Source: Frankineae bacterium MT45
Lineage (GTDB): Bacteria > Actinomycetota > Actinomycetes > Mycobacteriales > Jatrophihabitantaceae
DNA: 64,000 nucleotides
Direction of reading: 5' to 3'
Assembly: GCA_900100325.1 (NCBI GenBank)
Contig: LT629697.1
Location: 248,001-312,000 of the forward strand
The stretch's first letter is position 1, and the number at the start of each line of letters is the position of its first letter. Positions 1 through 64,000 of this stretch are shown here, one piece after another. A program made the position numbers and the translations under genes. The notes beneath the pieces are model-generated. The model did no database searches and was not told where the DNA came from. It was given only the letters and a program-made list of their open reading frames with translations.

Positions 1-750
1 GAGCGGGCCGCCGAAGGCCTGATCCGGGACTGCTTCGGCAACACCGGCCACTCCTGCGTGTCGATCGAGCGCATCTACGTCCACCACTCCGTCTACGACC
101 AGTTCCTCAAGGCGTTCGGGGCCCGGGCCGCGGCGCTGCGGATCGGGACGCGTCTGGACTGGTCCTACGACGTCGGCTCGATCTCCAATCAGTCCCAGTT
201 CGACACCATCTCGGCCCACGTCGCCGACGCCACCGCCAAGGGCGCCCGGGTCGTCGCCGGCGGCAAGGCCCGGCCGGAGATCGGCCCACTGGCCTTCGAG
301 CCGACCGTGCTCGCGGACGTGCCGGAGACGGCCGACTGCTACGCGGACGAGACCTTCGGCCCGCTGGTCTCCGTCTACCCGGTGGGCAGCGACGAGGAGG
401 CGATCAGCCGGGCCAATGACACCATCTACGGCCTGAACGCCACCGTCTGGTCGGGGAGCGGGCGGCGGGGGCGGGAACTGGCCCGGCAGATCGAGTCGGG
501 CACGGTCACCGTCAACGACGCGTTCACCGTGGTCTGGTCGGCCATCTCCAGCCCGATGGGCGGGCGCAAGCAGTCCGGGGTCGGGCGCCGGCACGGCGCG
601 GTCGGGATCACCCGCTACACCGAGGTGCAGACGATCGCGATCCAGGCCGTCCCACTGAAGCCGCTGTACGACCGGGGTGGCGCGTTCTACGGCAAGTTCA
701 TCACCTTCGCGGCGAAGGCCAGCCAGCGCACTCGCTTCCCCTGGCCGTAA
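1..750 (+). CDS. Succinate-semialdehyde-type aldehyde dehydrogenase, C-terminal part (5' end outside window)
   Basis: The frame is open from base 1, so the N-terminal half lies outside the window. The first visible residues carry the NTGHSC motif with the catalytic Cys (codon 55-57), followed by SIERIYVHH, as in the NAD(P)+-dependent aldehyde dehydrogenase superfamily. The conserved ETFGP stretch (about residue 118) and the C-terminal PMGGRKQSG segment are present. The resemblance is to the GabD2-like succinic semialdehyde dehydrogenase branch, but the substrate is inferred. The stop TAA is followed 8 bp later by a 48-bp palindrome. Confidence 0.9.
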   Translation, partial: ERAAEGLIRDCFGNTGHSCVSIERIYVHHSVYDQFLKAFGARAAALRIGTRLDWSYDVGSISNQSQFDTISAHVADATAKGARVVAGGKARPEIGPLAFEPTVLADVPETADCYADETFGPLVSVYPVGSDEEAISRANDTIYGLNATVWSGSGRRGRELARQIESGTVTVNDAFTVVWSAISSPMGGRKQSGVGRRHGAVGITRYTEVQTIAIQAVPLKPLYDRGGAFYGKFITFAAKASQRTRFPWP

Positions 751-757
751 CCCCTCT

Positions 758-805
758 CGCTTTTGGCAGATTCGCACGCTGTGCCGTGCAGATCTGCCAA
801 AAGCG
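758..805. repeat. 48-bp palindromic hairpin, copy 1 (TTTTGGCA family)
   Basis: Left arm 758-778, 6-nt loop 779-784, right arm 785-805; 19 of 21 arm positions pair. Each arm ends in CGCTTTTGGCA or its complement. It lies just after the stop of the aldehyde dehydrogenase and before arfB. Copies with the same geometry occur at 45964 and 63894. No U-run follows, so it is not a classical intrinsic terminator. See findings. Confidence 0.8.
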
Positions 806-825
806 TGTTGGATGTGCGGGTGCCC

Positions 826-1287
826 ATGAATAGCCGCTCCTTCTCGACGGGTGACCTCCGGGTCGCACCGGCACGGGGGCTGCCCCATGGCCTCACCATC
901 CCCGCGGCCGAACTCTCCGAACGGTTCAGCCGCTCCTCGGGCCCGGGTGGGCAGTCGGTGAACACCACCGACAGCCGCGTCGAGTTGAGCTGGAGCATCG
1001 CCGACTCCGAGGTCCTCAGCGACCAGCAGCGGGCGCGTCTCCTGGATCGACTCTCGACGCGGATCAGCGAGGGAGCAATCACCCTCGCCGCCTCCGAGCA
1101 GCGATCGCAACTACAGAACCGGATGCTGGCCCGGGCCCGGTTGAGCGAGCTGATCGCCGACGCGCTGGCGCCGGTGGCCGTTCGCCGCCCGACCCGTCCG
1201 TCACGGGCGGCCCGGCAGCGGCGGCTGGACGGGAAGAAGCAGCGCGGTGACATCAAGGCGACCCGGCGCCGACCCCCACCCGAGTAA
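826..1287 (+). CDS. arfB: Alternative ribosome-rescue factor / peptidyl-tRNA hydrolase ArfB
   Basis: A protein of 153 aa from ATG 826. It releases nascent peptides from stalled ribosomes by hydrolysing peptidyl-tRNA. The class I release-factor signature SGPGGQSVNTTDSRVEL, with the catalytic GGQ at about residues 41-43, is clear. The C-terminus is the lysine/arginine-rich tail that in ArfB enters the empty mRNA channel (RPSRAARQRR and KKQRGDIKATRRR). The frame runs open upstream into the 48-bp palindrome, which argues against an earlier start; GTG 820 is the only close alternative. The N-terminal ~20 residues before the domain are not conserved in families I know. Confidence 0.9.
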   Translation: MNSRSFSTGDLRVAPARGLPHGLTIPAAELSERFSRSSGPGGQSVNTTDSRVELSWSIADSEVLSDQQRARLLDRLSTRISEGAITLAASEQRSQLQNRMLARARLSELIADALAPVAVRRPTRPSRAARQRRLDGKKQRGDIKATRRRPPPE

Positions 1288-1319
1288 GCCTCAGTTGCGC
1301 GTCATCGGGAGGCGAAACC

Positions 1320-2348
1320 TTAGTAGGCGAGGCCGATCTGGCGGCGCACCTCGTCCATCGTCTGCATGATCTGCAGCGACTCCTGCAGGGTCAGGTCCGG
1401 GCTCTCGAGCAGGCCCGCCCGCAGGCATCGCTGCACCTCGGCCGCCTCGAACTGCATGCCGCGCCCCGGCGGGATCTCGTCCCAGCCGTCCAGCTCGGCC
1501 CCGTCTCGCCCGATCACGCGGAAGGTTGAGGGTTGGTAGAAGACTCCGGCGATCTCGAGCCGGGCCTGTGTGCCGGAGATGACCGCCGCACACGGCGTGA
1601 CGGCGTACGAGGTGGTGGTGAGCACCGCCTGGGTCACGCCCGGGTACTCCAGAATGATCGACGTCTGGGCATCGACGCCGCTGAAGGCCGGCGCACTCAC
1701 CGCGGTCACCCGGCTCGGGGCACCGAGGATCATCGACGCGAACGAGATCGGGTAGATACCGAGGTCAAGCAGCGCCCCGCCGCCGAGTTCGTGCTTGAAA
1801 AGACGGAAGTTCGGGTCGTGCCGGAACCACTGACCGTGGTCGGCGGTGACCGAGACGATCTCGCCCAGCACCCCGGAGGCGACGATCTCCCGGACCCGGA
1901 CGATGTGCGGCAGCCAGCGCGTCCACATCGCCTCCATCACAAAGACGTTCGCCGCCGACGCCGCCTCGATGATGTCGTTGGTCTGGAGTGCGTCCATCGC
2001 GAACGGCTTCTCCAGAAGTACGGCCTTACCGGCGGCGATGGCCTGCAGGGCCGCTTCGTGATGGCCGGGGTGCGGCGTCGCGATGTAGACGACGTCCACC
2101 TCCGGATCCTCGACCAGCGCCTGGTAACTGCCGTGCCGGTGCGGGATCCCGAACTCCTTCCCGAACGCCTCGGCCCCGCTCCGGCTGCGCGAACCGACGG
2201 CGACGACCTGCGCGTCTGGTAGCTGGGAGAGGTCGCGGGTGAACATCCGGGCAATCCCACCGGTGGCCAGGATGCCCCACCGGATCGGTGGTGGCCCCTC
2301 AGCCAGCCGCGCCGCATCGGCCAGGGTCTCGCTCTGCATCGCAGTCAC
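1320..2348 (-). CDS. Gfo/Idh/MocA-family NAD(P)-dependent oxidoreductase
   Basis: A protein of 342 aa. The N-terminal Rossmann motif WGILATGGIARMF (about residues 24-36) binds NAD(P), and the family signature EKP lies at about residues 113-115 in LLEKPFAMD. The C-terminal half is the alpha/beta substrate domain. Family members act on sugars, inositols and related cyclic compounds, or trans-dihydrodiols; the substrate here cannot be read from sequence. The start is GTG 2348, with an in-frame ATG three codons later. Its stop lies 32 bp from arfB's (convergent), with only a weak GCCTC/GAGGC hairpin between. Confidence 0.85.
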   Translation of the reverse strand: MTAMQSETLADAARLAEGPPPIRWGILATGGIARMFTRDLSQLPDAQVVAVGSRSRSGAEAFGKEFGIPHRHGSYQALVEDPEVDVVYIATPHPGHHEAALQAIAAGKAVLLEKPFAMDALQTNDIIEAASAANVFVMEAMWTRWLPHIVRVREIVASGVLGEIVSVTADHGQWFRHDPNFRLFKHELGGGALLDLGIYPISFASMILGAPSRVTAVSAPAFSGVDAQTSIILEYPGVTQAVLTTTSYAVTPCAAVISGTQARLEIAGVFYQPSTFRVIGRDGAELDGWDEIPPGRGMQFEAAEVQRCLRAGLLESPDLTLQESLQIMQTMDEVRRQIGLAY

Positions 2349-2420
2349 GAAATGACCCTAGCCCGGGCGCCGCCACCAGCACATGGGAACAAGCGATACG
2401 TCTTCATTCGTTTAGCCGAC

Positions 2421-2696
2421 ATGTGCCGAAATATTCGTCCGTTAAACAACTTCGAACCACCGGCCACCTCGAGCGAGGTGCATGACGCCGCGCTGCAGTA
2501 CGTGCGCAAGATCAGCGGCGCCAGCAAACCCTCGGCGGCCAACCAGGCCGCGTTCGATCGGGCCGTGCACGAGGTCGCGCACATCACCCAGCATCTACTC
2601 GATGACCTGGTCACCGCCGCACCTCCGCGGGATCGCGCCGTCGAGGCGGCGAAGGCTCGCGCTCGCAGCGAACTCCGCTTCGGCGCCCGAGCCTGA
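2421..2696 (+). CDS. DUF2277 family protein
   Basis: A small protein of 91 aa. The N-terminus MCRNIRPLNNFEPPAT is the hallmark of DUF2277, followed by two predicted helices (residues about 20-60) and a basic C-terminus. The function is unknown; the CRN-I-xxL-NFEPP motif is nearly invariant in the family. ATG 2421 is chosen because the family begins exactly at MCRNI, although the frame is open further upstream. It is divergent from the Gfo/Idh gene; the 72-bp gap includes an AT-rich stretch (2395-2420) suited to a promoter. Confidence 0.85.
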   Translation: MCRNIRPLNNFEPPATSSEVHDAALQYVRKISGASKPSAANQAAFDRAVHEVAHITQHLLDDLVTAAPPRDRAVEAAKARARSELRFGARA

Positions 2697-2718
2697 TCGC
2701 TGGTCCTGCGTCAGTCGG

Positions 2719-3018
2719 CTAGTCGGCCACGACGAGGTCCTGGTACTGCGGATGCTTGGCGATGTAGGCCGCAATGAACGGGCAGATCACCACGGCCCGG
2801 CGACCTGAGGAGCGCACCGCGTCCAGGGCGGCGCTGGCCAGTGCGCCCCCGACGCCCCGTCCGGCGACGTCCGGGGAGACCCGGGTGTGGGTGAAGACGA
2901 CACGTTCAACCCGAGCCTCGTCGGCCGGCCGGAGTTCGTAGAACGCCTCGCCGACCAGGTCCCCGTCGAGGCGCACCTCGAAGCGTGACTGCACCGCGTT
3001 GTCCTGCACTTCGATCAT
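2719..3018 (-). CDS. Small GNAT-family N-acetyltransferase (YidJ/YjdJ type)
   Basis: A protein of 99 aa from ATG 3018 (MIEVQDN...). It has the compact single-domain layout of the COG2388-like GNAT group: an N-terminal sheet, then the acetyl-CoA-binding motif VAGRGVGGAL at about residues 54-63, then RRAVVICPFIAAYIAKHP near the end. The CPF-x-x-Y-hxxHP tail is typical of this subgroup. The substrate is unknown. It overlaps no other gene and is divergent from the SDR gene at 3096. Confidence 0.8.
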   Translation of the reverse strand: MIEVQDNAVQSRFEVRLDGDLVGEAFYELRPADEARVERVVFTHTRVSPDVAGRGVGGALASAALDAVRSSGRRAVVICPFIAAYIAKHPQYQDLVVAD

Positions 3019-3095
3019 CGGCCAATCCTGCCAGACTTGATGCTGGCCCCCGCCGGGCGGCCGGGGCAGCAACGACAGCAGCAGAGGAGCCAGCA

Positions 3096-3956
3096 ATGCG
3101 TATCGCAATCACCGGCGTCACCGGTCACCTCGGCGGTCAGGTAGCCCAGCGGCTGGCCGGCTCCGGCGGCGAGCTTCGCCTAGTCGTGCGCGACCCGGCC
3201 CGGGCTCCCCACCTGCCGGGGGCAGAGGTGATGCAGGCCGAATACCGCGACACGAACGCAGTGCAGCGGGCGCTCACTGGCGTGGATGTGGCGCTGATGG
3301 TGTCGGCCTCGGAGTCGGTGGATCGACGCGAGGAGCACTTCAGTTTCGTCGACGCCGCGGCGGTGGCCGGTGTCCGGCACCTCGTCTACACGTCCTTTTT
3401 CGGTGCCAGCCCCGACTGCGCCTTTACCCTCGGCCGCGACCACTTCGCCACCGAGGAGCACATCCGGGCCAGCGGGATGGCCTTCACTCTTCTGCGGGAC
3501 AACTTCTACGCCGACTTCATGGCATTGATGGCCGGCGAGGACCGGGTGATCCGCGGCCCGGCCGCCGAGGGTCGCGTGAGCATCGTGGCCCGCGAGGATA
3601 TCGCCGAAGTCGCGAGCATCGTGCTGCCACAGGCCGACCGGCACGCCGGCGCGACGTATGACCTCACCGGCCCGCAGGCGTTGACGCTGGCCGAGGTCGC
3701 CGAGATTCTCAGCGAGGAGCTCGGGGAGCGCTTCGCGTATCACCCGGAGAGCCTCGAGGAGGCCTACGAATCACGGGCGCCTTATGGCGCACCGGAGTGG
3801 CAGGTCGATGCCTGGGTCTCCACCTACACCGCGATCGCCGCCGGCGAAGTAGCCGGCGTCAGCGAGGACATCCAGCAAATCACGGGGCGTCCGGCGACGT
3901 CACTGGCTGAACTGCTCCGCCGCGGACGCACTGCGCCGGCGCCGCCGCGGAGCTAG
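3096..3956 (+). CDS. NmrA-like SDR / NAD(P)H-binding protein
   Basis: A protein of 286 aa. The N-terminal MRIAITGVTGHLGGQVAQRL contains the atypical-SDR GxTGxxG dinucleotide-binding motif. The middle region (VYTSFFGAS, then a LLRDNFY segment) matches NmrA / NAD(P)H:quinone-oxidoreductase type 2 (QOR2-like) proteins, which act as redox sensors or quinone reductases. ATG 3096 is preceded by GAGGAG at 3084-3089. It ends 10 bp before the convergent fprB stop, with no visible terminator between. Confidence 0.85.
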   Translation: MRIAITGVTGHLGGQVAQRLAGSGGELRLVVRDPARAPHLPGAEVMQAEYRDTNAVQRALTGVDVALMVSASESVDRREEHFSFVDAAAVAGVRHLVYTSFFGASPDCAFTLGRDHFATEEHIRASGMAFTLLRDNFYADFMALMAGEDRVIRGPAAEGRVSIVAREDIAEVASIVLPQADRHAGATYDLTGPQALTLAEVAEILSEELGERFAYHPESLEEAYESRAPYGAPEWQVDAWVSTYTAIAAGEVAGVSEDIQQITGRPATSLAELLRRGRTAPAPPRS

Positions 3957-3966
3957 TGGCGCGAAG

Positions 3967-5637
3967 CTAGTGACGCTTGGCCGCCGAGAGCAGCTCGTCG
4001 ACCGTGGCGAACTTCACCCGCGGGCGACCGACGGCCGCGCCCCGGTCACGCTCGGCCTGATCGATGGCCAGCAGTGTCTTGCGGTTGATGGAGTCCGGCT
4101 TCTTGCGGTGGATCAGCCGATCGAAGTGGCGCGCTGATTCGACCTCGCCGCGGAGCAGGTGCGCCGTCGCGTCGTCCAGAAGCGTCTCCACCGTCTCGGT
4201 CGCGCACTCGCGGTTGGCGCCGATCCCGCCGCTGGGGCCACGCTTGATCCAGCCGACGACGTAGGTGCCGGGCACCGGGGCACCGGTCTGCGGGTCGATG
4301 ACCCGTCCGGCGTCATTGGGGATGGTGGCCGTGTGCGGGTCGAAGGGGAGGCCGTCGAGCGGACGCCCGCGGTAGCCGATTGCCCGTAGCACCAGGCCGG
4401 CCGGGATGGTGTCGTGGGCAGCGGTGATGGCGACCGCGGCCAGGTCGTCAGCATCGGCATTGTGGTGTTCAACGTTGCGGGTCACCTCGACCGCCTCAAC
4501 CGACTTGCGGCCGACGATCTCAGTGGCGGAGGAGAGGAAGCGCAGCACGATCCGCTTGCCGGCCGGGGGCGCGCTCCAGTCGATCTGCACCAGCGGCAGA
4601 TCGGCCAGCAGGGCCGCCTTCGATCCCGGTGCGGCGGTCGCGATAGCGGAGCGCACCATCGGGTGATCCTCAACCACCAGCTCGACGCCAGGCAGATGCT
4701 TGAGGGCCAGCAGTTCGGAGTCGGTGTAGGAGGCTTCGTCCGGGCCGCGGCGCCCCAGCAGCACGACCTCGCGCACCGCGCTGCTGCGCAGGGTGGCCAG
4801 GGCATGGTCGGCGATGTCGGTGCGGGCCAGCGACACCGGATCGGAGACGAGGATCCGGGCCACGTCAACGGCCACGTTTCCGTTGCCGATCACCACGGCC
4901 CGCTCGCCGGAGAGGTCGACCTCGGTGTCGGCGGCATCCGGATGAGCGTTGTACCAGGCGACGAACTTGGTCGCCGAGAGGCTGCCGTCAAGAGATTCAC
5001 CCGGAATTCCCAGGGTGTTGTCGGCCGAAGCGCCGACCGCGTAGATGACCGCGTGGTGGTGTTCGGTGAGATCGGCCGGGGTGATGTCCTTTCCGACCTC
5101 GACGTTCATGAGCATGCGCAGCCGCGGGTGGTGCAGCAGCGTGCTGAAGCTGTCCCCGATCTTCTTCGTCGCCGGGTGATCCGGGGCGACACCGAAGCGG
5201 ATGAGGCCACCGGAGACGGGGAGCTTGTCGATCATGGTCACTTCGGCGCCGATGTCGCGGACGAGCAGGTCGGCGGTGTACCAGGCGGCCGGACCGGTGC
5301 CGACGACAGCGACCCGCAGGTTCGGCACGTCGCGGGGCAGACTACGCGGGAAATGCGGCACATCCGGCGCGTTAGCGACCTCCCGGCGCTGGTAGAACTC
5401 GCGGTTCAGTTCGACGTAGACGGCCTTGGAGCCGGTGAGCTGATCACTCGGGAAGATGGCGTCGACCGGGCAGGCGTCGGCGCAGGCGCCACAGTCGATG
5501 CAGGTCTGCGGATCGACGTAGAGCATCTCCGCCTTGCCGAAGTCGGGCTCGGCCGGCGTCGGGTGGATGCAGTTGACCGGGCAGACAGAGACGCAGGTGG
5601 CGTCACTGCAGCAGGTCTGGGTGATCGCATAGGCCAC
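3967..5637 (-). CDS. fprB: Ferredoxin-fused ferredoxin-NADP+ reductase FprB
   Basis: A protein of 556 aa. The first ~65 residues are a bacterial ferredoxin with two cluster motifs: TCVSVCPVNCIHP, and CIDCGACADACPVDAI. The rest is an adrenodoxin-reductase-like flavoprotein with an FAD motif (VVGTGPAAWYTADLL) and an NADP motif (VVIGNGNVAVDVARIL). This is the FprB architecture of mycobacteria. Expected role: moving electrons between NADPH and iron-sulfur or diiron partners in the cytoplasm. GTG 5637 has AAGGA about 10 nt upstream. The diiron oxygenase gene lies 73 bp upstream on the same strand and is the obvious electron acceptor (inference). Confidence 0.93.
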   Translation of the reverse strand: MAYAITQTCCSDATCVSVCPVNCIHPTPAEPDFGKAEMLYVDPQTCIDCGACADACPVDAIFPSDQLTGSKAVYVELNREFYQRREVANAPDVPHFPRSLPRDVPNLRVAVVGTGPAAWYTADLLVRDIGAEVTMIDKLPVSGGLIRFGVAPDHPATKKIGDSFSTLLHHPRLRMLMNVEVGKDITPADLTEHHHAVIYAVGASADNTLGIPGESLDGSLSATKFVAWYNAHPDAADTEVDLSGERAVVIGNGNVAVDVARILVSDPVSLARTDIADHALATLRSSAVREVVLLGRRGPDEASYTDSELLALKHLPGVELVVEDHPMVRSAIATAAPGSKAALLADLPLVQIDWSAPPAGKRIVLRFLSSATEIVGRKSVEAVEVTRNVEHHNADADDLAAVAITAAHDTIPAGLVLRAIGYRGRPLDGLPFDPHTATIPNDAGRVIDPQTGAPVPGTYVVGWIKRGPSGGIGANRECATETVETLLDDATAHLLRGEVESARHFDRLIHRKKPDSINRKTLLAIDQAERDRGAAVGRPRVKFATVDELLSAAKRH

Positions 5638-5710
5638 TGAGGTGATGTCCTTAGTTTGCAGGAAGGGAGTGTGCGGAAACGGTCGAAATATCGATCGGAG
5701 CGCCGGGCGC

Positions 5711-6679
5711 TCAGACCATATTGACGCGCTTGTAGATAGCCATCGCGGTCTTGCTGAGCAGACCGGACTCGGAGAGGAACTCCATGAGGTGCACGCAACT
5801 CGAGCGCATCATCGCTTGGCGGTGCGGGTTGTTCTTGGCCTCGGCCACCGCGCGCTTGACGTCCAGCCCGGCCGCTTCGTAGACGCGCTTGTTCACCATG
5901 TTGCTGACGATGATGTTGGCCGCGATGGCGATCACGACACCACTGCGGTACCGGCGCCCGGAGCTGATTCCGTCCATCCGCTCACGGATCTCCTGACGCG
6001 CGAACTTCATGTGACGCGACTCTTCGACCACGTGGATCTTGCTGGTGGTGCGCACCAGCGGCAGCACGTTCTCGCCGCGCATCCAGTCGCGCTGCATGAC
6101 GTCGAGAACCTCTTCGGCGACGAGGATGCCAGCGTAGGAGATCTCACCGGTGGCGGTGCCGGCGAAGATCCGCCCGGCCTCGACGCTGAGCCGGTTCGGG
6201 AAGTAACCGTTGGCGTCCATCTTCTCGCAGGCCCGGGAGAACATGATCGAGTGCCGGCACTCGTCGGCGATCTCGGTGAGGGCGAAGCGGAACTCAGAGG
6301 TGGAGTGGTCCTTCGAGTACTGATCGCGCAGCACCATCTGCTGCAGGATCATCTCGAACCAGATGCCGGTGCTCATGATCGAGCTGACTTCGTGGCGGGT
6401 GAGCTTGATGCGCTGCTCCTCGCTCATCTCGTCCCAGAGAGCGGTGCCGTAGAGCGTGCTCCACTCCGGGTTGAGGCCGTAGAGCTTCGGGTCGAGCGGC
6501 TCGTCCCAGTCGACCTCGATCGACGGGTCGTAGGAGAGGGTGGCGGCCGACGCGAGCAGGCGACGGGCGACATCTTCGCCGTACTCCGGCGAGACCCGGT
6601 TCAGCGGAACGGGTTCGATCGCGGCGTCGAGCGAGACGGGGTTGGCCATGGTGGGCTCTGCGTCGAGGTGAATCGTCAC
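5711..6679 (-). CDS. AurF-like diiron oxygenase
   Basis: A protein of 322 aa. The ferritin-like four-helix metal ligands can be placed: a Glu at about 109 (WFEMILQQM), E140 and H143 (IADECRHS), E189 or E190 (VAEEVLD), and the diagnostic H216-x3-E220-x2-H223 (HVVEESRH), as in p-aminobenzoate N-oxygenase AurF. AurF itself oxidises aryl amines to nitro groups; most actinobacterial relatives are uncharacterised and sit outside antibiotic clusters, as here. GTG 6679 is supported by CAGGAG 7 nt upstream; ATG at codon 11 is an alternative. It is probably co-transcribed with fprB. Confidence 0.85.
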   Translation of the reverse strand: MTIHLDAEPTMANPVSLDAAIEPVPLNRVSPEYGEDVARRLLASAATLSYDPSIEVDWDEPLDPKLYGLNPEWSTLYGTALWDEMSEEQRIKLTRHEVSSIMSTGIWFEMILQQMVLRDQYSKDHSTSEFRFALTEIADECRHSIMFSRACEKMDANGYFPNRLSVEAGRIFAGTATGEISYAGILVAEEVLDVMQRDWMRGENVLPLVRTTSKIHVVEESRHMKFARQEIRERMDGISSGRRYRSGVVIAIAANIIVSNMVNKRVYEAAGLDVKRAVAEAKNNPHRQAMMRSSCVHLMEFLSESGLLSKTAMAIYKRVNMV

Positions 6680-7072
6680 GAAACGGCTCCTGTTACGCGT
6701 GGGTGTGTGGTCTGGCTGGTGAAGCTCTGGCTGGAGATGGGTGCTACTCGCTGTAAGTGCCTCGTCACGGTGTATCCGCGACGCCGTGTCACAGCAACTC
6801 GTTCAGCATGATCCCCGTCGAGGTGTCCGTCAACCGGTGTCGCAGGTAATTGTCGCTAACGTGACTCGTATCACGGTACCGTAACTTACACATACTTTCA
6901 TCCTTACTTTGGGCGCACACTGATCCCCGATGCCAAATCGATACCGGCGTTACCTCCGACGACGGACCGGTGCAGCTAGACGTTCACCTGCCCGCCATCA
7001 ATTCGTCGTCGCCGAGCGGTAAGCAACTAGCAACGCGGTAGGAATGCCAGGTCCTGCCGGTGATGACGACGA
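6680..7072. other. 393-bp intergenic region between divergent diiron oxygenase and ppk2
   Basis: There is no convincing gene here. The region is less GC-rich than its surroundings, especially 6841-6905. A perfect 10-bp palindrome ACGGTACCGT lies at 6873-6882, next to a GTGA-N6-TCAC dyad at 6861-6874. These are candidate operators (TetR-like size) for either divergent gene. No clear -35/-10 pair was found for ppk2. Confidence 0.5.
6861..6882. promoter_or_regulatory. Candidate operator: two adjacent dyads upstream of the diiron oxygenase
   Basis: GTGA-N6-TCAC at 6861-6874 directly abuts and overlaps the perfect palindrome ACGGTACCGT at 6873-6882. The site is in the AT-richer part of the intergenic region, about 180 bp upstream of the diiron oxygenase start and 190 bp upstream of ppk2. 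The identity of the regulator is unknown. Confidence 0.3.
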
Positions 7073-8002
7073 GTGAGGGTGACCAGGGTGGATCTCAAGG
7101 AGCAACTGACGCGTCTGGCCGAGCAGTACGGCACGGTCGGCTTCCGGGTCGAAGACGTTGAGGACGACGACCCGGTGCTCATCACCGACTCAGGTCAGAC
7201 CGTCGATACCTGGCGCGAGAGTTACCCCTATGACCATCGACTGGCCCGCGACGAGTATGAGCGGCAGAAGCGACTTCTGCAGATCGAACTGCTCAAGCTG
7301 CAGCAGTGGATCAAGGCCAGCGGGCGTCGTCACGTACTTCTCTTCGAAGGGCGGGACGCCGCGGGCAAGGGTGGCACCATCAAGCGCTTCACCGAGCACC
7401 TGAACCCGCGCGGCTCTCACGTCGTAGCGCTGGAGAAGCCGACCGACTACGAAGAGCGGCAGTGGTACTTCCAGCGCTACATCAACCACCTGCCGGCGCG
7501 CGGCGAACTCACTCTCTTCGACCGCTCCTGGTACACCCGGGCCGGCGTCGAGCACGTGATGGGCTTCTGCACGGAGGAGCAGCACCAGCGCTTCCTGCGG
7601 CAGGCCCCGGCATTCGAGAACCTGCTCCTCGACGACGGGTTCTCGCTGGTCAAGTTCTGGTTCTCGGTCTCGCCGGCCGAGCAGCGCACCCGCTTCCTGA
7701 TCCGCCAGATCGACCCGGTACGGCAGTGGAAGCTCTCACCGATGGACCTGGCGTCGCTGGACAAGTGGGAGGAGTACACCGAGGCCAAGCGGATGATGTT
7801 CCAGGCCACCGACACCGACCGTTCCCCCTGGACGGTAGTGAAGAGCAACGACAAGAAGCGGGCCCGACTGGAGTCGATGCGCTACGTGCTGGCCGGCTTC
7901 GACTACGACAACAAGGACGAGGAGATCGTCGGCACCCCCGATCCGCTGATCGTCGGACGGGCAGCCGACCTTTACGAGACGGGCGAGCACGCCGCCGCCT
8001 AG
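7073..8002 (+). CDS. ppk2: Polyphosphate kinase 2 (PPK2 family)
   Basis: A protein of 309 aa. The P-loop is GRDAAGKGGT (about residues 93-102), followed by IKRFTEHLNPRG; the Walker B region is LFDRSWYTRAGVE (about residue 148). WYFQRYINHLP and SPMDLASLDKW are PPK2 signatures. One-domain PPK2 of this length uses polyphosphate to phosphorylate nucleotides, or the reverse; class I (NDP to NTP) is the likely assignment. The start is uncertain: GTG codons at 7073, 7079 and 7088 are in frame, and the upstream Shine-Dalgarno is weak for all. Confidence 0.93.
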   Translation: MRVTRVDLKEQLTRLAEQYGTVGFRVEDVEDDDPVLITDSGQTVDTWRESYPYDHRLARDEYERQKRLLQIELLKLQQWIKASGRRHVLLFEGRDAAGKGGTIKRFTEHLNPRGSHVVALEKPTDYEERQWYFQRYINHLPARGELTLFDRSWYTRAGVEHVMGFCTEEQHQRFLRQAPAFENLLLDDGFSLVKFWFSVSPAEQRTRFLIRQIDPVRQWKLSPMDLASLDKWEEYTEAKRMMFQATDTDRSPWTVVKSNDKKRARLESMRYVLAGFDYDNKDEEIVGTPDPLIVGRAADLYETGEHAAA

Positions 8003-8043
8003 CGACTTGGAATACTGGGCCGTCGCCGCCGGTTCGCACTCTC

Positions 8044-8532
8044 ATGAGCACGCTTCTCTCCTTTCCGAACCCGGTCAACGAGAAGGCGGCCCGGGTCGTG
8101 GCCGCCGCGGTCGCCCTGATCGCCCTGGTGGCCCTCTTCACCGGCTGGCTCTGGCTCAGCGCGGTCCTCTTCGCCGGCTTCGTGCTGCGGGTAGCCAGCG
8201 GCCCCCGCTTCAGCCCGCTCGGGCAGCTCGCCACCCGCGTCGTCGCCCCCCGACTCGGCGAGGCGAAGCTCGTTCCCGGGCCGCCGAAGCGCTTCGCCCA
8301 GACGATCGGCATGGTCGTCACCGGTGCCGCCACCGTGACCTGGTTCGTCGTCGGCTCCGCCCTGGCCACCCAGGTGCTGCTCGGCCTGATCCTCATCGCC
8401 GCCACCCTGGAGTCGGTCTTCGCGCTCTGCCTGGGCTGCGTCGCCTTCGGCTGGCTGATGCGGGTGGGCGTGATCCCGGAGGAGACCTGCGAGGCCTGCA
8501 ACAACGTCGCGGCCCGCTACGGCACGGCCTAG
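8044..8532 (+). CDS. DUF4395 integral membrane protein
   Basis: A protein of 162 aa with four predicted membrane segments, at about residues 18-32, 34-48, 88-106 and 112-133. The N-terminal FPNPVNEKAARVVAA matches the start of DUF4395 proteins (F-x-NPVxE-x-xxR). The motif CLGCVAFGWLMRVG followed by CEACNN near the C-terminus is also typical; its cysteines suggest a redox or metal link, and DUF4395 genes often accompany thioredoxin or rhodanese genes, although none is adjacent here. It lies 41 bp after ppk2, possibly in the same transcript. Confidence 0.85.
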   Translation: MSTLLSFPNPVNEKAARVVAAAVALIALVALFTGWLWLSAVLFAGFVLRVASGPRFSPLGQLATRVVAPRLGEAKLVPGPPKRFAQTIGMVVTGAATVTWFVVGSALATQVLLGLILIAATLESVFALCLGCVAFGWLMRVGVIPEETCEACNNVAARYGTA

Positions 8533-8577
8533 CCTCTCCTCCGCCCGGATCGATCCAGATCCGCGCAGAATCGTGAC

Positions 8578-9432
8578 GTGAACGTACGTGAGCTGGGGCG
8601 GTTGACCGAGTCCATCCACGCCGTCGTCTACTTCGCCCCGGAGGCCCAGCAGCGCTACCAGGAGCTCGGACTTCGCGGCTACTGGCGCGGCTACTTCGCG
8701 AGCCGGGGTGCGGCGCTGGCCCTCCAGTCGCCGACCCCCACTGCCGACGAGGTGACACGACTCTTCGGCGGGTTCGCCCCGGCCATGGTCGCCCGCGCGG
8801 TACCGGAGGTCTGGGAATTGGCCCCGCCGAGCGAGGTCTTCGCGGCCCGGCAGGAGGCGGCGACGGCAGCGCTGCGGCGCCTGATCCCACCTCCGCTCTG
8901 GCGGGATTGGGAGGCGACCGACCTGACGCTGCCCCGGCCGGAGGTGCTCGAACGGCCGATGGCGACGGCCCAGGCCGCAGCGCCCCGCCCGACTGATCCG
9001 CTGATGGCCCTCTGGCACGACTGCACAGTGCTGCGCGAACACCGGGGCGACGGGCACCTGCTGGCGCTCGTCGAGGCCGGCTTCAAGTGGCCTCAGCCCC
9101 ACCTGCTGCTGGGCGCGAGCGGACGGCTGGACCCCCGGCAGCGCGAGTATCGCGGCTGGATCGAGGCCGAGTGGAGCACCGCCGCCTCCCAGTTGCGCGA
9201 CTGCGGTCTCCTCGATCCGCAGGATCAGCCGACCCCGGCCGGGCTCGCCCTCATCGAGGAGATCGAGGTTCGCACCGACGAACTCGCCGCCGAGGCCTAC
9301 CAGTCGCTCGACGCAGACACCCTGTCGCGGCTGGTCGCGGCGCTCAGGCCGCTCGCCACAGCGGCGGCGGCGGAGATCCCGTTCCCCAATGCGATGGGGC
9401 TGAGCCCTGATCCTGCGACCAGGAGCCTTTAA
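8578..9432 (+). CDS. SCO6745 family protein
   Basis: A protein of 284 aa from GTG 8578. The opening ESIHAVVYFAPEAQQRYQELG and GLRGYWRGYFASRGAAL, then FGGFAPAMVARAVPEVW, match the SCO6745 family, which is widespread in actinobacteria. The C-terminal half resembles a winged-helix fold, so a MarR-like ligand or DNA-binding role is possible, but no function is established. The CsoR-type operator of copZ begins at the last base of this gene. Confidence 0.85.
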   Translation: MNVRELGRLTESIHAVVYFAPEAQQRYQELGLRGYWRGYFASRGAALALQSPTPTADEVTRLFGGFAPAMVARAVPEVWELAPPSEVFAARQEAATAALRRLIPPPLWRDWEATDLTLPRPEVLERPMATAQAAAPRPTDPLMALWHDCTVLREHRGDGHLLALVEAGFKWPQPHLLLGASGRLDPRQREYRGWIEAEWSTAASQLRDCGLLDPQDQPTPAGLALIEEIEVRTDELAAEAYQSLDADTLSRLVAALRPLATAAAAEIPFPNAMGLSPDPATRSL

Positions 9433-9451
9433 TACCCCAGGGGGGTATAGT
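9432..9451 (+). promoter_or_regulatory. CsoR-type copper operator overlapping the copZ -10 element
   Basis: ATACCCC-AGG-GGGGTAT at 9432-9448 is a perfect 7-3-7 dyad of the GC-flanked type bound by the copper sensor CsoR. TATAGT at 9446-9451 is a good -10 hexamer overlapping its right half, only 7 nt before GTG 9459. The transcript is therefore probably leaderless and blocked directly by bound apo-repressor. No csoR gene is present in the window. Confidence 0.75.
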
Positions 9452-9458
9452 CCGTTTC

Positions 9459-9671
9459 GTGGCTGAGCAGATCGAGAAGACGTACACCGTGACCGGCATG
9501 ACCTGCGAACACTGCGTGAACGCGGTGCGGAGCGAGGTGCAGGCCCTCGATGGCGTCGCCGCGGTGCGCGTCGACCTTGCCACTGGTCAGGTCGTAGTGA
9601 GTGGCGCGGGTTTCACCGACGCCGCAGTCGCCGCCGCCGTCGACGAGGCCGGCTACTCGGTCGCGCCATGA
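9459..9671 (+). CDS. copZ: Copper chaperone CopZ (heavy-metal-associated domain)
   Basis: A single HMA domain of 70 aa. The metal-binding motif GMTCEHC (Cys16 and Cys19) is intact, followed by the usual DGV[16 protein letters not shown] fold. It carries Cu(I) in the cytosol to the CopA ATPase encoded 28 bp downstream. There is no Shine-Dalgarno in front of GTG 9459; the -10 element ends 7 nt before it, which fits leaderless translation. Confidence 0.93.
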
Positions 9672-9699
9672 AGCGCTTGATGAAGCTCACAGTTCAGCC

Positions 9700-11964
9700 A
9701 TGAAGACGGTCGAGCTCGCGGTCGGCGGGATGACCTGTGCCTCCTGCGCGGCCCGAGTGGAGAAGCGCCTGAACCGCCTGGACGGGGTCAGCGCCAACGT
9801 CAACTACGCGACGGCGCGGGCCGCCGTCGACTACGACGCGCAACTGGTGAGCCCAAGCGAACTGGTCGCAGCCGTCGAGTCGGCCGGCTACTCCGCCCAA
9901 TTGCCCACGGCGACGAGCGGGGAGGGTGAGGATGACTCACCGGCACTGAAGCGCCGGCTGCTGGTCTGCGCGCCGCTGGCCCTGCCGGTGCTGGCACTGG
10001 CGATGATCTCCGCCCTGCAGTTCGACTACTGGCAGTGGGTCTCGCTCGCCCTGGCCACTCCGGTCGTGCTCTGGGGTGGCTGGCCGTTTCACCGCGCCAC
10101 CTGGAGTAACCTCCGACACCGCGCGACGACGATGGATACCCTTGTTTCATTGGGAACCCTGGCCGCCTATGGCTGGTCGCTGTACGCCCTTATCCTCGGT
10201 GACGCCGGCGATCCGGCGATGCGGATGCACTTCGACCTCGGTGCTAGCGGCGGCAGCGCAAGCGACCAGATCTACCTCGAGGTCGCGTCGGTGGTCATCG
10301 TCTTCCTGCTAGCCGGCAAGTACCTCGAGGCGCGGGCCCGCGTCCGATCCGGCGCGGCCCTGCGCGCCCTGGCCAACCTCGGCGCCAAGGACGTCGCCGT
10401 CCTCCGTCCGCGTGGAGACGCCGCGGGCGAAGCAAGCACCGGCCAACCCGATCGCTTCGAGGTGCGGATCCCCATCGGCGAGCTCGTCGTCGGAGACCTC
10501 TTCGTGGTCCGCCCGGGGGAGAAGGTCGCCACGGACGGTGTGGTGGTCGAGGGAGCGTCGGCGATCGATCTGAGCATGCTCACCGGCGAGAGTGTCCCGG
10601 CCGAGGTCGGTGTCGGCTCGACAGTCATCGGCGCCTGCATCAACGTCGGCGGGCGGTTGATCGTGCGGGCTACCCGGATCGGCGCCGACACCCAACTGGC
10701 ACAGATCTCACGGCTGGTCAACGACGCCCAGCACGGTAAGGCACCGGTGCAGCGTCTCGCCGACCGCGTCAGCGCCGTCTTCGTCCCCGTTGTGCTGGTC
10801 CTGGCTCTCCTCACCCTGGTCGCGAGCCTGCTGGCCGGCCTGGGGAGCGCGGACGCCTTCACCGCCGCGGTTGCCGTACTCATCGTCGCCTGCCCCTGCG
10901 CCCTCGGCCTGGCGACTCCGACGGCGCTGCTGGTGGGCACCAGTCATGCCGCCCAGCTCGGCCTGCTCATCCGAGGCCCGGAGGTGCTGGAGAGCACCCG
11001 CCGCGTCAATACGATCGTGCTCGACAAGACCGGAACCGTGACCACCGGCCGGATGTCGCTGCTGGCGGTGCACCCGGCCCCCGGCACGTCGCGGGAGCAG
11101 GTGCTCGCGGTCGCCGGGGCGCTTGAGGCGGGCAGCGAGCACCCGATCGCCGTCGCTATCGCCAGAGCAGCCACGGACGAGTCGGCTCTCCTCCCGAAGG
11201 TCCACCGCTTTGCCAGTACGACTGGCCTCGGCGTCCAGGGCGAGATCGAACTGGGTGAGACCGGCGACGGCGCCCCGCAGATGGCGGTCATCGGGCGGCC
11301 GGCCTTCCTGCGTGAGCAGGGGTTGGCCGACGACGACGAACTCACCGCCCGGCGGCTGGAGGCTGAGGCCGGCGGTGCCACTGCGGTGCTCGTCGGCTGG
11401 GGTGGAGTGGTGCGCGGGCTGCTCGTCGTCGCCGACTCGGTGAAGCCAACGAGTGCGGACGCCGTCGCCCGGCTACGGGACCTGGGACTGCGTCCGATAC
11501 TGCTCACCGGCGACAACGCGCGCACTGCCCAGCGCGTCGCCGCTGAGGTCAGGATCGCTCCGGCTGACGTGATCGCCGACGTCCTCCCGGCCCAGAAGGT
11601 TCAGACGATCGAGCACCTTCAGCAGGCCGGCGGCGTCGTGGCGATGGTCGGAGACGGGATCAACGATGCTGCCGCGCTGGCCCGGGCCGACCTGGGGCTG
11701 GCGATGGGGAGCGGGACCGACGTGGCGATCGAGGCGAGCGACATCACCCTCATGCGGGGCGACCTCGGCAGTGCCGCCGACGCGATCACGCTCAGCCGGC
11801 GAACCCTCCGCATTATCAAGGGGAATCTCTTCTGGGCCTTCGGCTACAACGTCGTCTTGATCCCGGTCGCTGCGTTCGGGCTGCTCAGCCCAATGCTGGC
11901 CGGCGCGGCGATGGCCTTCTCATCGGTCTTCGTGGTTGGGAACTCGCTGCGTCTGCGCGGGTAG
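9700..11964 (+). CDS. copA: Cu(+)-exporting P1B-type ATPase CopA
   Basis: A protein of 754 aa. One N-terminal HMA domain carries GMTCASC at about residues 8-14. The P1B-ATPase motifs follow in order: the LTGES actuator loop, the transmembrane CPC metal site ([12 protein letters not shown], about residue 398), the phosphorylation motif DKTGT (about 442), the SEHPIA nucleotide-binding motif, and the hinge GDGIND. CPC plus the HMA domain points to Cu(I) export at the cell membrane. ATG 9700 gives [13 protein letters not shown]; an earlier start would run into copZ. It is the second gene of the CsoR-controlled unit and ends 3 bp from the convergent regulator gene. Confidence 0.95.
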
Positions 11965-11967
11965 TGG

Positions 11968-13428
11968 CTACTCTTCGATGTCGCCGCGCAGCAGGGCGAT
12001 CAGGTCCTGCTGCGACTTGACGCCGACCTTGCGAAAGACCGAGGAGAGCTGGTTGCGGACCGTGCTCTGACTGACGAAGAGACGCTCAGCGATGGCCGGA
12101 ACCCGGTCACCCATGGCCAGCCGGACGACCACCTCGAGCTCCCTGGGCGAGATCATCGTCAGGTTCCGCGCGACGGCGCTCCGGACCTGCTGCTCGTCGC
12201 CGAGTTGTGGGGCCAGGCCACCACCGCGCCGCGGCCCCGCCGGCACTGAAGTCGCCTCCGCCCCCAGCAGCCGCGAGAGCGGCCCGGTGGCGCCTCCCCG
12301 CTGCTCAACCACCTCGCTACACATGACGATGCTGCCGGCGAAGGCGCCCAGATGGTCATACCGCGGCGCCATCGCCACCCGAAGCCAGCGCGTCCCCTCA
12401 CCGGGGACGGCGAAGGGGCCCTCCAGCTGCTCGCGGGCCCCCGGCAGCCGGATGACGTTCTGCTCCCGCACCATCCGGCAGAGCGCGACGTCGTCGAGTT
12501 GGTCCAGCGGGCTCTGCAGGATTCGGGTGCGGCTCACTCCCAGCAACTCGGCCAGCCGCTCGTTGGCGAAGACGCTCACGCCGTTGGCGTCGACGATCCA
12601 GACGCCCTCCACCGACGTCTCCAGCACCGAGAGCAGCGTCTGCTCGGCCGCGGCCAGCACGTCCTCGGCATGGCGCAGTTCGCTCACGTTGCGGGCATTC
12701 ACCACGACCGAGACGATCTCGGGGTCATTCAGCTTGCTGACGATGCTCTCTTCGATCCAGAGCCAGTGGCCGTCGCGATGCCGGACCCGGACCTGCACGA
12801 TGTGACTCGTGCCGGGGTCGGCGACGGCGGCGTTCCAGGCGCTCGTCCAAGCCGCCAGGTCCTCCTCGAAGATGAAGTCCGGGGCCCACCCACCAATGAC
12901 GTCACGCGGCACGTAGCCGAAGATCTTGGTCAGCGACGGGCCGACGTACTCGACCTTCATCGTCTCGCTGCAGAAGAACTTCAGCTCGGCCTCGGCCTCC
13001 AGCCCCGACGGCGTGCCGCTGCGATCGGGCGCGTCCGGAGGCACGGTGGCCAGCGGGCTGGCGGCATAGAGGATTTCGAGCTCGCCGTCCGGTCCATAGG
13101 AGACGCTCACCGTCGATTTGAACTGGCCTTGAGTGCCGTCGGCCAGGTGGACCGGGTGCTGCAGCACCCGCACGCCGCCCTCCCCGACCTGGCTCAGGCT
13201 CTCCAGCTCCTCAGCGGCGATATGCCAGCCGATCAGGGTCGCGACGTCCTGGCCCAGGGCCACCTGCCGCGCCACCCCGAAGAGTGTCTCGGCCCCGTCC
13301 GACCAGTAGGTCACGACGCCGGCGAACGTGGTGGCCAGGACAGCCGTCAACTCTGGCCTGGTTGTGACCGGTGTCACCTCAGTGCCAGCGGTCGTAGGTT
13401 CGACCGGAGTTACGTCGTTGGAACTCAT
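11968..13428 (-). CDS. PAS-domain sensor with LuxR-type HTH
   Basis: A cytoplasmic protein of 486 aa. Three PAS-like regions lie at about residues 25-130, 145-255 and 262-380; the second is followed by a PAC-like RHRDGHWLWIEESI. The C-terminal HTH (about 415-480) reads ISPRELEVVVRLAMG, then VPAIAERLFVSQSTVRNQLSSVFRKVGV, a typical LuxR/NarL recognition helix. No receiver or kinase domain is present, so it probably senses a ligand or redox state directly. The target genes are unknown; it sits between the copper and nickel units, and a link to metals would be guesswork. Confidence 0.85.
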   Translation of the reverse strand: MSSNDVTPVEPTTAGTEVTPVTTRPELTAVLATTFAGVVTYWSDGAETLFGVARQVALGQDVATLIGWHIAAEELESLSQVGEGGVRVLQHPVHLADGTQGQFKSTVSVSYGPDGELEILYAASPLATVPPDAPDRSGTPSGLEAEAELKFFCSETMKVEYVGPSLTKIFGYVPRDVIGGWAPDFIFEEDLAAWTSAWNAAVADPGTSHIVQVRVRHRDGHWLWIEESIVSKLNDPEIVSVVVNARNVSELRHAEDVLAAAEQTLLSVLETSVEGVWIVDANGVSVFANERLAELLGVSRTRILQSPLDQLDDVALCRMVREQNVIRLPGAREQLEGPFAVPGEGTRWLRVAMAPRYDHLGAFAGSIVMCSEVVEQRGGATGPLSRLLGAEATSVPAGPRRGGGLAPQLGDEQQVRSAVARNLTMISPRELEVVVRLAMGDRVPAIAERLFVSQSTVRNQLSSVFRKVGVKSQQDLIALLRGDIEE

Positions 13429-13784
13429 GCAGGTGCATCCCCATCACCCAGGAGTCGCCGAGTTCCGGTCCGCCGCAGCGTCTCAGTTTGGGGCCTGAAC
13501 GCACCGCCGCGAACAGAACCTGACGATGAAAAATTGCGTTGTTACACATACATCCAACACTGACCTGCGAGCACCCCTACGACCAGGGTAGGCGCCAAAG
13601 TATACGAAGTGTCATGCGTGATAGATAGTCCGCCCACGGCCGGATTCCGCGCACTCACCGGATGCTTCCGGCAGATACGCCCAAACAGGGGGCGGGGTCT
13701 TATTGCCAAATCTTTGCAATAAGGTGGAGACTGGCAGCGGCCGATGATTCGGCCGATCGTCTCGTCAACTACGGGGGTACCGCG
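13429..13784. other. 356-bp intergenic region holding the nickel permease control region
   Basis: A divergent region between the PAS/LuxR gene and the nickel permease. It contains the Nur-type box (13699-13723), a small CCGGA-N4-TCCGG hairpin shortly before it, and AT-rich sequence near 13525-13555 that may serve the minus-strand promoter. An open frame in the permease's reading frame extends back to 13662 across the box, but I regard this part as untranslated. Confidence 0.5.
13699..13723. promoter_or_regulatory. Nur-type (nickel uptake regulator) box
   Basis: CTTATTGC-N9-GCAATAAG is a near-perfect dyad. Its core TTGCCA-AATCT-TTGCAA (13703-13719) fits the Streptomyces Nur consensus tTGCaa-N5-ttGCAA. 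It lies 62 bp upstream of the permease start at 13785. The Fur-family repressor Nur with bound nickel would shut off uptake. No nur gene is in the window. Confidence 0.65.
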
Positions 13785-14936
13785 TTGTCCGGCGTCATCA
13801 GCACCGGCTCACCCCGACCCACCGCCTCGGTGTCCCGGCTGACCCGGATCCGGTACGCACTCACTCCGCGGGAATGGGGCCGCATCGGCGGCATGGCCAG
13901 CTTCGTGATCTTTCTGCACGTGCTGGGTTGGGTCGTGCTGGCCGGCGTCATCGCGCCGCAGCACCTGAGCGTCGGAAGTAAGGCCTTCGGGCTCGGCGTC
14001 GGCCTCACCGCCTACACCCTCGGCATGCGGCACGCCTTCGACGCCGACCACATCGCGGCGATCGACAACACCACCCGCAAGCTCATGGGCAGCGGCCAGC
14101 GGCCACTCTCGGTCGGGTTCTGGTTCTCCCTCGGGCACTCATCGATCGTCTTCGGCCTGGCGGTGCTGCTTTCACTCGGTGTGCGTCACCTGGTCGGGCC
14201 GGTGCAGGACAGCAACTCCAGCCTGCACCACTACACCGGGCTCATCGGAACCAGCATCTCGGGCACATTTCTCTACATCATCGCCGCGATCAACCTGATG
14301 GTGCTGGTCGGCATCCTGCGCGTCTTCCGCAGCATGCGGTCGGGACGCTTCGACGAGGCCGAGCTCGAGGCCCAGCTCAACAATCGTGGCTTCATGAACC
14401 GGCTCTTCGGCGGCCGGCTGGACTCGATCACCAAGCCGTGGCAGATGTACCCGGTGGGCATGCTCTTCGGCCTCGGCTTCGACACCGCGACCGAGGTGGC
14501 GCTACTCGTGCTGGCCGGAGCGGGCGCGGCGACCGGCCTGCCCTGGTACGCCATCCTGGTGCTGCCCGTGCTCTTCGCCGCCGGCATGAGCCTGCTGGAC
14601 ACCATCGACGGCACCTTCATGAACTTCGCCTACGACTGGGCGTTCTCGAAGCCGGTTCGAAAGGTCTTCTACAACCTGACGATCACCGGCCTGTCGATCG
14701 TGGTGGCCTTCGTCATCGGCACCGTCGAACTGCTCTGCGTCCTGGCCGAACAGCTGAACCTGAGCGGCCCATTCTGGGACTGGATCTCCGGCCTCGACCT
14801 GAACACGGTCGGCTTCGTCATCGTGGGTGCCTTCGTGGTGACCTGGCTGGGTGCCGTCGCCGTCTGGCGCTTCGGAAACATCGAGCAGAAGTGGAGCGCG
14901 GACGTGCGCGACGCTGAGCTCGCGCCCGCTGAGTAG
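13785..14936 (+). CDS. NiCoT-family nickel/cobalt permease (HoxN/NixA)
   Basis: About 383 aa if it starts at TTG 13785. The signature RHAFDADHIAAIDN (about residues 82-95) in an early membrane helix, and LGFDTATEVALL plus DTIDGTFMNFAYDWAF later, define the NiCoT secondary transporters. About eight membrane segments can be seen. The start is uncertain: TTG 13785 has GGGGG about 7 nt upstream, and GTG 13830 is an alternative. ATG at MASFVIF would cut into the first helix. The upstream Nur-type box suggests nickel as the main substrate. Confidence 0.88.
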   Translation: MSGVISTGSPRPTASVSRLTRIRYALTPREWGRIGGMASFVIFLHVLGWVVLAGVIAPQHLSVGSKAFGLGVGLTAYTLGMRHAFDADHIAAIDNTTRKLMGSGQRPLSVGFWFSLGHSSIVFGLAVLLSLGVRHLVGPVQDSNSSLHHYTGLIGTSISGTFLYIIAAINLMVLVGILRVFRSMRSGRFDEAELEAQLNNRGFMNRLFGGRLDSITKPWQMYPVGMLFGLGFDTATEVALLVLAGAGAATGLPWYAILVLPVLFAAGMSLLDTIDGTFMNFAYDWAFSKPVRKVFYNLTITGLSIVVAFVIGTVELLCVLAEQLNLSGPFWDWISGLDLNTVGFVIVGAFVVTWLGAVAVWRFGNIEQKWSADVRDAELAPAE

Positions 14937-14978
14937 GCTGATCGATCCGGGACGCCGAGCCGAGAGGGAGACCAACGG

Positions 14979-17900
14979 GTGCTGTTCAGCCGGTTGCGGC
15001 ATCGCGCCTGGTACGCCGCTTTCCTGTTCGTTCTCTCCACCCTCACCGTCGCCGCTTTCGCCGCCGGGCCCTTCTATGAGCGGGCCGTCGAGCAGGCTTC
15101 CCTGCAGGCCACCCTAGGAGAGGCATCGCCGGCTGCCCGTGGAATCGCGGCCCACGCCGACACCATCGACGATGCCCTGGCCGTGCTGCCGAAGGGTGAC
15201 ACCGCCTCGCTCTTCCGGGCCCCCGTGACCGGCTCCGACAACAACAACCTGCAGACGACACTTCAGGGGAAGAACTACTCGGCGACGGTCTCAGCCCGCA
15301 GCGAGCTCTGCGCCCACCTGACGATGGTCGCCGGCCGCTGCCCGCAGGGGGTCGGCGAGATCGTCGTCAGTTCGACCAGCGCGTCCGCCCTGAGCCTGCG
15401 GTTGGGTCAGCCCGTCACGCTCTCGGGCGTCGTCGACGGTGGGCCCTCATACCCGCTCGGGACCGCCCATATCGTCGGCGTCTACCGGGTATTCGACGCG
15501 GACGACGACTACTGGTTCGGACGGACGTACTCATCGGCCACCGGCACCTATACGCAGTCGCAGGCCGGCGCGGTGAGCCGCTACGTCGACACGTTCTTCA
15601 TCAGCGCGAGCTACGCCGCCGACCTGATGAGTCAGGTGACGCAGTTCAACAACGGGCGGCCGGCCGAAGCGCCCCTCCCCGACCCCTTCGACCGGTACGC
15701 GCAGGCCGCGCTCCTCGTCCACCGGGTCGGCATCGATGACACCGCACAACTGCGGGCCGCAGCCGAGGCGGCCACCGCCGCCGCCCAGACGGCCAGCAAC
15801 AACGGCCAGTCGTTGAGCGTCGGGACCAACCTGCCGAACCTGCTCGACACGGTGGAGCACGCGCGTAGCCAGTCCCGGTCGATCATCCCGGCCTTCGCGT
15901 TGCAGCTGGCCCTGGTCGTGCTCGCCGTAATGGCGATGGTGGTGGCGGCCGAGGTGGAGGAGCGGCAGCCGGAACTGGCCCTCGGACGGTTACGCGGTCG
16001 AGGCGCCCGGTCGGCAGCGGGGCCGTTCCTCACCGAGGCGGTCGCGCTGGTCGGCGGATCACTGGTGCCGGGTCTGGCCCTCTCCTGGTTCGTCACCCTG
16101 CTGCTGGCCCGCCGACAACTGCCACCCGGGACGTCGCTTGAGCTGCGCTGGGCACCGGTCGCGGCTGCGCTGGGCGGCGCGCTGCTCGCCCTCGCAATCT
16201 TCGCGATTCTCGTGCTCCGGGCAGCCCGCCGGCCAGTACTCGAGCTACTCCGCACCGTCCCGCGGACGGTCGGGCGCCGAGGGCTCGGGGTCTTCGAGGC
16301 GATGATCTTCTCGGCATCGGTGGCCGGCGTGGTGGTCGCCCTCTCCGGTGACCGGCACAACCTGCTCGTCTCCCTCGTGCCGGCGCTGCTGGCGGTTGCC
16401 GCTGGCCTGCTCGCCGCACAGTTGGCGGCTTGGGCCTGCTCGGCCATCGGCCGGCGGCTGCTCTGGCGGGGGCGGCTGGGGGCGGCGATGGCGGCGCTGC
16501 AGGCCGCCCGGCGCAGCGGCTTCCGTCGGGTTGTGCTGCTCGTCTGCATCACGACCGCGCTGGTCATCGCCGCCGTCGACCAGTGGAGCGTCGCGGCCGA
16601 GAATCGGTCGCGGGCGGCGGGTGTGCAGGTCGGTGCGCCGGTGGTGCTCACCACCGCGCCGACCACGCCGTCTCAGTTGCAGCAGGCGGTAAAGGCGGCC
16701 GATCCGGCCGAGCGGTTCGCGGTCCCCGTGGTTCTGCAGCAGTCCGAGAACGCGGTCTCGCCAGTGATCGCGACCGACCCGGTGGCCTTCGCGGCCGCCG
16801 CGTCCTGGGTCGAGGAGGGGGACCGGCCGCCGGCCAAGGCGCTGGCCCAACTCAGCCCGCCGGCCGCGGCCGCACCGATCCGGGTCACCGGGGATCACCT
16901 GCAATTGACAGGCGACTCCTCGCTGATCCGAACGCTGGACTCCGACTCGACGGCGGGCCCGGTGTCGCTGCGCTTCGAACTGCGCCGGACCGACGGTTCG
17001 ATGACCTCCGCTGATGTGGTGCTCCCCGAAGGTCACGTCCCAGGGCTGGTGCTCAATGTCCCGATCAGCGGCTGCCTGAGCGGGTGCCAGGTGCGCCGAC
17101 TCTCCCTGCAGCGCTCCCCATCGGACAACCAGCGCGTGCAGCTGGCACTGCGGATCAGTCAATTCGCCGTCGCCACCGGAAATCACCTCACGCCGGTCTC
17201 GCTCGGCACCCCGAACGACTGGGGGACGGTGCCGCCGGCCGACGGAGCGGCGCCGGCCGGACCCGATGAGTTCCTGCGCTTGGACGCCGACCCGAGCGGC
17301 AGTGGACTGGCGCTGACGGCGGTCAATGAGGGGAGCGACGCCGCGATCCGGCACCGCGATCTCCCCGACGTCATTCCGGCCATCAGTGGCGGATCGCTAC
17401 CGCCGAGCGGTGCGACGCTTGGCATCGACGGGCTGCCTCAGACGTTCGGAGTCGTGAGTCAGGCGCCGTACCTGCCACGCCTCGGAACCGTCGCAACCCC
17501 GCTGCTGACCGACCTCACCCTGGCCATCGCGGCGAGTGGCAACACGACGGCCGGCGACACCTTCCAGGTCTGGCTCAGCAGTGACGACCCCGGACAGGAA
17601 CGGGCCCTCGTCGCCGCGCTCCGCACACACGGGGTGACGATCGCCCAGCGTGAAACCGCGGCCCACGCGCAGCGGTTACTGGCCCAGACACCTCCGGCCT
17701 GGGCCGTCACCTTCGCCCTCCTCGTAGCTCTGGTAGCGACGCTGGTCGCGATGCTGATGATCATCGCTGTGGCCCTGACCTCCCGAGGCCCGCGCCGGAC
17801 CGATCTGGCCGCGATGCGACTGGTCGGCGTCCGCGGCGAGAGCCTTCGTCGGGCCGGTGTCGGCGAGCAACTGCTGGGCGTACTGCTCGGGGTGATAGTC

Positions 17901-18122
17901 GGGACGGTCGCCGGCGTCGTCGGCGCGGCGCTGGTGCTGCCGTCCCTGCCTATCTTCTCGTCGCCGCCGCTGGTCCCGATCTCGCTGCTGGCCACGGCCT
18001 GGCCGTCGGTGCTGCTGAGCACCCTCGTCGCCGCACTGCTCTTCGGCGCGGTCGGCTGGGCCGTCGCGCTCGCCGTGACCTCGGACTCCGGAGCGGCCGA
18101 GAGGCCCGGGGGTCTCCAGTGA
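14979..18122 (+). CDS. FtsX-like ABC transporter permease, double-length
   Basis: A protein of 1047 aa. An N-terminal membrane anchor (about residues 8-30) is followed by a ~280-residue extracytoplasmic domain, then a block of membrane helices (about 305-540), a second large external domain, and a final FtsX-like helical block (about 900-1035). This is the two-unit FtsX/MacB-type layout of actinobacterial exporters. GTG 14979 has GAGGGAG at 14964-14970. It overlaps the first ATPase gene by 4 bp (GTGA), so all three genes form one complex. The substrate is unknown; family members move lipids, peptides or antibiotics, or remodel the envelope. Confidence 0.87.
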   Translation: MLFSRLRHRAWYAAFLFVLSTLTVAAFAAGPFYERAVEQASLQATLGEASPAARGIAAHADTIDDALAVLPKGDTASLFRAPVTGSDNNNLQTTLQGKNYSATVSARSELCAHLTMVAGRCPQGVGEIVVSSTSASALSLRLGQPVTLSGVVDGGPSYPLGTAHIVGVYRVFDADDDYWFGRTYSSATGTYTQSQAGAVSRYVDTFFISASYAADLMSQVTQFNNGRPAEAPLPDPFDRYAQAALLVHRVGIDDTAQLRAAAEAATAAAQTASNNGQSLSVGTNLPNLLDTVEHARSQSRSIIPAFALQLALVVLAVMAMVVAAEVEERQPELALGRLRGRGARSAAGPFLTEAVALVGGSLVPGLALSWFVTLLLARRQLPPGTSLELRWAPVAAALGGALLALAIFAILVLRAARRPVLELLRTVPRTVGRRGLGVFEAMIFSASVAGVVVALSGDRHNLLVSLVPALLAVAAGLLAAQLAAWACSAIGRRLLWRGRLGAAMAALQAARRSGFRRVVLLVCITTALVIAAVDQWSVAAENRSRAAGVQVGAPVVLTTAPTTPSQLQQAVKAADPAERFAVPVVLQQSENAVSPVIATDPVAFAAAASWVEEGDRPPAKALAQLSPPAAAAPIRVTGDHLQLTGDSSLIRTLDSDSTAGPVSLRFELRRTDGSMTSADVVLPEGHVPGLVLNVPISGCLSGCQVRRLSLQRSPSDNQRVQLALRISQFAVATGNHLTPVSLGTPNDWGTVPPADGAAPAGPDEFLRLDADPSGSGLALTAVNEGSDAAIRHRDLPDVIPAISGGSLPPSGATLGIDGLPQTFGVVSQAPYLPRLGTVATPLLTDLTLAIAASGNTTAGDTFQVWLSSDDPGQERALVAALRTHGVTIAQRETAAHAQRLLAQTPPAWAVTFALLVALVATLVAMLMIIAVALTSRGPRRTDLAAMRLVGVRGESLRRAGVGEQLLGVLLGVIVGTVAGVVGAALVLPSLPIFSSPPLVPISLLATAWPSVLLSTLVAALLFGAVGWAVALAVTSDSGAAERPGGLQ

Positions 18123-18982
18123 ACTCACGCGGGCTCGCGGTGTCGGCCCACGGCTTGGTGCACATCTACCGGGTCGAGGGGAACGACGTCGTCGCGCTCA
18201 CCTCGGTGGATCTGGAGATCGCGGCCGGGCAGATGGTCGGGTTGCTTGGGCCGTCCGGCTCGGGGAAGTCGACGCTGCTGACCTTGCTGGCCGGTCTGCA
18301 GCGCCCGAGCGCCGGCCGCCTGCGGGTGGGCGCCCATGATCTGGCCGCGGTGGAGCCGGATGACCTGGACGGCATGCGGGCAACCGAAGTCGGGGTCGTA
18401 CTTCAGGGCGCGGCCCGCAACCTGCTGCCGTACACGACGCCCCGTCGCAACGTCGCCTTCGCCCAGCGGGCCGCCCGGCGACGTGGACGCAGCGACCTCC
18501 CGGAGGCCGCCACGGTTCTGGCCCTGCTCGGTCTCGGCGGTCAGCTTGACCGGCCGCTGGGCCAACTCACCCCTGGACAGTTGCAGCGCGTCGCCGTGGC
18601 GACCGGGATGGCCGCGCTACCGGGGCTCCTGTTGGCCGATGAACCGACCAGCCAGCTCGACCACCGACACCGGGACGAGGTGCTGGACGCTATCGCCGAC
18701 GTCAACGCACAACTCGGAACCACCGTGATCACCGTGACGCACGACCCCGACGTGGCGGCCCGAATGCCCCGCACCATCACCATCCGTGATGGCCGGATCG
18801 GGGCCGAAGGGCGGGGCGGGGAGGAGTTCGTGGTGGTCGGGCGTGACGGCTCGGTGCAACTTCCCCCCGATATTCGCGTCCGGTTCACCGCCGGTGACCT
18901 GCTCCGCGTCGATCTCACCGACGACGGGGTCGTACACCTGCGGCCCCGTGACACTGACGACCCAACAGCGGGGACAACATGA
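18119..18982 (+). CDS. ABC transporter ATPase with unusual signature motif
   Basis: A protein of 287 aa. Walker A is GPSGSGKST (about residues 43-51), Walker B is LLLADEPTSQLD, and the H-loop is VTHDPDVAA. The signature reads LTPGQLQRVAVA instead of LSGGQ, so one ATP site of the pair may be weak. The C-terminal ~70 residues after the ATPase domain form an extra small region. It overlaps the permease by GTGA and the second ATPase by ATGA. MacB/LolD-like family. Confidence 0.9.
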   Translation: MNSRGLAVSAHGLVHIYRVEGNDVVALTSVDLEIAAGQMVGLLGPSGSGKSTLLTLLAGLQRPSAGRLRVGAHDLAAVEPDDLDGMRATEVGVVLQGAARNLLPYTTPRRNVAFAQRAARRRGRSDLPEAATVLALLGLGGQLDRPLGQLTPGQLQRVAVATGMAALPGLLLADEPTSQLDHRHRDEVLDAIADVNAQLGTTVITVTHDPDVAARMPRTITIRDGRIGAEGRGGEEFVVVGRDGSVQLPPDIRVRFTAGDLLRVDLTDDGVVHLRPRDTDDPTAGTT

Positions 18983-19686
18983 CACCGCGGCACGCGTCGA
19001 ACAATGAGCCGTCTTTCTCGGGGGAACCGCTCCTGGAGGCAGCCGGCGTATCGGTCAGCTACGGCCAGACGATGGCCGTCGACAGGGTCAGTCTGCAGCT
19101 GTACCCCGGAGAGCTCATCGCACTCACCGGCCGGTCGGGCGCCGGAAAGACCTCCCTGCTGAACGCGCTGGCCGGGATCCTCCGTCCGGTGGCCGGAGAG
19201 GTTCTGGTCCGCGGCCAACGAGTGCAGAGCGCCCCAGAGGCCAATAAATTGCAGGTGGTTCTCATACCGCAGGGGAATGCGCTGGTGCGCGTGTTGACCG
19301 CTATCGAGAACGTTGCGCTACCGCTGCTCGCGCAGCCGGGGTCGAAGTCCGACGCGCGCGAACGGGCACAGCAGGCGCTGGCCCTGGTCGGCCTGGAGGA
19401 GGCGGCTGGGCAGCTCGTCGAGGAGCTCTCCGGAGGTCAGCAGCAGCGAGCGGCGGTGGCCCGAGGCCTGGCCGTCGGGGGCGCGCTGCTACTGGCCGAT
19501 GAGCCGACCAGCGAGCTCGACGCGGCCAACCGCACACGGGTGATGGATCTGCTGCGCCAGCAGGCCGAGCGCGGCGCCGGTGTCCTGGTTGCCACGCACG
19601 ACCCCGATGCGGCGGCGCTCTGCGACGCCGAGCTGCGACTGGACGAGGGGGTCGCCACCTGGATCCGCGACCGGTCAGTCGGCTGA
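18979..19686 (+). CDS. ABC transporter ATPase (canonical)
   Basis: A protein of 235 aa. Walker A is GRSGAGKTS, the signature LSGGQQQRAAVARG is canonical, Walker B is LLLADEPTSELD, and the H-loop is ATHDPDAAA. It is translationally coupled to the preceding ATPase (ATGA). Together with the upstream gene it probably forms a heterodimeric motor on the single permease, with this subunit supplying the intact signature motif. Confidence 0.9.
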   Translation: MTPRHASNNEPSFSGEPLLEAAGVSVSYGQTMAVDRVSLQLYPGELIALTGRSGAGKTSLLNALAGILRPVAGEVLVRGQRVQSAPEANKLQVVLIPQGNALVRVLTAIENVALPLLAQPGSKSDARERAQQALALVGLEEAAGQLVEELSGGQQQRAAVARGLAVGGALLLADEPTSELDAANRTRVMDLLRQQAERGAGVLVATHDPDAAALCDAELRLDEGVATWIRDRSVG

Positions 19687-19739
19687 GCGCGACCCGCATC
19701 GACTGCATACGTTCGGCGAGTTTGGGTAGGAGTAGTTGC

Positions 19740-19928
19740 ATGACGCTTCCCGGACCGGATCCCGACAGCCTCCCGCCGATCGACCCGCAGGAGCCTGCTC
19801 CCGATGACGCGGGGCCTCTGCTCCCCGACACACCGGAGACGCTCCCGCCAGCACCGATCGAGCCAATGCCTGGGCCCGACGACCCGGATAGCGTCCCGGT
19901 CGGCGCTCGCAGCTACCCGGCCGGTTGA
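19740..19928 (+). CDS. 62-aa proline- and aspartate-rich small protein
   Basis: A small protein starting MTLPGPDPDSLPPIDP. Roughly a third of its residues are proline and another fifth Asp/Glu; there is no signal peptide or membrane segment. It looks intrinsically disordered and very acidic. ATG 19740 has a good Shine-Dalgarno (TAGGAG, 7-nt spacer), and the gene lies 53 bp after the ABC exporter on the same strand, so it is probably expressed. Its last 16 bp overlap the convergent membrane-protein gene. I do not recognise a family. It could be an exported or scaffold peptide, or a spurious frame in C-rich DNA. Confidence 0.55.
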   Translation: MTLPGPDPDSLPPIDPQEPAPDDAGPLLPDTPETLPPAPIEPMPGPDDPDSVPVGARSYPAG

Positions 19929-20542
19929 CTCCTCTCGCCAGCCCAGCGCATGAGCTCGACCTGAAGCAGAACGGCGGCAACCGCCGCGATCGCGGCCGCC
20001 GTCACGTCGAACCACAGCCCGGGGCGGATCTGGAAGAGATACGTCCCGCTCTGTCTCGACGCCGTCACCTGGCGACTCAGATCGATCCATCGAAGCCAGC
20101 TGGCTCCGGCGAGCATGCCGACCCCGACCAGGGCCAAGGCGCCCGCCGCCCGTAGCAGGCTCGAGGTGCGTGTTGGCAGCACGGCGCCCACCGCGGTGAC
20201 GATCAGGAGCAGGCCAATGCCGACGAAGGCCAACGCGAAGTTCGTCATGATCAGCGTGGATGTTCCGTCGCTACTGGCCGGAGGCCGCACGTTTCCGAAG
20301 CTGTCGAAGGTCGCCACGATGATCATCCGATCGGCCGCCGACCCGTCGGAGACGAGGACTCGTGCGATGTCGACGTACTGTCCCGCGATCGTGATAGCCG
20401 CGGCCATCAACAGCAGGGCGGCCCCGCCGATGCGAAGCGATGACGGACGGCGGCGGACTGGGCCGGCCGCGGGTACTGGTTCGGAGTCGCTCGACTCGAC
20501 CTCTTCCGGCTCGGGCACGTCCAGGAACTCGACAGACTCCAT
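19913..20542 (-). CDS. Four-helix membrane protein of unknown function
   Basis: About 209 aa from ATG 20542 (MESVEFLDVPEPEEVE...). An acidic N-terminal tail of ~35 residues precedes four predicted membrane segments: IGGAALLLMAAAITIAG, a long one at NFALAFVGIGLLLIV, AAGALALVGVGMLAGA, and VTAAAIAAVAAVLLQVELM. The segment between TM1 and TM2 (about 65 aa) would be external. No family recognised. It is separated by 43 bp from phhB upstream on the same strand. Confidence 0.7.
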   Translation of the reverse strand: MESVEFLDVPEPEEVESSDSEPVPAAGPVRRRPSSLRIGGAALLLMAAAITIAGQYVDIARVLVSDGSAADRMIIVATFDSFGNVRPPASSDGTSTLIMTNFALAFVGIGLLLIVTAVGAVLPTRTSSLLRAAGALALVGVGMLAGASWLRWIDLSRQVTASRQSGTYLFQIRPGLWFDVTAAAIAAVAAVLLQVELMRWAGERSQPAG

Positions 20543-20585
20543 GCCGCACACTCTCGCACGAGCCGTCAGGCATTCGGCCGGTGAC

Positions 20586-20900
20586 TCAGCTGTGGCCGAC
20601 TATCTCGTCGATGCGGGCGGCCAGGTCCAGGTCGGCCTGGGTCAGACCACCGGCTGAATGCGTGCTCAGCGTGAAGGTCAGACTCCGCCACCGGATGTCG
20701 ATGTCCGGGTGATGGTCGGCGTCTTCAGCCACTTCGGCGATGCGACGCACCCAACCGATACCAGCCAGAAAGCTGGGCGCGTCGACCTTGCGGGTGATTG
20801 ACGCACCGGCGGAGACACCGGGTGCGGCGGAACTGTGCCAGGCCCGCAGCTGAGCGAGCCCGACCTCCAACTCATCCCTGCTGACCAGCGCGGCACTCAT
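20586..20900 (-). CDS. phhB: Pterin-4a-carbinolamine dehydratase
   Basis: A protein of 104 aa. EDADHHPDIDIRWRSLTFTL carries the conserved [E/H]-x-HHPD active-site motif, and the C-terminal GGLTQADLDLAARID matches PCD/DCoH proteins. The enzyme dehydrates 4a-hydroxytetrahydrobiopterin formed by aromatic amino-acid hydroxylases. No such hydroxylase is in the window; stand-alone copies are common in actinobacteria and may serve other pterin roles. Confidence 0.92.
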   Translation of the reverse strand: MSAALVSRDELEVGLAQLRAWHSSAAPGVSAGASITRKVDAPSFLAGIGWVRRIAEVAEDADHHPDIDIRWRSLTFTLSTHSAGGLTQADLDLAARIDEIVGHS

Positions 20901-21034
20901 ACGTTCATACTCCTCTCAGTGGTGCTCGGCGGCGACTCGGCGCCGCGACGACACCGCTTCCCTGGCAATGATCGGGGCCGCCCGTTGTTCATCTTGCGTC
21001 CCTCACCCGGTCAGCTGCCGTAAACCTCCGCTGT

Positions 21035-21095
21035 CAAGACTCGCCAAAGACTGCGCCATCCGGGCGCAATCTTTCGTAAAGCATTGGGAGTCTTG
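21035..21095 (+). promoter_or_regulatory. Nested hairpin in the 5' leader reaching the start codon
   Basis: The outer stem CAAGACTC (21035-21042) pairs perfectly with GAGTCTTG (21088-21095), which ends on the base before ATG 21096 and contains part of the Shine-Dalgarno GGGAG (21086-21090). The inner stem is 21046-21057 with 21063-21074 (11 of 12 pairs, 5-nt loop). Folding would hide the ribosome-binding site. Confidence 0.55.
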
Positions 21096-22724
21096 ATGAA
21101 ACGTCGAGCTATCGCGCTCGCTGCCACCGCTACGATCGCTCTCACCGCCGTCTCCGTCACCGCCGCCAGCGCGGACGCCGGGAAGCCGGACGCGCCGCTG
21201 CTGGCCCAGCCGGACGCCTACCTGCTCAGCCAGGACCACACGCTGCTGGCGCATGCCAGCGTGCTGGGCAATGACCAGGGACGCCCCACCGCGATCGTCT
21301 CCCACACCGATCCGGCCCACGGCTCGCTCACGCTGAACCCGGACGGCACCTTCAGCTACGTCCCCGCCGCAGGCTTCTCCGGCGTGGACACCTTCGACTA
21401 CACGGTGAGTGACGCCGTGACGCTGTACCAGACGCACGTGCCGCCACTGGCCACCATCGGCGGCGTGAAGATCACCGGCGGCGGCTACGGCTCCTCGCTG
21501 GCGCCGGTCCCCGGCTCCAAGAACGAGGTGTACGGACTCACCGATCGCGGCCCGAACGTCGACGGGCCGAACGGGACGAAGATCGAGCCGCTCCCCGCCT
21601 TCGACCCGGCGATCGGCAAGTTCAAGTTGGTCAACGGATCGGCTGTCCTGGAGCAGACGATCCCGCTGAAGGCCGGCGACGGCACTCCCTACAACGGGCT
21701 GGTCAATTCGCAGGCCTCCACCGGCGAGACGATCACCGATCTGGACGGCAACCTCCTGCCGACCAGCCCCAATGGCTACGACTCTGAGGGCCTAGTCGCC
21801 CTCAAGGACGGCACGTTCTGGGTCTCCGACGAGTACGGCCCGTTCATCACCCACTTCGACAAGCAGGGCCGGGCCATCGGCCGCCTCTCGCCGTTCGACG
21901 GCTCGCTGCCGGCCGAACTGGCCGACCGCGTGCCTAACAAGGGCATGGAGGGGCTCACCATCACCCCCGACGGGAAGACGCTGGTCGGCATGATGCAGTC
22001 GGCGTTGCAGACGCCGGATCTCACCAAGAAGCCGTCCAGCGTCACCACGCTACGGATCGTCACCATCGACCTGAAGTCGCACGCAACGCACGAATACCTG
22101 TACCTATTGGATGATCCCAAGGTGAACAGCGGCGCGGTCAGTGAGATCACCGCACTCACCAACAGCACCTTTGTGGTCGACGAGCGGGACGGCAAGTTCG
22201 AACCGAACGCGTACAAGAAGCTCTTCACCATCGACCTGACCAACGCCACCGACGTGGGCCCGCAGTCGAGCGTCGCCGGCGCGACCTATGACGCCAGCAA
22301 GGGTGGGCTCCTCGTCGGTGCCGCCTCGCAGTCCATCGATGCTTATGTCGGCACTGACGACACGGCCACCGCGACGGCCGATCTGGCCGCGGTCGGCATC
22401 ACCCCGGTGAGCAAGACGCTTGACGTCGACCTCGGTGGCCTAGTGACCCGGTTGGACCCGACCGGCGGCTTCTTCGGGCACGACAAGGTCGAGGGCGTGG
22501 CGACGACCGACCAGGGGAAGACGCTCATCGTCAGCAATGACAACGACTTCGGTATCGCCGGAGTCACCGGGACGACCGCCCCGTTCACGCTGACGCCGAA
22601 GATCCTGCCGAATGGCCAGCAGGACGACGGCGAGTACCTCGCGATCGACACGACGAAGGTGAACGACCCGACCAGCACGGCGACGGTCTCGATCTTCGTC
22701 ACCCCGCCCGGAATCCACCACTAG
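21096..22724 (+). CDS. Secreted esterase-like phytase family protein with Ig-like N-terminal domain
   Basis: A protein of 542 aa from ATG 21096. A Sec signal peptide (MKRRAIALAATATIALTAVSVTAASA) is followed by a cadherin-like Ig domain (about residues 40-110: SVLGNDQGR, then NPDGTFSYVPAAGFSGVDTF). The remainder matches the esterase-like activity of phytase family (PF13449 type): GLTDRGPNVDG, DSEGLVALKDGTFWVSDEYGPFI and NKGMEGLTITPDGKTL. It is expected outside the cell, possibly cleaving phosphate esters. It converges on the amidohydrolase gene with a 4-bp overlap. Confidence 0.88.
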   Translation: MKRRAIALAATATIALTAVSVTAASADAGKPDAPLLAQPDAYLLSQDHTLLAHASVLGNDQGRPTAIVSHTDPAHGSLTLNPDGTFSYVPAAGFSGVDTFDYTVSDAVTLYQTHVPPLATIGGVKITGGGYGSSLAPVPGSKNEVYGLTDRGPNVDGPNGTKIEPLPAFDPAIGKFKLVNGSAVLEQTIPLKAGDGTPYNGLVNSQASTGETITDLDGNLLPTSPNGYDSEGLVALKDGTFWVSDEYGPFITHFDKQGRAIGRLSPFDGSLPAELADRVPNKGMEGLTITPDGKTLVGMMQSALQTPDLTKKPSSVTTLRIVTIDLKSHATHEYLYLLDDPKVNSGAVSEITALTNSTFVVDERDGKFEPNAYKKLFTIDLTNATDVGPQSSVAGATYDASKGGLLVGAASQSIDAYVGTDDTATATADLAAVGITPVSKTLDVDLGGLVTRLDPTGGFFGHDKVEGVATTDQGKTLIVSNDNDFGIAGVTGTTAPFTLTPKILPNGQQDDGEYLAIDTTKVNDPTSTATVSIFVTPPGIHH

Positions 22725-23668
22725 TCCGGGGCGGCGGGTAGTCCCATCAGGCGGGCACCATTCGTCCAGAGGACACCCCGCAGCCAGTCGTCACCCAGCT
22801 CCAGTCGTTCCAGCGCCTGGAGCTGGGTGACGTACGGGTAAGGAATATTGGGGAAATCGGCGCCGAAGACCACCCGGTCGCCGAGGTCGCCCAACCGCTG
22901 CACATACTCGGCCGGCATCGGCGCATACTCGTCGGCGAAGTCGGTCGCCGCCATCGTGGTGTCCAGATGGACGTTCGGATACTCCTCGACCAGGTCGGCG
23001 AAGGCGTCGTAGTCCGGCATCCCGAGGTGGGCAATCACCAGGGTCAGGCGGGGAAATCGCGTGAGGAGCTCCCGGACGTGCCCGACCCCGGTGAAGCGGC
23101 CGTGCTGAGGGGCGGAGCCGGCGTGAATCACGATAGGAACGACGGCCTCCTGGAGCTGCCGCCAGGCCGGATCGAGGAGCTCGTCGGCCGGAGAGAAACG
23201 GCCCACCTGGACGTGCACTTTGAACAGCCGCGCCCCGGCGGCCAGTGCCTCGCCGACGTAGTCTCCGACACCCTCCTCGGGGTACAGGGTCGCCGAATGC
23301 ACCGCGTCCGGCACCCGAGCCGCGAACTCGGCGCACCAGTCATTGAGCCAGGCCGCCATGCCCGGCTTGTGGGGATAGGCCAGCGATGGAATCCCACGCA
23401 GGCCGAAGGCCCGCAGTAACTGCAGCCGATCCGCCTCGCTGCCCCGGTACTGCACCGGCCAGGCGCGACCGTAGTTCGTCTCGGCGTTGTCGAAGAACTC
23501 CTGCACCTTGCGATGCATCGGCTCCGGCATGAAGTGCACGTGGATGTCAGCCAGGCCCGGCAGCCCGAGCGACTGCCAATGGCGCCGCACCTCAGCCGCC
23601 TCAGCCGCCTCGACCGCCTCAGTTTCAGCCAGCTCAGCGCCCGACTCTCCGCTCGCTTCCCGCCCCAC
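22721..23668 (-). CDS. Amidohydrolase-family (amidohydrolase 2) metal-dependent hydrolase
   Basis: A protein of 315 aa. The metal motif HxH is in [13 protein letters not shown] (about residue 43), VIHAG supplies a later His, [10 protein letters not shown] another, and [12 protein letters not shown] the terminal Asp. This is the TIM-barrel layout of amidohydrolase 2 / ACMSD-like decarboxylases. The substrate is unknown. The N-terminal [10 protein letters not shown] stretch comes from a short imperfect repeat in the DNA (about 23590-23630), so the true start may lie downstream of GTG 23668. Confidence 0.82.
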
Positions 23669-23758
23669 CCTGGCGACGCTACTTCACTCCGCCGGCTCCG
23701 GCCGGATTGGACGGTCCGGAGGGTGGGCAGCGCCGGAATCCGGTTGTTAAATGGAGAG

Positions 23759-24193
23759 ATGCCCCTACAAGGTGAATATGAACCGAGTCCATCCAAGCGC
23801 TCCCGCGATCAGGTCGAGCTCTATGAATCCTCTGGCGGAACCGAAGGGACGACCCTCTTCGGTCTGCCGGTGATCGTGCTGACCAGCCTCGGCGCGAAGT
23901 CCGGCAAGATCCGCAAGACTCCGCTGATGCGGGTCGAGCACGACGGGCGCTACGCGGTGATCGCCTCCCAGGGCGGCGCCCCGACGCACCCCGTCTGGTA
24001 CTACAACCTCAACGCCGATCCGCACGTCGAACTGCAGGACGGGCCGACCCGGCAGGACATGGTGGCGCACGAGGCCAGCGGCGAGGAGCGGAGCACCTGG
24101 TGGGCCCGGGCCGTCGAGGCCTACCCCTCCTATGCCGACTATCAGACGAAGACGTCCCGGGAGATCCCCGTCTTCGTGCTCGAGCCCGCGTAG
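23759..24193 (+). CDS. F420-dependent nitroreductase-family (Ddn-like) oxidoreductase
   Basis: A protein of 144 aa. [20 protein letters not shown], then [22 protein letters not shown] and [19 protein letters not shown], are the hallmark segments of deazaflavin-dependent nitroreductases (Ddn family). These enzymes use reduced F420 to reduce quinones or nitro compounds in actinobacteria. ATG 23759 is closely preceded by GGAGAG. It is divergent from the amidohydrolase and precedes the flavin-related operon by 127 bp. Confidence 0.92.
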
Positions 24194-24254
24194 CAACAAC
24201 CGGAATATTCCCGGTCTCCGGCGCAGTAGTCGTGACGCTGCCGACATCGCGCCC

Positions 24255-24293
24255 TTGCCACCCCGTAGTAGAGTTTTTCTATCAACGCGATAG
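24255..24293 (+). promoter_or_regulatory. Candidate promoter and operator of the flavin-linked operon
   Basis: TTGCCA (24255-24260), 17 nt, then TCTATC (24278-24283) make a plausible -35/-10 pair. A perfect dyad CTATC-AACGC-GATAG (24279-24293) overlaps the -10 region, as expected for a repressor site. It lies 28 bp upstream of ATG 24321. The regulator is unknown. Confidence 0.4.
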
Positions 24294-24320
24294 GCAAACA
24301 CTAGTTGGGATGGCAAGTCG

Positions 24321-24812
24321 ATGAAGGTAGCAGTGGTAGCCGGGAACCCGAAGCCGAACTCACGCACCCTGGCGGCGGCGACCCTGGTGGCCGAACGTCT
24401 CACTGGGCGGGCCCCAGAGACGGTGGTGGACGTGGTGACCCTCGGCCCTGGACTTCTCGGCTGGGGCGACCCGGCGGTGACCGCGGCCGTCGAGTCGGTG
24501 CGCCAGAGCGACTACCTGATCTGTGCATCGCCGACCTATAAGGCCACCTACACCGGCCTGCTGAAACTCTTCCTCGACCAGTTCCCGAGCAACGGGTTGG
24601 AGGGGGTCACCGCCTTCGCACTTATGCTCGGCGCCGGCCCGCAGCACGCGCTCGCGCCGGAACTGCTCCTCAAGCCGGTGCTGGCGGAGCTGGGTGCCAG
24701 CCTCCCCTCCCGCGCGCTGTACCTCCTCGACTCGGAGTGGGAGACGTCGGCCGCACTGGGTCCCTGGGTGGAGAGCGCCCAGCGGTACCTCACCCTGGAG
24801 AGCGCGTCATGA
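24321..24812 (+). CDS. NADPH-dependent FMN reductase (SsuE/MsuE-like)
   Basis: A protein of 163 aa with a flavodoxin-like fold. The FMN phosphate loop is GNPKPNSRT (residues about 8-16), and ASPTYKATYTGLLKLFLDQFP (about 73-93) is characteristic of SsuE/MsuE-type FMN reductases. These supply reduced flavin to two-component monooxygenases, often for sulfonate use, but no partner monooxygenase is in the window. It overlaps the next gene by ATGA and is the first gene of the operon. Confidence 0.88.
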   Translation: MKVAVVAGNPKPNSRTLAAATLVAERLTGRAPETVVDVVTLGPGLLGWGDPAVTAAVESVRQSDYLICASPTYKATYTGLLKLFLDQFPSNGLEGVTAFALMLGAGPQHALAPELLLKPVLAELGASLPSRALYLLDSEWETSAALGPWVESAQRYLTLESAS

Positions 24813-25303
24813 CCGTCCTCGCCCGTGAGCAGCTCAGCGGTGAGGTGCTCCGCAGCGCCTTCGCGGCCCACCCGAGCGGGGTCACTGCCATCTGCGCGTC
24901 GATCGACGGCGAGCCGGCCGGCCTGGTCGCCAGCTCCTTCACCTCGGTATCGCTGGATCCGCCGCTGGTCTCGGTCTGCGTGGCCCACACCTCCAGCACC
25001 TGGCCCCGGCTGCGCCCGGCGGCCCGGCTGGGGGTCAGCGTCCTCGCCGCCGACCACGACGAAGTGGCCCGCCGCCTCTCCGCCCGCGGCACCGAGCGCT
25101 TCGCCCAGGTCGGCTGGGAGGAGACCCTCCACGGTGCGATCTTCATTCACGGGTCGGCGCTACGGCTGGAGTGCACCCTCGAGAACGAGGTCCGGGCCGG
25201 CGACCACGACATCGTGCTGCTGCGGGTGATCAGCGTGCAGTCCTATCCGGAGGTCTCGCCGCTGGTCTTTCACGCCAGCCGCTTCCGCCGGTTGGAGGCC
25301 TGA
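24809..25303 (+). CDS. Flavin reductase-like domain protein
   Basis: A protein of 164 aa. RSAFAAHPSGVTAICA and LVASSFTSVSLDPPLVSVCV are the conserved FMN-binding segments of the HpaC/flavin-reductase family; the later DHDEVARRLSARGTERF and ALRLECTLENEVRAGDH are also family positions. It reduces FMN or FAD with NAD(P)H, or binds flavin. It is translationally coupled to the preceding FMN reductase, giving two flavin reductases of unrelated fold in one operon. Confidence 0.88.
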   Translation: MTVLAREQLSGEVLRSAFAAHPSGVTAICASIDGEPAGLVASSFTSVSLDPPLVSVCVAHTSSTWPRLRPAARLGVSVLAADHDEVARRLSARGTERFAQVGWEETLHGAIFIHGSALRLECTLENEVRAGDHDIVLLRVISVQSYPEVSPLVFHASRFRRLEA

Positions 25304-25304
25304 G

Positions 25305-26408
25305 ATGTCACGTTCGCTGACGCTGGCCCCGGTCGAGCTCGGAGTGCCTGAGGTGATCAGCGCCGCCAAGAAGCTGGCCGATGGGCACCCGGTCGTCCTC
25401 ATCGATACGACGGGCAGCACGGACGAGGGAGCACTGCTCCTCGCCGCCGAGACGATCACCACCGAGAAGATGGCCTTCCTGGTCCGCTACAGCTCGGGGT
25501 TCGTCTGCGCCGCGCTCCCGGCCGAGCAGGCCGACCGCCTCGGTCTGCCGGCGATGAGCGATCAGAATCAGGATCGCGGCCAGATCTCCTTCGGTGTCTC
25601 CGTCGACGCCTCCGAAGGAATCAGCACCGGCATCTCGGCCTACGACCGCGCGCGGACGGCCCGGCTGCTGGCCGACCCGGCGACCGTCCCGGGCGACCTT
25701 CGGCGGCCGGGGCACCTGGTGCCGGTCCGGACGGCCAACGCCGGTGTTCTGGCTCGCAGCGGCCTCGCCGAAGCGACGGCCGACCTCGCTGCGCTGGCCG
25801 GGCTGGCGCCGGTCTCGGTCTTCGCCTCGGTGGTGAGTGAGCTCTATCCGACCGAGCTGGCCGGAGCCGACGAACTCCGCACCTTTGCCCGCGAGCACGA
25901 CCTGCCGGTGGTGGAACTGCGCCAGGTGAAGACGCACCGGCTGCGCACCGAACGGCAGATCGGTCAGGAGGCCGAGGCGCGCCTTCCGCTGCCGGCCGGG
26001 AACTTCACCGCCGTGGGGTTCCGGTCGGCCATCGACGGGGCCGAACACCTCGCGCTGGTCGAGGCCCGCACCTGGACGGCCGCGGCGACCCGCCCACCAT
26101 CGGTGTATCTGCACGCCGAGTGCGTCATCGGTGATGTCTTCGGCTCCTTCGGATGCCCCTGCGGGCAGCGCCTCCAGGCGGCGATCGAGGAACTCGGCCG
26201 GCGGGGCAACGGTCTCGTCCTCTACCTGCGCACCGGCCAGCGAGGCTCGACCCGGCTCACCGAGACGCTCGCCGGTCTCGCCGCCGGATCGGCCTGCCCG
26301 GCCACGCTGACGCCCGAACAGCGCTCCGTCGCAGCCGAGATGCTCCTCGACCTCGGGATCGAGCAGACGGTGAGCCTGGGGGAGGTACCGCTGCTGCTGG
26401 CCCGCTGA
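25305..26408 (+). CDS. RibBA-like two-domain protein lacking key catalytic residues
   Basis: A protein of 367 aa. Residues ~15-210 have the DHBP synthase (RibB) fold (LLAAETITTEKMAFLVRYSSG, RRPGHLVPVR), and ~225-367 the GTP cyclohydrolase II (RibA) fold. The RibB acidic loop, normally DDEDRENEGD, reads DTTGSTDEGA (34-43), losing the Arg, one Glu and the final Asp; the late Glu of the CEL motif is also absent. The RibA zinc cysteines are kept (HAEC, GCPC; 273, 284, 286), but the HRQEGRGIGL loop has become YLRTGQRGSTRL, and the TNNP-K tail is missing. It is probably not a riboflavin enzyme; it may bind flavin or nucleotide precursors. It starts 1 bp after the flavin reductase stop. Confidence 0.8.
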   Translation: MSRSLTLAPVELGVPEVISAAKKLADGHPVVLIDTTGSTDEGALLLAAETITTEKMAFLVRYSSGFVCAALPAEQADRLGLPAMSDQNQDRGQISFGVSVDASEGISTGISAYDRARTARLLADPATVPGDLRRPGHLVPVRTANAGVLARSGLAEATADLAALAGLAPVSVFASVVSELYPTELAGADELRTFAREHDLPVVELRQVKTHRLRTERQIGQEAEARLPLPAGNFTAVGFRSAIDGAEHLALVEARTWTAAATRPPSVYLHAECVIGDVFGSFGCPCGQRLQAAIEELGRRGNGLVLYLRTGQRGSTRLTETLAGLAAGSACPATLTPEQRSVAAEMLLDLGIEQTVSLGEVPLLLAR

Positions 26409-26456
26409 CCGGTCAGCGAGAGCAGGGCCGCTTCCGGGTCTGGCAGAGTTGGTCGG

Positions 26457-27593
26457 ATGTGGGCGATCCTCGGCGTGGCCGGTCTGGCCGTGGTCGTCAC
26501 CGGGTGGCTCCCTGCTCATGTGGCCCACGACGTGGCGATCACCCGGGCCGGGCCCATCCTGGTATTCCTACTGGCGATCACGGTGCTGGCCGAACTGGCC
26601 GACCGGGCCGGGGTCTTCGATGCCGCGGCCCGCGCCTGCGCCCGTGCCGCCCGAGGCTCAACCGTCCGGCTCTTCCTGCTCATCAGCCTGCTGGGGACCC
26701 TCACCACCATCGGGATGAGCCTCGATACCACGGCGGTTCTCCTCACCCCAGTCGTGCTCAGCCTCGCCGATCGGCTGGGGCTTCGGCCGCTGCCGTTTGC
26801 GCTGCTCGCGGTCTGGCTGGCCAACACGGCCAGCCTGCTCCTCCCCGTCTCGAACCTGACGAACCTGCTCGCGGTGCAGCACACCAACATCTCCGCGCTG
26901 CGCTTCGCCGGCCGGATGGCGCTGCCGGAGATCGTCGCCGTCGCCTTCACCGTCGCCTACCTGGGGTTCCTCTACCGGCGCGACCTACGGACCGGCTACG
27001 CGGTACCCGACCCGGAACCACCCGCTGACGTCTGGACGTTCCGGATCTGCGCGCTGGCCTGCATCGCGCTGGCCCCCGGTGTCCTCCTCGGGGCGCCGCC
27101 GTGGGCCGTCGCCGTCGGCTGTGCAGTTGCCGCGACCGCGGTCTTCCTGATCCGGCGCCGCGGCGATCTCGCCTGGTCGCTGCTGCCCTGGCGGCTGCTC
27201 ATCCTGACCGAGGGCCTCTTCCTCACCGTCAGCGCACTGGCGCTGCACGGCGGCACCCGCCTCATCGAGCGCCTCACCGGCGACAACACGCTCGCCACCA
27301 CCGCGGTCGCCGCCGGCACCAGCAATCTGGTGAATAACCTCCCCGCGTACCTGGCGGTCGAGACGACGATCCCGCCGGCCCACACGACCCAGCTCTTCTC
27401 GGCCCTCCTCGGGACGAACACGGGACCACTGGTGCTGCTCTGGGGGTCGCTGGCGACGCTGCTGTGGCGGGAACGGTGCCGGGCCCGCGGCGTGCACGTC
27501 TCGGCCTGGACGTTCGCGGCGGTCGGACTCGGCGGCGTCCCGCTGATGCTGCTGGGCACCTGGGGCGCCCTGCTGGTGACGGACATCCGATGA
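26457..27593 (+). CDS. ArsB/NhaD-like (ion transporter superfamily) permease
   Basis: A protein of 378 aa with about 10 membrane segments. FLLAITVLAELADRAGVFD (about residues 37-55) and LLISLLGTLTTIGMSLDTTAVLLTP resemble the ArsB/NhaD/SLC13 fold, and the second repeat carries SNLVNNLPAYLAVE, the NNLPA motif seen in ArsB-type transporters. No arsenic genes (arsR, arsC) are nearby, so arsenite is not implied; an organic or inorganic anion is possible. It is coupled to the next gene by ATGA and lies 48 bp after the RibBA-like gene. Confidence 0.83.
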   Translation: MWAILGVAGLAVVVTGWLPAHVAHDVAITRAGPILVFLLAITVLAELADRAGVFDAAARACARAARGSTVRLFLLISLLGTLTTIGMSLDTTAVLLTPVVLSLADRLGLRPLPFALLAVWLANTASLLLPVSNLTNLLAVQHTNISALRFAGRMALPEIVAVAFTVAYLGFLYRRDLRTGYAVPDPEPPADVWTFRICALACIALAPGVLLGAPPWAVAVGCAVAATAVFLIRRRGDLAWSLLPWRLLILTEGLFLTVSALALHGGTRLIERLTGDNTLATTAVAAGTSNLVNNLPAYLAVETTIPPAHTTQLFSALLGTNTGPLVLLWGSLATLLWRERCRARGVHVSAWTFAAVGLGGVPLMLLGTWGALLVTDIR

Positions 27594-28723
27594 GCGCCGA
27601 CCGGCTGGATCTCCGCACCCGCAATCGCACGCTGCTGCAGCGGCAACTCCTCCTGGAACGCAGCGAAATCACGCCGCTGGCCGCGATCGGGCACCTGATC
27701 GGCCTGCAGTCACAGGCGCCGATGCCCCCGTACTTCGGGCTCTGGTCCCGGTTGGCCAACTTCGCGCCGGCGGACCTCGCGGCGCTGCTGCTGAATCGCC
27801 AGGTGAGCCGGCTGGTGATGATGCGCAGCACGGTGCACCTGATGACCTCCACCGACGCCCTGGACCTGAGGCCGCTGCTACAGCCGATGCTCGACCGCAG
27901 TTTCGGATCCTCTGCCTTCAATCGAGCCCTCGTCGCCGGCGCGGTCGATCGCGACGAACTCACCGCGGCCGGTCGCGCGATCGTCGAGGAGGCCCCCCGC
28001 ACGGCGGCCGCCCTCGGCCGCGAACTGGCCGGACGCTGGCCGGAGGTCGACCCAGCCGCCCTGGCCCAGGCGATCCGGAGCTGGGTACCGCTGGTGCAAC
28101 TGCCGCCCCGGGGCATCTGGGGAAGTTCCGGCCAGACGACCTATGACACCGCCGAACACTGGCTGGCCGACCTTCCGCGGCCGACGACGAGCGAACCCCT
28201 CCCGGCACGTCTGGCCGAACTGACCCACCGCTACCTGGCCGCCTTCGGCCCGGCGAGTGTGGCCGATCTGCAGAAATGGTCAGGGCTGACCCGGCTGCGC
28301 GAGATCACCGACGGGCTTCCACTGCGCCGCTACCTCGACTCCGGCGGGCAGGAGTTGTTGGACGTCGAGGGAGGGCAACTGGTCGACGGGCAGACCCCGG
28401 CGCCGGTGCGACTACTCGCCGAGTTCGACAATGTGCTGCTCTCCCACGCTGAACGCAGTCACGTCTTCGACGACGGGCACCGGCTGAGGTTCATGACCCA
28501 GAACGGGTTGGTGAGTTCGACGGTTCTGGTCGACGGCTTCGTCGCCGGCCGGTGGCGGGCCGAGAAGATCGCGGCGGGTGAGCGGCCGCGCATCGCGGTA
28601 GAACTATTCGCGCGGGTCAGCGCCGCGCAGCGCCACGAGGTGACGGCCGAGGCGATCCGTCTGGGCGCGTTCATCGCTCCGGAGGCCGAGCGCGCCGACG
28701 TGACGATCGAGGTGGCGGGCTAG
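27590..28723 (+). CDS. Winged-helix DNA-binding domain protein (YcaQ/AlkX-related)
   Basis: A protein of 377 aa. The N-terminal RTRNRTLLQRQLLLER and IGHLIGLQSQAPMPPYFGLWSRL, then RLVMMRSTVHLM, match PF06224-type winged-helix proteins, related to the YcaQ/AlkX DNA glycosylase group. The central FGPASVADLQKWSGL and the final RPRIAVELF are also family positions. Many actinobacterial members lack a tested activity. It is coupled to the permease (ATGA) and is the last gene of the flavin-linked operon. Confidence 0.82.
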   Translation: MSADRLDLRTRNRTLLQRQLLLERSEITPLAAIGHLIGLQSQAPMPPYFGLWSRLANFAPADLAALLLNRQVSRLVMMRSTVHLMTSTDALDLRPLLQPMLDRSFGSSAFNRALVAGAVDRDELTAAGRAIVEEAPRTAAALGRELAGRWPEVDPAALAQAIRSWVPLVQLPPRGIWGSSGQTTYDTAEHWLADLPRPTTSEPLPARLAELTHRYLAAFGPASVADLQKWSGLTRLREITDGLPLRRYLDSGGQELLDVEGGQLVDGQTPAPVRLLAEFDNVLLSHAERSHVFDDGHRLRFMTQNGLVSSTVLVDGFVAGRWRAEKIAAGERPRIAVELFARVSAAQRHEVTAEAIRLGAFIAPEAERADVTIEVAG

Positions 28724-28759
28724 AGCGGTTGAGGCGTGGCGCTCGCTCAAAGGAGCCGG

Positions 28760-28805
28760 AAAATAAAACGGCTCCGGGTCTGTCACGAGGACAGACCCGG
28801 AGCCG
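28760..28805 (-). terminator. Strong intrinsic terminator (minus strand)
   Basis: A perfect 16-bp stem (28769-28784 with 28790-28805) and a 5-nt loop. On the minus strand it is followed by TTTTATTTT (28768-28760). On the plus strand no U-run follows, so it acts mainly on transcription coming from the right, where no minus-strand protein gene exists. Confidence 0.85.
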
Positions 28806-28856
28806 GCTAGCCGGTGAAGGAGCGCCGCATCGAGTGAACGATGGCGCTGGTGACTC

Positions 28857-29000
28857 GGTCTCGATGGAACCCCCGTGCCGCGAGACCGGCGTGCTGGACC
28901 CGATCGGAACCCCCGAACCGACTAAGTCCACTGTGTTCGATCAGATCCCCAGAACCGATCGAGCACCCCATTCGAATGAAGCCCCAGATCCACTCGAATG
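28857..29000. repeat. Tandem array of four C-loop (G-loop) hairpins, ~37-nt period
   Basis: Plus-strand stems: 28857-28863/28881-28887 (7 bp); 28896-28899/28926-28929 with inner 28904-28907/28918-28921; 28933-28942/28957-28966 (10 pairs with one U-G on the plus strand); 28969-28975/28994-29000 (7 bp). Loop C-runs: 28870-28874, 28910-28914, 28947-28950, 28982-28985. Unit starts are 39, 37 and 36 nt apart, and the loops share a CCCC-x-GA-x-CC core. Confidence 0.65.
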
Positions 29001-29047
29001 CTTGTCACACTTCTTTGCTAGCTGTAACCCTAAGTACCGCTAAAGAG

Positions 29048-29076
29048 AATTTAGCTTGCGTGGTACTCGAAGTCAA
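29048..29076 (-). promoter_or_regulatory. Minus-strand sigma70-like promoter
   Basis: Read on the minus strand: TTGACT (29076-29071), a 17-nt spacer, TAAATT (29053-29048). The predicted start is near 29041. A nested hairpin (29033-29067: AGTACC/GGTACT and GCTAAA/TTTAGC) overlaps the -10. The only downstream element before the terminator is the hairpin array. Confidence 0.5.
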
Positions 29077-29284
29077 GCAAACTTTTGCACGCTGAATGAA
29101 GACGCGTTCGGACCTTACAAACCGCCCATTCATATCGGACAAAAGCCATGGATTGTCGAGTGGTTACCGGCGAGTCAGAATTTTTTTACGCGAACCCCCG
29201 CGCCCCGGAAACGGAAGCGGAGAACTTGTTGAACCTCTAAATAGATTCTTCTCAGCATCTCCCGAATCCTGCCGATGGAAGGGC

Positions 29285-30784
29285 ATGACCGGAATGACGT
29301 TCCCGGTGTCGGGGACCGAAGCGCTTAGCGCTGACGTGCGGGGCACGCCTGTGAGCAAGCGCCGACTCGACCTGCTGCGCATCGCGGCGGCTGAGTCCAC
29401 CTCCGCACAACTCGCCTTGACGGTCACCAACAACGCCACCGCGCCTCGCGTCGTCTGGGCCAATGCCGCGCTGCTGGAGCTCCTCCACCTCGAGTCCGAG
29501 GACCTCGTCGGGCAGCCGCTCCTGGCTCCGGAGCCGGGGCACCTGCACGCCGTCGATCCCCGCGCTGCCGAGGCGCGCGCCGGGGACATCCGTGCGGTAG
29601 AACTGCGCGCCGTCGATCTACGTGGCGCCGAAACCCAGCCGTCCAAGTCCGGCCCCGACTGGAGCGAGGTCGTCATCGACGCTCTCGACCCAGTACTGCG
29701 CACCGACGACCCGCAGTGGCACAGCGCCACCGCGCGGATGCCCGATCGCAGCCTCGTTCAGGTTCAAGTCAGGGTCACCGCAGCCCCGGAGATCGGCTGG
29801 ATCGTCTCGCTGCGCCCGGTGAGTGATGAGGTCCGCGTCGCCGAGGAGGCCCAGCGCGAATCCGAGCACCGCTTCCGCGCCCTGGCCGACTATGCCCCGG
29901 TCGGCATCGTCGTCTCCGAGGCCGGAGTCCGGGTCGGGTACGTCAACGCCCGCTTCGCCGAGATCACCGGCCGCGAGCGCCCAGCGCTGCTCGGCACCCG
30001 GTGGCTCAACACGATCCACCCCGAAGACCTCCCCGGCCTGCTCGAGTCCCTCGACGAGGTGATGGCCGGCAAGCCGATCGAGGCCACCGTCCGGATCGTC
30101 TCGGCCTCCGACGCGCAGCGCTGGGCGCAGTTCCGGCTTGCCCCGGTCACCACCCCGCGCCGGGCCGGCGGCTTCATCGGCACCGTCGAGGACATCACGG
30201 CTCGCCGGGCCTGGGAGACGCAGCTGGCCTACCAGGCCGGACACGACGCCCTCACCGGGTTGGCCAACCGGCGCAACCTGATGGAGACGCTCACCGAACT
30301 CCTCACCAGCCGGCGCTCCCGCGATCACAAACTGGCGATCCTCTTCTGCGACCTCGACGACTTCAAGCGCATCAACGACACGCTGGGCCACGACGCCGGC
30401 GACCGCGTCCTCATCGAGGTGGCGCAGCGACTCACCGCCACCGCTCGCGATCACGACCTGGTCGCTCGCATCGCCGGCGACGAGTTCGTCGTCGTGATCC
30501 GCGAGATTCACGACATCGCCGACGCCGAAGCGGCGGCCGGACGCCAACTGGCCGCTCTGGTCCCGGCCTTCCACGTCGCCGGTCAGTCGGTGAGCATCTC
30601 GGCCAGCATCGGTCTCGCGCTGGCCGAGGACTACGACGACCCGACCTCGCTACTGCGCGCCGCCGACCGCAGCATGTACGTCGCCAAGGGCAGCGGTCAG
30701 GGAACGTTCCGATCGGCCACGACGAGCGGCCGCCGTGGTGGCCAGGAGCCGACCTTCGAGCCAGACAACCCGGAAATTCGATGA
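29285..30784 (+). CDS. PAS-GGDEF diguanylate cyclase
   Basis: 499 aa from ATG 29285 (GGAAGGG just upstream). Two PAS regions (about residues 20-180 and 200-310) precede a GGDEF domain (about 320-475). The active-site motif reads AGDEF (397-401), a variant that is often still active, and an RDHD inhibitory site lies five residues before it. DLDDFKRINDTLGHDAGD is canonical. Within PAS1 lies a five-fold pentad repeat (AVDPR, AAEAR, AGDIR, AVELR, AVDLR; 29549-29623). It makes cyclic di-GMP in response to a PAS signal. It is coupled to the HDOD gene by ATGA. The start could be further upstream, but the leader looks non-coding. Confidence 0.88.
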   Translation: MTGMTFPVSGTEALSADVRGTPVSKRRLDLLRIAAAESTSAQLALTVTNNATAPRVVWANAALLELLHLESEDLVGQPLLAPEPGHLHAVDPRAAEARAGDIRAVELRAVDLRGAETQPSKSGPDWSEVVIDALDPVLRTDDPQWHSATARMPDRSLVQVQVRVTAAPEIGWIVSLRPVSDEVRVAEEAQRESEHRFRALADYAPVGIVVSEAGVRVGYVNARFAEITGRERPALLGTRWLNTIHPEDLPGLLESLDEVMAGKPIEATVRIVSASDAQRWAQFRLAPVTTPRRAGGFIGTVEDITARRAWETQLAYQAGHDALTGLANRRNLMETLTELLTSRRSRDHKLAILFCDLDDFKRINDTLGHDAGDRVLIEVAQRLTATARDHDLVARIAGDEFVVVIREIHDIADAEAAAGRQLAALVPAFHVAGQSVSISASIGLALAEDYDDPTSLLRAADRSMYVAKGSGQGTFRSATTSGRRGGQEPTFEPDNPEIR

Positions 30785-31593
30785 TTACGGCGGTCGACGT
30801 ACTTGCACGCTTCGAGGACCTGCCCTCCAGGGCCGGTGCTGCCACCAGAGTGCTCGTGCTGGCCGATGACGCCGACACCACCGCCACCGACCTCGCCCAC
30901 GCCATCGGCACCGACCCTGCCTTCGCCGCACTCGTGATCTCGCTGGCCAACTCGGCCTACTACGGGCTGGGGGGTCGGGTTACCACGCTGCACTACGCCG
31001 TCTCGGTGATCGGCTTCCAGACGATCCGCAGCCTCGCCGTCACCCTGGCCGCCGGCCTCGACAACCCGAAGTCAGTTCCAGCCGGCTTCTGGGAGCAGGC
31101 GGCCACCGCGGCCGCCGCCTCGAACCTGCTGGCGCCGATGCTCGGCGCGAGCGCCGGTGATGCCTTCAGCCTCGGGCTGGTACACACGCTCGGCTCGGCC
31201 CTGCTTCACCAGCACTCCCCGCTGCCCGCACTCTGCCTGCCATTCCCGGACGACGCCTACGAGCTGGACGTCAAGGAGCGGGAGCTCTACGGCATCGGCC
31301 ACGCCGCCGCCGGGGCCCAGGTGCTGGCCGGCTGGCGCTTCCCGGAGCGACTCTGCACGCTCATCGCCGGCCACCACTCCCCGCCTCTTCCGAACGCTGC
31401 GCCCCTCGAGCGCGTTCTGCACGCCTCCCGCGCACTGAGTGACCTCGTCCTCAGCGCCGACCCCAACCGCGAGCGCATCGAGCACTCGCTGGTCTGGATG
31501 AGCGAGGGGCGGATCGCGCCGTCAGACGTCGATGCGCTGGCCCGCGACCTGGAGCGCGACGCCGAATCGCTGCTGGCCCTGCTCCCCACCTGA
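30781..31593 (+). CDS. HDOD domain signalling protein
   Basis: A protein of 270 aa. The HDOD domain spans about residues 10-200: LPSRAGAATRVLVL, ALVISLANSAYYG, VTTLHYAVSVIGFQTIRSLAVTLA. HDOD proteins have an HD-like helical fold without phosphodiesterase residues and act in regulation. ATGA overlap with the diguanylate cyclase gene implies joint function, perhaps as output or partner of the cyclic di-GMP pathway (inference). Confidence 0.87.
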   Translation: MITAVDVLARFEDLPSRAGAATRVLVLADDADTTATDLAHAIGTDPAFAALVISLANSAYYGLGGRVTTLHYAVSVIGFQTIRSLAVTLAAGLDNPKSVPAGFWEQAATAAAASNLLAPMLGASAGDAFSLGLVHTLGSALLHQHSPLPALCLPFPDDAYELDVKERELYGIGHAAAGAQVLAGWRFPERLCTLIAGHHSPPLPNAAPLERVLHASRALSDLVLSADPNRERIEHSLVWMSEGRIAPSDVDALARDLERDAESLLALLPT

Positions 31594-31654
31594 TCCTGCT
31601 TTTCTTCACGCGCAGCCGCGGATTCGAGTTGCCGACTGGGGCAGACTGGACCTC

Positions 31655-32275
31655 ATGTACGTCCCCCATCACTTTGCCGTCTCCGACGAGCAGACCCGCG
31701 CCATGCTCGAGTCGGTGACAGCAGCTGAACTGGTGACGCCGACGGCCGACGGCCTGGTCGCGACCTTCCTGCCGCTGGTCTACGACGCCGAGACGAAGTC
31801 ACTCCTCGGCCACGTGGCGCGGGCCAATGAGCACTCGGGCGCCAAGCCCACCGGCGAGTCACTGGTGATTGCCCGCGGCGCCGACGCCTACATCTCACCC
31901 AACTGGTATGCGGCCAAGCGTGAGCACGGCCGGGTGGTCCCGACCTGGAACTACAGCACCCTGCACGTCCACGGCCGGCTGCAGTTCCACGACGACACCG
32001 GCTGGCTGGAGGGCCTCGTCACCCGACTCACCGATCGGCACGAGTCGATCTTCGCCGAGCCGTGGCAGGTCTCCGACGCGCCGCGCAAGTACGTCGAGGG
32101 GCAATTGAAGGCGATCGTCGGGGTCCAGCTGCACATCACCCGCGTCGAATCCAAAGCAAAACTAGGGCAGAACCGGTCGATTGAGGATCAGGCCGGGGTT
32201 GTCGACGGCCTGCGCGAGGTCGACCCGGGCAGCCCCGTCGCCGAGCAGATGCAGCGCAATCTCGTCGCCGAATAG
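31655..32275 (+). CDS. paiB: PaiB-type FMN-binding protein
   Basis: A protein of 206 aa. MYVPHHFAVSDEQ, ATFLPLVYDAE, GHVARANEHS, and DAYISPNWYAAKREHGRVVPTWNYSTLHVHG are the conserved FMN-binding split-barrel segments of the PaiB family, and the C-terminal KLGQNRS motif is present. Bacillus PaiB is a negative regulator of sporulation and protease genes; in actinobacteria the role is unclear. Start ATG 31655. Confidence 0.92.
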   Translation: MYVPHHFAVSDEQTRAMLESVTAAELVTPTADGLVATFLPLVYDAETKSLLGHVARANEHSGAKPTGESLVIARGADAYISPNWYAAKREHGRVVPTWNYSTLHVHGRLQFHDDTGWLEGLVTRLTDRHESIFAEPWQVSDAPRKYVEGQLKAIVGVQLHITRVESKAKLGQNRSIEDQAGVVDGLREVDPGSPVAEQMQRNLVAE

Positions 32276-32331
32276 CTGATCCTGCGGCGCAGGTAGGGGG
32301 CGCTGGGACTCGCGTGCGAGACGATGTGGGC

Positions 32332-32793
32332 ATGCATCCGAACGAGGAACTGATCCATCGCTTCTATGCCGCCCTGAACGATCAGGACGCCGAGACGATG
32401 GGCGCCTGCTACTCCGACGCGGCCACCTTCACCGACCCGGCCTTCGGACGCCTCACCGCGGCCGAGGTGCGCGGGATGTGGAGCATGCTGCTGGGGCGGG
32501 CCAGAGACCTGCGGGCCGACGTCAGTGGCGTGCGGGCCGACGACGACACCGGCGCCGCGCACTGGGACGCGCACTACCTGTTCGGGGCGCACCGGGTCCA
32601 CAACTCGATCGATGCCTCGTTCCGCTTCCGCGACGGCCTCATCGTCGAGCACGAGGACGTCTTCGACTGGCCGCGCTGGGCCGGTCAGGCGCTCGGGTTG
32701 GCCGGGCGCCTGCTGGGGCGGACGTCCTACCTGCACGAGAAGGCGCGATCCACGGCCCGGCAGCAACTGGACGCCTACCTCGCCAGCCACTGA
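32332..32793 (+). CDS. SnoaL/NTF2-like nuclear transport factor 2 fold protein
   Basis: A protein of 153 aa. EELIHRFYAALNDQDAETMGACYSDAATFTDPAFGRL is the standard opening of SnoaL-like NTF2 proteins, and FRFRDGLIVEHEDVFDW a typical closing strand. The ligand or reaction is unknown. The stop codon lies inside the first unit of a 15-bp tandem repeat, so the C-terminal codons ASH-stop are repeated immediately after. Confidence 0.88.
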   Translation: MHPNEELIHRFYAALNDQDAETMGACYSDAATFTDPAFGRLTAAEVRGMWSMLLGRARDLRADVSGVRADDDTGAAHWDAHYLFGAHRVHNSIDASFRFRDGLIVEHEDVFDWPRWAGQALGLAGRLLGRTSYLHEKARSTARQQLDAYLASH

Positions 32794-32826
32794 CGAGCCA
32801 GCCACTGACGAGCCGGCCGCCGACCA
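32782..32826. repeat. 15-bp tandem repeat across the SnoaL stop codon
   Basis: Two identical units GCCAGCCACTGACGA (32782-32796 and 32797-32811) and a third degenerate unit (32812-32826, 10 of 15 matching). The unit duplicates the last codons and stop of the preceding gene. Confidence 0.85.
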
Positions 32827-32836
32827 GCCAGCGGTC

Positions 32837-32882
32837 GAGTTCTCGGCGTTCCCCGGAGTTCTCGGCGTTCGCTGGAGTTCTG
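32837..32882. repeat. 19-bp tandem repeat
   Basis: Two units beginning GAGTTCTCGGCGTTC (32837-32855 and 32856-32874), differing in three of the last four bases, and a partial third unit from 32875. It directly follows the 15-bp repeat and ends 27 bp before the next start codon. Confidence 0.8.
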
Positions 32883-32908
32883 GCCTGCGCTGTGGGCATG
32901 ATGATGCG

Positions 32909-33271
32909 ATGGGCGAGGAGTTCGCAGGTCCGTACGCACGCTTCGCTGCCGACGCACAGGCGCTCGCCGAGATCGGCCGGGCCTTGCTGGAGCAGCCCGG
33001 CTCCGTCGCCGTCCGGTTGACCCCAGCGCTCTCGGACGCCGCGATCGCCGCCTGGCACCGGGACGAGAGCGAGGCGCTGGCTGAGGAGGAGACCCCGGCT
33101 CAGAGCAAGCTGCGCAACCGGGCCGGAGTGCTGGCCATGATCGGCCTGTCGATCGAGTCGGTGGGCTACACCGTTGATGACGAGATGACGGTGGTGCTGC
33201 CGGAAGATCTCAAGGCCGAGGCCGTCCTCGCCGCCGCCACCCTGCTGACTCAGGAGACACCGCCCTCCTGA
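32909..33271 (+). CDS. Hypothetical protein, 120 aa
   Basis: Starts MGEEFAGPYARFAADAQALAE. It appears alpha-helical and acidic with no signal peptide or membrane segment; the middle KLRNRAGVLAMIGLSIESVGY may form the core, ending in helices (DLKAEAVLAAATLL). No family recognised. Codon use is like its neighbours, with strong G/C at third positions, which supports a real gene. The upstream spacer consists of tandem repeats. Confidence 0.65.
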   Translation: MGEEFAGPYARFAADAQALAEIGRALLEQPGSVAVRLTPALSDAAIAAWHRDESEALAEEETPAQSKLRNRAGVLAMIGLSIESVGYTVDDEMTVVLPEDLKAEAVLAAATLLTQETPPS

Positions 33272-33291
33272 CGTCAGAAGACGCCCTCTGG

Positions 33292-33843
33292 CTAGGAGAC
33301 GCCGAGGAGATCCACCACGAAGACGAGCGGCGTGTTCGGCGGGATGTCCGCGCCCTGGCCCTGGGCCCCGTAGGCCAGCGACGACGGGAGGATCATGATG
33401 CGCCGGCCACCGACCTTCATGGGCGGGATGCTGCCGGTGCCGGCGATGCCCTGGGTGAAGCCCGGCACGACCTCGGTGAGGGAGAAGCTCGTCGGCTGGC
33501 CGCGGGACCAGGATGAGTCGAAGTTGAGCCCGTCGGAGAGGCGCGCCCCGACGTACTGCACCTTCACCGTCGACGAGGCGGTCGCCGGTGCACCGCCACC
33601 GATGATGAGGTCCTGCACCTCGAGTTCGGTGGGCACGTCGGTTGAACTCGAGGTGACCTTCGGCTCCTTGGTGATGTCGTTCGCGTTCTCGACGGTGACG
33701 CCCTTGAAGGTGGCGGTCGCACCGCTGACGATGGAGGCCGAGGCGCCGGTGGCCGGGGCGGCAGGCTTGCTCTTACTGGCGCAGCCGGTCAGCGACAGGG
33801 CGAGCGCGGTGAGAGCGGCGGCTACCGCGATTCGCTTCGACAC
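33292..33843 (-). CDS. FKBP-type peptidyl-prolyl isomerase lipoprotein
   Basis: A protein of 183 aa from GTG 33843, with GGAG 6 nt upstream. A lipoprotein signal peptide ends in the lipobox LTGC (KRIAVAAALTALALSLTGC). A Ser/Thr/Ala linker precedes the FKBP domain (about residues 85-183): VKVQYVGARLSDGLNFDSSW, GFTQGIAGTGSIPPMKVGGRR, LAYGAQGQGADIPPNTPLVFVVDLL. It should assist folding of exported proteins on the outer face of the membrane. Confidence 0.92.
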   Translation of the reverse strand: MSKRIAVAAALTALALSLTGCASKSKPAAPATGASASIVSGATATFKGVTVENANDITKEPKVTSSSTDVPTELEVQDLIIGGGAPATASSTVKVQYVGARLSDGLNFDSSWSRGQPTSFSLTEVVPGFTQGIAGTGSIPPMKVGGRRIMILPSSLAYGAQGQGADIPPNTPLVFVVDLLGVS

Positions 33844-33957
33844 AGGGACTCCAGATTCGAGAGGGCGGCGGCGCCGGTGCCGGTGCCGAGTCGTAGGTGA
33901 GAATAGCGTTATGTGCTGTGCCGAAAACCATGTGTGTCCGTGTGCCAGGCTGAGCCG

Positions 33958-34713
33958 GTGAGCGCGCAACGAGTTGCGGTAGCCGGAGGTACCGGAGTCG
34001 TGGGGCGGCACGTCGTCGCCGGCCTGCGAGCGGCCGAGTACGAACCGGTCGTCATCTCCCGCTCCAACGGCGTCGACCTCACGTCCGGACTACGCCTGGC
34101 CGAGGCGATCTCGGGCTGCACGGCGGTGATCGACGTCAGCAACGTGACAACCGCCAACCGCCGCGTCTCGGTGGATTTCTTCTCCCGGGTGACCGAGCAC
34201 CTGGTCGCTGCGGCGACCGCAGCCGGTGTGCAGCATCTGATCGCGCTGTCGATCGTCGGTATCGACGACGTCGACTTCGCCTACTACGAAGGGAAACGGC
34301 GGCAGGAGGAGATGCTGCTGGCCTCCGGCGCCCCGGTCACCATCCAGCGGGCCACCCAGTTTCACGAGTTTGCCGGTCAGATGCTGGCCCGGACCCGGAA
34401 GGGCCCGCTGGCCCTCGTCCCCAAGATGCTGACCCAGCCGGTGGCGGCGGCCGAGGTCGGTGAGCTGCTGGCCTCGCTGGTCGCGGCCCAGCCCTCCGGG
34501 CGAGCCACGGACTTCGGTGGGCCGCAGCAGCACGAACTGCCACACCTGGTCACAAAGCTACTGACGGCCAACGGGGAGCGGGTGCGCGTCGTCCCGGTGC
34601 GTATACCGGGTGCGGCCGGAAAGGCGATGGCGACCGGCGCGCTCACCACCGGAGCCGGGGCCCGCATCTCGACGATCACCTTCGACCAGTGGCTGGCTAC
34701 CCAGGCCGGTTAG
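33958..34713 (+). CDS. NmrA-like atypical SDR
   Basis: A protein of 251 aa. RVAVAGGTGVVGRHVVAGL is the GxTGxxG cofactor motif; IALSIVGIDDVDFAYYEGKRRQEEMLLASGAPVTIQRATQFHEF carries the YxxxK active-site pair typical of NmrA/NAD(P)-binding SDRs. It is the second NmrA-like gene in the window (the other at 3096). The start GTG 33958 is 114 bp from the divergent FKBP gene. Confidence 0.87.
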   Translation: MSAQRVAVAGGTGVVGRHVVAGLRAAEYEPVVISRSNGVDLTSGLRLAEAISGCTAVIDVSNVTTANRRVSVDFFSRVTEHLVAAATAAGVQHLIALSIVGIDDVDFAYYEGKRRQEEMLLASGAPVTIQRATQFHEFAGQMLARTRKGPLALVPKMLTQPVAAAEVGELLASLVAAQPSGRATDFGGPQQHELPHLVTKLLTANGERVRVVPVRIPGAAGKAMATGALTTGAGARISTITFDQWLATQAG

Positions 34714-34745
34714 ATCCGCGACCGCCCTATTCGACGCCCTACGGC

Positions 34746-35117
34746 TCAGCAGGTGCCGCGCGGCGCCTGAGAACAGGCCTCGCTGGTGAGATTGGCGCTG
34801 GCCCACTTCGCCAGCTCCTGTAGGGCCGGTAGCAGCGCCTGACCGCTCGGGGAGAGCTCGTAGACGACCATCACCGGTGGCCCCTCGGCGACCGTGCGCT
34901 TGACCAGCCCGGCCCGTCCGAGTTCGCCGAGTCGGTCCGAGAGCATCGAATCGCTGATGCCGGTGACGCCCCGGGAGAGGTTGGAGAAGGTGGCCGGCCC
35001 GTCGAAGAGGCTGGCCAGGATGACGCCGTTCCAGCGCTTACCGAGGAAGTGAAAGGCCCGGTCGAGCGAGCCGTCGCAGGTGAGGCTCGTTGTGAGCGGC
35101 GTCTCGGAGGTGGTCAT
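34746..35117 (-). CDS. HxlR-family transcriptional regulator
   Basis: A protein of 123 aa. The winged helix includes LDRAFHFLGKRWNGVILASL (HxlR signature W-x-x-x-IL), TFSNLSRGVTGISDSMLSDRLGEL and VYELSPSGQALLPALQELAKWA. The N-terminal Cys (LTCDGSLDRA) is the redox or electrophile-sensing position of many HxlR proteins. It is divergent from the nitroreductase gene with a dyad operator between them, so it probably controls that gene and itself. Confidence 0.92.
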   Translation of the reverse strand: MTTSETPLTTSLTCDGSLDRAFHFLGKRWNGVILASLFDGPATFSNLSRGVTGISDSMLSDRLGELGRAGLVKRTVAEGPPVMVVYELSPSGQALLPALQELAKWASANLTSEACSQAPRGTC

Positions 35118-35159
35118 TTAGGGAATCTTACCCGCCGGTGCTAGTGTTCCGCCTGCAAC

Positions 35160-35175
35160 TACTAAATAGCTAGTA
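35160..35175. promoter_or_regulatory. Candidate HxlR operator
   Basis: TACTA-AATAGC-TAGTA is a perfect 5-6-5 dyad in the 84-bp divergent promoter region, close in size and AT content to known HxlR/HypR sites. It lies 27 bp before the nitroreductase start and 43 bp before the hxlR-type gene start. Confidence 0.55.
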
Positions 35176-35201
35176 ACTCGCCAGACTGGAGCCGACTCAC
35201 C

Positions 35202-35810
35202 ATGACCGAAACCCTTGCCAACCACCCTTCGCTTGATGAGGCCGGCCGCGCGCTCCTCTTCACCGAGGCCCGCACCGCCAACTCCTTCACCGACGAGCCG
35301 GTGAGCGACGAGGTGCTGGCCGACATCTGGGAGCTCGCCAAGTGGGCCCCGACCGCCGCCAACACCCAGCCGCTGCGCGTGGTGTTCGTGCGCACCGATG
35401 AGGGGAAGGCGCGCCTGCTCCCGCACATGAGCGAGGGGAACCGCGACAAGACGGCCACCGCCCCGGTGGTCGCCATCCTGGCCGCCGACAACGACTTCCA
35501 CGAGCACATCCCCACCGTCTTCCCGATCCGCCCCGAGATGCGCGAGCACTTCGCCGGCGACCCGAACCGTGGTGCGATGGCCAGCTTCAACGCCTCGCTG
35601 CAGATCGGCTACTTCATCCTCGCGGTCCGCGCGGCCGGCCTGGTCGCCGGCCCGATGGCCGGATTCGACCGGGCTGGGGTCGACGCCGAGTTCTTCGCCG
35701 ACGGTCGCTTCAAGTCGCAGCTCGTGATCAACATCGGTCACCCGGGTGAGAACCCGTGGTTCGACCGGCTGCCGCGCCTGGACCACGAGACGGTCGTCCA
35801 GTACGTCTGA
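35202..35810 (+). CDS. Nitroreductase-family protein (RutE-like malonic semialdehyde reductase)
   Basis: A protein of 202 aa. FTEARTANSFTDEPVSDEVLADIWELAKWAPTAANTQPLRVVFV matches RutE/HadB-type nitroreductases, with FMN-binding segments at GAMASFNASLQIGYFILAVRAAGLVAGPMAGFD. RutE reduces malonic semialdehyde or detoxifies quinone and nitro compounds with NADPH. The divergent HxlR gene suggests induction by electrophiles. Confidence 0.9.
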   Translation: MTETLANHPSLDEAGRALLFTEARTANSFTDEPVSDEVLADIWELAKWAPTAANTQPLRVVFVRTDEGKARLLPHMSEGNRDKTATAPVVAILAADNDFHEHIPTVFPIRPEMREHFAGDPNRGAMASFNASLQIGYFILAVRAAGLVAGPMAGFDRAGVDAEFFADGRFKSQLVINIGHPGENPWFDRLPRLDHETVVQYV

Positions 35811-35921
35811 CCGCTGCCGTGGGTGGTGAGCGAACCCGATTGCAGTACCCGATGTTTGGAACGACGCCGCGATGGGCAGAACCCTTTCGAAGGCAGTAAC
35901 CACAAACATAGGGGCAAAGAC

Positions 35922-36077
35922 ATGATTGCGCTCGGCATTGTTCTTCTCATCATTGGGTTCCTGGCCCACGTACCGATCATCTGGACGCTGGGAGTCATCG
36001 CGGTTGTCGTGGGAGCGGTGCTGGCGATTGTCGGCGGCGCCGGACACGCCGTGGGTGGCCGTCGCCACTGGTATTAA
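35922..36077 (+). CDS. DUF6131 small membrane protein
   Basis: A protein of 51 aa: MIALGIVLLIIGFLAHVPIIW, then LGVIAVVVGAVLAIVGGAGHAVGGRRHWY. Two membrane helices and a C-terminal GRRxxY tail match the DUF6131 family of tiny actinobacterial membrane proteins. The function is unknown. ATG 35922 has AGGGG 9 nt upstream. It is followed by two hairpins, the second a strong terminator. Confidence 0.85.
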   Translation: MIALGIVLLIIGFLAHVPIIWTLGVIAVVVGAVLAIVGGAGHAVGGRRHWY

Positions 36078-36084
36078 ACACATC

Positions 36085-36104
36085 GCGTAGCTAGTTCGCT
36101 ACGC
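36085..36104 (+). other. Short perfect hairpin after the DUF6131 gene
   Basis: GCGTAGC (36085-36091) pairs with GCTACGC (36098-36104) across a 6-nt loop, 8 bp after the stop codon. It may protect the 3' end or contribute to termination together with the larger hairpin at 36125. Confidence 0.45.
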
Positions 36105-36124
36105 AAACTTCAGCTGATTGCTGT

Positions 36125-36165
36125 GGAAGAGCCACCGCCCCGTCGGGCGGTGGCTCTTCCAATTT
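36125..36165 (+). terminator. Strong intrinsic terminator after the DUF6131 gene
   Basis: A perfect 16-bp stem (36125-36140 with 36145-36160), a 4-nt loop, followed by AATTTCC. It separates the DUF6131 gene from the amylosucrase gene, whose start lies only 20 bp further on. Confidence 0.8.
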
Positions 36166-36180
36166 CCCGCCACTTGACTG

Positions 36181-38136
36181 GTGAGTAACAATTGCGCAAT
36201 GGTCCTCGCGGCAAGCTCGATCCACTCCATCGCAACCGCTGAACTGGCAGGGGTTTCGAAGTACAAGCGCGAGCTTTTCGCGCTGCGGCTGGACCGTTGG
36301 TGGCGCGACCTCTACGAAGGGCTCGCTGCGGTCTACGGCGAGGAGGCCGATGCCCTCGCCGTCCGTCTCGTGCAGTTGGCGGCCAACGCTTACCGAGACC
36401 GTGACGCCGAACTGCACCGTCTGGATATGCAGCGCATCCTCGATCCGGAGTGGCTACAGGCTCCGCGCATGCTCGGATACGCCGCGTATACCGACAGATT
36501 CGCCGAGGATCTGGCCGGCGTCGGGAAGCAGACTGACTATCTGAAGGAACTCGGCGTCACCTACCTGCACCTGCTCCCGCTGCTGCGGCCTCGCGACGGT
36601 GACAACGACGGCGGGTACGCGGTGGCCGACTACCGCACCGTGCGTCCGGACCTCGGAACCATGGAGGATCTGCGCGACCTGGCCACCAAACTGCGCTCCG
36701 AGGGAATCAGCCTCGTCCTCGATCTGGTGCTCAATCACGTGGCCCGCGAACACCCGTGGGCGCAGGCGGCCCGCGCCGGTGACCCGAAATACCGCGCCTT
36801 TTTCTACGCATTCGACGACCGACGCGTCCCCGACGCCTACGAACGCACGCTCCCGGAGGTCTTCCCCGACTTCGCCCCGGGGAACTTCACCTGGGACTCG
36901 GAGATGAACGCCTGGGTCTGGACGACGTTCAACTCCTGGCAGTGGGACGTCAATTGGACCAATCCGGACGTCTTCTACGCCTACGCCGACATCATCCTCT
37001 TCCTGGCCAACCAGGGCGTCGAGGTGCTGCGCCTGGATGCAATCGCCTTTCTTTTCAAGCGCAAGGGCACCGATTCGCAGAACCAGCCCGAGGTGCACTC
37101 GATCACCCAGGCGCTGCGGGCGGTGGCCCGGATCGCCGCTCCCGCACTGGCCTTCAAGGCCGAGGCGATCGTCGACCCGACCGAGCTCGTGCAGTACCTC
37201 GGGCAGGGGACGCACTACGGCAAGGTCAGCGAACTGGCCTACCACAACAGCCTGATGGTGCACATCTGGTCGATGCTCGCCTCCCGTGACGTGCGCATGG
37301 CGGCCGGAGCACTACGGGCCCTGCCACCGATCCCGGCCGGCACCGCGTGGATCACCTACGTGCGCTGCCACGACGACATCGGCTGGGCGATCAGCGACCG
37401 GGACGCCGAGGCGGCCGGTTCCAGCGGACCGGGCCACCGTGGATTTCTCGCCGACTATTACAGCGGAAAGTATCAGGGATCGCCGGGACGGGGTCTCGTC
37501 TTCCAGTACAACCCAGCCACCGGCGACCGGCGGATCAGCGGCACCCTGGCCAGCCTGGCCGGTATCGAGGCACTCCCACCCGCGGAGGCGGTGAACCACC
37601 AGCAGGCGGTTGACCTGCTGGTCGGGCGGATCCTGCTCGCCCACGCGATCGCCTACGGGTGGGGCGGCGTGCCGGTCCTCTGGATGGGCGACGAGCTGGC
37701 CCTGCCGAACGATCAGCATTGGGCCGACGACCCGGCCCACAAGAGTGACAACCGCTGGGTGCACCGGCCTCGGATGCCCTGGGACGTTGCCTCGCTGCGC
37801 CACGACCCGACGAGTATTCAAGGACGGGTCTTCGCCGGGCTCGTGCGTCTGGGCGAGGTGCGCGGACGCCTACCGTATCTGAGCGCGTCGGTGCCGGCCG
37901 AGGTGCTGGAGGTGAGCGACCCCGGAGTGCTGCCGGTGCTGCACCGGCACCCGATCGGCCCGATGCTCGGCCTTTACAACGTCACCGAGACGTGGCGACC
38001 CTTCCCGATGCAGGTGCTGGAGAACCTCGGCCTGCAGAACCCGAAGGACGAGCTGACCGGTGCGCTGCTCACCCCCGAGCCGGACGGCAACATCTGGCTC
38101 GGCCCGTACGTCACCCGGTGGATCACCTCGGCCTGA
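36181..38136 (+). CDS. Amylosucrase-like GH13 glucosyltransferase
   Basis: A protein of 651 aa. It matches amylosucrase (GH13 subfamily 4) along its length: RTLPEVFPDFAPGNFTW, WVWTTFNSWQWDVNWTNPDVF, VEVLRLDAIAFLFK with nucleophile D286, FKAEAIVDPTE with acid/base E328, and YVRCHDDIGWA with the third carboxylate near D398. Amylosucrase builds alpha-1,4-glucan from sucrose, or hydrolyses or isomerises sucrose. There is no signal peptide, so it is cytosolic or released by lysis. GTG 36181 or ATG 36199 could be the start. It stands alone, with no sucrose transporter nearby. Confidence 0.9.
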   Translation: MSNNCAMVLAASSIHSIATAELAGVSKYKRELFALRLDRWWRDLYEGLAAVYGEEADALAVRLVQLAANAYRDRDAELHRLDMQRILDPEWLQAPRMLGYAAYTDRFAEDLAGVGKQTDYLKELGVTYLHLLPLLRPRDGDNDGGYAVADYRTVRPDLGTMEDLRDLATKLRSEGISLVLDLVLNHVAREHPWAQAARAGDPKYRAFFYAFDDRRVPDAYERTLPEVFPDFAPGNFTWDSEMNAWVWTTFNSWQWDVNWTNPDVFYAYADIILFLANQGVEVLRLDAIAFLFKRKGTDSQNQPEVHSITQALRAVARIAAPALAFKAEAIVDPTELVQYLGQGTHYGKVSELAYHNSLMVHIWSMLASRDVRMAAGALRALPPIPAGTAWITYVRCHDDIGWAISDRDAEAAGSSGPGHRGFLADYYSGKYQGSPGRGLVFQYNPATGDRRISGTLASLAGIEALPPAEAVNHQQAVDLLVGRILLAHAIAYGWGGVPVLWMGDELALPNDQHWADDPAHKSDNRWVHRPRMPWDVASLRHDPTSIQGRVFAGLVRLGEVRGRLPYLSASVPAEVLEVSDPGVLPVLHRHPIGPMLGLYNVTETWRPFPMQVLENLGLQNPKDELTGALLTPEPDGNIWLGPYVTRWITSA

Positions 38137-38165
38137 GCCGTCCGCTTCGAAGCCGCGCAACCGCG

Positions 38166-38250
38166 AATCTCCTGCACTATGTGGGCCTGGGCACCCATAG
38201 TGCAGGAGGTTTGCAGGGCGGGCGCCCCGGTACACATGATGCAGGAGATT
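38166..38250. repeat. Inverted-repeat cluster between convergent genes (CTCCTGCA family)
   Basis: CTCCTGCACTATG (38169-38181) pairs perfectly with CATAGTGCAGGAG (38196-38208). The same left arm, extended to 38166-38183, also pairs at 16 of 18 positions with 38233-38250, so two alternative right arms exist. It lies between the convergent amylosucrase and aldehyde dehydrogenase stops and may end transcription from both sides. Confidence 0.7.
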
Positions 38251-38267
38251 TCAGCAGGAAAGAACGG

Positions 38268-39758
38268 CTACTTCTTGAACTTGGGCATCGTGGTAGCCCG
38301 GCCGCGGAGCACCGTCACCAGCTGAGTAATCGCCTTCTCCGTCTTGGCCGTACGTTCAAAGGTCATCGCGGCCAGCATGGGCTTCATCCGCTGCCGGGTG
38401 ATCGCCTTCGCGTAGGTGAATTCGCGCAGCCCGTCGGCACCGTGGATGCGCCCGAAGCCGGAGTCACCGACGCCACCGAAGGGCAGGGCCGGAACGCCGG
38501 CGAAGGCCATCACCGAGTTCACCGCGGCCATTCCCGAACGCACCCGGCGGGCCAGTTCCATGCCCCGTTGCTTGGCGAAGATGGATGCCCCGAGGCCGTA
38601 GCGGGTCGCGTTGGTCAACTCGACCGCCTCGTCCATCGACGAGACCTTCTTCACCGTCAGGGTCGGTCCGAACGTCTCTTCGGTGATGGCGATCGAATCC
38701 TCGGGGACGTCGGTGATGATCGTCGGCTGGACGTACCGGTCACCGACGGAGTTCGGGCCACCGAGGATGAAGGTGCCCCCACGGTCGGCGGCGTCGGCGA
38801 TGTGACTGGCGATCACCTTCAATTGGGACGGCATGGTGATCGGTCCGACCAGGCCGCCGGGCTCAGCACTGAGCTCCACCGCCTTGGCCTTCGCCTTCAA
38901 TTCCCGGATGAACTCGTCATAGACCCGCTCGTGGACGTAGGCCCGCTCCATCCCGATGCACGTCTGTCCAGCATTGGACATCGCACCCCAGAGAGCAGCG
39001 TCGGCCGCGGCGGCCACGTCGGCGTCGGAGTCGACGATGATCGAGTCCTTGCCACCGGCCTCGATCACGACCGGGGTGAGCGTCTCGGCGCAGGCGGCCA
39101 TCACCTTCTTGCCGGTGGCCGTGGAACCGGTGAAGGCGAGCTTGTTGACGCCGGCCTTGCAGAGCGCGGCGCCAGTCGCGCCGAGTCCGGTGATCACCTG
39201 CAGAACAGGGTGATCCGGGGCCACCTCGGCCCAGGCGTCGGCCAGCCAGGTGCCGACCCCGGGCGAGAATTCACTGGGCTTGAAGACGACCGCGTTACCG
39301 GCGGCGAGGGCGTAGGCGATCGAGCCCATCGGAGTGAGCACCGGGTAGTTCCACGGTCCGATCACGCCGACGACACCCAGCGGGCGGTACTCCACCGTCG
39401 CCGCCTGATTGGCCATCAGCAGCCCGGAGGAGACCTTCTTCGGGCCGAGCACCTTCTCGGCGTGCGACCCGGCCCAGGCGATGTGGTCGATCGCGATCAT
39501 GATCTCCAGCTGCGCGTCACCGTGCGGCTTGCCGGTCTCCTCGTGCGAGACGTTGGCCAACTGCATGATCCGCCGGGTGATGACGGCGTTCCACTTGTCC
39601 AGGTATTCGCGGCGTCCGGAGAAGGAGAGCGTCGACCACCAGACGGCGGCCTCCCGGGCCCGGGCCACCGCAGCCGCCACGTCGTCGGTGTCATGGATGG
39701 GGTACGTCCCGACGACGTCACCGGTGGCCGGGTTGAGGGACTCGAACTTCTCGGTCAT
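38268..39758 (-). CDS. Aldehyde dehydrogenase (succinic semialdehyde / alkanal type)
   Basis: A protein of 496 aa. The catalytic Cys is in NAGQTCIGMERAYV, the general base Glu in VVIEAGGKDSIIV, and cofactor-binding segments in GPWNYPVLTP and FTGSTATGKKV. It lies 34 bp after the GMC oxidoreductase on the same strand: alcohol to aldehyde, then aldehyde to acid, is the natural reading. The C-terminal extension (MLAAMTFERTAKTEKAI...) is typical of longer actinobacterial members. Confidence 0.9.
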   Translation of the reverse strand: MTEKFESLNPATGDVVGTYPIHDTDDVAAAVARAREAAVWWSTLSFSGRREYLDKWNAVITRRIMQLANVSHEETGKPHGDAQLEIMIAIDHIAWAGSHAEKVLGPKKVSSGLLMANQAATVEYRPLGVVGVIGPWNYPVLTPMGSIAYALAAGNAVVFKPSEFSPGVGTWLADAWAEVAPDHPVLQVITGLGATGAALCKAGVNKLAFTGSTATGKKVMAACAETLTPVVIEAGGKDSIIVDSDADVAAAADAALWGAMSNAGQTCIGMERAYVHERVYDEFIRELKAKAKAVELSAEPGGLVGPITMPSQLKVIASHIADAADRGGTFILGGPNSVGDRYVQPTIITDVPEDSIAITEETFGPTLTVKKVSSMDEAVELTNATRYGLGASIFAKQRGMELARRVRSGMAAVNSVMAFAGVPALPFGGVGDSGFGRIHGADGLREFTYAKAITRQRMKPMLAAMTFERTAKTEKAITQLVTVLRGRATTMPKFKK

Positions 39759-39792
39759 CGAATGTCCTTATTTCTTCGTAGGAATCTGGAGA

Positions 39793-41409
39793 CTAGAGGT
39801 GATCCGCCCCGGCCAGCACCGGCGCGTCCGCGGCCTTCAGCAGGTCGGCTGCCTTCTCGGCGATCATGATCGTCGGGGCGTTCGTGTTGCCGCGCACCAC
39901 GACCGGCATCACCGACGCATCCACCACGCGCAGCCCGTCGACCCCGCGCACCCGCAGCTGTGGGTCGACGACCGACTGCTCGCTCGTCCCCATCGCGCAG
40001 GTACCGACCGGGTGATAGAGCGTCTGGGCCTGGGCCCGGATGTGCTCAACCAGCTCGGCGTCCGTCGGGTTGCCGGCGCTGGGCAGGAACGTCCCGGCGA
40101 TGTACTTGCTCAGTGCGCCCGAGCGGCCGATCTCCGCCGCCCGCCGGCAGCCGGCGACCATCGCGTCCATATCGCTCTGGTCGTCGAAGTAGCCGGCGTC
40201 GATCTCGGGGTGCCAAGTCGGGTCGGCCGAGCGCAGCCGCAGCCGACCGCGGCTGGCCACGCTCACCAGCGTCGGGGCGATCGTCACCGCCCGGACGGAG
40301 GCCTCGTGGACGCCGTTGTCGTAGAAGGCGGTGGGGGCGACGTGCAGCTGCATGTCGGGCGCGGCCAGGCCGTCGCGGGTCGGGAAGAAGGCACCCGACT
40401 CACCGATGTTGGAGGCGAGCGGGCCGCGCCCAGTCGCCTTCCACTGCATGACGTAGCGCAGTGTCAGCTGCTCGACGAGGTCGCGGGTGTTCTTGGTCCG
40501 CCAGATCATCGGCACCGCCGGGTGGTCGTGCAGGTTCTCACCGACCCCGGGCAGGTCGACGGCCACGTCGATCCCGATCTCCCGCAAGTGCCCGGCCGGC
40601 CCGATACCCGAGAGCATCAGCAGCTGTGGGCTGTTCACCGCCCCACCGGAGAGGATCACCTCCCGCTCGGCCATCGCCTCGTACACGTGCCCGCCGAGGC
40701 GGTAGCTCACCCCGGTGGCGCGGTTTCCCTGGAGGAGGACGCGCTGCACCAGGGCACCGGTCTGCACGGTGAGGTTCGGCCGATCCAGCGCCGGGCGCAG
40801 GTAGGCGTCGGCCACCGACCAGCGCACCCCTTTCTTGCAGGTGACCTGGTACTGCCCAGCACCCTCCTGCTCGGCACCGTTGAAGTCGTCGTTCGGCTTG
40901 AGGCCGGCGGCCACGGCGGAGTCGACGAAGGCCGTCGCCACCTCGCTGGTGAAGCGCCGGTCCTCGACGTGCAGCGGCCCGGCCTGACCGTGGTAGCGGT
41001 CGTGGAGGCGGGTGTTTGTCTCGGCCTTGATGAAGTACGGCAGGACATCGTCGTACCCCCAGCCGGTGGCCCCGTGGGCGTCGCGCCAGCCGTCGTAGTC
41101 AGCCCGATTGCCGCGGATGTAGATCATCGCGTTCATCGACGAGCAGCCACCGAGGGCCTTCATCCGGGGCCAGTAGGCGCGGCGCCCGTTGAGCTGCTTC
41201 TGATCGGCCGTGTAGTACTGCCAATCCCACTTGGTCTTGAAGAGGGCCGAGAAGGCGGCCGGCATTTTGATCTCGTCGGCGTCATCCTCGCCGCCGGCCT
41301 CCAGCAGCAGCACCCGGACCTGCGGGTTCTGCGAAAGGCGCGCGGCCAGCACCGCTCCGGCGCTGCCAGCTCCCACGACGATGTAGTCGAACTCTTCGCG
41401 GTCAGACAC
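39793..41409 (-). CDS. GMC-family FAD alcohol dehydrogenase / choline dehydrogenase-like
   Basis: A protein of 538 aa from GTG 41409. The FAD motif VVGAGSAGAVLAARLS and LLLEAGG open the protein; GGCSSMNAMIYIRG and LSGGAVNSPQLLMLSGIGP are GMC signatures 1 and 2; HPVGTCAMG holds the catalytic His region. The start is set by GAAGGAG, with GGAG ending 5 nt before GTG 41409; the in-frame TTG at 41427 falls in the predicted -10. The substrate is an alcohol, not resolvable further. Confidence 0.92.
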   Translation of the reverse strand: MSDREEFDYIVVGAGSAGAVLAARLSQNPQVRVLLLEAGGEDDADEIKMPAAFSALFKTKWDWQYYTADQKQLNGRRAYWPRMKALGGCSSMNAMIYIRGNRADYDGWRDAHGATGWGYDDVLPYFIKAETNTRLHDRYHGQAGPLHVEDRRFTSEVATAFVDSAVAAGLKPNDDFNGAEQEGAGQYQVTCKKGVRWSVADAYLRPALDRPNLTVQTGALVQRVLLQGNRATGVSYRLGGHVYEAMAEREVILSGGAVNSPQLLMLSGIGPAGHLREIGIDVAVDLPGVGENLHDHPAVPMIWRTKNTRDLVEQLTLRYVMQWKATGRGPLASNIGESGAFFPTRDGLAAPDMQLHVAPTAFYDNGVHEASVRAVTIAPTLVSVASRGRLRLRSADPTWHPEIDAGYFDDQSDMDAMVAGCRRAAEIGRSGALSKYIAGTFLPSAGNPTDAELVEHIRAQAQTLYHPVGTCAMGTSEQSVVDPQLRVRGVDGLRVVDASVMPVVVRGNTNAPTIMIAEKAADLLKAADAPVLAGADHL

Positions 41410-41425
41410 CTGCGCTCCTTCGGAC

Positions 41426-41454
41426 AAAATCGGTGACGCCTTTCACACTGTCAA
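41426..41454 (-). promoter_or_regulatory. Minus-strand promoter of the GMC-aldehyde dehydrogenase operon
   Basis: Read on the minus strand: TTGACA (41454-41449), a 17-nt spacer, GATTTT (41431-41426). The -35 is a perfect consensus and the -10 is weak. The predicted start near 41419 would give a leader of only ~10 nt before GTG 41409. Confidence 0.45.
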
Positions 41455-41523
41455 CGAAACGTACCTTGGACATGGTGTCACGTACAACGGCAGGTTACGA
41501 GGTGCGTCGAAGGTCGCGCACGC

Positions 41524-43077
41524 TCAGCGGATTCCCTCCCAGACCAGCCGCTGCGCGGCCCGCGGATCGGTGACGACCTGGCACTCGGTATCGAATACCT
41601 GAACCGTCCGGGCGTCACCGTAGACGGGCCAGCCAGGCTCGCCCGTCTTGATGAACGACACCCAGGCCGCGTGCATTGTGTCGGCCAGCGACTGCGGCGG
41701 GTTCGGTCCGGCGGCCGGCACCAGGTTCGCGTCGTCGAGGTTGTCGAAGGCGAATCCGATCTCCAGCGCGTGGGTCGCGGCGAGCCGACCGTCGTACTGC
41801 GGCGAGCGCCAGGCGAACTCGTACATGTAGGTGTCGCTGCCCTGGCCGGCCCGCCCCTCAGCCACGCGGACCGCCGGGATGCGGAAGAACCAGTCGGTGA
41901 GCGCGGCCGTGAAGAGTTGCCCGTCGGTCGCGTCCGGGAGCCCGTCACGGTAGGCGGCGACGGCGCTCGGCGCATCGGCCCCGAGCGAGCCCAGTATGTA
42001 GAGGAGCGCCTGATCGTTGACGGCGTCCTCGATGCCGCTCGGGACGAGGAAAAGGGTGTGCTCGTCGGTGTTCGTCCCGGTGAGCAGGCGGACGCCGGAG
42101 GAGTCCCCGGCGGCCAGCGCCTGGACGGGCAACTGGGTGATGAACTCGCCGTCGATGCAGGGCTCGAAGGCCATCATGTTGGCCGCCACCTCACCCCACT
42201 GCCCCGGATCGGGCATCAGCGCGATGTCGCGGGCCAGGGTGGCCTGGGCCTGCATCAGGTCGGGGATGGCGACACTGTCGAAGCCTTCGACGGTAGCCTC
42301 GACTCCGAGACGGCTCGCCAGCGCGGCGGTGATCTTGGCCGCCGTCGCCGCCGAGTGGACGTGATGCCCGGCGCCGCTCTCGGTGATCGCGGCGCGGAAG
42401 AGACCGCGGGCCGGCGCCAGCGCGAGGAGTGTCGTCACGCTCATCGCGCCGGCCGACTCGCCACCGATCGTCACCTGCTCCGGGTCCCCGCCGAAGGCGG
42501 CGATGTTGCGCTGCACCCACTCCAGAGCGGCGATCTGGTCGAGTAGTCCACGGTTGGCCGGGGCTCCGTCGATGAGCAGGAAGCCGTCCGCCCCCAGGCG
42601 ATAGTTGATCGTCACGCAGACCACGCCGTCCCGGGCGAACCGGGAGCCGTCGTAGGCGCTCACCGCTCCGGTCCCGTTGACGAAGGCGCCACCGTGGATC
42701 CAGACGAAGACCGGCAGGGCGTCGCCCGCGGCACCGACCGGCGTCCAGACGTTCAGGTTGAGGACGTCGTCGCCCTCGATGCTCGGCTCGGGGAGGATCT
42801 CGTCGATCGGGCTCGGGTACGGCGGCTTCGGCACGGTCGGGCCGTACTGGCTCGCGTCCCGCTCGCCGTCCCAGCCGGCGGCCGGCGCCGGCGCCTGGAA
42901 GCGGCGGGTGCCGAAGGGCGGGGCGGCGTACGGGATGCCCTTGAACGAGCGGACGCCGTCCACGGTGACGCCACGCAGGCGCCCCTGCTCGATCTCGACG
43001 ATCGCGGCATTTTCGGCATTCTCCACGATCTCGGCGGCGGGCTGGACGGCGGCGGGCTCTGCTTCGGAGGTGGTCAC
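41524..43077 (-). CDS. Carboxylesterase type B
   Basis: A protein of 517 aa from GTG 43077. GRLRGVTVDGVRSFKGIPYAAPPFGTRRF is the type-B esterase opening, PVFVWIHGGAFVNGTG the oxyanion-hole segment, and IGGESAGAMS the nucleophile elbow with Ser208; the catalytic His is expected in a late MHAAWVSF-flanked region. There is no signal peptide, so it is cytosolic. It hydrolyses carboxylic esters (p-nitrobenzyl esterase-like). It lies 114 bp upstream of the GMC-aldehyde dehydrogenase pair, so an ester-alcohol-aldehyde-acid route is possible. Confidence 0.92.
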   Translation of the reverse strand: MTTSEAEPAAVQPAAEIVENAENAAIVEIEQGRLRGVTVDGVRSFKGIPYAAPPFGTRRFQAPAPAAGWDGERDASQYGPTVPKPPYPSPIDEILPEPSIEGDDVLNLNVWTPVGAAGDALPVFVWIHGGAFVNGTGAVSAYDGSRFARDGVVCVTINYRLGADGFLLIDGAPANRGLLDQIAALEWVQRNIAAFGGDPEQVTIGGESAGAMSVTTLLALAPARGLFRAAITESGAGHHVHSAATAAKITAALASRLGVEATVEGFDSVAIPDLMQAQATLARDIALMPDPGQWGEVAANMMAFEPCIDGEFITQLPVQALAAGDSSGVRLLTGTNTDEHTLFLVPSGIEDAVNDQALLYILGSLGADAPSAVAAYRDGLPDATDGQLFTAALTDWFFRIPAVRVAEGRAGQGSDTYMYEFAWRSPQYDGRLAATHALEIGFAFDNLDDANLVPAAGPNPPQSLADTMHAAWVSFIKTGEPGWPVYGDARTVQVFDTECQVVTDPRAAQRLVWEGIR

Positions 43078-43162
43078 CGGCTGACTATTGCACCTTGGTC
43101 GCGTTTGGCCCAGAGGCCGCACTCGGCTCGTCCAGCGGCGGCCGAACACCGGCGGTCAGTGA

Positions 43163-43798
43163 CTAGTGGACGAGCACCTTCAGCAGCACCATGATCAGGC
43201 CGAGGCTGCCCGTGAAGAGGACAAAGACGATGGCCCGCATCCGCGGCATCTGCATGCGCCGGGAGGCCAACACACCCCAGCCGAAGAGTTCGACCACGTC
43301 GACGAGCAGCGCCACGAAGAGCGCCGTGTCCAGCTTGGCCCCGAAGAGTGACAGCACCAGCAGCGTCGCGACCGGCAGCAGCGCACTCTCCACGATCGGC
43401 CACTGAGCGCGCAGGTGGTGGCCGAAGACCTTGCGGACCGGAAAGGAACTGGTGCCGGTGAAGCTGACGCCGTCGCCTACCGCGTCCGTGTAGGCGTGGG
43501 CCAGCCAGAAGACGATCAGCGTCGAGATGATCAACACGACGACATCCCGCAGCGACTTCTCCAGCGAGGCCGAGACCACCAGCAGCGACGCCGACATGAT
43601 GCTGCCGTAGATGGCGCTCGCCGGATTCCCCCGCAGCCGTCGGTGATGGTTGTTGTAACTCAGCCCCCGTGACGCCGCCTCGGGAAGGTGGGTCTCGTCA
43701 CGAGAAACGGGCTGTGCGGATCGGGACGTCCCGCGCGTCGTGCCCCCGCGCTTGGTGGCTCCGTGGGGGATCGAGCCGGGGAGGTGCCGCTCGGGCAT
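43163..43798 (-). CDS. Integral membrane protein of unknown function
   Basis: About 211 aa if it starts at ATG 43798; the frame is open to 43876. A basic, Ser/Thr/Arg-rich cytosolic N-terminus of ~55 residues precedes about five membrane segments: YGSIMSASLLVVSA, VVVLIISTLIVFWLAHAY, LLPVATLLVLSLFG, ALFVALLVDVVELFGWGVL, and VFVLFTGSLGLIMVLLKVLV. No family assigned. It is downstream of, and divergent from, the GNAT gene at 43935. Confidence 0.65.
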   Translation of the reverse strand: MPERHLPGSIPHGATKRGGTTRGTSRSAQPVSRDETHLPEAASRGLSYNNHHRRLRGNPASAIYGSIMSASLLVVSASLEKSLRDVVVLIISTLIVFWLAHAYTDAVGDGVSFTGTSSFPVRKVFGHHLRAQWPIVESALLPVATLLVLSLFGAKLDTALFVALLVDVVELFGWGVLASRRMQMPRMRAIVFVLFTGSLGLIMVLLKVLVH

Positions 43799-43934
43799 GC
43801 GGGGCCGCCAGTATGAGGTGACTCGTCGATTGGTGGTCGGGTTCGGCACTTGCACATCATCGCAGTCGGGCGGCACCCGCCCGCGAAGAACGGGGCGCGC
43901 CCGACAGCCGGAGGCGATCAGCCAGGATGGGGGA

Positions 43935-44414
43935 ATGAGTCAATACGCGCTGCGCGCGCCCCGCCCCGAGGACGCGGCGGCGGTGGCCACCTTTCAGACC
44001 ATGGTCTGGAACGACGCCTACGCCACGCTCGTCCCCAGGGAGTACCTCGAGCGGACCACGGCCGAGGTGCGCCGGCGGCGCTGGCAGGAGCGCATCGAGG
44101 CGGGGCAGCGACGGATCATGCTGGCCGAGCAGGCCGACGAGGACGGCAGCGGCCTGATCGGCGTCGCCAGCGCCGGGGCGAAGGACGGCGGCCTGGAGTT
44201 GATGACGCTCTACGTCGCCCGGAGTCACTGGGGCACCGGGGTCGCCGCGGCGCTACTGCAGGCGGTGATCGGCGACGCCGCGGCCCACCTCTGGGTCTTC
44301 GAGGCCAACCCCCGGGCCATCGCCTTCTACGGCAAGCACGGATTCACCCCGGACGGCACCGGCAAGATCGACCCCGACACCGGGCTGCCGGAGATCCAGT
44401 TGACCCGCGGGTAA
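43935..44414 (+). CDS. GNAT-family N-acetyltransferase
   Basis: A protein of 159 aa. LRAPRPEDAAAVATFQTMVWNDAYATLVP and LMTLYVARSHWGTGVAAALLQAVIGD (motif A, here HWGTGVAAAL) then WVFEANPRAIAFYGKHGFTPDG (motif B) are typical of RimI/PhnO-like GNATs. The substrate is unknown. ATG 43935 has a purine-rich GATGGGGGA upstream. Confidence 0.9.
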   Translation: MSQYALRAPRPEDAAAVATFQTMVWNDAYATLVPREYLERTTAEVRRRRWQERIEAGQRRIMLAEQADEDGSGLIGVASAGAKDGGLELMTLYVARSHWGTGVAAALLQAVIGDAAAHLWVFEANPRAIAFYGKHGFTPDGTGKIDPDTGLPEIQLTRG

Positions 44415-44462
44415 CTGGGCCGAGGCTGGAGCGGTCGAGGGGAGCGGACGTAACCTCTCCTC

Positions 44463-45953
44463 ATGACAGCTCGCATCCCCCACTGGATCGACGGACGCCT
44501 CAGCTCGACGCCGACTTCCCGTACCTCCCCCGTCTACAACCCGGCCACCGGCGACGTCGCGGCCGAGGTGGAACTGGCCAGCAAGGCCGAGGTCGACGCC
44601 GCGATCGCCGGCGCGGCCCAGGCGGCGGCCGACTGGCGCAGCAGCTCGCTGAGCCGCCGCGCGCAGATACTCTTCGCCTTCCGATCGCTGCTCCACGAGC
44701 GGGCCGACCTGCTGGCCGCCATCATCACCGCCGAGCACGGTAAGGTGCTCTCCGACGCCGGCGGCGAGATCGCCCGGGGCCTGGAGAACGTCGACTTCGC
44801 CTGCGGTGTGCCGCAGCTGCTCAAGGGCGGCTTCTCGGAGCAGGCCGCCACCGGTATCGACGTCTACTCGATCCGGCAGCCGTTGGGCGTGGTGGCCGGC
44901 ATAACCCCCTTTAATTTCCCGGCGATGGTGCCACTGTGGATGTGCGCCAACGCGATCGCCTGTGGCAACGCGTTCGTCCTCAAGCCGAGCGAGAAGGACC
45001 CGTCGAGCGCCCTCTTCATCGCTGCGCTCTGGAAGGAGGCGGGGCTGCCCGACGGCGTCTTCACCGTCCTCAACGGCGACAAGGAGGCGGTCGACGCGAT
45101 CCTGACCAATCCGCAGGTGAAGGCGGTGAGCTTCGTCGGCTCCACCCCGATCGCCAGCTATATCTACGCGAACGGCACGGCCAACGGCAAGCGGGTGCAG
45201 GCTCTCGGCGGAGCCAAGAACCACATGCTGGTCCTCCCGGACGCGGACGTGAACATGGCGGCCGACGCCGCGGTCTCGGCCGCCTACGGGTCGGCCGGTG
45301 AGCGCTGCATGGCGATCTCGGTGGCGGTGGCCGTCGGCGGGGTGGGTGACGCCCTCGTCGACGCGATCTCCGAGCGGCTCCCCAAGCTGAGGATCGGCGC
45401 CGGTACGAACCCGGACTCCGAGATGGGGCCGCTGATCACCCGTGAACACCGCGACAAGGTGGCCGGCTACGTCGAGGCCGGCCAGGCCGCCGGGGCCACC
45501 GTCGTGGTGGACGGGCGCGAGGCCGACGTCCCGAGTGAGGGCTTCTTCCTCGGCGTGACGCTGCTCGATCACGTGACTCCGCAGATGAGCGTCTACACCG
45601 ACGAGATCTTCGGCCCCGTGCTCTGTGTCGTCCGGGCCGAGACGTACGCCGAGGCGGTGCAGTTGATCAACGACAACCCGTACGGCAACGGCACGGCCAT
45701 CTACACCCGCGACGGCGGGGTGGCCCGCCAATTCCAGTTCGAGGTGGAGGCGGGAATGGTCGGCATCAACGTGCCCATCCCGGTGCCGGTCGGCTACTAC
45801 TCCTTCGGCGGTTGGAAGGCCTCGCTCTTCGGCGACGCGCACATGTACGGCCCGGAGGGGATCAACTTCTACACGCGGGGCAAGGTGGTCACCTCGCGCT
45901 GGCCTGACCCGGCGAGCTCCAGCGTCGATCTCGGCTTCCCCCGCAACCACTGA
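44463..45953 (+). CDS. mmsA: CoA-acylating methylmalonate-semialdehyde dehydrogenase
   Basis: A protein of 496 aa. ITPFNFPAMVPLWM, KPSEKDPSSALFIA, SVYTDEIFGPVLCVVRA and the catalytic Cys in AGERCMAISVAV define the MmsA branch of aldehyde dehydrogenases, which oxidise (methyl)malonic semialdehyde to acetyl- or propionyl-CoA. It is followed, after a 48-bp palindrome, by a class III aminotransferase that would produce such semialdehydes from beta-alanine or beta-aminoisobutyrate. The role in valine, pyrimidine or beta-alanine breakdown is inferred. Confidence 0.93.
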   Translation: MTARIPHWIDGRLSSTPTSRTSPVYNPATGDVAAEVELASKAEVDAAIAGAAQAAADWRSSSLSRRAQILFAFRSLLHERADLLAAIITAEHGKVLSDAGGEIARGLENVDFACGVPQLLKGGFSEQAATGIDVYSIRQPLGVVAGITPFNFPAMVPLWMCANAIACGNAFVLKPSEKDPSSALFIAALWKEAGLPDGVFTVLNGDKEAVDAILTNPQVKAVSFVGSTPIASYIYANGTANGKRVQALGGAKNHMLVLPDADVNMAADAAVSAAYGSAGERCMAISVAVAVGGVGDALVDAISERLPKLRIGAGTNPDSEMGPLITREHRDKVAGYVEAGQAAGATVVVDGREADVPSEGFFLGVTLLDHVTPQMSVYTDEIFGPVLCVVRAETYAEAVQLINDNPYGNGTAIYTRDGGVARQFQFEVEAGMVGINVPIPVPVGYYSFGGWKASLFGDAHMYGPEGINFYTRGKVVTSRWPDPASSSVDLGFPRNH

Positions 45954-45963
45954 CCCGCCCCTC

Positions 45964-46011
45964 CGCTTTTGGCAATCTTGCACGCGATTACGTGCAGGAT
46001 TGCCAAAACCG
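45964..46011. repeat. 48-bp palindromic hairpin, copy 2 (TTTTGGCA family)
   Basis: Left arm 45964-45984, 6-nt loop 45985-45990, right arm 45991-46011; 19 of 21 pairs. It begins 11 bp after the mmsA stop and lies between mmsA and the aminotransferase, whose start is 23 bp further on. Same geometry as the copies at 758 and 63894. Confidence 0.8.
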
Positions 46012-46033
46012 GGGCTATGAAAGGTGACACCCC

Positions 46034-47404
46034 ATGACCACCACCGAGCAGAGCGCGACCGAGCAGACGATCCGCCGCGACGACCGGGCCCACGTCTTCC
46101 ACTCCTGGTCGGCCCAGGCGAAGATCGACCCGCTGCCGATCGAGCGGGCCCTCGGGGTGAACTTCTGGGACTACGAGGGGAAGAAGTACCTCGACTTCTC
46201 CTCGCAGCTGGTTAACGTCAATATCGGCTACCAGCACCCCAAGCTCGTCTCGGCCATCCAGGAGCAGGCCGGCAAGCTCTGCACGATCGCCCCCTCCTTC
46301 GCCAACGAGTCGCGCAGTGAGGCGGCCCGGCTGATCAGCGAACTCGCCCCTGGCACCCTGAACCAGGTCTTCTTCACCAACGGCGGCGCCGAGGCGAACG
46401 AGAACGCGATCCGGATGGCCCGCATCCACACCGGCCGCCCCAAGGTGATGTCGGCCTACCGCAGCTACCACGGCTCGACCGCCGCCGCGATCGCCCTCAC
46501 CGGCGATCCGCGACGCTGGGCCAACGAGCTCGGCTACGCGGGAATCCCCGGCGTGGTGCGGTACTTCGGCCCGTATCTGTACCGCTCCGCCTTCTACGCC
46601 CAGACGCCCGAGGAGGAGACGGCACGGGCGCTGGCCCATCTGCGCGATGTCATCCAGCTCGAAGGGCCACAGACGATCGCCGCCATCATCTCCGAGACGG
46701 TGGTCGGCACGAACGGAATTCTCGTCCCCCCGCCGGGGTACCTCGAGGGGCTCCGGGCGATCTGCGACGAGTACGGCATCCTCATGATCAGCGACGAGGT
46801 GATGGCCGGCTTCGGCCGCTGCGGCGAGTGGTTCGCCGTCGATCACTGGTCGGTCACCCCCGACCTCATCACCTTCGCCAAGGGCGTGAACTCCGGCTAC
46901 GTGCCGCTGGGCGGGGTGATCCTCTCCGACGCCATCGCGGCGACCTTCGCCGACCGCCCCTTCCCGGGCGGCCTCACCTACAGCGGGCACCCGCTGGCCT
47001 GTGCCTCAGCGGTGGCGTCGATCAACATCTTCAAGGAGGAGGGCATCGTCGAAAATGCTCGGGAGATCGGCGAATCCGTCATCGGGCCGGCGCTGCGCGA
47101 GATGGAGCAGCGGCACCCGAGCATCGGCGAGGTCCGCGGGCTCGGCGTCTTCTGGGCTCTGGAACTGGTGAAGGACCGCCAGACCCGCGAGCCGCTGGTG
47201 CCGTTCAACGCGGCCGGAGCCGATGCCGCCCCCATGAACGAGTTCATGACGGCCTGTAAAAACAATGGTCTCTGGCCGTTTGTGCACTTCAACCGCACCC
47301 ATGTCGTGCCGCCCTGCACGATCACCGCCGAGGAGGCGCGGGAGGGCCTGGCGATGCTGGACGACGCGCTGACAACGGCCGACCAGCACTACACCGGCAC
47401 CTGA
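46034..47404 (+). CDS. Class III PLP-dependent omega-aminotransferase (beta-alanine/taurine-pyruvate type)
   Basis: A protein of 456 aa. FTNGGAEANENAIRMAR, SYHGSTAAAIALTGDPRRW, ISDEVMAGFGRCGEWF and the PLP lysine in ITFAKGVNSGYVPLGG are class III signatures; FNRTHVVPPCTIT near the end resembles taurine-pyruvate and beta-alanine-pyruvate transaminases. Together with MmsA it would convert beta-alanine to malonic semialdehyde and then acetyl-CoA. AAGGTGA lies 6 nt before ATG 46034. Confidence 0.9.
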   Translation: MTTTEQSATEQTIRRDDRAHVFHSWSAQAKIDPLPIERALGVNFWDYEGKKYLDFSSQLVNVNIGYQHPKLVSAIQEQAGKLCTIAPSFANESRSEAARLISELAPGTLNQVFFTNGGAEANENAIRMARIHTGRPKVMSAYRSYHGSTAAAIALTGDPRRWANELGYAGIPGVVRYFGPYLYRSAFYAQTPEEETARALAHLRDVIQLEGPQTIAAIISETVVGTNGILVPPPGYLEGLRAICDEYGILMISDEVMAGFGRCGEWFAVDHWSVTPDLITFAKGVNSGYVPLGGVILSDAIAATFADRPFPGGLTYSGHPLACASAVASINIFKEEGIVENAREIGESVIGPALREMEQRHPSIGEVRGLGVFWALELVKDRQTREPLVPFNAAGADAAPMNEFMTACKNNGLWPFVHFNRTHVVPPCTITAEEAREGLAMLDDALTTADQHYTGT

Positions 47405-47436
47405 GGTGAAACCGATACGCCCCTGAGCGTCGAATT

Positions 47437-47472
47437 CATTCCTGACAGTCACCGCCGACGACGTTAGGAATG
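47437..47472 (+). promoter_or_regulatory. Hairpin covering the Shine-Dalgarno of the next lipoprotein gene
   Basis: CATTCCTGAC (47437-47446) pairs with GTTAGGAATG (47463-47472) at 9 of 10 positions plus one G-U, across a 16-nt loop. The right arm contains TAGGA, the only Shine-Dalgarno-like sequence before ATG 47477. Confidence 0.45.
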
Positions 47473-47476
47473 TTCA

Positions 47477-48160
47477 ATGTTTTCCAAGAAGATCGCCTCC
47501 ACTGTGGCGGTGCTGGCTGCGGCAGGCGCCATCAGTCTCACCGCCTGCTCCTCGAGCGGTACCTCCGCCACCTCAACCAGCGCCGCTCCCTCTTCCGCCC
47601 TCTCCACCGCTCCGGTCGCCACCATCCCGAACCTCACCGGGGTCTCGACCGCGGTCGCGCTGGACAAGGGCTTCACCGACGCCCTGACTACGTTGAAGCT
47701 CACCCCGGGAACGGTCGGCACCGCATCACTGGCCGACGGCTCGATCAGTTTCCCGATCACCGGCGGGAATGTTACGTATTACACGCCGGGTTCGGTGAAG
47801 CCGTACGTCCAGGGCGACATCCAGCACATGGGCTCGGGTCTGTCACTCACCGCCGGCACCGGTGCCACAGCCACGGTGGTGAAGTTGACCAACTTCGACA
47901 TCGACCCCGGGAACAACTCGACGCTCTACGGTGACGTCGCGGTCAACGACAAGACCGCCGCCACCCACACCAAGCTCTTCGACCTGGACGGCACCACGCT
48001 CAAGCCGCTGCAGACGTCGGGGAACACCGCGATCCTCGAGGGCACCCGGGTGCTGATGTCAGACAATGCGGCCGCGCTCCTCAACACGACCTTCAACACC
48101 ACCGCGGTCAAGGGCGGCCTGCTGATCGGCATCGCGAAGATCACGGTGAATACCAAGTAA
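47477..48160 (+). CDS. Exported Ser/Thr-rich lipoprotein of unknown function
   Basis: A protein of 227 aa. The lipoprotein signal (MFSKKIASTVAVLAAAGAISLTAC) has a clear lipobox LTAC. A Ser/Thr/Ala linker (SSSGTSATSTSAAPSSALST) leads into a beta-rich domain: GFTDALTTLKLTPGTVG, SLADGSISFPITGGNVTYY, QGDIQHMGSGLSLTAG, and finally KGGLLIGIAKITVNTK. The motif order resembles other actinobacterial cell-surface beta-sandwich proteins, but I cannot name a family. A hairpin overlaps its ribosome-binding site and a terminator follows. Confidence 0.78.
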   Translation: MFSKKIASTVAVLAAAGAISLTACSSSGTSATSTSAAPSSALSTAPVATIPNLTGVSTAVALDKGFTDALTTLKLTPGTVGTASLADGSISFPITGGNVTYYTPGSVKPYVQGDIQHMGSGLSLTAGTGATATVVKLTNFDIDPGNNSTLYGDVAVNDKTAATHTKLFDLDGTTLKPLQTSGNTAILEGTRVLMSDNAAALLNTTFNTTAVKGGLLIGIAKITVNTK

Positions 48161-48177
48161 ATACAACAGAAGCTGCC

Positions 48178-48224
48178 CTCAGCGAGCACCCCCGCGCCCC
48201 TGTGTGAGGTGCTCGCTGAGTGGC
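48178..48224. terminator. Intrinsic terminator between convergent lipoprotein and trmL genes
   Basis: A perfect 13-bp stem (48178-48190 with 48208-48220) with a 17-nt loop, followed by TGGCTTTCTG on the plus strand. It lies between stops at 48160 and 48240 and probably serves both genes. Confidence 0.65.
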
Positions 48225-48239
48225 TTTCTGCTGGGTGGC

Positions 48240-48740
48240 TCAGCCAGGTGTCGTGTCGCTCGACCCGGCGAAGCCGTTCTGCCGCCAGGCTTCGTAGGTG
48301 ACCAGGGCCGCACAGTTGGCCAGATTCAACGAGCGCAGGCCGGGGAGCATCGGGATTCGCACCAACTCGGTGATCCGCGCGTCGGCGAGGACCTCGTCGG
48401 GGAGTCCGGTCGGCTCGGTGCCGAACATCAGCACGTCACCGGGGCGGTAGGCGACCTCGCTGTAGATGCGATCCGCCTTTCCGGTAAAGGCAAAGATCCT
48501 CGCCGACGGCGCCGCGGAGGGGCCGGTCATCAGCACCGGCCAGGCGGCGTCCAGATTGGCATGGACGGTGACCGAGGCCAGATCGTGGTAGTCGAGCCCG
48601 GCCCGGCGCAGTTTGGCGTCGGAGAGATCAAAGCCCAGCGGACCGATCAGGTGCAGCTCACTGCCGGTGGCGGCGACCAGCCGGATCGCATTCCCCGTGT
48701 TCGGCGGGATCTTCGGCTCGACAAAGGCGATCCGGAACAT
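48240..48740 (-). CDS. trmL: tRNA (cytidine(34)-2'-O)-methyltransferase TrmL
   Basis: A SPOUT methyltransferase of 166 aa. FVEPKIPPNTGNAIRLVAATGSELHLIGPLGF, then GDVLMFGTEPTGLPDEVL and IPMLPGLRSLNLANCAALVTYEAWRQ are the three knot motifs that bind S-adenosylmethionine. It methylates the wobble ribose of tRNA-Leu isoacceptors. Start ATG 48740, 20 bp after the upstream amidohydrolase stop on the same strand. Confidence 0.93.
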   Translation of the reverse strand: MFRIAFVEPKIPPNTGNAIRLVAATGSELHLIGPLGFDLSDAKLRRAGLDYHDLASVTVHANLDAAWPVLMTGPSAAPSARIFAFTGKADRIYSEVAYRPGDVLMFGTEPTGLPDEVLADARITELVRIPMLPGLRSLNLANCAALVTYEAWRQNGFAGSSDTTPG

Positions 48741-48760
48741 TCAGGAACACCTCGACATTC

Positions 48761-50233
48761 TCACAGGGCGTCGTGGGTGAAGCGTCCGTCGAGCACGGTC
48801 GCCGCAACCGGGAGGTGGCGCAGTTCCTCCGCCGACGCGCTCCAGGCATCGACTTCGACGATCACCAGATCGGCCGGTGCCCCCTCGACCACCGGGCCGG
48901 CCGTCGACGCGTCCAATGCCTCGTCGAAGGTGATCTCCTGCTCGGGGTGCCAACTCGACCGCCCGTCGCGGCTGTGACTCACCGCGGCCGCGATGCTGAT
49001 CCACGGATCGAGCGGCGCGACCGGGGCGTCCGAGCCGAGCGCGAGCATGGCACCGGCGTCCAGCAGCGAACGCAGCATGAAGGCCCGGTCGGTGCGCCCG
49101 GCCCAGTACCGGTCGGCGACGTCGCGGTCATCCATCGCGTGCTCGGGCTGCACGCTGGCGACGAGACTGAGCTCGGCGAAGCGAGCGAGGTCCGGCCGAG
49201 TGAGCAGCTGGGCATGCTCGATGCTGCCGCGCGCCCCGGAGTCAGCGAAGGCTTGCAGGGCCACTGAGTTGGCCCGGTCACCGATCGCGTGGATGGCCGA
49301 CTCGATTCCGGCCCGGGCGGCCCGGCTCATGAGTTCGGTCAGCTCGGACGGGTCAACGACCAGTAATCCATAGGGATTCTCGCCGTCCTCCAACCCGGGA
49401 TAGGGACGGTGGCAGTACGCGGTGCGGGTGTTCAGGGAGCCGTCGGTGATGACCTTGAGCGGCCCCATGCTGACCAGGCCCTCGGTGTCGCTGATGACAT
49501 CGCCGGTCTGCAGGCGGCGCGCGATCGCCTCATCGAGCTTGGGCGTCCAGACCCCGCAGGCCACCCGCAGGGACCGCAGACCGTTGCCAACGCGGCGTGT
49601 CCAGGCATCAAGCGACCAGGGAGCCTCCAGGTCCAGCACTCCGACCACACCGCGACTCGCCGCTCGGTCGGCCGCCTCGGCGGCCCACTGGTCCAGCACC
49701 GCTTCCTCGACCTGGCCCAACTCCCCGTAGATCGCCATCGCCTCGGACTCCAGCAGCAGCCCGGTCGGGTGCTCCCCCAACCCGAAACGGGCCAGCGCGG
49801 CCGAGTTTCCCCAGGCACAGTGCAGATCGCCGCTGACCAGGACAACCGGCGTCGCGCCGCTCACCGCATCCAGTGCGTCGCGGTGCGGGGAGTCCGGCCA
49901 GAGCGCGTCGCGGAAGCCGTAGCCGACCAGCAGCTCGTCGGCCTCGGAGGACGAGTCGGAGCGGGTGCGGAGCCGATCGGCAACCAGCGCCACCGCGCGC
50001 GCCGCCGAATCGGCCGACGACACGTCCAGGCGCCGGCTCACCTGGGCCCACTGGTCGAAGTGCACGTGATGGTCCCAGAGCCCGGGGAGGACGAATCGCC
50101 CGTCCAGATCGATGGATTCCGCCGACGAGTACAGATCGGCACCGATCTGTTCGATGACTCCGTCGCGGATGAGAAGGTCCATCGGTTGGCCCGCTTCGCT
50201 CAGACGGCCCGAACGCAGCAGCAGTTCACTCAC
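48761..50233 (-). CDS. YtcJ-type amidohydrolase
   Basis: A protein of 490 aa. The metal-binding HxH is in LWDHHVHFDQW (about residue 54), GPLKVITDGSLNTRTA and HAIGDRANSVALQAF carry later ligands, and LALGSDAPVAPLDPW the terminal Asp. This is the amidohydrolase 3 / YtcJ family, which acts on formamides or cyclic amides; the substrate here is unknown. GTG 50233. It probably shares a transcript with trmL downstream. Confidence 0.88.
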   Translation of the reverse strand: MSELLLRSGRLSEAGQPMDLLIRDGVIEQIGADLYSSAESIDLDGRFVLPGLWDHHVHFDQWAQVSRRLDVSSADSAARAVALVADRLRTRSDSSSEADELLVGYGFRDALWPDSPHRDALDAVSGATPVVLVSGDLHCAWGNSAALARFGLGEHPTGLLLESEAMAIYGELGQVEEAVLDQWAAEAADRAASRGVVGVLDLEAPWSLDAWTRRVGNGLRSLRVACGVWTPKLDEAIARRLQTGDVISDTEGLVSMGPLKVITDGSLNTRTAYCHRPYPGLEDGENPYGLLVVDPSELTELMSRAARAGIESAIHAIGDRANSVALQAFADSGARGSIEHAQLLTRPDLARFAELSLVASVQPEHAMDDRDVADRYWAGRTDRAFMLRSLLDAGAMLALGSDAPVAPLDPWISIAAAVSHSRDGRSSWHPEQEITFDEALDASTAGPVVEGAPADLVIVEVDAWSASAEELRHLPVAATVLDGRFTHDAL

Positions 50234-50322
50234 CCGTTGATTTCATCACACGCTGGTAGTTTCGAGCTGTTCGACGCCTCGGCCGACTGCAGGGGACGCG
50301 AACACCCGAGTGAGGAGCGAGC

Positions 50323-51102
50323 GTGTCGAAGCGGGGCGAGAGCGAGTGCTGGCTGACCGACATGGACGGCGTGCTCGTCCATGAGGATCAGGCGCTCCCC
50401 GGGGCCAAGGAATTTCTGGAGCGGCTGGTCGAGTTGCAGCGACGATTCCTGGTCCTCACGAACAATTCGATCTACACGCCCCGCGACCTCGCCGCCCGGC
50501 TGGCCCGCTCGGGGCTGAGCGTCCCCGAGGAGTCGATCTGGACCTCCGCGCTGGCCACCGCCACGTTCCTCAGCGATCAACTCCCGCAGGGTTCGGCCTA
50601 TGTCATCGGCGAAGCCGGGTTGACGACCGCGCTGCACGAGGTCGGGTACACCCTCACCGACTCCGACCCCGACTACGTCGTCCTGGGGGAGACCCGGACG
50701 TACTCATTCGAGGCGATCACCAGCGCGATCCGGCTAATCGAGCGGGGAGCCCGCTTCATCGCGACCAACCCCGACGCCACCGGCCCGTCAGCCGATGGCC
50801 CGATGCCGGCGACCGGTTCGGTGGCCGCGCTGATCACCCGGGCCACCGGGCGGCAGCCGTACTTCGTGGGCAAACCGAACCCGATGATGTTCCGCAGCGC
50901 GATGAACCGGATCGAGGCCCACTCGGAGACGACGACGATGATCGGTGACCGGATGGACACCGACGTGGTAGCCGGTATTGAGGCCGGGTTGGAGACGATC
51001 CTGGTGCTCACCGGCTCGACCCGGGAGTCCGACATCGGCCAGTACCCGTTCCGCCCCAGCCGGGTGCTGAGCTCGATCGCCGACGTCGTCGACCTGATCT
51101 AG
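50323..51102 (+). CDS. HAD-IIA phosphatase (NagD-like)
   Basis: A protein of 259 aa. Motif I is CWLTDMDGVLVHEDQALPGAKEFL (catalytic DMDG at about residue 13), motif II NNSIYTP, and motif IV IGDRMDTDVVAGIEAGLETILVLTG. The cap arrangement is of class IIA, as in NagD and p-nitrophenyl phosphatases. It probably dephosphorylates a small metabolite such as a nucleotide or sugar phosphate. GTG 50323 has GAGGAG 8 nt upstream. Confidence 0.92.
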   Translation: MSKRGESECWLTDMDGVLVHEDQALPGAKEFLERLVELQRRFLVLTNNSIYTPRDLAARLARSGLSVPEESIWTSALATATFLSDQLPQGSAYVIGEAGLTTALHEVGYTLTDSDPDYVVLGETRTYSFEAITSAIRLIERGARFIATNPDATGPSADGPMPATGSVAALITRATGRQPYFVGKPNPMMFRSAMNRIEAHSETTTMIGDRMDTDVVAGIEAGLETILVLTGSTRESDIGQYPFRPSRVLSSIADVVDLI

Positions 51103-51117
51103 CCGCGCTATCGCGGC
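51102..51117. terminator. Small hairpin between convergent HAD and acyl-CoA dehydrogenase genes
   Basis: GCCGCG (51102-51107) pairs with CGCGGC (51112-51117) across a 4-nt loop in the 20-bp gap between the two stops. There is no U-run, so this is only a weak candidate. Confidence 0.3.
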
Positions 51118-51122
51118 GGCGC

Positions 51123-52925
51123 TCAGAACCAGCTGGGTGACATGGCCAGCGTGGTGTCGTCGAGGCTCTCCAACAGGTCGAACTGCGGCGCCGTCTTGGG
51201 CAGTTCCCAGTTGTAGAAGTACCTCACGGCCTGCCGCTTCCCGTCGTAGAAGTCGCCCTCAGCCGACCCGGCGGCGAGCAGCTGCTCCAGCCAGATCCAG
51301 GCCAGCACCACGTGACCGACCGCCTCCAGATAGACGGAGGCGTTGGCCAGGCTGAGCGCGACGTCGCCGGAGCCGTGCAGCTTGCCGGTGGCCGTCTCGA
51401 TCCGCGAGATGGCCGAGTCCAGGGCCACCGCGTACCCGGCCGCGTCCGGCACATCGGCGGCGGCCGAGGCCCGGGCTGTGCTGGAGCGCATAGTGGCCAG
51501 TAGCAGTTGCAGGCCCGCGCCCCGGCCCATCGTCACCTTCCGGCCGAGGAGGTCGATGGCTTGAATTCCGTGCGTCCCCTCGTGAATCGGGTTGAGGCGG
51601 TTGTCGCGGTAGAACTGCTCGACGTTGTAGTCACGGGTGTAGCCATAGCCGCCGTGCACCTGAATCGCCAGGTCATTGCCGGCCAGGCACCACTGCGACG
51701 GCCAGCTCTTGGCGATCGGGGTGAGGACGTCCAGCAGCAGTGCCGCCTGCGCCCGGTCCTCCGGGGTGGCCGCGCTCTCCTGCTCGTCGACGAGTTTCGC
51801 GCAGTACATGCCGAGCGCGAGCGCCCCCTCGGCGTAGGCCTTCTGGGCCAGCAGCATGCGCCGGACGTCCGGGTGCTCGATGATCGGCACCGGCGGCTGG
51901 GCCGGGTCCTTGCTCTGCACCGGACGCCCCTGCACCCGGGTCCGCGCGTACTCCAGCGCGTGCAGGTAGCCGGTGTAGCCCAGCGCGGTGGCACCCAGCC
52001 CGACCCCGACCCGGGCCTCGTTCATCATGTGGAACATCTGGGCCAGCCCCTGATGCGGCTCGCCGACCAGGTAACCGACCGCGCCCGCGGCGCCGCCCGG
52101 CCGGTGCGTCCCCTCGCCGAAGTTCAGCAGGGTGTTCGTGCCGCCGCGGTAGCCCATCTTGTGGTTGAGCCCGGCCAGCACGACGTCATTGCGTTCGCCG
52201 ATCGAACCGTCTTCGTCAAGCAGGAACTTGGGGACGATGAAGAGCGAGATGCCCTTGACGCCCGCAGGCCCGCCGGGGATCTTCGCCAGCACCAGATGGA
52301 CGATGTTCTCGGAGAGTTCGTGGTCGCCGCCGGAGATCCACATCTTGTTGCCGGTGACGCGGTAGCTGCCGTCCTCCTGGGGTTCGGCCCGGGTGGTGAT
52401 GTCGGCCAGCGACGATCCGGCCTGCGGCTCGGAGAGGCACATCGTTCCGAAGAAGCGCCCGTCGAGCATCGGACGGGCCCAGGTATCCACCTGCTCCGGG
52501 CTGCCGTGGGCGACCAGCAGGGCCGCGTTCCCCAGGGTCAGGAACGGGTACACGCAGGTCCCGACGTTGGCCGCCTGGAACCACATCATCGCCGCCTTGG
52601 AGACGACGACCGGCAGCTGCATGCCGCCGATCGAGTGGTCGAAGGTGCCGGCCAGCAGCCCCGACTCCGCGAAGGCGTCCAGGGCCTCGCGAACCTGCGG
52701 GATGAGCACCACCTTGCCGTCGACCAAGTGCGGTTCGTTGGCGTCGGCCAGCTTGTTGTGCGGGGCGAACTTCTCGGTCGCGATCTGCTCGGCCAGCTCC
52801 AGGACGGCGTCGAACGTCTCACGCGAGTGCTCGGCGTAGCGCTCCCGCGTGGTCAGCTCGGTGACCTTGAGCCACTCGTACAGCACGAAGTCGAGGTCGC
52901 GGCGGGAGAGGATGAGGGAGCCCAT
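51123..52925 (-). CDS. Acyl-CoA dehydrogenase with C-terminal extension (FadE5-like)
   Basis: A protein of 600 aa from ATG 52925 (MGSLILSRRDLDFVLYEWL). FGTMCLSEPQAGSSLADI is the FAD/substrate region; the catalytic Glu sits in NPIHEGTHGIQAIDLLGRK, the position used by FadE5-type enzymes; a C-terminal ~130-residue domain follows (acetyl-CoA dehydrogenase-like). It catalyses the first step of fatty-acid beta-oxidation. The in-frame upstream extension to 52988 is not conserved in the family. It lies 98 bp from the divergent lipoprotein gene. Confidence 0.92.
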   Translation of the reverse strand: MGSLILSRRDLDFVLYEWLKVTELTTRERYAEHSRETFDAVLELAEQIATEKFAPHNKLADANEPHLVDGKVVLIPQVREALDAFAESGLLAGTFDHSIGGMQLPVVVSKAAMMWFQAANVGTCVYPFLTLGNAALLVAHGSPEQVDTWARPMLDGRFFGTMCLSEPQAGSSLADITTRAEPQEDGSYRVTGNKMWISGGDHELSENIVHLVLAKIPGGPAGVKGISLFIVPKFLLDEDGSIGERNDVVLAGLNHKMGYRGGTNTLLNFGEGTHRPGGAAGAVGYLVGEPHQGLAQMFHMMNEARVGVGLGATALGYTGYLHALEYARTRVQGRPVQSKDPAQPPVPIIEHPDVRRMLLAQKAYAEGALALGMYCAKLVDEQESAATPEDRAQAALLLDVLTPIAKSWPSQWCLAGNDLAIQVHGGYGYTRDYNVEQFYRDNRLNPIHEGTHGIQAIDLLGRKVTMGRGAGLQLLLATMRSSTARASAAADVPDAAGYAVALDSAISRIETATGKLHGSGDVALSLANASVYLEAVGHVVLAWIWLEQLLAAGSAEGDFYDGKRQAVRYFYNWELPKTAPQFDLLESLDDTTLAMSPSWF

Positions 52926-53023
52926 CTGGCCACCGTAGCCCAGGCCAGACTGGGAAATGTAGGCCTGGATCCCTCGATCCGGTCCCACGGGCGGAGATAC
53001 CTAACGTGCGGTAACTTGGCCGA

Positions 53024-53914
53024 ATGCTCCTGCGCTCTGCACCTGTCACCGCGTCCCGCGCGCTCCTGCTCACTGGAACGCTCGCCGCCGCCCTCACCGT
53101 CACCGGCTGCGCCACCACCTCCGCCGGACACGCCGTCAAGGCCGCCACAAACTCCAGCGGCGCATCCAGCGCGACCGGCTCCGCGAGCCCCTCGGCGGCG
53201 GGAACGGCGGCGGGGACAGCGGCGGGAAGCACCTCGGTCGGGAAGATCTCCGACGGCGCCTCGCTCGCGGCCACGCTGCAGGCGGCCGGCAACTCGCTCA
53301 CCTCGGTCCACTCGGTCACCGACGTTCACCTCAGCGCCGGCACCACGGTCGAGTCGTCCAGCGACGAAAAGCTCGCCGACGGCACCCTCTCGGCCGCCAT
53401 CATCGACGAGTCGGTCGGCGGTGTGCCGGTGAAGCTGGTGCTGGTGGGATCGCAGATGTACGCCAAGCTGCCGCAGAGCATGGTGCAGACGTCTGCCAGC
53501 AAGCCGTGGGTGCACATCACCGCGACCAGCGGGAACCAGATCGTCCGGGCGCTGAACTCCAGCCTGGCCAGTGCCGTCGACCAGGGCGGTCTGAACAGCG
53601 CCCTCAGCTACGCGAACGCGGCGACCAAGGTGCATGTGGTCGGCGTCGAGAACGTCAACGGCGTCCAGGCCACGCACGTCTCGGCCGTGATCGACGCGTC
53701 GATGCTCCCCTCCGAGACGGCGCGGCAGCTCACCCAGCTCGGGGTGACGACCTTCCCGACCGACTTCTGGTTGGGCAGCGACGGTCACCTGCTGAAAGTG
53801 ACCCAGTCGTTGACGCTCAAGGGGAAGGTCACCACGACGACGACCACCTTCTCCAAGTTCAACGCGCCGGTCACCATCACCGCACCCACGGCCGACCAGA
53901 TCACCCCGACCTGA
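53024..53914 (+). CDS. LppX/LprAFG-like lipoprotein
   Basis: A protein of 296 aa. The signal peptide has the lipobox LTVTGC, followed by an Ala/Ser/Gly/Thr linker with short repeats (GTAAGTAAGS). The domain (about residues 75-290) reads LAATLQAAGNSLTSVHSVTDVHLSAG, LVGSQMYAKLPQ, VVGVENVNGVQATHVSAVID, LTQLGVTTFPTDFWLGSDGHLLKVTQS. This fits the LppX_LprAFG fold, which in mycobacteria carries lipids across the envelope. It is probably anchored to the outer face of the membrane. Confidence 0.87.
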   Translation: MLLRSAPVTASRALLLTGTLAAALTVTGCATTSAGHAVKAATNSSGASSATGSASPSAAGTAAGTAAGSTSVGKISDGASLAATLQAAGNSLTSVHSVTDVHLSAGTTVESSSDEKLADGTLSAAIIDESVGGVPVKLVLVGSQMYAKLPQSMVQTSASKPWVHITATSGNQIVRALNSSLASAVDQGGLNSALSYANAATKVHVVGVENVNGVQATHVSAVIDASMLPSETARQLTQLGVTTFPTDFWLGSDGHLLKVTQSLTLKGKVTTTTTTFSKFNAPVTITAPTADQITPT

Positions 53915-53932
53915 TCGCTGATTCGCGTCGGC

Positions 53933-54466
53933 TCAGACTCCTACGTGAGCCAGCCCCTGTCGCAGCAGCACGCCCTGGCCGCCACTCATCTCGGCCAGAA
54001 CCGTCTCCTGCAGCACCTCCTCCGGGGTGAACCAGGTCAGTTCCAGCGCATCGTTCTGCGGGGCGCAGTCACCCTGCACCGGTACGACGTAAGCCAGCGA
54101 GACCGCGTGCTGGCGCGGATCATGAAATGCCGTTACCCCGGGCGTCGGGAAGTACTCGGCGATCGTGAAGGGCTGCGGCGACGGCGGGATATGCGGCAGG
54201 GCGAGCGAACCGAGGTCCTTCTCGATGTGGCGCAGCAGCGCTGAACGCACCCGCTCGTGGTACAGCACCCGGCCCGAGACCAGCGCCCGGGTCATGTCGC
54301 CCTGGCCGGTGACGCGCAGCAGCAGCCCCACCGACGTCACCGCGCCGGCCGCGTCGACACGGACCGGTATGGCATCGACGTAGAGAATCGGCAGGCGCTG
54401 ACGGGCCGCTTCCAGCTCCGTCGGTTCCAGCCAGTTGCTCTCAGATTGGGCGGTGGTCTGCGTCAT
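53933..54466 (-). CDS. DUF4916 / NUDIX-like protein
   Basis: A protein of 177 aa from ATG 54466. ESNWLEPTELEAARQRLPILYVDAIPVRVD, then LLLRVTGQGDMTRALVSGRVLYHERVRSALLRHIEKDLG and FPTPGVTAFHDPRQHAVSLAYVVPVQGDC match the DUF4916 family, a NUDIX-fold group. The canonical GX5EX7REUXEEXGU Nudix box is not intact, so hydrolase activity is doubtful. It converges on the lipoprotein gene with an 18-bp gap. Confidence 0.82.
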   Translation of the reverse strand: MTQTTAQSESNWLEPTELEAARQRLPILYVDAIPVRVDAAGAVTSVGLLLRVTGQGDMTRALVSGRVLYHERVRSALLRHIEKDLGSLALPHIPPSPQPFTIAEYFPTPGVTAFHDPRQHAVSLAYVVPVQGDCAPQNDALELTWFTPEEVLQETVLAEMSGGQGVLLRQGLAHVGV

Positions 54467-54544
54467 GGGTCTATTTCTATCGCGTTTGGCCGCACCGGGC
54501 ACGGATGTGCCGCCGAAGTCGCCGACCTCTGGCACGCTCGGGGA

Positions 54545-55246
54545 ATGCCTGATCGGGGAATTCGCCGCGTCCGTAGTCTTCGGCAGCAACGCGGAGGGGA
54601 GGCGCGGGCGAGTTCACCGGTGCCGCGGTGGGCGATCGTCTCGTCGGCCGGTGCCCCGACCGCCCTCATCGGTGGCTGGACACTCGCCGCGGCACTGCAG
54701 CCGCAGTTCAGTTCAGCGCGGGATACCATCAGCGCCCTCGCCGCGCCGACAGCCGAGCACCGCTGGGTGATGACGGCCAGCCTGGTGACCGTCGGCTGCT
54801 GCCACGTGGCTACGGCGGCGGGCCTGCATCCGGCCCGCGCCGCCGGTCGTGGGCTGCTCGCCCTCGGCGGGCTGGCCACGCTAGCCGTCGCCGCGTTCCC
54901 GATCCCGGCCTCGCCCGATGAACCCTTCCCGGCCGTCGGCTCCTCCACGGTGCACACCGCGGCGGCCTCGGTCGCCTTCGGCTGCCTGGCCGTCTGGCCG
55001 GCCCTGGCCGCTCGCCGGCAGAGCCCCGTCCGGGCCCTGCGGCCGCGCTGGTCGCTCCCTGCGGCCGGCCTGCTCGTCGCCGCCACCGGTTGGTTCGGAT
55101 CGCAACTGGACGGGGACCTGGTCGGCTTGAGCGAACGCGTCGCCGCCGGGGCGCAGGCGCTCTGGCCGCTTGTGGTGGTCCTCTCAGCCCGCTCAGCGTT
55201 GCCCCGCTCCGGCCGATCAGGTAGTGCGCGCGCCGGTTCGGACTAG
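54545..55246 (+). CDS. DUF998-family membrane protein
   Basis: A protein of 233 aa from ATG 54545. A basic N-terminus (MPDRGIRRVRSLRQQRGGEAR) precedes about six membrane segments; ALIGGWTLAAALQPQFSSARDTISALAAP carries the DUF998 pattern (x-x-DTIS-x-L). The function is unknown in the family. It is divergent from the DUF4916 gene. Confidence 0.82.
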   Translation: MPDRGIRRVRSLRQQRGGEARASSPVPRWAIVSSAGAPTALIGGWTLAAALQPQFSSARDTISALAAPTAEHRWVMTASLVTVGCCHVATAAGLHPARAAGRGLLALGGLATLAVAAFPIPASPDEPFPAVGSSTVHTAAASVAFGCLAVWPALAARRQSPVRALRPRWSLPAAGLLVAATGWFGSQLDGDLVGLSERVAAGAQALWPLVVVLSARSALPRSGRSGSARAGSD

Positions 55247-55332
55247 ACTTTTGCCAGTCTGCCCGGCGAGTTTCACGTCGACAGTTGTGCAGTTCTGAGT
55301 AGTCAGAGCCCAAACCGGAGGGATCGGCTCAC

Positions 55333-56757
55333 ATGCATCACCGGAGTCAGGTCACCTCACGACGCCGGACACGACTGGTCGTCTGCGCCCTGACGCTCGC
55401 GCTGACCCTGGTGGTGACGGCCTGCGCGGACACCATCAGCGGCCAGGCCACCTCGGGCATCCCGCCGCTGGCGCCGGATGCCAAGCTGAGCATCCAGGGC
55501 TCCACCTCCGGTGACTTCGACCGTCTGGCCAAGAACGCGCTCACCGATATCGAGTCCTTCTGGCAGCTGAATTACCCCAGCATCTCCGGTGGTAAGAGCC
55601 TCAGCGCACTGAAGGGACGCATCTACTCCGTCGACGACACCGCGCCGGCGGCATCGGCCTACGACAACTCCTGCATCTCGGAGGCCGGGATCAAGATCGT
55701 CGAGGACAACGCCTTCTACTGCTCGCTGGACGACTCCATCGCCTACGACCGGGTCGGGCTGATCCCGAAGCTGGCCAAGCAGTACGGGCCGTACTTCGTC
55801 GCGGCCATGTTCGCCCACGAGTTCGGCCACGCGGTGCAGGCCCGTCTCGGCATCATGCACGAGATGTCCTCCATCGCGAAGGAGACGCAGGCCGACTGTG
55901 CCGCCGGCGCCTTCACCGCCTGGGTGATGAACTTCAAGTCACCGCACATCCGGGTGACCCAGGCCGCGTTGGACCAGGTGCTCGTCGGGTACATCCAGCT
56001 GCGCGATCCGGAGCCGCACTCCGACAGTGACAGCGGCACGCACGGCAACGGCTTCGACCGGGTCGGCGCCTTCGCCACCGGAATCAATGACGGGGTACAG
56101 GCCTGCTTCAGTGACAAGTGGGCCGACCGCGCCTTCACCGAACGGGGCTACACCAGCGACACCGACTACTCCCAGGGCGGCAACCAGCCGATGTCCCAGG
56201 TCCTCAACCCGGCGCCGGCGACGCCGAGCGGCGGCGGGGGCGGCGGTCTCGAGCCCGACCTCAACCAGTTCTGGCGGAGCGCGGCCAAGTCCATCGGGAA
56301 GGAGTGGGTGGACGTGAAGATCGCGCAGGCGACCCACCCGCCGTGTGCGACCAGACCGCAGACCCAGTTCGCCTACTGCCCGAGTGACAACACCGTCTAC
56401 TACAGCACGGCGCTGGCCCAGAAGGCCTATCAGTCCGGCGACTTCTCACTGGGCACCCTGCTGGCCTACGGGTGGGGGCTGGCCGTCCGCTCACAACTCT
56501 TCGACCGCTCCCTCGACGACTCCGCCGCGCTGCTGGGGGCGAGCTGCTACACAGGCGCCTACGCCGCGTCGGTGAACGTACCGGCGAGTGCGGCGCGAAG
56601 CGACTTCTCCCTCTCGCCCTCGGACATGGACGAGGCGACCACGGCGGTGCTGGCGGTGGTGGCCACCAACCAGGCCCTCGGCGAGCGGGGCACGACGGGA
56701 CTGACCCGGATCACCGCATTCAACAAGGGCTACTTCGGCGGCCTCTCGGCCTGCTGA
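55333..56757 (+). CDS. Lipoprotein zinc metallopeptidase with a degenerate second copy of the domain
   Basis: A protein of 474 aa. The lipobox LVVTAC ends the signal peptide. The first domain (about residues 60-290) holds the zinc motif HEFGH (162-166) and ETQADC downstream (third ligand), as in neutral zinc metallopeptidases. After a poly-Gly linker (PSGGGGGGLEP, about residue 300) a second region repeats the first: QFWRSAAKSI, QFAYCPSDNTVYYS, then LAYGWGLAVRSQLF where HEFGH has become AYGWG (378-382). The second copy therefore cannot bind zinc the same way. It is probably on the cell surface, 39 bp before tldD. Confidence 0.88.
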   Translation: MHHRSQVTSRRRTRLVVCALTLALTLVVTACADTISGQATSGIPPLAPDAKLSIQGSTSGDFDRLAKNALTDIESFWQLNYPSISGGKSLSALKGRIYSVDDTAPAASAYDNSCISEAGIKIVEDNAFYCSLDDSIAYDRVGLIPKLAKQYGPYFVAAMFAHEFGHAVQARLGIMHEMSSIAKETQADCAAGAFTAWVMNFKSPHIRVTQAALDQVLVGYIQLRDPEPHSDSDSGTHGNGFDRVGAFATGINDGVQACFSDKWADRAFTERGYTSDTDYSQGGNQPMSQVLNPAPATPSGGGGGGLEPDLNQFWRSAAKSIGKEWVDVKIAQATHPPCATRPQTQFAYCPSDNTVYYSTALAQKAYQSGDFSLGTLLAYGWGLAVRSQLFDRSLDDSAALLGASCYTGAYAASVNVPASAARSDFSLSPSDMDEATTAVLAVVATNQALGERGTTGLTRITAFNKGYFGGLSAC

Positions 56758-56796
56758 TGCCGGAGATTGTCGGCCCGCACCGGTAGGTTCCTAGCT

Positions 56797-58323
56797 ATGG
56801 CTGAACTCGATCCTTCGTTCGTCGCGCTGCCGCTCACCACGCTGGCCGACGCGGCACTAGGCCGGGCCGCCGAGCTCGGCGCCGAGCACGCCGACTTCCG
56901 TCTCGAGCGCATCCGCACCGCGATGCTGAGCATCCGTGACGCCGCCCTCGACTCCAGCAGCGACAGCGAGGACCTGGGGCTCGCGGTCCGGGTCATCCAC
57001 GACGGCGCCTGGGGTTTCGCCAGCGGTATCGCCCGCACGCCGGAGGCCGCCGCCGCGCTGGCCGAACAGGCCATCGCCACCGCGAAGGTAAGCCGGGTAC
57101 TCAGCAGCGAGCCGGTGCGACTGGCGCCGGAGCCGGCCTACCCCGGCGCGAGCTGGATCTCCGCCTACGACGTCAACCCCTTCGACATTCCGGAGCGGGA
57201 ACGGGTCGCGCGGATGGTCGAGCTCAGCGAACGGCTGCTGGCCGGCGACGGGGTCGACCACGCCGACGCGATGCTGATGCAGGTGATCGAGAACAAGTTC
57301 TACGCCGACTCCAGCGGCACCTCGACCACCCAGCAGCGGGTCCGCATCCACCCGCAGTTCACCGGCGTGCACGTCGACCGGGCCGCTGGGGCCTTCTACT
57401 CGATGCGCACGCTCGCCCCGCCGGTCGGGCGCGGCTGGGAGTACCTGACCGGTACCGGCTGGGACTTCGACGCCGAACTGGCCGAGCTCCCCGGCCTCCT
57501 GGCCGAGCACGCCAAAGCCCCGTCGGTACAGGCCGGCAGCTACGACCTGGTGATCGATCCGTCCAACCTGTGGCTCACCATCCACGAGTCGATCGGGCAC
57601 GCCACCGAGCTCGACCGGGCGCTCGGCTACGAGGCGGCCTACGCCGGCACCTCCTTCGCAACCCTCGACAAACTCGGCTCACTCGCCTACGGCAGCGCAG
57701 CCCTGAACGTCGTCGGCGACCGCACGGTGGAGCACGGCCTGGCCACCATCGGCTTCGACGACGAGGGCGTGCAGACGCAGTCCTTCGACATCGTCTCCGG
57801 CGGCACCCTGGTCGGGTATCAACTCAACCGGCAGATGGCCCAGGACAACAATCTCGCCGGCGTCCCCGGATCACCACCCAGATCGAACGGCTGCGCCTTC
57901 GCCGACTCCTCCGGACACATCCCGTTGCAGCGAATGGCCAACGTTTCATTGCAGCCCGTCCCCGACGGCCCCTCCACCGAGGAGCTCATCTCGCGCGTGG
58001 AGCGCGGCATCTACATCCTGGGCGACCGCTCCTGGTCCATCGACATGCAGCGTTACAACTTCCAATTCACCGGGCAGCGCTTCTACGCCATCGAAGACGG
58101 AAAACTGGCCGGGCAGTTGCGCGATGTCGCCTACCAGGCCACCACCACCGACTTCTGGGGATCGATGGAGGCCGTCGGCGGCCCGCAGACCTACGTCCTC
58201 GGGGGCGCCTTCAACTGTGGCAAGGGGCAGCCGGGGCAGGTCGCCGCCGTCTCGCACGGCTGCCCGTCCGCGCTCTTCCGGAGCGTCAACGTGCTCAACA
58301 CGCAGGCTGAGGGAGGCCGTTGA
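56797..58323 (+). CDS. tldD: TldD-family metalloprotease subunit
   Basis: A protein of 508 aa. The HExxxH zinc motif is in LTIHESIGHATELDRALGYEA (H263, E264, H268), and SNGCAFADSSGHIPLQRMANVSLQP and YILGDRSWSIDMQRYNFQFTGQ are TldD segments. With TldE it forms a heterodimeric cytosolic protease that trims unfolded or leader peptides (for example in microcin B17 maturation). It overlaps tldE by one base (TGATG). No RiPP precursor is evident nearby. Confidence 0.93.
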   Translation: MAELDPSFVALPLTTLADAALGRAAELGAEHADFRLERIRTAMLSIRDAALDSSSDSEDLGLAVRVIHDGAWGFASGIARTPEAAAALAEQAIATAKVSRVLSSEPVRLAPEPAYPGASWISAYDVNPFDIPERERVARMVELSERLLAGDGVDHADAMLMQVIENKFYADSSGTSTTQQRVRIHPQFTGVHVDRAAGAFYSMRTLAPPVGRGWEYLTGTGWDFDAELAELPGLLAEHAKAPSVQAGSYDLVIDPSNLWLTIHESIGHATELDRALGYEAAYAGTSFATLDKLGSLAYGSAALNVVGDRTVEHGLATIGFDDEGVQTQSFDIVSGGTLVGYQLNRQMAQDNNLAGVPGSPPRSNGCAFADSSGHIPLQRMANVSLQPVPDGPSTEELISRVERGIYILGDRSWSIDMQRYNFQFTGQRFYAIEDGKLAGQLRDVAYQATTTDFWGSMEAVGGPQTYVLGGAFNCGKGQPGQVAAVSHGCPSALFRSVNVLNTQAEGGR

Positions 58324-59708
58324 TGGCGCAGATCCAGGATCTTGTCGAAGAGGCGCTGCGCGTCTCGACGGCCGACGACTGCATCGTCGTCGCCACCGAG
58401 CACAGTGAGACGAACCTGCGCTGGGCCAACAACAACCTGACCACCAACGGGCAGATGACCTCCCGCTCGGTGGCGGTGATCTCGCTGATCCGCGGTGACG
58501 CCGGCACCAGTGTCGGTGTCGTCGCCCGTTCGGTCACCACACCCGAGGAGCTGACGGCCCTGGTCGCCGAGAGCGCGGCGGCGGCCCGGGCCTCAGGTCC
58601 GGCCGACGACGTCATGCCGCTCATCGAAGCCGGCGAGCCCGACGCGGGGTACGGCGAGGATCCGGCCCGCACGAGCGTCGCCATCTTCGCCGACTTCGCG
58701 GCCGCCCTCGGAGCGGCCTTCACCAAGGCCCGCGGCAGCGACCGGCTCCTCTTCGGATTCGCCGAGCACCAGCTGAGCTCCACCTTCGTCGCCAGCTCCA
58801 CCGGCCTGCGCCGCCGCTACGACCAGCCCAACGGCCGGGTCGAGATCAACGCCAAGTCCGGCGACTTCGCCCGCTCGGCCTGGGTCGGCGCCCACACCAC
58901 CACCTTCAGCGACATCGACGTCACCGCGCTCACCGACGAACTGCACACCCGGCTGGACTGGGCGGCCAACCCTGTCTCGCTGCCGGCCGGCCGGTACGAG
59001 ACGATCCTCCCCCCGACCGCGGTGGCCGACCTCCTCATCGACGCCTACTGGTCCACCTCCTCCCGGGACGCCGAGGAGGGGCGCAGCGTCTTCGCCGGGC
59101 CGGACGGGGCGACCCGTATCGGCGAGCAACTTTCGACGCTGCCCCTCACCCTGCGGTCAGACCCGACGGCGGCCGGCATCGAGTGCGCACCCTTCGAGGT
59201 GGTCACCTCGTCGGAGGCCGGTACGCAGTCCGTCTTCGACAACGGCGCCCCGATCTCGGCCATCGACTGGATCCGCGACGGCGTCCTCACCAACCTGGCG
59301 CGCAGCCGCTCCTGGGGCGAGCGCAGCGGGCAGCCGGCCCGCCTGATGACCGGCAACCTCATCCTGGACGGAGGCGGCAGCGCCACCCTGGACGAGATGA
59401 TCGCCTCGACGAAGCGCGGGTTGCTGCTCACCTGCCTCTGGTACATCCGCGAGGTCGATCCGCAGACGCTGCTGCTCACCGGCCTCACCCGCGACGGTGT
59501 TTATCTCATCGAGGACGGCAAGGTGGTGGGGGCGGTGAACAACTTCCGCTTCAACGAGTCGCCGATCGATCTGCTGGGGCGGATCAGCGAGGTCGGGCAG
59601 AGCGTCCACACGCTGCCGCGCGAGTGGAGCGATTACTTCACCCGCGCGGTGATGCCGCCGGTGCGGGTCCCCGACTTCAACATGTCGACGGTGAGCCAGG
59701 CGTCCTGA
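58323..59708 (+). CDS. tldE: TldE/PmbA-family partner subunit
   Basis: A protein of 461 aa. It has the same fold as TldD but lacks HExxxH, as expected for TldE. RLMTGNLILDGGGSATLDEMIASTKRGLLLTCLWYIREVDPQTLLLTGLTRDGVYLIEDGKVVGAVNNFRFNESPID contains the conserved C-terminal barrel of PmbA proteins. It is coupled to tldD. ATG 58323 is chosen; the preceding TTG is in the stop region of tldD. Confidence 0.93.
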   Translation: MAQIQDLVEEALRVSTADDCIVVATEHSETNLRWANNNLTTNGQMTSRSVAVISLIRGDAGTSVGVVARSVTTPEELTALVAESAAAARASGPADDVMPLIEAGEPDAGYGEDPARTSVAIFADFAAALGAAFTKARGSDRLLFGFAEHQLSSTFVASSTGLRRRYDQPNGRVEINAKSGDFARSAWVGAHTTTFSDIDVTALTDELHTRLDWAANPVSLPAGRYETILPPTAVADLLIDAYWSTSSRDAEEGRSVFAGPDGATRIGEQLSTLPLTLRSDPTAAGIECAPFEVVTSSEAGTQSVFDNGAPISAIDWIRDGVLTNLARSRSWGERSGQPARLMTGNLILDGGGSATLDEMIASTKRGLLLTCLWYIREVDPQTLLLTGLTRDGVYLIEDGKVVGAVNNFRFNESPIDLLGRISEVGQSVHTLPREWSDYFTRAVMPPVRVPDFNMSTVSQAS

Positions 59709-59959
59709 CCGACCTCGTGGCAACCTCCTCGGAGGCGGACAGCGGCGCGCTCATTTCGCAATCGAATGTGGCCGAAATGGCATCGTGACGAGACCCACGG
59801 CTACTAGAACGATTTAGTGGCACTCTGAGTCCCATCATGTGACAAGAGACGCAGACGAAGCGGCATTTGCAAGCGATTACAGCGGATAAAGTCTGATGAT
59901 TCCGGTGCGATTCATTCGCAATTCACGATCAGTCAATGCCGACTGTCTAGGAGATCAGT

Positions 59960-61783
59960 ATGACGAGTTCCGCAACAATTATCGGCTTGGAAGATGCGCC
60001 GACCAGCCATGCCCGACTCCTCGCATGGGTTCGCGAATCGGCCGAGCTGCTGCAGCCCGACTCGATCACCTGGGTAGACGGCTCCCCTGAGGAATGGGTT
60101 CGCATCACCGACGAACTCGTCGCGGCCGGCACCTTCGTCAAGCTCAACGAAGACATCAAGCCCAACTCGTTCTACTGCGCCTCCGACCCGACCGACGTCG
60201 CCCGGGTCGAGGACCGCACCTACATCTGCTCGCGTGACCCGCGTGACGCCGGTGCCACCAACAACTGGATGGACCCGGACGACATGAAGGTGCTCCTCAC
60301 CGAGCACTTCCGCGGTGCCATGCGTGGCCGCACCATGTACGTCATCCCGTACTGCATGGGCCCGCTGGATGCCAAGGAGCCGATGCTCGGCGCCGAGATC
60401 ACCGACTCGGCCTACGTCGTCGCGTCGATGCACATCATGACGCGCCTCGGCTCGAAGGCCCTGGCCCTCTTCGGCGACGACGCTGACTTCGTCCCCGGCC
60501 TGCACTCAGTCGGCGCTCCGCTGGAGCCCGGTCAGGCCGACGTGAAGTGGCCCTGCAACGACACCAAGTACATCGTGCAGTTCCCGGAGGAGCGCCTCAT
60601 CTGGTCCTACGGATCGGGCTATGGCGGCAACGCCCTGCTGGGCAAGAAGTGTTACTCGCTGCGCATCGCGTCGGTGAAGGCTCGCGACGAGGGCTGGCTG
60701 GCCGAGCACATGCTCATCGCCAAGGTCACCTCGCCCGAGAACAAGGTCTCCTACATCGCGGCCGCCTTCCCGTCGGCCTGTGGCAAGACGAACCTGGCCA
60801 TGCTCGAGCCGACCCTGCCGGGCTGGAAGCTCGAGACGATCGGCGACGACATCGCCTGGATCCGCATCGGCGAGGATGGCCGCTTCTACGCCGTCAACCC
60901 TGAGTTCGGCTTCTTCGGCGTCGCACCGGGCACCGACTTCCACACCAACCCCAACGCGATGCGGACCATCGCCAAGGGCAACTCGCTCTTCACCAACGTC
61001 GCCCTCACCGACGACGGCGACATCTGGTGGGAGGGCATGGGCGAGCCGCCGGCGCACCTCACCGACTGGAAGGGCAACGACTGGACGCCCGAGTCGGAGG
61101 GGCTCTCCAGCCACCCGAACTCCCGCTACTGCACCCCGATCTCGCAGTGCGACACCAAGGCCGCCGAATGGGACGACCCGAATGGTGTCCCGCTGGACGC
61201 GATCTTCTTCGGTGGCCGCCGCCGCGACACCGTCCCGCTGGTCACCGAGGCCCGCGACTGGCAGCACGGTGTCTTCATGGGAGCGACGCTCTCCTCGGAG
61301 ACCACCGCCGCCGCCACCGGTGCCGTCGGCGTCGTGCGTCGTGACCCGATGGCGATGCTGCCGTTCATCGGCTACAACGCCGGTGACTACTTCGCCCACT
61401 GGATCGAGGTCGGCAAGAGCGCCGACGCCGTGAAGCTGCCGAAGATCTTCTACGTCAACTGGTTCCGCCGCGACGAGAACAACAAGTTCGTCTGGCCGGG
61501 ATTCGGCGAGAACATCCGCGTCATCAAGTGGGCGCTCGAGCGCATCGCCGGCACCGCGGCCGCGATCGACACCCCGATCGGCCGCGTCCCGACGCCGGGT
61601 TCACTCGACGTCGAGGGCCTGGACATGACGACCGAGCAGCTCGAGATCGCGGTCAAGGTCGACGTCGACGAGTGGCGCAACGAGCTGCCGCAGATCGACG
61701 AGTGGTTCGAGAAGATCGGCGCCCAGCTGCCGACGTCGCTGCAGGACGAGCTGGCCTCGCTCAAGCTGCGTCTGGCCGAGTAG
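59960..61783 (+). CDS. pckG: Phosphoenolpyruvate carboxykinase (GTP)
   Basis: A protein of 607 aa. [20 protein letters not shown] holds the kinase-1a P-loop (FPSACGKTN, residues 270-278, with the hyperreactive Cys274), [12 protein letters not shown] the PEPCK-specific segment, and EGSGYGGN-like [11 protein letters not shown] a binding loop. This GTP-dependent form is standard in actinobacteria. It interconverts oxaloacetate and PEP for gluconeogenesis or anaplerosis. AGGAG lies 7 nt before ATG 59960; a 251-bp leader precedes it and a terminator follows. Confidence 0.96.
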
Positions 61784-61803
61784 TTCGCTAGCAAGTACCT
61801 CCG

Positions 61804-61845
61804 CGGGAGCGGGTTCGGAGTCATCCGGGCCCGCTCCCGTTTTTG
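61804..61845 (+). terminator. Intrinsic terminator of pckG
   Basis: CGGGAGCGGG (61804-61813) pairs with CCCGCTCCCG (61830-61839); the loop contains an inner CGGA/TCCG stem. TTTTTG follows (61840 onward). A classic rho-independent terminator, 20 bp after the pckG stop. Confidence 0.85.
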
Positions 61846-61878
61846 TTGCCTGTTTGGGGCACCCCGGTCTGCTCGCTT

Positions 61879-62020
61879 TGTCCTTCGAAGTACCGCTAAG
61901 CCCGCAGAATCCGGTCTTTGGAAGGACAGAGCGGAGGTGTTCAGGTGAGGTAAAGCCGGCTCTCGGGATGCCCACAGGCAGCGTGCTGTGCAATGAGAAG
62001 CGTGTCCGCCGCCTCCGCTC
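61879..62020 (+). promoter_or_regulatory. Structured leader upstream of the GT39 gene
   Basis: Two adjacent perfect stems: TGTCCTTC (61879-61886) with GAAGGACA (61921-61928), directly followed by GAGCGGAGG (61929-61937) with CCTCCGCTC (62012-62020). The second arm ends 22 bp before ATG 62043. No known riboswitch core recognised. It could be a cis-regulatory RNA or chance pairing in GC-rich DNA. Confidence 0.4.
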
Positions 62021-62042
62021 CGCCCACCGCGTCGGTTGATCG

Positions 62043-63893
62043 ATGACCACCACCGAAACCGAGACTGAGCTCGAGGCCTCGCCTTCCGTAGCAACCGACT
62101 TCGGACTGCGAGAGCAGCTCAGCCTGGCCGTGCTGCTGATCGCGACCGCCGCACTGTATCTCTGGCGGCTCTCCGCCTCGCGGTACGCCAACACTTTCTA
62201 CGCAGCGGCGGTCCAGGCCGGTACCCAGAGCTGGAAGGCGTTCTTCTTCGGGTCGCTGGACCGCTCCAGCTTCATCACCGTCGACAAGCCCCCGGCCTCG
62301 CTCTGGGTCATGGAGCTCTCGGGCCGGATCTTCGGCTTCTCGTCGTGGAGCATGCTCGGGCCGCAGGCACTGATCGGGGTGGCCTCGGTGGCTCTCCTCT
62401 ACGCGACGGTGCGTCGCTGGTACGGCCACGGCGCCGGCCTGCTGGCTGGCGCGGCATTGATGCTCACACCCATCGCCGTGGCGATGTTCCGCTTCAACAA
62501 CCCCGACGCGCTCATGGTGCTCCTGCTGACCCTCGCCGCCTACTGCACCGTCCGGGCCATCGAGTCCGCGTCGATCCAGTGGCTTCTCGCCACCGGCGGC
62601 GCCCTGGGCTTCGCCTTCCTGGCCAAGGGTCTGCAACCGCTCACCGTCGTCCCCGGCATCGGGCTTGCGTACCTGGTGACGGCCCCGACTGCTCTGCCTC
62701 GGCGCCTGCTCCACCTCGGGGCCGGACTCCTCGCACTACTCGCCAGCGCCGGCTGGTGGATTCTCGTGGTGACGCTCTGGCCGGCGTCATCGCGCCCGTA
62801 CATCGGCGGCTCCAAGGACAACACCCCACTGGGGCTGGCGCTGGGAGCCAATGGTGTTGGCCGCCTGAACGGGGCGAGCGCCGCTGGGGAGCGCTTCAGC
62901 GGCACCCCCGGACCGGGGCGGCTCTTCAGCGAGCAGCTCGGCGCCCAGATCGCCTGGCTGCTGCCGGCGGCCATCGTCGCGTTGGGGGTGCTGGCCTGGG
63001 CGTGGCGTAGCCGGCGGGCCACCGGGGAGGACCGCACTTTCGACCCGGCCGTGGCGAGCCTGCTGCTCTGGGGTGGGTGGCTGCTCATCACCGGCGCCGT
63101 CCTCAGCTTCATGAGCGGCCCGAGCCACTCGTACTACACCGTGCAGCTGGCGCCCGCCTGCTCGGCATTGGTCGCGATCGGTGCCGCCGAACTCTGGTCG
63201 CGCCGCTCCGAGCCCGTGGCCCAGCTCGTCGCCGCACTCGCACTTCTGGGAACCGGGTGGACGGCCTGGCTGCTGCTCGGCCGGCTGCACGGCTGGCATC
63301 CGGTACTGCGCTACGTTGCGGTCGGTGCCTGTATTGCCGGGGCGGCGATGCTGCTGATCCGGCTCTGGCCGGGCTGGACGGGTACTCGGGCGGGCAGCGT
63401 GATCAGCGGGGTTGCCGTCGCCATTGCGGCGGTCGCATTGCTGGCCGCACCGTTGGCACTCTCACTGCAGACCGCCACGCTGCCCCAGTCCGGCACGAAC
63501 CCCGCGGCCGGCGTTCGGGTCGCCACCAAGCCACCGGGGCCGCCCGGACCCAACGTGGTGAAGCTGATCGCGCTACTCCGCCGCAGCCACAGCCGCTGGC
63601 CACTGGCCGCGGTCACCTCCCAGAAGGCGGCGACGCTTGAGCTGGACTCCGGTGGACTCCCGGTGATGGCTCTCGGCGGCTTCTCCGACGACGACGCGAC
63701 GCCGACCCTCAAGCAGTTCCAGGCCTATGTCCGGCGGGGCGAGGTCGGCTACTTCCTCGATCTCTACGGCCCGAATGGCTCCGCGCCGCAGCTCAGCGCC
63801 ACCTCGAATGCGATCCGACGCTGGGTGCACTCGTACTTTCGCAAGGTGAAGGTGGGGACGTCGATCGTCTACGACCTGAGCCAACGCACCTAA
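62043..63893 (+). CDS. GT39-family membrane glycosyltransferase (ArnT/PMT-like)
   Basis: A protein of 616 aa with about 12 membrane helices. NTFYAAAVQAGTQSWKAFFFGSLDRSSFITVDKPPASLWVM is the typical first external loop of GT39 proteins, with the catalytic acidic residue near LDRSSFITVD. The C-terminal ~120 residues are external. Such enzymes move a sugar from a polyprenyl-phosphate donor to protein, lipid or polysaccharide at the membrane. Start ATG 62043. It is followed directly by the third 48-bp palindrome. Confidence 0.9.
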   Translation: MTTTETETELEASPSVATDFGLREQLSLAVLLIATAALYLWRLSASRYANTFYAAAVQAGTQSWKAFFFGSLDRSSFITVDKPPASLWVMELSGRIFGFSSWSMLGPQALIGVASVALLYATVRRWYGHGAGLLAGAALMLTPIAVAMFRFNNPDALMVLLLTLAAYCTVRAIESASIQWLLATGGALGFAFLAKGLQPLTVVPGIGLAYLVTAPTALPRRLLHLGAGLLALLASAGWWILVVTLWPASSRPYIGGSKDNTPLGLALGANGVGRLNGASAAGERFSGTPGPGRLFSEQLGAQIAWLLPAAIVALGVLAWAWRSRRATGEDRTFDPAVASLLLWGGWLLITGAVLSFMSGPSHSYYTVQLAPACSALVAIGAAELWSRRSEPVAQLVAALALLGTGWTAWLLLGRLHGWHPVLRYVAVGACIAGAAMLLIRLWPGWTGTRAGSVISGVAVAIAAVALLAAPLALSLQTATLPQSGTNPAAGVRVATKPPGPPGPNVVKLIALLRRSHSRWPLAAVTSQKAATLELDSGGLPVMALGGFSDDDATPTLKQFQAYVRRGEVGYFLDLYGPNGSAPQLSATSNAIRRWVHSYFRKVKVGTSIVYDLSQRT

Positions 63894-63941
63894 CGCTTTT
63901 GGCAATACGGCACGGTATCGCGTGTCATATTGCCAAAAACG
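63894..63941. repeat. 48-bp palindromic hairpin, copy 3 (TTTTGGCA family)
   Basis: Left arm 63894-63914, 6-nt loop 63915-63920, right arm 63921-63941; 18 of 21 pairs. It begins on the base after the GT39 stop and ends 3 bp before the stop of the convergent minus-strand gene. Confidence 0.8.
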
Positions 63942-63944
63942 GAG

Positions 63945-64000
63945 TTAGATCTTGCGGAAGTCCCAGCTGCGGAGCGCGTCCGGGACCACGCGCAGCCAGG
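63945..64000 (-). CDS. C-terminal fragment of a minus-strand gene (unknown product)
   Basis: The stop TAA (63947-63945) is preceded by an open frame ending in WLRVVPDALRSWDFRKI; the rest lies beyond the window. Too short to assign a family. The coding nature is supported by the codon pattern and its position directly after the palindrome. Confidence 0.5.
   Translation of the reverse strand, partial: WLRVVPDALRSWDFRKI

Follow-up and report, generated by a model that had tools for sequence, protein, structure and literature searches.

The four tandem hairpins lying between positions 28856 and 29001 of the window (the whole 64,000-nucleotide stretch of DNA analysed here) almost certainly mark one member of a multi-copy family of stand-alone small RNA genes, judging from sequence comparison. 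The family numbers seven loci in the window's genome (G000) and eight in a same-genus relative (G001), each with one to four hairpins capped by a G run, and promoter region, leader and terminator type are common to most of them. This family of G-capped sRNAs is previously undescribed. Rfam 15 gave no gathering-score match in the window, in the stretches surrounding the 14 other family loci in the two genomes (eight stretches searched up to E 5, six more at gathering score; L038, L053 and L055 are loci 2, 3 and 5 of G000) or in the C-loop RNA and flagellar stretches discussed below, and no account of the family was found among the top-ranked open-access literature matches. Papers on flagella in Actinobacteria (PMC10746217) and on PafBC (PMC6789036) likewise hold no lead on it.

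The hairpin array of locus 1

The initial annotation had described four tandem hairpins with C or G runs in their loops, and all four are present where it had placed them. On the minus strand the loops carry G4 or G5 runs (C4 or C5 on plus) and follow one another at 35-40 nt, loop to loop. The loops proper are smaller than had been described because C3 and G8, and mostly also U2 and A9, can pair. Single units are not unusual: the window holds 8 strict units (G4 at loop positions 5-8, with 7 or all 8 of the stem pairs in register), and 200 first-order Markov resamples average 7.9. It is the clustering of the hairpins that exceeds chance, with 3 of the 8 strict units lying within 150 nt of one another at locus 1, which happens in 0 of 200 resamples; the fourth hairpin (28856-28889) falls out of strict register owing to an internal loop in its stem.

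The transcribed strand, previously considered ambiguous, can be assigned. Folding energy alone leaves the matter unsettled, since both strands beat their shuffles (z -5.70 on plus, -4.78 on minus). However, the sole promoter-like match in 28700-29330 is on minus (TTGACT, spacer 17, TAAATT, 29076-29048; 0.2 expected) and so is the sole terminator-like match (28805-28769; 0.7 expected, but with a stem of 16 bp). Because both align in the relative, and because the two-species consensus fold is better on the same strand (-99.8 on minus versus -84.8 on plus), locus 1 is read on minus. At locus 2 the consensus fold also favours the G-loop strand (-84.2 versus -61.3). Locus 1 seems to be a separate transcription unit, a small RNA with a gene of its own, with the following predicted parts:

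29071-29076, minus strand: -35 box TTGACT, promoter-like (9/12 together with the -10 box), conserved in the relative and matched in position in most siblings
29048-29053, minus strand: -10 box TAAATT, promoter-like, conserved in the relative
28758-29041, minus strand: predicted sRNA of locus 1, about 285 nt, from promoter and terminator matches, conservation and fold (z -4.78), with predicted ends
29021-29040, minus strand: 5' leader GCGGUAC....GUUACAGC, with related leaders in most siblings (29009-29082 is covered by model R3, whose training set included locus 1)
29004-29008, minus strand: 5' strand of a helix closing the hairpin array, GUGAC (GUGGC in the relative), by eye
28968-29001, minus strand: G-capped hairpin 1, loop AUCUGGGGCU, from unit extraction
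28933-28966, minus strand: G-capped hairpin 2, loop UUCUGGGGAU, with one pair G-U here and G-C in the relative
28896-28929, minus strand: G-capped hairpin 3, loop UUCGGGGGUU, from unit extraction
28856-28889, minus strand: G-capped hairpin 4, loop CACGGGGGUU, stem with internal loop
28850-28854, minus strand: 3' strand of the closing helix, GUCAC, by eye
28821-28848, minus strand: fifth hairpin GCGCC-AUCG...CGAU-GC-GGCGC without a G-run loop, from the fold (in the relative, by eye, a UUCG-capped variant)
28769-28805, minus strand: terminator-like stem (16 bp), then a U-rich tail, conserved in the relative

Conservation of locus 1 in the relative

Locus 1 is retained in G001: 233 bases align at 85% identity, and the promoter, the hairpins and the terminator all have aligned counterparts. 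The initial annotation had staked its reading on retention of the loop runs and on compensatory change in relatives. The runs are kept, the loops of all four hairpins being identical in the two species (4/4). Compensatory change is found across the units of the sibling loci but not within the two-species alignment of locus 1 on minus, in which no pair is changed on both sides (one is on plus); it takes hand realignment to bring out two such changes, in hairpins 1 and 3. On one flank, locus 1 adjoins a 419-aa AlkZ-like gene (PF06224), whose 419-aa counterpart adjoins the locus in G001, while the other flank differs, with a PAS-GGDEF gene in the window's genome and another gene in G001. A further GAACCCCCG, which had been reported at 29192, exists but is not conserved in the relative. 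Upstream of the locus 1 promoter, a block at 29114-29149 containing CCGATATGAAT.G.CGGTTTGT is conserved between both species.

Sibling loci in the two genomes

Siblings were found stepwise, each by models that had not been trained on them. Model R1, built from the four hairpins of locus 1, led to locus 2, which has three G-loop hairpins and is present in G001 (E 1.5e-7) as well as in G000 (E 1e-4); the two copies are orthologous. Model R2, built from the first three hairpins of loci 1 and 2, led to loci 3-5, which are weak on their own (E 0.005-0.87) and were confirmed by the common promoter region and leader, the G000 copy of locus 4 being found by the pattern of the leader. Model R3, a sequence-only model of the promoter and leader block of ten loci, led to locus 6 of each genome (E 2.6e-14 and 1.6e-10) and, more weakly, to locus 7 (E 9.7e-4 and 5.5e-3) and to locus 8 (4.5e-3), found only in G001. 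Loci 6-8 also bear G-loop hairpins, and by eye these are followed by terminator-like hairpins; locus 7 has a single unit and a different leader, and locus 8, present in one genome only, is without the TTGAC and box elements. The six G000 loci other than locus 1 lie at about 15.9, 44.6, 935, 1130, 1947 and 4104 kb. At loci 1 and 2 the hairpins are enclosed by a GUGAC/GUCAC helix, and in both species each of these two loci has kept a neighbour gene.

Between the -35 and -10 regions many siblings share a box, TTTCCNNGGAAANATT, whose 14 matches in both genomes (at most one mismatch) all fall at family loci 2-7 (14/14; two of them are the locus 5 palindrome read on the opposite strand), whereas a reversed control gave 0. 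The box is absent from loci 1 and 8, so that locus 1 may be regulated differently. The same interval holds, solely at family loci 2-7, a palindrome TTTCC-NN-GGAAA followed by ATT or similar (G000 C1 935286-935301, 1130252-1130267 and others), which is likely the operator of some regulator.

The G-capped unit

From the 15 loci, 36 units were extracted, 34 of them distinct (two of the three locus 4 hairpins of each genome are included, the other one being left out as weak or shifted; in G001, hairpin 2 of locus 4 is weak at -3.8 kcal/mol). In the 10-nt loop, position 2 is U in 32 units and position 3 is C in 35; position 4 is G in 29 (U in 5, A in 2); positions 5-7 are G in 36/36 and position 8 in 35; position 9 is A in 26 and position 10 is U in 28. 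A standard pair joins positions 3 and 8 in 34/34 distinct units (C-G 33, U-A 1) and positions 2 and 9 in 28/34, so that the cap is best given as U-C-[N]GGG-G-A, with the final G of the run able to pair and [N]GGG as a tetraloop. A control on these cap pairs was mixed. The loop is so biased in composition that slid partners can pair frequently too, and a slide of -2 or -3 even raises the share of standard pairs (85.3% vs 74.5%), though with no two-sided change.

The cap consensus, U-C-[G/U/A]GGG-G-A, is fixed while the stems vary with compensatory change, and the initial view of the array as a repeated structural unit rather than a repeated sequence is borne out, given the loop runs kept in the relative and stems that covary across units. 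Covariation in the stems was seen in 14 units and again in 36, where the score is 0.483 against a shuffled mean of 0.236 (0/500 shuffles as high; slid partners at most 0.244), with 51 stem cells changed on both sides versus a shuffled mean of 20.4; as the units are related, a shuffle number is not a probability. Eight pairs are changed on both sides in the 36 units, a number reached by 42/500 shuffles. The covariation derives mainly from the sibling loci and supports the predicted hairpins.

Multi-copy, intergenic inverted repeats could also act at the DNA level, as operators or as an interspersed repeat element, rather than as RNA. We consider this highly improbable: (i), most copies have a common promoter region in front and terminator-like hairpins behind (by eye beyond locus 1); (ii), the stems drift with compensatory change around a fixed cap; (iii), the G-loop strand has 31 G-U cells but 18 A-C cells; and (iv), the neighbour gene is kept at loci 1 and 2 in both species.

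Distribution

Searches with blastn and the models covered 24 genomes of the taxonomic family, and the order was covered by 298 genomes with R1 and 397 with R2 and R3. Convincing matches were obtained only in the two genus members, and the strict filters yielded no copy of the RNA family in the other 395 genomes sampled from the order; because of these filters, and because about 10 candidates were scored per genome in the order searches, diverged relatives may be missed. The other weak matches listed were all inspected as sequence and rejected. The match in G013 lies within a transketolase-like reading frame and that in G016 is a different short repeat; those in G003, G014, G018, G083, G274, G026, G021 and G109 lack the repeated unit when inspected as sequence, and the cap occurs in 0/6 of the remaining six. 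A pattern of promoter box plus leader gave four matches in the genome_contigs set (which may omit records near the window's genome), in unrelated phyla and taken as chance, and the loop pattern alone gave 11 matches in viral_contigs. In another genus of the taxonomic family, L030 carries at about 1500-1590 a short CTGATCGGGACC-like repeat of a different unit, seemingly after a reading frame.

Candidate partners of the G-capped hairpins

We hypothesize that locus 1 encodes one of several stand-alone, trans-acting small RNAs, each of which would display one to four hairpins capped U-C-[N]GGG-G-A and end in a terminator-like hairpin. On this view the caps would serve as an array of docking sites, which the siblings would use to pair with C-rich loops of other RNAs or to titrate such loops; the same genomes offer two candidate targets, the C6 loop of the flagellin leader and a conserved C-loop RNA with the polarity of 6C. 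We infer a titrating RNA from the anatomy: several RNAs in each genome repeat one cap, while their stems are interchangeable. That the caps dock on C-rich loops of RNA partners is the reading we rank first, owing to a matching RNA in both genomes and to the precedent of RosA and RoxS, although we would put it at slightly less than an even chance.

The C-loop RNA (G000 about 323359-323880; L139:3360-3880, plus strand) is an RNA-like intergenic stretch with multiple hairpins whose loops are C-rich (AUCCCCCCAGC, UCUCCCCUGU, UUCCCCCAGA and others), located about 12 kb from the flagellin leader and conserved in G001 (L141 about 17522-18040, minus strand). Both genomes have a promoter-like site there in matching position, and one has a terminator-like site as well; the predicted strand of the RNA rests on these matches, fold energies being indecisive. 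In a trimmed alignment 8 pairs are changed on both sides (5 on the other strand; 10 in a longer alignment). The 6C model scores it below threshold, at 21-24 bits for a cut-off of 47.

Loops of the family can pair with such C-rich loops over 7-9 nt, but in a 400 kb sample C5-C7 runs of any location do equally well (the comparison used 28 G runs, some of which are not unit loops). A specific flank match between C-rich and G-rich loops is not supported, complementarity beyond the run not exceeding background. Since the 7-9 nt of complementarity is no better than background, pairing is plausible only and leaves room for a protein partner; also counted against an RNA partner is that the cap can close to a tetraloop, with few bases free to pair.

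The alternative of a protein decoy, in which the G-capped hairpins bind an RNA-binding protein sequestered by the siblings in the manner of CsrB/RsmZ, is credible but distinctly short of likely. We rank it second, since the conserved cap beyond the G run and the mini-stem favour recognition of shape; the conserved U-C and A around the run suggest such recognition, as by a protein. Units repeated in several sibling copies, with stem and cap pairs preserved while their letters change, are also what a decoy would present, and the genome encodes both CsrA and its antagonist FliW. CsrA (82 bits) is in fact encoded in both genomes, and in G000 csrA adjoins fliW, a flgL-like gene, the flagellin gene and fliD. 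However, resident CsrA is an unlikely partner: its A-N-GGA motif occurs in 1/36 units, the A after the G run (26/36) is less constant than the Gs at loop positions 5-8 (35-36/36), and the CsrA-like hexaloop of the flagellin leader, ACGGAU, is not copied by the family loops. The sole point for CsrA is plain GGA in 27/36 units, and no candidate protein other than CsrA was identified.

The flagellin leader (L139:16045-16180, plus strand), whose last 110 or so bases are identical in both genomes, also bears on a third reading, direct control of C-loop mRNAs, where the G loops would pair with C-rich stretches of mRNA leaders (flagellin and others) and control their translation without any sponge role. 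The leader is ordered as a CCC-ACGGAU-GGG hairpin with the CsrA-like hexaloop, a GCCC-AACCCCCC-GGGC hairpin with the C6 loop, and the ribosome site. This C6 loop, placed between the CsrA-like hairpin and the ribosome site and identical in both genomes, would suit such control, as would a C6-loop hairpin between the flagellin and fliD genes; as complementarity of the flanks does not rise above background, we regard direct antisense control as quite unlikely and rank it third.

Other loop hairpins occur in the same region. The C6-loop hairpin between flagellin and fliD (L139 about 17025-17077, plus strand) is identical in the relative, as is a C7-loop hairpin upstream of a serA-like gene (L139:10294-10353, minus strand; 6C 28 bits for a cut-off of 47). 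Three tandem hairpins with CGGG(A)-type loops lie between flgN and a fliA-like sigma gene (L139 about 14970-15036, plus strand). The relative retains them, by eye with a two-sided change in one pair, and they may form another loop array in a flagellar leader. Near flagellar genes, G5/C5-loop hairpins number 7 in 3.7 kb of intergenic L139 (two of which belong to the C-loop RNA), with none in 1.1 kb of L140, for a background of 28 in 72 kb of a 20-stretch sample; because the intergenic sequence comes from crude gene calls, we give this enrichment little weight. A further reading, which we consider unlikely, is a two-sided loop code in which the G-capped sibling sRNAs and the C-loop RNA would compete by loop-loop contacts, C- and G-loops of flagellar leaders (flagellin, fliA-like sigma) tying motility to the balance alongside CsrA and FliW.

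Relation to known regulatory RNAs

CsrB and RsmZ consist of tandem hairpins with a repeated loop motif and exist as several sibling RNAs. The G-capped family resembles them on each of these counts, but differs in that their A-N-GGA loop motif appears in only one of its 36 units. The twin hairpins bound by ANTAR proteins have hexaloops with A at position 1 and G at position 4, a motif that differs by eye from the loop consensus of the family.

Closer in composition is RosA, a G-rich RNA that sponges the C-rich RoxS and FsrA in Bacillus subtilis; it is described as a single RNA whose G-rich regions number three, two being single-stranded (PMC8216469). RosA and the G-capped RNAs alike are stand-alone RNAs with several G-rich regions, and RosA faces sRNAs with C-rich regions; unlike RosA, the family has seven or eight sibling loci per genome, its G runs cap covarying hairpins and its partner is a candidate. 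The C-rich loops of 6C/B11 pair with G-rich ribosome sites (PMC10470900). 6C RNA/B11 (RF01066) shares with the family an actinobacterial origin and homopolymer runs in hairpin loops, but its loops are of C, whereas the predicted transcribed strand of the family carries G runs, the opposite polarity. RF01066 has no match in the window at its gathering score (47 bits) and is not among the six matches listed up to E 10 for 28700-29330; its sub-threshold matches lie elsewhere in the genome, at the C-loop RNA and upstream of the serA-like gene. The kinship to 6C RNA raised by the initial annotation is thus not upheld, given the opposite polarity and the lack of a listed 6C match for the stretch.

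Several homologous sRNA genes, which a separate RNA may antagonise, are also known elsewhere: CrfA sponges four sibling sRNAs, SisA-D (PMC12559287). SisA-D/CrfA and LhrC1-5 are alike to the family in this respect but belong to other phyla, and the opposing RNA is here only a candidate. We know of no loop motif shared between the family and SisA-D or LhrC.

A C run in a loop can signal a whole gene family on the opposite strand. With the exact unit, the siblings and candidate partners known, the question of titration is open to direct test. The familiar examples of regulatory RNAs that are built of repeated hairpins and encoded by several sibling genes come mainly from Proteobacteria and Listeria. 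In a bacterium of this kind, with genes for CsrA and FliW as well, a family whose cap is fixed as [N]GGG would represent a new system.
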